Source of the DNA: Methanomicrobiales archaeon
GTDB lineage: Archaea; Halobacteriota; Methanomicrobia; Methanomicrobiales; JACTUA01
DNA: 10,482 nucleotides
Direction: 5' to 3'
NCBI GenBank assembly: GCA_028678715.1
Contig: JAJRCY010000018.1
Span: forward strand, 1 to 10,482
Shown: piece after piece, positions 1 to 10,482 of the stretch
Numbering within the stretch: position 1 is the first letter of the stretch
Layout: every line of letters starts with the position of its first letter
The notes under the pieces: model-generated
What the model saw: only the letters and a program-made list of their open reading frames with translations
The model's database searches: none
What the model was told of the DNA's origin: nothing
Made by a program: the position numbers and the translations under genes

Positions 1-39
1 CCCCTCCCGTCGCCCTCCCCCGATCAGGATGGCCGCCAT
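1..39 (-). CDS. Possible 5' end of a divergent gene (partial)
   Basis: On the minus strand an ATG at 39-37 opens a frame running off the window edge, reading MAAILIGGGRREG. A short hydrophobic stretch followed by a glycine run resembles the first beta-strand and nucleotide-binding loop of many Rossmann-type or nucleotidyl-transferase proteins, but 13 residues are too few to name a family. An AGGA lies about ten bases before the ATG. The gene would be divergent from the MFS exporter, sharing the roughly 100-bp region between them. It could equally be chance. Confidence 0.3.
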   Translation of the reverse strand, partial: MAAILIGGGRREG

Positions 40-96
40 GGCCTTTTTCCTTTCGACTCCACTGCCTGAATACTCCCTCAGGACCCGAAAACCCGG

Positions 97-104
97 CCTT
101 TATC
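97..104 (+). promoter_or_regulatory. TATA box of the MFS gene
   Basis: CCTTTATC, with its TTTATC core at 99-104, lies in an otherwise GC-rich stretch. An archaeal transcript starts about 26 nt after the box centre, here near 128, which leaves a leader of only about 13 nt with no Shine-Dalgarno sequence before the ATG at 141. The same TTTATC core occurs before three other units in this window. Confidence 0.55.
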
Positions 105-140
105 ACCCGGTGCACCGATACTCGTTTTCACTGGTCCCGT

Positions 141-1595
141 ATGGAAGAGAAATGCGCCCCTGCCCGGATCTCTCCCCCGGATCTCCTGATCGTGCTCGTG
201 ATCGCCCTCGGGGCCTTCATGGCCTCGCTGGACGTCACCATCGTGAACATCGCGCTTCCCGCGATCGCCGCGTCCCTTGATATTCCCACCTCCGCTGTCT
301 CCTGGGTCATCACCTCCTACCTGATCGTGATGGTGAGCCTGCTCCTCGCCGCCTCTCGCCTGGGGGACCGGGAGGGGTACCGGAAGGTCTTCCTGCTGGG
401 TTTTGCCCTCTTCACCCTGGGATCCCTCCTCTGCGGCATCTCGGGCTCCCTCTCCATGCTGGTGCTCTTCCGGATGCTGCAGGCCGCGGGCGGCGCCATG
501 ATCTCCGCCCTGGGGGCGGTGATGGTGGCCAGTTCCCTGCCTGCCTCAACCCGGGGGCAGGCTCTCGGGATCGTGGCCATGTTTGCCTCCCTCGGGATCG
601 CCCTGGGTCCTGTCCTGGGCGGCTTTTTGACCACCGCCTTCGGGTGGCACGCGATCTTTCTCGTCAATGTCCCCGTCGGGATCCTGGCCATCGCTCTGGG
701 GGTGCGCATCGTCCCCTCCACTCCGCCCGTCAGTCCGGGCGGCCGGATGGATGCGGCGGGGATCGTGCTCGTCTTCACCGCCCTTGCCGGGCTCATCTAC
801 GCCCTCTCCGCAGCCCAGGATACCGGCTTCACGATGCCCCTCCTCGCGGTCGTGGGCCTGGCCCTTGCCCTCTGGTCCCTCTTCTTCCTCCATGAGAAGA
901 GGACCCCAGGAGCCCTCCTGGATCTCACGCTCCTTGCGAACCGTGCCTTTGCAGGAAACAGCATCGGCATGCTTCTCCTGATGATGGGTGCGGCAGGTGC
1001 CACCTTCCTCTCCCCCTTTTACCTGGAGGGTGTACGGGGGCTCTCCACCGACACGTCCGGCGTGGTGATGCTGGCATTCCCCGTGGCCCTGATCCTGACC
1101 GCACCGATCGCAGGAAGGGTCTCGGACTCCATCGGCACGCGGAAGGTGGCCATCGCGGGTTTTGCCGCGGGCGCCCTCGGGTTTTTTGCCCTCTCCACCC
1201 TCACCCCTGCCTCCCGCATCGGGCATGTGGCGCTGGGCCTCTTCCTGCTGGGCTCCGGGGCAGGGATCGCCAGCCCGCCCCTCCAGAGCGCGGTGATGGG
1301 GGAGGCGCCGCCGGAGAAGCGGGGGATCGCGTCGGGGTTCCTCCGGATGATGATGAACCTGGGGTCTGCCGTGGGAATCCCCCTCTTTGGCCTGGTGGCA
1401 ACGACGGTCCTCGGGCCTCTGGCGGTCCACGGTACCGGGGCCGTGCACCTGGTGATCCCCCCGGCTCACCTCACCGCCGCGTTCCGGGCAGCCTTCCTCA
1501 CCGGAGCGGCCATCAGCATCTCCGCCCTGGTGCTCCTGTTCATGACCCCGGATACGAGGCCAGAGGCCGGCGGGGAAACGGAACCGGTCATCTAG
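141..1595 (+). CDS. MFS drug-efflux transporter, DHA2 (EmrB/QacA) family
   Basis: A 484-residue integral membrane protein, the usual length for 14-TM DHA2 proton-driven exporters, which pump drugs or other amphipathic compounds out of the cell. Residues 30-40 hold the DHA2 hallmark LDVTIVNIALP in TM1 with Asp31. Residues 73-82 (RLGDREGYRK) are a version of MFS motif A in the loop after TM2. Residues 156-161 (GPVLGG) are the antiporter motif C, followed by GWHAIFLVNVPVG at 168-180, typical of the family. A second motif-A-like segment (GRVSDSIGTRK) lies in the C-terminal half. The start at 141 follows a TATA box with a very short leader and no clear ribosome site. It is single, convergent with the archaellin-like gene 15 bp downstream, and no regulator is adjacent. 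The substrate cannot be read from the sequence. Confidence 0.93.
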   Translation: MEEKCAPARISPPDLLIVLVIALGAFMASLDVTIVNIALPAIAASLDIPTSAVSWVITSYLIVMVSLLLAASRLGDREGYRKVFLLGFALFTLGSLLCGISGSLSMLVLFRMLQAAGGAMISALGAVMVASSLPASTRGQALGIVAMFASLGIALGPVLGGFLTTAFGWHAIFLVNVPVGILAIALGVRIVPSTPPVSPGGRMDAAGIVLVFTALAGLIYALSAAQDTGFTMPLLAVVGLALALWSLFFLHEKRTPGALLDLTLLANRAFAGNSIGMLLLMMGAAGATFLSPFYLEGVRGLSTDTSGVVMLAFPVALILTAPIAGRVSDSIGTRKVAIAGFAAGALGFFALSTLTPASRIGHVALGLFLLGSGAGIASPPLQSAVMGEAPPEKRGIASGFLRMMMNLGSAVGIPLFGLVATTVLGPLAVHGTGAVHLVIPPAHLTAAFRAAFLTGAAISISALVLLFMTPDTRPEAGGETEPVI

Positions 1596-1610
1596 ATCCC
1601 GTACCCCCGC

Positions 1611-2315
1611 TCACCCGTCCAGGTCCATGACCGGTGTGACGCGGGCGGGCACAGTCCGCGGGATCGTGAGCGGGTACCCGCCCTCGCGGGGGATGATGAC
1701 AAGGGTGAATGCCGAACGCGGCAGCAACGGTTCCGGCGCGATGACGAGCAGGTCAAACTGCTCGTTGGGCTCCAGGATCCGGTCCCCGTCAGCAGCGTGG
1801 TAGGGGATGACGTGCGAACGGGACACAATGGTCCACGCGGGGCCCTCCAACGGCGGGGCCGGATCGGAAGGGAGGGCTACGGATCGGTTCCCGAAGGTCC
1901 AGGTGACCATGGCCCGGTCCATGTCAATGCCCCCCATGTCTCCCACCAGTGTGGAGAGGGTGAAAAGGCATGCCCCCAGGGCATGGGGATTCTCCTGCGG
2001 GAACCGGATCGTGACGCCGCCCGTGACCGTATCCGATGCCGCGAGGCCGTACACATTCCCCACCACCCTCAGGGTGGCGCCGGTCTCCTGCAGGGTCGTG
2101 GGGATCAGGCCCTTCGGGGGACCGCTGCCGGATGAGAGGAGATGGATAGCCCCCATGCCGCAGAGGATGAGGCCGGCCAGGACCAGCACCTCCAGGACAG
2201 TGACCGCCCGATCGCTCCCCGCTGCAGGCAGGCCGCGCCAACCGGTCCGTGAAGGGGTGCCCCGAGCCCGGTGCGGGGCGGGAGGGGCTGGGATGACCGC
2301 CACCCTCCCGGTCAC
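1611..2315 (-). CDS. Orphan archaellin-like protein (class III signal peptide)
   Basis: A 234-residue protein resembling archaellins, the subunits of the archaeal rotary filament. Residues about 36-43 (RAVTVLEV) match the processing region of methanogen archaellins (typically DAFTGLEA): a Glu in the fifth mature position, then a hydrophobic helix to about residue 60. Such leaders are cut by the FlaK/PibD peptidase. The C-terminus (PLTIPRTVPARVTPVMDLDG) resembles the archaellin ending, and the middle (MDRAMVTWTFGNRSV) resembles the conserved domain-1 strand. Odd points: the leader of about 33 residues, rich in Pro and Arg, is much longer than the usual 6-12; a Cys lies in the hydrophobic helix; no fla/arl motor genes are nearby. 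The start is GTG with GGAG nine bases upstream; GTG at codon 5 is the only close alternative. It follows the HdeD-like gene by 21 bp and is probably co-transcribed. It could instead be another archaeal pilin-like surface subunit. Confidence 0.7.
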   Translation of the reverse strand: MTGRVAVIPAPPAPHRARGTPSRTGWRGLPAAGSDRAVTVLEVLVLAGLILCGMGAIHLLSSGSGPPKGLIPTTLQETGATLRVVGNVYGLAASDTVTGGVTIRFPQENPHALGACLFTLSTLVGDMGGIDMDRAMVTWTFGNRSVALPSDPAPPLEGPAWTIVSRSHVIPYHAADGDRILEPNEQFDLLVIAPEPLLPRSAFTLVIIPREGGYPLTIPRTVPARVTPVMDLDG

Positions 2316-2336
2316 CGCCCTCGTCTCCGGCCCGGA

Positions 2337-2885
2337 TCAGTCAAAGGTCACCCCGGGGCTCAGCCGCACCAGGATCCCCGAGAGCATGGAGAAGATCCCG
2401 AAGATGAAGACAAAGAGCCCCAGGGTCAGCATCAGGGGAGAGGGGGTCCTGATGTCCATCACGATGAGAATCATGCCGAAGGCCACATTCAGGATGCTGC
2501 TGACAGCGATGACCCCCTGGTATTCCTGCAGGTCACCGGAGAAGGCCAGGCTGATTTCAGAGATACCGGAGAGAAAGAGCCAGCCGGCGAGGCCGGAGAA
2601 GAACATCGGGTCCTGGAGGCCGGTGGAGACCATCATGGCCCCCCCGGCCATGAGGGAGAGGAGGAACAGGAGAAGGGTCCCCTTCCGCCCACGGTCCGAG
2701 GGTTCGGTGGCGAGGGCGATCATGGCGGTCATCATGGAGAGGAAGATGAGGACGAGGCCGATGGCGGCCGTCCCCCAGTTGAGGAGGATACCCGGCATGA
2801 CCACCGCCATGAGGCCGAAAACGATGCCGACGCCCCCCCGGAGGAGGAGACCGTTTCCCTGATACACATGCCGTCCCTGCGCCAT
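2337..2885 (-). CDS. HdeD-like six-TM membrane protein (DUF308)
   Basis: A 182-residue protein made almost wholly of hydrophobic helices at about 12-31, 36-60, 69-88, 94-114, 122-144 and 149-172. This is the repeated helix-pair arrangement of the HdeD/DUF308 family, with characteristic Gly-rich helices (GVGIVFGLMAVVMPG, and later SILNVAFGMILIV). HdeD of enterobacteria is linked to acid resistance, but the function of archaeal members is unknown. A loop at 60-68 (TEPSDRGRK) is the main charged segment. The minus-strand start at 2885 lies about 15 nt after a predicted transcript start from the box CTTATGA (2930-2924). The archaellin-like gene follows after 21 bp, suggesting one operon. No functional link between the two is evident. 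Confidence 0.8.
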   Translation of the reverse strand: MAQGRHVYQGNGLLLRGGVGIVFGLMAVVMPGILLNWGTAAIGLVLIFLSMMTAMIALATEPSDRGRKGTLLLFLLSLMAGGAMMVSTGLQDPMFFSGLAGWLFLSGISEISLAFSGDLQEYQGVIAVSSILNVAFGMILIVMDIRTPSPLMLTLGLFVFIFGIFSMLSGILVRLSPGVTFD

Positions 2886-2898
2886 CCGGACCCGCTCT

Positions 2899-2910
2899 CA
2901 CTCCGGAGTG
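2899..2910. promoter_or_regulatory. 12-bp palindrome at the predicted start of the HdeD transcript
   Basis: CACTCCGGAGTG is a perfect palindrome. It lies 14-25 bases before the minus-strand start codon at 2885, over the transcript start predicted from the CTTATGA box at 2930-2924. That is a suitable place for a dimeric repressor, but the site occurs only once and may be chance. Confidence 0.3.
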
Positions 2911-2982
2911 TCCATGAGACAGCTCATAAGGGTTGTGGTTCCTTCCCTTTTTCTTCGACGGTGGCACCCCGGGGAACCCCCA

Positions 2983-2990
2983 CCTTTATC
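2983..2990 (+). promoter_or_regulatory. TATA box of the COG2426-like gene
   Basis: CCTTTATC, same core as the boxes before the MFS and tRNA genes. It predicts a transcript start near 3014 and a leader of about 48 nt to the ATG at 3062. It lies after the divergent HdeD promoter region. Confidence 0.5.
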
Positions 2991-3061
2991 AGCCTTCCCA
3001 CCGACCGCCCTTGCAGTACATCGGGTTCTCCCGCGTGCACTCTCCTTCCCCGAGGGGGGTC

Positions 3062-3655
3062 ATGCCGGGACGGAAGGGGAGAGTGATGCAGGACCGGTCG
3101 TTCGAACAGGGGGGCGAAGGAGGGAGCCCCGCATCTCCTGACCCGTCCTCCCCCATTCTGTGGGCCGGGCTGACCCTCCTGTTCCTGCTCGTGATCCCCG
3201 GCGGGCTTGCAGTCCTGTCCGGCATGCCACCTGCCATCCTTCCTGCCCTCGCCCTCTCCACTGTTCTCCTCCAGGCGGGAGCGGCCGGCAGCGGAGCGTT
3301 GGGAAGCCATGGTGTGGCCAATCTCCTGGTGGTGACCAGCTTCGGCCTGGGATATATCCTGTTGGAATTCGAAGTGCTGGACCATGTTGCCCGCTTCTCT
3401 TCACGGGTCACCGGCTGGATTTCCGGGGTGAGCCGGAAGGCTGCGGAGATCCGGTTCCTCTCCCGTTTCGGGATGTTCCTCCTCCTTCCCCTGATGTGGA
3501 TGCCCGGTATCGGCCTCTACGGGGGAGTGGTGGTGGCGTGGGTCTTCCGGTGGGACCGCATCCGGTCCTTTGCGGTCCTCGCTCTCGGTTGGATGCTTGC
3601 CTGCGGGGCGGTGTATCTCCTGGTGGGGCAGATCCTGCACTTCCTGAAAGGATGA
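3062..3655 (+). CDS. Small membrane protein, COG2426-like (putative small multidrug export family)
   Basis: A 197-residue membrane protein when started at ATG 3062, which has GAGG six bases upstream. ATG 3086 (with GGGGAG four bases upstream) is a close alternative. The frame is open further 5' to 2933, but that part crosses the predicted promoter and is Pro/His-rich, so it is unlikely to be translated. About 33 polar residues precede helices near 34-55, 57-75 and 85-105. A basic amphipathic loop (residues about 112-130, SSRVTGWISGVSRKAAEIRF) leads to a hydrophobic re-entrant-like segment with MPGIGLYGG, then AWVFRWDRIRSFAVLALGWM and a last helix. The PG-G-GG plus W-DR-R-F-ALG pattern resembles the C-terminal half of COG2426 / Sm_multidrug_ex proteins, related to the DedA/SNARE-associated fold. 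The typical N-terminal ELRGAIP element is not visible, so it may be a divergent relative. Substrate unknown. Confidence 0.62.
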   Translation: MPGRKGRVMQDRSFEQGGEGGSPASPDPSSPILWAGLTLLFLLVIPGGLAVLSGMPPAILPALALSTVLLQAGAAGSGALGSHGVANLLVVTSFGLGYILLEFEVLDHVARFSSRVTGWISGVSRKAAEIRFLSRFGMFLLLPLMWMPGIGLYGGVVVAWVFRWDRIRSFAVLALGWMLACGAVYLLVGQILHFLKG

Positions 3656-3761
3656 TGGCATTCCCGCAGGCCTGTGCGGATGACCGGTGAATCCAGAAGG
3701 AGCGTCCCCGGATGGCGGGTTCTCGCCTTTCCACTGCCATGCCCGGGGAAAAGAGCACTAC

Positions 3762-3768
3762 TTTTATC
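3762..3768 (+). promoter_or_regulatory. TATA box of tRNA-Leu
   Basis: TTTTATC, centred about 31 bp before the mature tRNA 5' end. The predicted transcript start near 3791 leaves a 5-nt leader to be removed by RNase P. The spacing supports the TTTATC motif as the local TATA consensus. Confidence 0.6.
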
Positions 3769-3795
3769 CCTTCCGTTGCAGTAGTACTGAGCTGC

Positions 3796-3880
3796 GCGTG
3801 GGTTGCCAAGTCAGGTCAAAGGCGCCGGCTTCAGGGGCCGGTCTCGTAGGAGTTCGGGGGTTCAAATCCCTTCCCACGCA
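3796..3880 (+). tRNA. tRNA-Leu (anticodon CAG)
   Basis: An 85-nt type II tRNA that folds by eye. The acceptor stem is GCGTGGG (3796-3802) with CCCACGC (3873-3879) and discriminator A at 3880. The D-stem is GCC/GGC (3805-3807, 3821-3823) with GG in the loop. The anticodon stem is CCGGC/GCCGG (3825-3829, 3837-3841) around TTCAGGG, giving anticodon CAG at 3832-3834 for the codon CTG. The variable arm is long (3842-3855) with a CTC/GAG stem, as in tRNA-Leu. The T-loop is TTCAAAT. CCA is not encoded and there is no intron. The outer two pairs of the T-stem are G-U (3856-3872, 3857-3871), slightly weak. CTG is frequent in the genes here, so this should be a main leucine tRNA. Confidence 0.97.
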
Positions 3881-3960
3881 TGTGCTGCGGGATGACAGGA
3901 TTGGGTCATCCAGATCTTCCTCTCAGGTGTATCTCAGCCCTGATTTTTTAGACAGATTCC

Positions 3961-3968
3961 ATATTTAA
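3961..3968 (+). promoter_or_regulatory. Possible TATA box before the 4002-4068 hairpin
   Basis: ATATTTAA stands out in its surroundings. It predicts a transcript start near 3991, eleven bases before a long inverted repeat. It is too far from the PAS start codon (228 bp) to be needed there, since that gene has its own box at 4164-4171. Support is positional only. Confidence 0.35.
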
Positions 3969-4001
3969 CCGGTATTTCTGGTGGGAAGGGGTATGGAGAG
4001 T

Positions 4002-4068
4002 CTATCCTCAAGAGGGAGGGCGACGGGAGGGGGCACGCCCCCTCCCGGTCCCACCCCCGGGAGGATAG
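4002..4068 (+). ncRNA. Candidate structured RNA: long imperfect hairpin
   Basis: A nested inverted repeat. The outer stem is CTATCCTC (4002-4009) with GAGGATAG (4061-4068). Two 3-bp GC blocks follow (4014-4016 with 4054-4056, 4018-4020 with 4050-4052), separated by an A-A mismatch. The inner stem is a perfect 11-bp CGGGAGGGGGC (4024-4034) with GCCCCCTCCCG (4037-4047) around AC; a few inner pairs must open for a real loop. About 25 pairs in 67 nt is far more than chance usually gives. A TATA-like box lies a suitable distance upstream. It could be a small RNA, a late terminator of the tRNA transcript, a processing structure, or an intergenic repeat of REP or MITE type. Strand is assumed from the box. 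Confidence 0.35.
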
Positions 4069-4163
4069 CCCGGTCCAGGAATGAGTCATTGTTGATGATG
4101 TTTCATTCGGATGCAGGTCCCGGTGGAATCCATGGGAGGCGATCCAAATCCACGAATCACACC

Positions 4164-4171
4164 TATTTATC
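4164..4171 (+). promoter_or_regulatory. TATA box of the PAS gene (leaderless transcript)
   Basis: TATTTATC is centred about 28 bp before the ATG at 4196, so the transcript should start at or within two or three bases of the start codon. There is no Shine-Dalgarno sequence, which fits leaderless initiation, common in archaea. Confidence 0.6.
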
Positions 4172-4195
4172 ACCGGGGAATCCCATGTTCATCAT

Positions 4196-4825
4196 ATGGC
4201 TGCTGTGGGCTTCCAGGAGGAGGAGAAGGGGAAAGGGAGGGGGGCCTTCAATCCCCTCGCTATCTGCCTGATCTTTCTTGTGTTCGGGATCCTGTGGATT
4301 CTCTTCACGGGAATCCTGCTTCCGATCGTGACCGGAAACCCGGGACTCTCCGGTGAGGTCTCCGCGGTGAGGGAATGGGGCCTTGTGATCGGGGGAACCG
4401 CACTCCTGTACCTCCTTCTCCGACACTACACCGGCACCCTGAAGGAATCCGAGGAACAGTACCGGACCCTTGTCGAGAATGCGGGGAGCATCATCCTCAC
4501 CATGGACCGGGACGGGAAGATCACCTTCTTCAACCGCTATGCCGAGGAGCTCTTCGGGTTCTCCCGCAGGGAGATCATCGGGAGCAATGTGATCGGGACG
4601 ATTGTCCCTGCTACCGAGAGCTCGGGCCGGGACCTGGACCAGCTGATGCAGGACCTCCTGGCATCACCCGGCCGGTTCGTGAAGAACCGGAACGAGAACG
4701 TCACCTCGACCGGAAAACGGGTCTGGGTCCTGTGGACCAACCGGGCCATGTACGACAGGGAGGGGTACATCGCCGGTGTGCTCTCTGTCGGGAACGAGAT
4801 ACCGGAAGAGAAGCCCCGATCCTGA
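4196..4825 (+). CDS. Membrane-anchored PAS-domain protein without output domain
   Basis: A 209-residue protein. A short charged start is followed by two membrane helices (about 20-45 and 60-76) with a small extracytoplasmic loop between them. A linker of the type usual before PAS domains (LKESEEQYRTLVENAG, 82-97) leads to one PAS domain to about residue 203: MDRDGKITFFNRYAEELFGFS at 103-123, then REIIGSN, and the last strands around KRVWVLWTNRAMYDREG. PAS domains bind small ligands or cofactors, or mediate partner contacts. In methanogens this arrangement normally continues into a histidine kinase, but here the frame stops just after the PAS (GNEIPEEKPRS), where family members read GNDITERK. 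No kinase or response regulator is adjacent. It may be a free-standing sensor acting through a partner, or the remnant of a larger kinase. The start at 4196 is the only plausible one and implies a leaderless mRNA. Confidence 0.88.
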   Translation: MAAVGFQEEEKGKGRGAFNPLAICLIFLVFGILWILFTGILLPIVTGNPGLSGEVSAVREWGLVIGGTALLYLLLRHYTGTLKESEEQYRTLVENAGSIILTMDRDGKITFFNRYAEELFGFSRREIIGSNVIGTIVPATESSGRDLDQLMQDLLASPGRFVKNRNENVTSTGKRVWVLWTNRAMYDREGYIAGVLSVGNEIPEEKPRS

Positions 4826-4839
4826 AAGGGCAATCCCTG

Positions 4840-4861
4840 ACGGGAGGATCACCCCTCCCGT
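4840..4861. terminator. Bidirectional hairpin between convergent PAS and YwbE genes
   Basis: ACGGGAGG (4840-4847) pairs with CCTCCCGT (4854-4861) over the loop ATCACC. The hairpin lies 15 bp after the PAS stop codon and overlaps the last codons and stop of the convergent YwbE gene, so one structure could serve both transcripts. There is no T run, so it may act as a 3'-end stabiliser rather than a terminator. Confidence 0.45.
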
Positions 4862-5076
4862 TCCTCACCGGTATCGACGATCCCCTTCACCCGCCCCACC
4901 TGGCCATCCGTGAGCCGGACCTTGATCCCGTGGGGGTGATAACCGGTCCCGGTCAGGATCTCCCGCACGGTGCCCCGCACCCTCCGGCCGTTCCGCTGGT
5001 CTCCCTTGGTCACGATATCAACGAGAGCCCCCTTCCGGATGACTGATCGGTTCCGTGGATCCTTTACGGGTTCCAT
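4849..5076 (-). CDS. YwbE family protein (DUF2196)
   Basis: A 75-residue protein that closely matches the small YwbE/DUF2196 family over its whole length. It reads NRSVIRKGALVDIVTKGDQR, then RVRGTVREILT, then the signature HPHGIKVRLTDGQVGRVKGI. These proteins are a single small beta-barrel of KOW/SH3-like appearance, found in bacteria and archaea. Their function is not established; a nucleic-acid or ribosome link is inferred from the fold only. The frame extends 78 codons further upstream to 5310, but that part overlaps the end of the upstream YkgJ gene and has no family resemblance. I therefore start at ATG 5076, with AGG four to seven bases before it. It is 100 bp downstream of the YkgJ-type gene on the same strand. 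No separate promoter is obvious, so the two may be co-transcribed. Confidence 0.9.
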   Translation of the reverse strand: MEPVKDPRNRSVIRKGALVDIVTKGDQRNGRRVRGTVREILTGTGYHPHGIKVRLTDGQVGRVKGIVDTGEEREG

Positions 5077-5176
5077 CTGTCCTGAGTGGTTGGATGGCCA
5101 CCCCCATCTCCCTTTCCCCCGGGATGTGGGATTTCCGGAGTGGCCGTTGGAGCGATTTCCTGCTCCCGCCCGTGAT

Positions 5177-5668
5177 TCAGGAATCTCCCCTGACCACCGT
5201 GTAGCCGGCCTCCAGGAGTACGCGTTCCACCCGAAAGTCCCAGGATGCATCGTCAGGCTCCGAGATCGCACCGACGCGCTGTTCCCATACCCCGCAGAGA
5301 ACCGGATCATCGGAATTGAGGTGCCTCCTTCCCATGACCCGCCCTGCCTGCCTTCCCCGCGAGTCTAGGACCAGGAGCCGCCAGCACTGGAACTCCCTGC
5401 AGATGTCAGGACGTGTGGCATGCACGATGCAGCAGACCCGATGGTTGTCCGGGTCATCCCGCAGGAACGGGCATGCCTCCGGTTCCCTCTGGAAGATGCT
5501 CATGTTGTCCAGAAGGTGGGTCTTGTCGGGGTCCACCGAGACACGGGTCACGTCACCGGTATACCGGTTCAGGAGCGAGTACTCGTGGTTCGCGTACTCC
5601 TCCCGTATGGCATGGACCAGCCCCAGGTGGCTGCAGCACTCCCCGCAGATCCGGCACCGGAATGTCAC
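5177..5668 (-). CDS. YkgJ-type cysteine-cluster protein (putative zinc- or iron-binding)
   Basis: With the GTG start at 5668 the protein has 163 residues. It begins VTFRCRICGECC, the N-terminus typical of the YkgJ/CxxCxxCC family, with Cys at residues 5, 8, 11 and 12. Further cysteines follow in CPFL (66), RVCCIVH (79-80), RPDICREFQC (90, 95), then a late one in VLCGVW. Members bind a metal, reported as zinc or an Fe-S cluster; substrate and reaction are unknown in most cases. The frame is open to an ATG at 5746, but a divergent AT-rich promoter region (5758-5795) predicts a transcript start near 5740, after that ATG. Also, AGGAGGG (5687-5681) lies 12 bases before the GTG. Residues upstream of the GTG show no family features. 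YwbE follows on the same strand. Confidence 0.84.
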   Translation of the reverse strand: MTFRCRICGECCSHLGLVHAIREEYANHEYSLLNRYTGDVTRVSVDPDKTHLLDNMSIFQREPEACPFLRDDPDNHRVCCIVHATRPDICREFQCWRLLVLDSRGRQAGRVMGRRHLNSDDPVLCGVWEQRVGAISEPDDASWDFRVERVLLEAGYTVVRGDS

Positions 5669-5759
5669 CGCCTGGCACCACCCTCCTGCATTCCACCATG
5701 TTCTCTGCCGATCCAGAAAGATAATCCCTCCGCTGCGGGTTCTCATGACGGGCCAGGGT

Positions 5760-5770
5760 GTATATTATAT
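5760..5770. promoter_or_regulatory. TATA region serving the DUF2178-HTH operon and perhaps ykgJ in the other direction
   Basis: GTATATTATAT, in a sharp AT island of about 38 bp, reads as a TATA box on both strands. On the plus strand it predicts a start near 5793 and a 12-nt leader containing GGTGA (5797-5801) before ATG 5805. On the minus strand TATATAAT predicts a start near 5740 for the YkgJ transcript. The overlap means the two divergent promoters may compete for the same factors. Confidence 0.5.
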
Positions 5771-5782
5771 ACAAAATGTATA
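5768..5782. promoter_or_regulatory. Operator-like inverted repeat before the DUF2178-HTH operon
   Basis: TATACAAAATGTATA is a perfect inverted repeat (TATACA, AAA spacer, TGTATA) directly downstream of the TATA box. Its ACAAAATGTATA portion (5771-5782) recurs exactly at 6579-6590 in the promoter of the next operon. Position between TATA box and transcript start suits a repressor. The XRE-type protein encoded at 6252-6461 is the obvious candidate binder (inference). Confidence 0.6.
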
Positions 5783-5804
5783 GTATAGTATACAGCGGTG
5801 AACG

Positions 5805-6068
5805 ATGAGGCGTAACACCTTCTATATCATCCTGGGGCTGGTCATCCTCTTTGAGGTGGGGGTGTTCTGGTGGGCGGTGGAGATACACAACGCACTCCTG
5901 ATGCAGGTGGCATTCATCCTTGGCGTTGTCGTGATCTACCTCTCCCGGCGCAGGGTCGAGGAGGTCATCGAGGATGAACGGACCGTGCTCATCACCCAGA
6001 AGGCAGCCCTGCGCACCCTGGAGATCTTCTGGGTGATCTTCTTTGCCGTGAACCTGGGGTTGCAGTGA
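5805..6068 (+). CDS. DUF2178-type membrane protein, N-terminal part (frameshifted)
   Basis: An 87-residue frame with two membrane helices (about 5-24 and 29-46), a conserved basic-acidic cytoplasmic segment (YLSRRRVEEVIEDERTVLI, 46-64) and the start of a third helix (LEIFWVIFFAVNLG). The E-DER segment after a helix pair is the pattern I associate with DUF2178, predicted membrane proteins of methanogens and haloarchaea often encoded with a small HTH regulator, as here. Family members continue through a fourth helix. That part is present in the -1 frame starting at 6065. Adding one G to the GGGG run at 6056-6059 joins both parts and turns the end of this frame into NLGVAVIGLG, a smoother third helix. 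The break is thus probably a one-base loss, either real or a sequencing error. Family assignment is from memory of the pattern. Confidence 0.75.
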   Translation: MRRNTFYIILGLVILFEVGVFWWAVEIHNALLMQVAFILGVVVIYLSRRRVEEVIEDERTVLITQKAALRTLEIFWVIFFAVNLGLQ

Positions 6069-6268
6069 TTGGCCTGGGACCGCCTGGTTTTCCCCGTCCG
6101 CCGCCGCAGCCTCCGGCAACGGATGGGATACTCCCCTTCCATCTCCTGGGCCGGTTCGCGATCATCCAGATGGCGCTGCTCGGCCTGATGATCCTCCTGT
6201 ACGTCGGGTTCAGGATGTACTATGCACGCAGATACGGGGAATGGGACTCCGATGAAGAACAGGGTTAA
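6065..6268 (+). CDS. DUF2178-type membrane protein, C-terminal part (frameshifted)
   Basis: A 67-codon frame, -1 relative to 5805-6068. A Pro-rich loop (FPRPPPQPPATDG) leads to a fourth helix (FAIIQMALLGLMILLYVGFR, about 32-51) and a conserved-looking cytoplasmic tail MYYARRYGEWDSDEEQ. If translated on its own it would start at GTG 6065, which overlaps the stop codon of the upstream frame (GTGA), allowing re-initiation; no good ribosome site is visible. More likely it is the end of a single protein of about 155 residues whose frame is broken at the G run 6056-6059. Its last 17 bases overlap the start of the HTH gene, so translation of the regulator is probably coupled to this part. Confidence 0.65.
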   Translation: MIGLGPPGFPRPPPQPPATDGILPFHLLGRFAIIQMALLGLMILLYVGFRMYYARRYGEWDSDEEQG

Positions 6269-6461
6269 GGTCTTCCGGGCGGTGCATGATCTCACCCAGG
6301 AGCAGCTGGCGGATGCGCTGGGGGTGACCCGCCAGACTATCCTCGCCATTGAGAAGGGGAAGTACGATCCCTCTCTCGATCTGGCCTTCAGGATCGCCCG
6401 CCACTTCAGGGTCTCCGTGGAGGAGCTGTTCCTGTGGGAGGAGCCGGTAAAAAGTCCATGA
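6252..6461 (+). CDS. Small XRE-type HTH transcriptional regulator
   Basis: A 69-residue protein, essentially one helix-turn-helix domain. LTQEQLADALGVTRQTILAI (14-33) is helices 2-3 with the recognition helix around TRQTILAIEKG, followed by the family-typical KYDPSLDLAFRIARHF and VSVEELFLWEE. Proteins of this short type (YozG-like) are DNA-binding dimers, mostly repressors, often encoded beside a small membrane protein. ATG 6252 is chosen since family members begin MKNR(I/V)K; ATG 6222 would add ten residues lying inside the preceding gene. The start overlaps the end of the DUF2178 C-terminal frame by 17 bp. Probable targets are the shared 12-mers at 5771-5782 (its own promoter) and 6579-6590 (the exporter operon). 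No ligand domain is present, so any signal would have to come from a partner, for example the DUF2178 protein. Confidence 0.92.
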   Translation: MKNRVKVFRAVHDLTQEQLADALGVTRQTILAIEKGKYDPSLDLAFRIARHFRVSVEELFLWEEPVKSP

Positions 6462-6511
6462 CAGTCCGGGGAGGCAGGGCCCTTCACCTCCTCATCTCTT
6501 TCCGGCCGGAG

Positions 6512-6525
6512 GGGGGGTACCCCCC
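6512..6525. repeat. 14-bp G/C palindrome after the HTH gene
   Basis: GGGGGGTACCCCCC is a perfect palindrome 50 bp after the HTH stop codon. In RNA it would pair six G with five or six C once a loop opens, and it may end or protect the DUF2178-HTH transcript. No T run follows. Confidence 0.35.
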
Positions 6526-6553
6526 TGGGGCTGTCCTGGAAATGTCTGGATTA

Positions 6554-6568
6554 GGTAACTATTGGTAA
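6554..6568 (+). promoter_or_regulatory. Two GGTAA repeats one helical turn apart, upstream of the exporter TATA box
   Basis: GGTAA occurs at 6554-6558 and 6564-6568, ten bases apart, ending just before the TATA box at 6570. The position overlaps the BRE region, and the one-turn spacing suits a factor touching one face of the DNA. It could be an activator site or chance. Confidence 0.3.
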
Positions 6569-6569
6569 T

Positions 6570-6578
6570 CTTTATATA
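6570..6578 (+). promoter_or_regulatory. TATA box of the COG1361-ABC exporter operon
   Basis: CTTTATATA, a strong archaeal TATA box, predicts a transcript start near 6602 and a leader of about 68 nt. The 12-mer operator candidate begins one base after it. Confidence 0.7.
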
Positions 6579-6590
6579 ACAAAATGTATA
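6579..6590. promoter_or_regulatory. Second copy of the operator candidate ACAAAATGTATA
   Basis: Identical over 12 bases to 5771-5782 and in the same place relative to the TATA box: TTATATA then CAAAATGTATA there, TTATATAA then CAAAATGTATA here. Here the left half is TATAACA, so the dyad is imperfect; TATAAC also repeats directly at 6575-6580 and 6587-6592. A repressor bound here would block transcription initiation. Confidence 0.6.
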
Positions 6591-6614
6591 ACATGCTTTA
6601 CACAAATCGATACA

Positions 6615-6651
6615 CCTGCCGGAGAACGGCGGCACCGCCGCACCCGGCAGG
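6615..6651 (+). promoter_or_regulatory. Structured 5' leader hairpin of the exporter mRNA
   Basis: CCTGCCGG (6615-6622) pairs with CCGGCAGG (6644-6651), enclosing a second stem CGGCGG (6627-6632) with CCGCCG (6635-6640). The structure lies between the predicted transcript start (about 6602) and the ribosome site GGGAG (6658-6662), seven bases before ATG 6670. It leaves the ribosome site free, so it may stabilise the mRNA rather than repress it. Confidence 0.45.
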
Positions 6652-6669
6652 GGACACGGGAGAAAGAAC

Positions 6670-7953
6670 ATGAAAGCGAGTCATATGGTACTGGGAATCG
6701 CCATCGTCATCTGGACCCTGGCGGTCATTCTGGTCCCGGCAGCACGCGCTGCAGACACGGGAGCATCAGCAGAAACCCCGGAATCGATGATCGATGTGAC
6801 GGGTATCACCATCAGCCCCGAGGTGTTCATGCGCGGGGATACGGGCACGGTGACCATTGAGATCCAGAATACCGGCGAGTCGGCCGTGACCATCCACCGG
6901 GCCAAACTCATGACCCCCAGCGGCGTCTCCATTGCGAACGACATGGTCTACGATGCAGTCGGTACCATCGGCCCGGGGCATTCCATGTCCTTCACCTACA
7001 CCGTGAAGGCGACCGCATCGGACGGTATCTATTACCCGGAGTTCTACCTGGATTTCCTGACCGGGGGGAGTCTCCGGCAGTACTTCCCGGTGAAGATTGA
7101 CAGTACCGGTATCCAGGTCTCGGTCCTGGACGCCCCGGACACGTATGCTGCGGACAGCAAGGAGACGATCTCCCTCTCCCTGGGCAATCCCCGTGAGACC
7201 AGCGTGAACGGGGTCACGGTCACCCTCCTGGGGGAGCATATCAGGGCCTCCCAGACCGCAGTATTCCTGGGAACGCTCCGGCCGGATGCCGAGAAGAATG
7301 CCACCTTTGAAATCACGCCGTCGGAATCCACCGAACTCACCTTCAATGTTTCCTACCGGAACGGGATGAATGACCACTTCACGACGCTCTCCCTTCCGGT
7401 TACTGTCGGCGGGAGGAGCATGGCCGCGGAACTGGTGGTGAATAACGTCGAGGTGGCGCAGGGCAGCGGCGCGATCACGGTGACCGGCGACGTGACCAAT
7501 GCTGGCCTGGAAGAAGCATATTCGGTCAAGGTCACGGTCGGCACACCGGCAGTACCGGTGGATCCCTATCCTGTCGATGTGATCGGTGCCCTTGAACCCG
7601 ATGATTTTTCCAGCTTCGAGCTGACGTTCCGGGCGCAGGGTGCATCCACGGTCCCGCTCGTCGTGGAGTACCGGGATGGGGAGGGCACGATCCTCCAGGA
7701 GACTGTGACCATCTCCCTCACCGGCGGGACCGGCCAGGCTTCTGCAGCCAGCCCGAGTGTTTCGGGAGGTACGGCCGCCGATGGCCGCACCAACCGGGCG
7801 GGAATGTTCGGCTCCTTCGGGACGGGATTCGGGAGGATCCCGTTCCTGCAGATGGCTCTCGTCCTTGTCGTTGCCGTCGTTGGCGTCGTGGCATGGCGGA
7901 AAGGTTACTTCGGGAAGATCCGTGACCGGTTCCGTGGCCGATCCCGGAAGTGA
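6670..7953 (+). CDS. Secreted, membrane-anchored Ig-like domain protein (COG1361 / CARDB-NEW3 type)
   Basis: A 427-residue protein. Residues 1-27 are a Sec signal peptide (a long hydrophobic run ending in ARA, with cleavage near 27-28). Then come about three beta-sandwich domains: 43-125 with SPEVFMRGDTGTVTIEIQNT, 130-220 with DSKETISLSLGNPRETS, and 250-350 with VEVAQGSGAITVTGDVTNAG. The turn phrases NTGES and NAGLEE are typical of CARDB/NEW3 domains. A Gly/Ser/Ala-rich linker (about 350-390) leads to one C-terminal membrane helix (about 393-411) and a basic tail. It should therefore sit outside the cell, anchored at its C-terminus. The gene is first in an operon with an ABC ATPase (10 bp downstream) and a MacB/FtsX-type permease. 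By position it may be the extracytoplasmic partner of the exporter, in the place MacA-like adaptors take in bacteria, though it is not homologous to MacA. The ribosome site GGGAG fits the ATG at 6670. Confidence 0.85.
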   Translation: MKASHMVLGIAIVIWTLAVILVPAARAADTGASAETPESMIDVTGITISPEVFMRGDTGTVTIEIQNTGESAVTIHRAKLMTPSGVSIANDMVYDAVGTIGPGHSMSFTYTVKATASDGIYYPEFYLDFLTGGSLRQYFPVKIDSTGIQVSVLDAPDTYAADSKETISLSLGNPRETSVNGVTVTLLGEHIRASQTAVFLGTLRPDAEKNATFEITPSESTELTFNVSYRNGMNDHFTTLSLPVTVGGRSMAAELVVNNVEVAQGSGAITVTGDVTNAGLEEAYSVKVTVGTPAVPVDPYPVDVIGALEPDDFSSFELTFRAQGASTVPLVVEYRDGEGTILQETVTISLTGGTGQASAASPSVSGGTAADGRTNRAGMFGSFGTGFGRIPFLQMALVLVVAVVGVVAWRKGYFGKIRDRFRGRSRK

Positions 7954-7963
7954 GGGCAGGGGG

Positions 7964-8644
7964 ATGCAGGTGAGCCAGCGGCCGGTGATCGTACTGGACC
8001 GGGTGACCAAGGTGTACCCCCTGCCTGCGGGCGATGTCGTGGCCCTCAACAATATCTCTCTCACCATCAACGAGGGGGAGTTCGTCACCATCATGGGCCC
8101 CTCGGGGTCGGGAAAGTCCACGCTCCTCAACCAGATCGGGTGCCTGGATGTCCCGACTTCGGGAGACCTCTCCCTCAACGGGAGGGACGTCAGGGCAATG
8201 AATGACCGGGAGCTGACCGATCTCCGCCTCACCACCATCGGTTACATCTTCCAGAAATTCAACCTGATTCCCCTTCTCACGGCTTACGAGAACGTGGAGT
8301 ACCCGTACCTCATGAAGCACCGGAAGAACGATGACACCGGGCACGTGCGGCGTCTCCTGTCCCAGGTGGGGATCGATGAGGCCCTGGCCACCCATAAACC
8401 CCCGGAACTCTCCGGCGGGCAGCAGCAGCGGGTGGCCATCGCCCGGGCTCTCGTGAACGACCCGGCGATCCTCCTCTGCGACGAGCCGACAGGAAACCTG
8501 GACTCCCAGACAGGGATACAGATCATGGAGGTGCTCGCGGGACTCCACCGGAGGGGTCGCACGATCATCATGGTGACGCATGAACGGGATATCGCAGCGT
8601 ATGCGGAGCGGACCATCACCATCCGGGATGGGAGGGTGGCATGA
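7964..8644 (+). CDS. ABC transporter ATP-binding protein, MacB/LolD type
   Basis: A 226-residue, complete ABC ATPase. It has Walker A GPSGSGKST (45-53), Q-loop Gln97, signature LSGGQQ (149-154), Walker B ILLCDEP with catalytic Glu174, D-loop GNLDSQ (177-182) and H-loop His206. The stretch TIGYIFQKFNLIPLLTAYENVEYP is typical of the MacB/LolD/FtsE group (COG1136), which drives conformational work in FtsX-type permeases rather than channel-type transport. ATG 7964 is preceded by AGGGGG; the frame is open further upstream, but that part overlaps the preceding gene. The stop codon overlaps the permease start (ATGA), so the two are translationally coupled and certainly partners. All nucleotide-handling residues are present, so the protein should be active. 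Confidence 0.97.
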   Translation: MQVSQRPVIVLDRVTKVYPLPAGDVVALNNISLTINEGEFVTIMGPSGSGKSTLLNQIGCLDVPTSGDLSLNGRDVRAMNDRELTDLRLTTIGYIFQKFNLIPLLTAYENVEYPYLMKHRKNDDTGHVRRLLSQVGIDEALATHKPPELSGGQQQRVAIARALVNDPAILLCDEPTGNLDSQTGIQIMEVLAGLHRRGRTIIMVTHERDIAAYAERTITIRDGRVA

Positions 8645-9873
8645 TCGGGAAGGACATCCTCTTCCGGCTCTCGGTCCGGAGCGTCCGGCTGCACCTCCTC
8701 CGGTCAATCCTGGCCGCGCTCGGCATCGTCATCGGTGTGGTTGCCATCGCAGCCATGGGCATGATGGGCGCCAACATGACCCTCTCCGTGACTGAGGACC
8801 TCTCCAAGATGGCCAATATTCTGGTGGTGAGGGCGTACACCGGGGGCGGAGGCGGATTCATAGGACCCGGAGGGGGAGGTTCCCGGGTCGTAGGGAGTTC
8901 CCAGGCGAGCGATGAGGAGATGATCACCGAGGACCAGTTCCGGGATATCGACCGCATCGCCGGGTCATACGGTACCGTATACTATGTCTACACGCAATCG
9001 GACACCATCGAGATAGGAGATCGCAGAGGGAGGGCCACGATCATCGGTCTTGATCCCGACGTGGTCCCGGAGATCCTGGAACTCGCGGACGGAGAGTATC
9101 CGAAGAGCACCACGTCTGTCGTGATCGGTCCCCGGCTCGTGGACCGTTTCGCCCTCAAACTCGGTTCCAAGCTGGACATCGGGGATCCGGACGAGGGGAC
9201 GACCACGACAGTGCGGGTCGTCGGCATCCTCCCGGAACGGGGGATGACCCTGGACCTGAACACTGATTCGGCCATCATAGGCAGCGACAAGCTCTACACC
9301 GGTATCTACGGCGGGGAGGGGGAGTACGACCAGGTCACCATCGCCGTGGACAACCTGGACGAGGTTGCGACCGTCAAAGAGGAGATCCTCGCGCAGCTGA
9401 ACAGGAAGGAGGAGGAGGTGACCGTCCAGGACAGCAGCAGGATACTGGAGAGCATCACCTCAACGCTCTCCACCATGACCTCGTTTGTCATGGCCATCGC
9501 CGGCATCTCCCTGATGGTCGCCGCCGTATCGATCTTCAATGTGATGATGATGTCGGTCACCGAAAGGGTCCGGGAGATTGGCATCCTCCGGAGCATCGGT
9601 ACCCAGAAGAGCGATGTGCGGCGGATGTTCCTCTATGAGGCAAGCATCCTGGGGCTTGTCGGAGGGGGGATCGGTGCAGTGATGAGCCTTGTTATCGGGT
9701 ACATGGTGGTCCTGGGGATGGTCGGGACCACGGAGTTCTTCTTTGCAGGGGAGAGCCTGTGGTATATCCCCTTTGCAATGGCCGTTGGCATCACCATCTG
9801 CATCATCTCCGGGGTCTACCCTGCCTGGCAGGCCTCAAACCTGGACCCCATCGAGGCACTACGTGCGGAATGA
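8641..9873 (+). CDS. ABC transporter permease, MacB/FtsX type
   Basis: A 410-residue protein with the four-helix MacB/FtsX layout. Helix 1 (about 20-43) is followed by a large extracytoplasmic MacB_PCD domain (about 44-260), then helices at about 281-304, 333-360 and 374-394. The coupling segment SVTERVREIGILRSIGTQKSDV (305-326) contacts the ATPase, and the C-terminus has the family ending YPAWQASNLDPIEALR. Residues 68-80 are a glycine-rich loop (TGGGGGFIGPGGGG) inserted early in the external domain; many relatives have short Gly-rich stretches near here, but this one is pronounced. MacB-type permeases export peptides, antibiotics or lipoproteins, or transmit force without transport. The substrate here is unknown. 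In the same operon, the secreted Ig-like protein could extend or gate the external domain. Confidence 0.95.
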   Translation: MIGKDILFRLSVRSVRLHLLRSILAALGIVIGVVAIAAMGMMGANMTLSVTEDLSKMANILVVRAYTGGGGGFIGPGGGGSRVVGSSQASDEEMITEDQFRDIDRIAGSYGTVYYVYTQSDTIEIGDRRGRATIIGLDPDVVPEILELADGEYPKSTTSVVIGPRLVDRFALKLGSKLDIGDPDEGTTTTVRVVGILPERGMTLDLNTDSAIIGSDKLYTGIYGGEGEYDQVTIAVDNLDEVATVKEEILAQLNRKEEEVTVQDSSRILESITSTLSTMTSFVMAIAGISLMVAAVSIFNVMMMSVTERVREIGILRSIGTQKSDVRRMFLYEASILGLVGGGIGAVMSLVIGYMVVLGMVGTTEFFFAGESLWYIPFAMAVGITICIISGVYPAWQASNLDPIEALRAE

Positions 9874-9910
9874 GGGGAGAGGGCACCGGGTCTCTTCCCC
9901 CTTTCTTCTG
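9874..9910 (+). terminator. Terminator of the exporter operon
   Basis: Right after the permease stop codon, GGGGAGAG (9874-9881) pairs with CTCTTCCCC (9892-9900) with one bulged T. It is followed by the pyrimidine-rich CTTTCTTCTG. It lies between convergent genes, so it could also limit read-through towards the deformylase gene. Confidence 0.55.
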
Positions 9911-9925
9911 TAATCCCCGCGGCCT

Positions 9926-10462
9926 TCAGCGTTTCACCCGGTATCCCGCCTGCAGCACCTCCCAAGGAACCACCATCCCCGGGGATTCTGCCCGGTCCAG
10001 GGTCAGGATCCCGTCCAGGTGGTCCACCTCGTGCCGGACCAGGGATGCCAGATCCGGATCCACGGCCTCCCAGATATCCGGGGTGCCATCCCGGGTCACG
10101 AACCGGACGGACAGGCTCACCGGCCGCATGACACGGACGGCGAGGTGGGGGAAGGACATGCACCGTTCCCAGACGGGGCTGGATTCCGGGCTTTCCCGGA
10201 TGATAACCGGGTTGATCAGGGATATCTCCCTCCCTTCCCTTTCGACGATGAGGATGCGCAGGGGAATCCCTATCTGCGGCGCGGCAATGCCGTGGGCGGC
10301 ACCGTGGCGAGCCTGGAACCAGTGGAGGGCATCTTCCAGGAACCGGATCGTCGGGCCTGCCGGGGCGAGGGCGTCAGCGGGGAGGGGTGCTGCGGCCTCC
10401 CTGAGCCGGGGATCGTCGAGGGAGAGAAGCGGGTGCGGGGGAGGGCGGAACCGCCATTTCAC
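9926..10462 (-). CDS. def: Peptide deformylase
   Basis: At least 178 residues. Peptide deformylase removes the N-formyl group from nascent proteins using a metal (usually iron) held by one Cys and two His. The three motifs are visible: HGIAAPQIG (57-65; consensus GxGLAAPQ, with Gln63), ERCMS (99-103; consensus EGCLS, with ligand Cys101), and HEVDHLDG (144-151; consensus HExxH, with ligands His144 and His148 and catalytic Glu145). The start LSLDDPRLREAA (14-25) and the insert RDGTP also fit. The second residue of motif 2 is Arg instead of Gly. Archaea normally start translation with unformylated Met, so the enzyme is unexpected and suggests transfer from bacteria or another substrate. The GTG at 10462 has no ribosome site, and the frame stays open to the window edge (reading SRWLSR before it), so the true start may lie outside. 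Confidence 0.9.
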   Translation of the reverse strand: MKWRFRPPPHPLLSLDDPRLREAAAPLPADALAPAGPTIRFLEDALHWFQARHGAAHGIAAPQIGIPLRILIVEREGREISLINPVIIRESPESSPVWERCMSFPHLAVRVMRPVSLSVRFVTRDGTPDIWEAVDPDLASLVRHEVDHLDGILTLDRAESPGMVVPWEVLQAGYRVKR

Positions 10463-10482
10463 ACGGGAGAGCCATCGGGACA

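Follow-up and report, generated by a model that had tools for sequence, protein, structure and literature searches.

A paired-dyad promoter element as the candidate operator of a CylR2-like regulator at archaeal exporter genes

As described in one publication (PMC3709268), CylR2 of the Enterococcus faecalis cytolysin operon adjoins export genes, is partnered by the membrane protein CylR1, for which three spans are predicted, and sits on the promoter in the inactive state; the mechanism of CylR1 itself is left unresolved there. The window analyzed here, a 10,482-nucleotide stretch of DNA from a Methanomicrobiales archaeon, encodes a regulator that is, like CylR2, a small XRE protein and has the same fold over nearly its full length (44% identity with an E-value of 4.9e-06 for the structure match, and 48.7 bits for the sequence match). 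The regulator gene is also encoded with a small multi-span membrane protein, a DUF2178 protein with three spans that we liken to CylR1 by span number and gene context, not by homology. The two regulators are compared here by protein and gene context. However, the window differs from the CylR1/CylR2 system in having an archaeal promoter and an extra one-span protein. Moreover, its exporter is of a COG1361-ABC-FtsX composition with no toxin genes recognized beside it, and the archaeal regulator genes are often tandem or convergent with the exporter and divergent in only a few cases. The closest solved structure is that of DR_2454 from Deinococcus radiodurans (PDB 9k3w), with 59-61% identity in the aligned part and an rmsd of 0.6-0.7, although this protein is bacterial. 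Among the literature matches listed (titles and abstract openings), none dealt with an archaeal CylR2-like or DUF2178 regulator, and the name DUF2178 was absent from papers in the literature searched.

HTH_3 dimers of lambda, 434 and P22 bind adjacent dyads of about 14-18 bp over a promoter. Neighboring dyads over a promoter are present in the window too, but with a 21-bp pitch and a 3-bp junction, and within the BRE/TATA promoter of a chromosomal exporter. In archaea, the repressors MDR1, Phr and LrpA block TBP/TFB or polymerase. These systems resemble the present locus in having a site over the core promoter, autoregulation and, in one case, an ABC transporter, although they belong to other protein families than the window regulator. 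To our knowledge, transcriptional control in Methanomicrobiales has been little studied. Based upon comparative sequence analysis, we consider it likely that a word shared by two promoters of the window is the center of an operator for the adjacent CylR2-like XRE protein, which would act as an autoregulated repressor of the exporter.

The two operons and their products

Two consecutive operons on the plus strand carry the following genes.

5805-6068, plus strand: DUF2178 membrane protein, 87 aa (Pfam PF09946, E 2.4e-18)
6065-6268, plus strand: small protein, 67 aa, with one hydrophobic region (tblastn, hydropathy)
6252-6461, plus strand: 69-aa XRE/HTH_3 regulator of the CylR2 type (PF01381)
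6670-7953, plus strand: COG1361-like exported protein, first exporter gene (CARDB and NPCBM_assoc Pfam matches)
7964-8644, plus strand: ABC ATPase of the MacB/LolD type (PF00005)
8641-9873, plus strand: MacB/FtsX-type permease (PF12704, PF02687)

The first gene of the regulator operon encodes the DUF2178 protein, whose three hydrophobic spans, the third of them weak, are seen by hydropathy. Its stop codon is overlapped by the start of the 67-aa protein gene, whose product has no Pfam match; tblastn matches to it lie between DUF2178 and the HTH gene in many relatives. The COG1361 label of the first exporter gene comes from the initial annotation, and hydropathy gives its product one N-terminal and one C-terminal span. 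The start codon of the ABC ATPase at 7964 is our choice, and its best NCBIfam matches fall under their cut-offs.

The regulator has sequence matches in the PDB to 9k3w and 1utx, and the top folds for its structure model (pLDDT 92) are 9k3w and CylR2. In its length of 69 aa (about 65-70 aa being expected), its stand-alone HTH_3 make-up and its CylR2 fold it agrees with CylR2-like XRE regulators, and inverted repeats, as expected for the site of a homodimer, are found in the target promoter (putative operator). Judging from the modeled fold, the regulator probably works like the CylR2 type. Nevertheless, we do not class the window system as a CylR1/CylR2 cytolysin switch, since its neighboring operon encodes an exporter and the likeness of DUF2178 to CylR1 is one of span number and gene context. 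A Pfam scan of seven of the window's proteins found an exported protein and an ABC exporter beside the regulator and no lantibiotic toxin operon.

Three other features of the window were recorded. A tRNA-Leu (CAG) lies at 3796-3880 on the plus strand, and a CxxCxxCC metal-chelating domain protein (PF03692) is encoded on the minus strand at 5177-5746, divergent from the regulator operon, with which it could have a common promoter region. An ORF at 9926-10462 on the minus strand is, judging by its motif, a candidate peptide deformylase.

Paired dyads at the two promoters

The promoter features are as follows.

5756-5773, plus strand: position of the left dyad in the regulator operon, with no GT in register and GGG at 5756-5758
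5768-5794, plus strand: putative regulator-operon operator, TATACA-AAA-TGTATA (5768-5782) plus the right dyad (from sequence; similar sites in part of the relatives)
6564-6602, plus strand: putative exporter operator, two 18-bp dyads with a 21-bp pitch (profile conserved in relatives' exporter promoters)
6564-6581, plus strand: left exporter dyad, GGTAATCTTTATATAACA
6571-6578, plus strand: TATA box of the exporter operon, TTTATATA, within the left dyad (from sequence)
6579-6590, plus strand: second copy of ACAAAATGTATA, comprising the inner half-sites of both dyads and the junction
6585-6602, plus strand: right exporter dyad, TGTATAACATGCTTTACA

The initial annotation had proposed ACAAAATGTATA as an operator common to both promoters, with its first copy inside a perfect dyad. 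The word is indeed present exactly at 5771-5782 and 6579-6590 on the plus strand, and the first copy does lie in a perfect 15-nt dyad, TATACA-AAA-TGTATA, at 5768-5782. The likeness is not limited to 12 nt, however, since the repeat runs over 24 nt (5771-5794 versus 6579-6602, 79% identity) and closes with a third common triplet, ACA. The window holds no third copy at up to two mismatches (0.07 expected), and two such copies were reached in none of 200 window shuffles. Nor is the word common among promoters of the same genome (1.15 Mb), where a search at up to one mismatch returned these two sites only and the reversed control gave no matches, with the proviso that the assembly is 57% complete and further copies are thus possible in the missing part.

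Neither the 12-mer nor ACA-N3-TGT is the binding unit, by our reasoning, because the triplets are only 6 bp apart center to center and the other symmetry centers mark 18-bp dyads. One dimer needs more than a 9-bp dyad, and 18 bp is a usual dyad length for HTH_3 dimers. What the annotation had taken as an operator unit is instead the junction of two 18-bp dyads, which at the exporter promoter have the consensus TGTAAA-N6-TTTACA. Here AAA joins GGTAATCTTTATATAACA and TGTATAACATGCTTTACA, and the junction reads ACA-AAA-TGT. GTAA at 6565-6568 occupies the position that we take to be the BRE, and 6571-6578 the one that we take to be the TATA box, both assigned from general knowledge of archaeal promoters. 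The left dyad is thereby predicted to cover BRE and TATA, and the right dyad the predicted start site. In the regulator operon the right dyad is perfect (TGTATA-GTATAG-TATACA, 5777-5794) and the left is out of register, its place being taken by a near-perfect 15-bp dyad, TGTATATTATATACA, at 5759-5773. A strict 38-mer pattern matches the genome once, at the exporter site. No RNA element was matched in Rfam at the gathering threshold between 5650 and 6750.

Motif discovery by EM, run separately on 39 DUF2178-HTH promoters and 26 exporter promoters, returned two related motifs, tnwatnaCaaAATGtnaAAtattnnatACA for the former and TaaAtaACAaaATGTAAAAtaTatTTTACA for the latter. The conserved triplets are ACA at 0, TGT at +6 and ACA at +21. 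Among 31 sites of the exporter profile, one of which (L204) proved spurious and was dropped afterwards to leave 30, the best symmetry center lies at +4.0 relative to ACA, followed by +14.5 and -6.5; in the operon profile these centers rank first, fourth and fifth. Centers at these three positions are expected of two 18-bp dyads 21 bp apart. The outer half-site (-15 to -13) was examined on bases unused in site selection. There, GT at -14/-13 is present in 26 of 30 exporter sites and 12 of 15 operon sites, whereas only 3 of the 73 generic TATA sites have it; among sites seen for the first time, 24 of 30 carry it. The 15 operon sites in the symmetry and TATA comparisons were chosen from the 39 by 7 of 9 matches to ACAAAATGT plus ACA at +21, which fixes their ACA count in advance; exporter sites were chosen by consensus similarity, which leaves the outer GT as the sole unselected column.

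Conservation and association with the regulator

Sixty regulator loci, the best HTH matches after the window's own, with a single match skipped because it was the second on a contig already included, were taken from 50 genomes (49 relatives and the window's own). The HTH protein is at least 65% identical in 44 of these loci, and in 22 of the 44 a full exporter trio lies within 6 kb, either downstream of it on the same strand, convergent with it, or upstream and divergent. When exporter upstream regions were scored with leave-one-family-out training, 31 of 45 reached at least 17.7 and the remaining 14 scored -1.0 or less. Seven of the 45, including six of the high scorers, come from loci fetched by pattern match, and without them the count is 25 of 38. 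Eight of the low scorers are from genomes without an HTH orthologue, so a score of 17.7 was reached by none of the eight upstreams from such genomes. One of these eight, L179, comes from G002, which also lacks the motif, and is uninformative because its exporter contig is truncated. The six low scorers from genomes with an orthologue are the second exporters of G037 and G047, one exporter of G031, L151 (pattern match about 0.9 kb upstream), L042 of G006 (exact pattern match about 1 kb upstream) and L039, an exporter fragment. Among 40 further exporter upstreams (L207-L246, with L209 repeating the exporter of L086), a right dyad and scores of 9.0-14.8 are seen in four, all of genus g11, and the other 36 score 6.6 or less.

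An independent set of 80 loci was found by permease and not by motif. Twelve had no usable upstream (seven with no gene start, five at a contig edge) and 17 had already been seen, leaving 51 newly seen upstreams. The element is present in 22 of the 26 with HTH in the locus versus 8 of the 25 without (Fisher 2e-4), where "without" means none in the stretch covered, at most 6 kb on either side; the reversed control gave 2 of 68. The element is also carried by the loci L319 and L314 of the cultivated relatives Methanoculleus sediminis and M. chikugoensis. It precedes exporters in all six sampled families, with support in f6 coming only from pattern-fetched loci and the weaker g11 sites. Hence, the annotation's expectation that the element be kept upstream of orthologous exporters was borne out.

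Its companion suggestion, autoregulation, fared less uniformly. When operon promoters were scored with the matrix trained on exporter sites, 16 of 39 reached at least 8 versus 3 of 39 when reversed, so the element is kept before part of the orthologous HTH operons. By family the counts are 6 of 7 in f1, 4 of 11 in f4, 5 of 10 in f5, 1 of 6 in f2 and 0 of 5 in f6, so the support for autoregulation is good in the window's family and weaker in the others. Within the window, regulator and target are both preceded by a site of this type; in relatives it is found strongly at the exporter and partly at the operon. Of the two modes of regulation that had been proposed, predicted exporter control, with the better conserved site, is therefore more widely conserved than predicted autoregulation.

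Across 61 genomes, ACWWWATGT-N10-WWACA is matched 94 times, compared with 32 times for the reversed control. In the window's own genome this pattern finds exactly the two expected sites and the control none; with two mismatches the counts are 15 versus 26 in the control, and the loosened pattern is therefore uninformative. By genome, the pattern is present in 40 of 45 with the HTH (E 1e-20 or better) versus 1 of 16 without (Fisher 3e-9), counting among the 45 two genomes, G043 and G053, that reach this value only through a diverged HTH subgroup; the single pattern match of G043 adjoins a paralogous regulator. The strict 38-mer is present in 107 of 199 genomes, all of this order, with 99 of 152 that carry the regulator (E 1e-18) versus 8 of 47 that do not (Fisher 5e-9), and is absent from 53 of the 152; its reversal gives 19 matches in 17 of the genomes scanned. 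Because the genomes are related, there are fewer independent events than these Fisher values imply, but in the scan of 61 genomes contrasts within genera g8, g9 and g11 also show the association, which is thus not one of family-level kinship alone.

The eight genomes that keep the 38-mer with no HTH orthologue in view raise the question of whether the element is a true operator that is read by some regulator other than the adjacent HTH. In four of them (G032, G147, G167 and G168), a paralogous CylR2-like HTH lies no more than about 3 kb from the site. In G013 (L284, 2477-2738) the operator precedes a DUF2178 fragment with no HTH in the 6 kb examined, which is possibly a decaying operon copy, and in G196 the 38-mer precedes an exporter on a 3.8-kb contig. 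Inspection of the G025 and G081 loci gave no explanation. This alternative is unlikely given the co-occurrence of element and HTH orthologue, the proximity of paralogues in half of the exceptions, and the finding that subgroups with another recognition helix also have other operator letters.

The last point comes from 14 loci with diverged regulators, in which the helix reads VRRETI in 13 and VRRQTI in one, whereas orthologues have VTRQTI or similar. Upstream of these paralogues are TGTTA-type dyads with the same 21-bp pitch, three of them consecutive in some loci. A match at all 12 edge bases is found in 5 of 14 paralogue loci, but in none of 390 random stretches and none of 560 shuffles keeping local composition. 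Five of the 14 loci (L150, L159, L287, L288 and L289) were pattern-fetched, and the full match is found in three of these versus two of the nine others. Paralogues thus appear to keep the architecture while operator letters vary with the protein, and this co-variation is suggestive of a CylR2-like family reading these sites. A separate subgroup (L075, L077, L079, L080, L081 and L082), five of whose six members belong to one genus, has the helix TRRTINSIERG or TRKTINSIERG and a different common promoter word, AAGAGAA...GTTAC, at the same position.

Proposed mechanism and alternative readings

Taking the computed element, its architecture and conservation, its co-occurrence with the regulator and the regulator fold as a starting point, we infer binding, repression and co-operativity, as well as start sites, a signal and a role for the membrane proteins. 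One dimer would bind each 18-bp dyad, and the 21-bp spacing of the dyads, equal to two helical turns, would let two dimers lie next to each other along the same face of the DNA. At the exporter, the BRE and TATA box would be covered by the left dimer and the expected start site by the right one, which would exclude TBP/TFB and RNA polymerase and so repress the COG1361-ABC-FtsX exporter. A site of this kind in front of the DUF2178, 67-aa protein and HTH genes would provide autoregulation. By analogy with what has been proposed for CylR1/CylR2, the signal is likely to enter through the membrane proteins, DUF2178 and the 67-aa protein, which would probably sense an envelope signal and release or inactivate the repressor. 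Regulator, likely operator and target form a defined, testable set that is conserved across much of Methanomicrobiales. The nested dyads suggest how a bacterial-type XRE protein could fit an archaeal core promoter, and DUF2178 gains a testable role.

It is also possible, though we advance this only tentatively, that the locus represents archaeal transmembrane signaling free of a phosphorelay, with a regulon that includes further exporters and secreted-protein genes in several Methanomicrobiales families and with a readable protein-site code. DUF2178 and the one-span protein might then sense an envelope or efflux signal, upon which the CylR2-like repressor would be pulled off paired 18-bp dyads that enclose the whole core promoter. 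Paralogues could use the 21-bp architecture with other recognition helices and operator letters, which would constitute the code.

Even if the adjacent HTH reads the element, it might activate or act in both directions instead of repressing, and XRE proteins are capable of either. We regard this as improbable because the site overlaps the TATA box and the expected start site. An archaeal site in such a position usually means exclusion of TBP/TFB or polymerase.

A still less probable reading, and one that our data largely refute, is that the element is a core-promoter feature of the lineage (BRE, TATA, initiator) read by the general machinery and not by the regulator. In its favor, the element keeps a constant position with respect to the TATA box, with TTTACA where transcription is expected to start. 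However, a control of 73 generic TATA sites from the same loci led us to reject a generic promoter element: each triplet occurs in 1-3 of the 73, and all four occur in none, whereas 18 of the 30 exporter sites and 6 of the 15 operon sites have all four. The sole control site with both ACA and TGT (L137) is in a pattern-fetched locus. The restriction of the exact pattern to two sites in the genome, the second exporters of G037 and G047 that lack the element and the 36 low-scoring further upstreams also argue against this reading. Finally, AT-rich promoters do have short words in common, but a 12-nt word shared by both 65-nt promoter stretches arose in only 21 of 20,000 first-order shuffles, so composition alone is an unlikely explanation, and the presence of the element before exporters in all six families and in the independent set refutes chance likeness, to which we give practically no credence.

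The CylR2-like repressor that we favor may have targets beyond these two promoters. In four places (L137 at 5131-5160, L168 at about 4951-4989, L169 at about 7893-7931 and L170 at about 5036-5074) the element is readable on both strands or lies between divergent genes; these promoters are candidate further members of the regulon, with secreted or lipoprotein-like, ABC or other products. In three genomes of genus g18 in f6 (L142, L148 and L149), the element precedes a related small protein with a signal-peptide-like start. In G064 (L292), three promoters on the minus strand within 4.2 kb, at 4227, 7355 and 8362, each carry the full 38-mer in the same TATA context.
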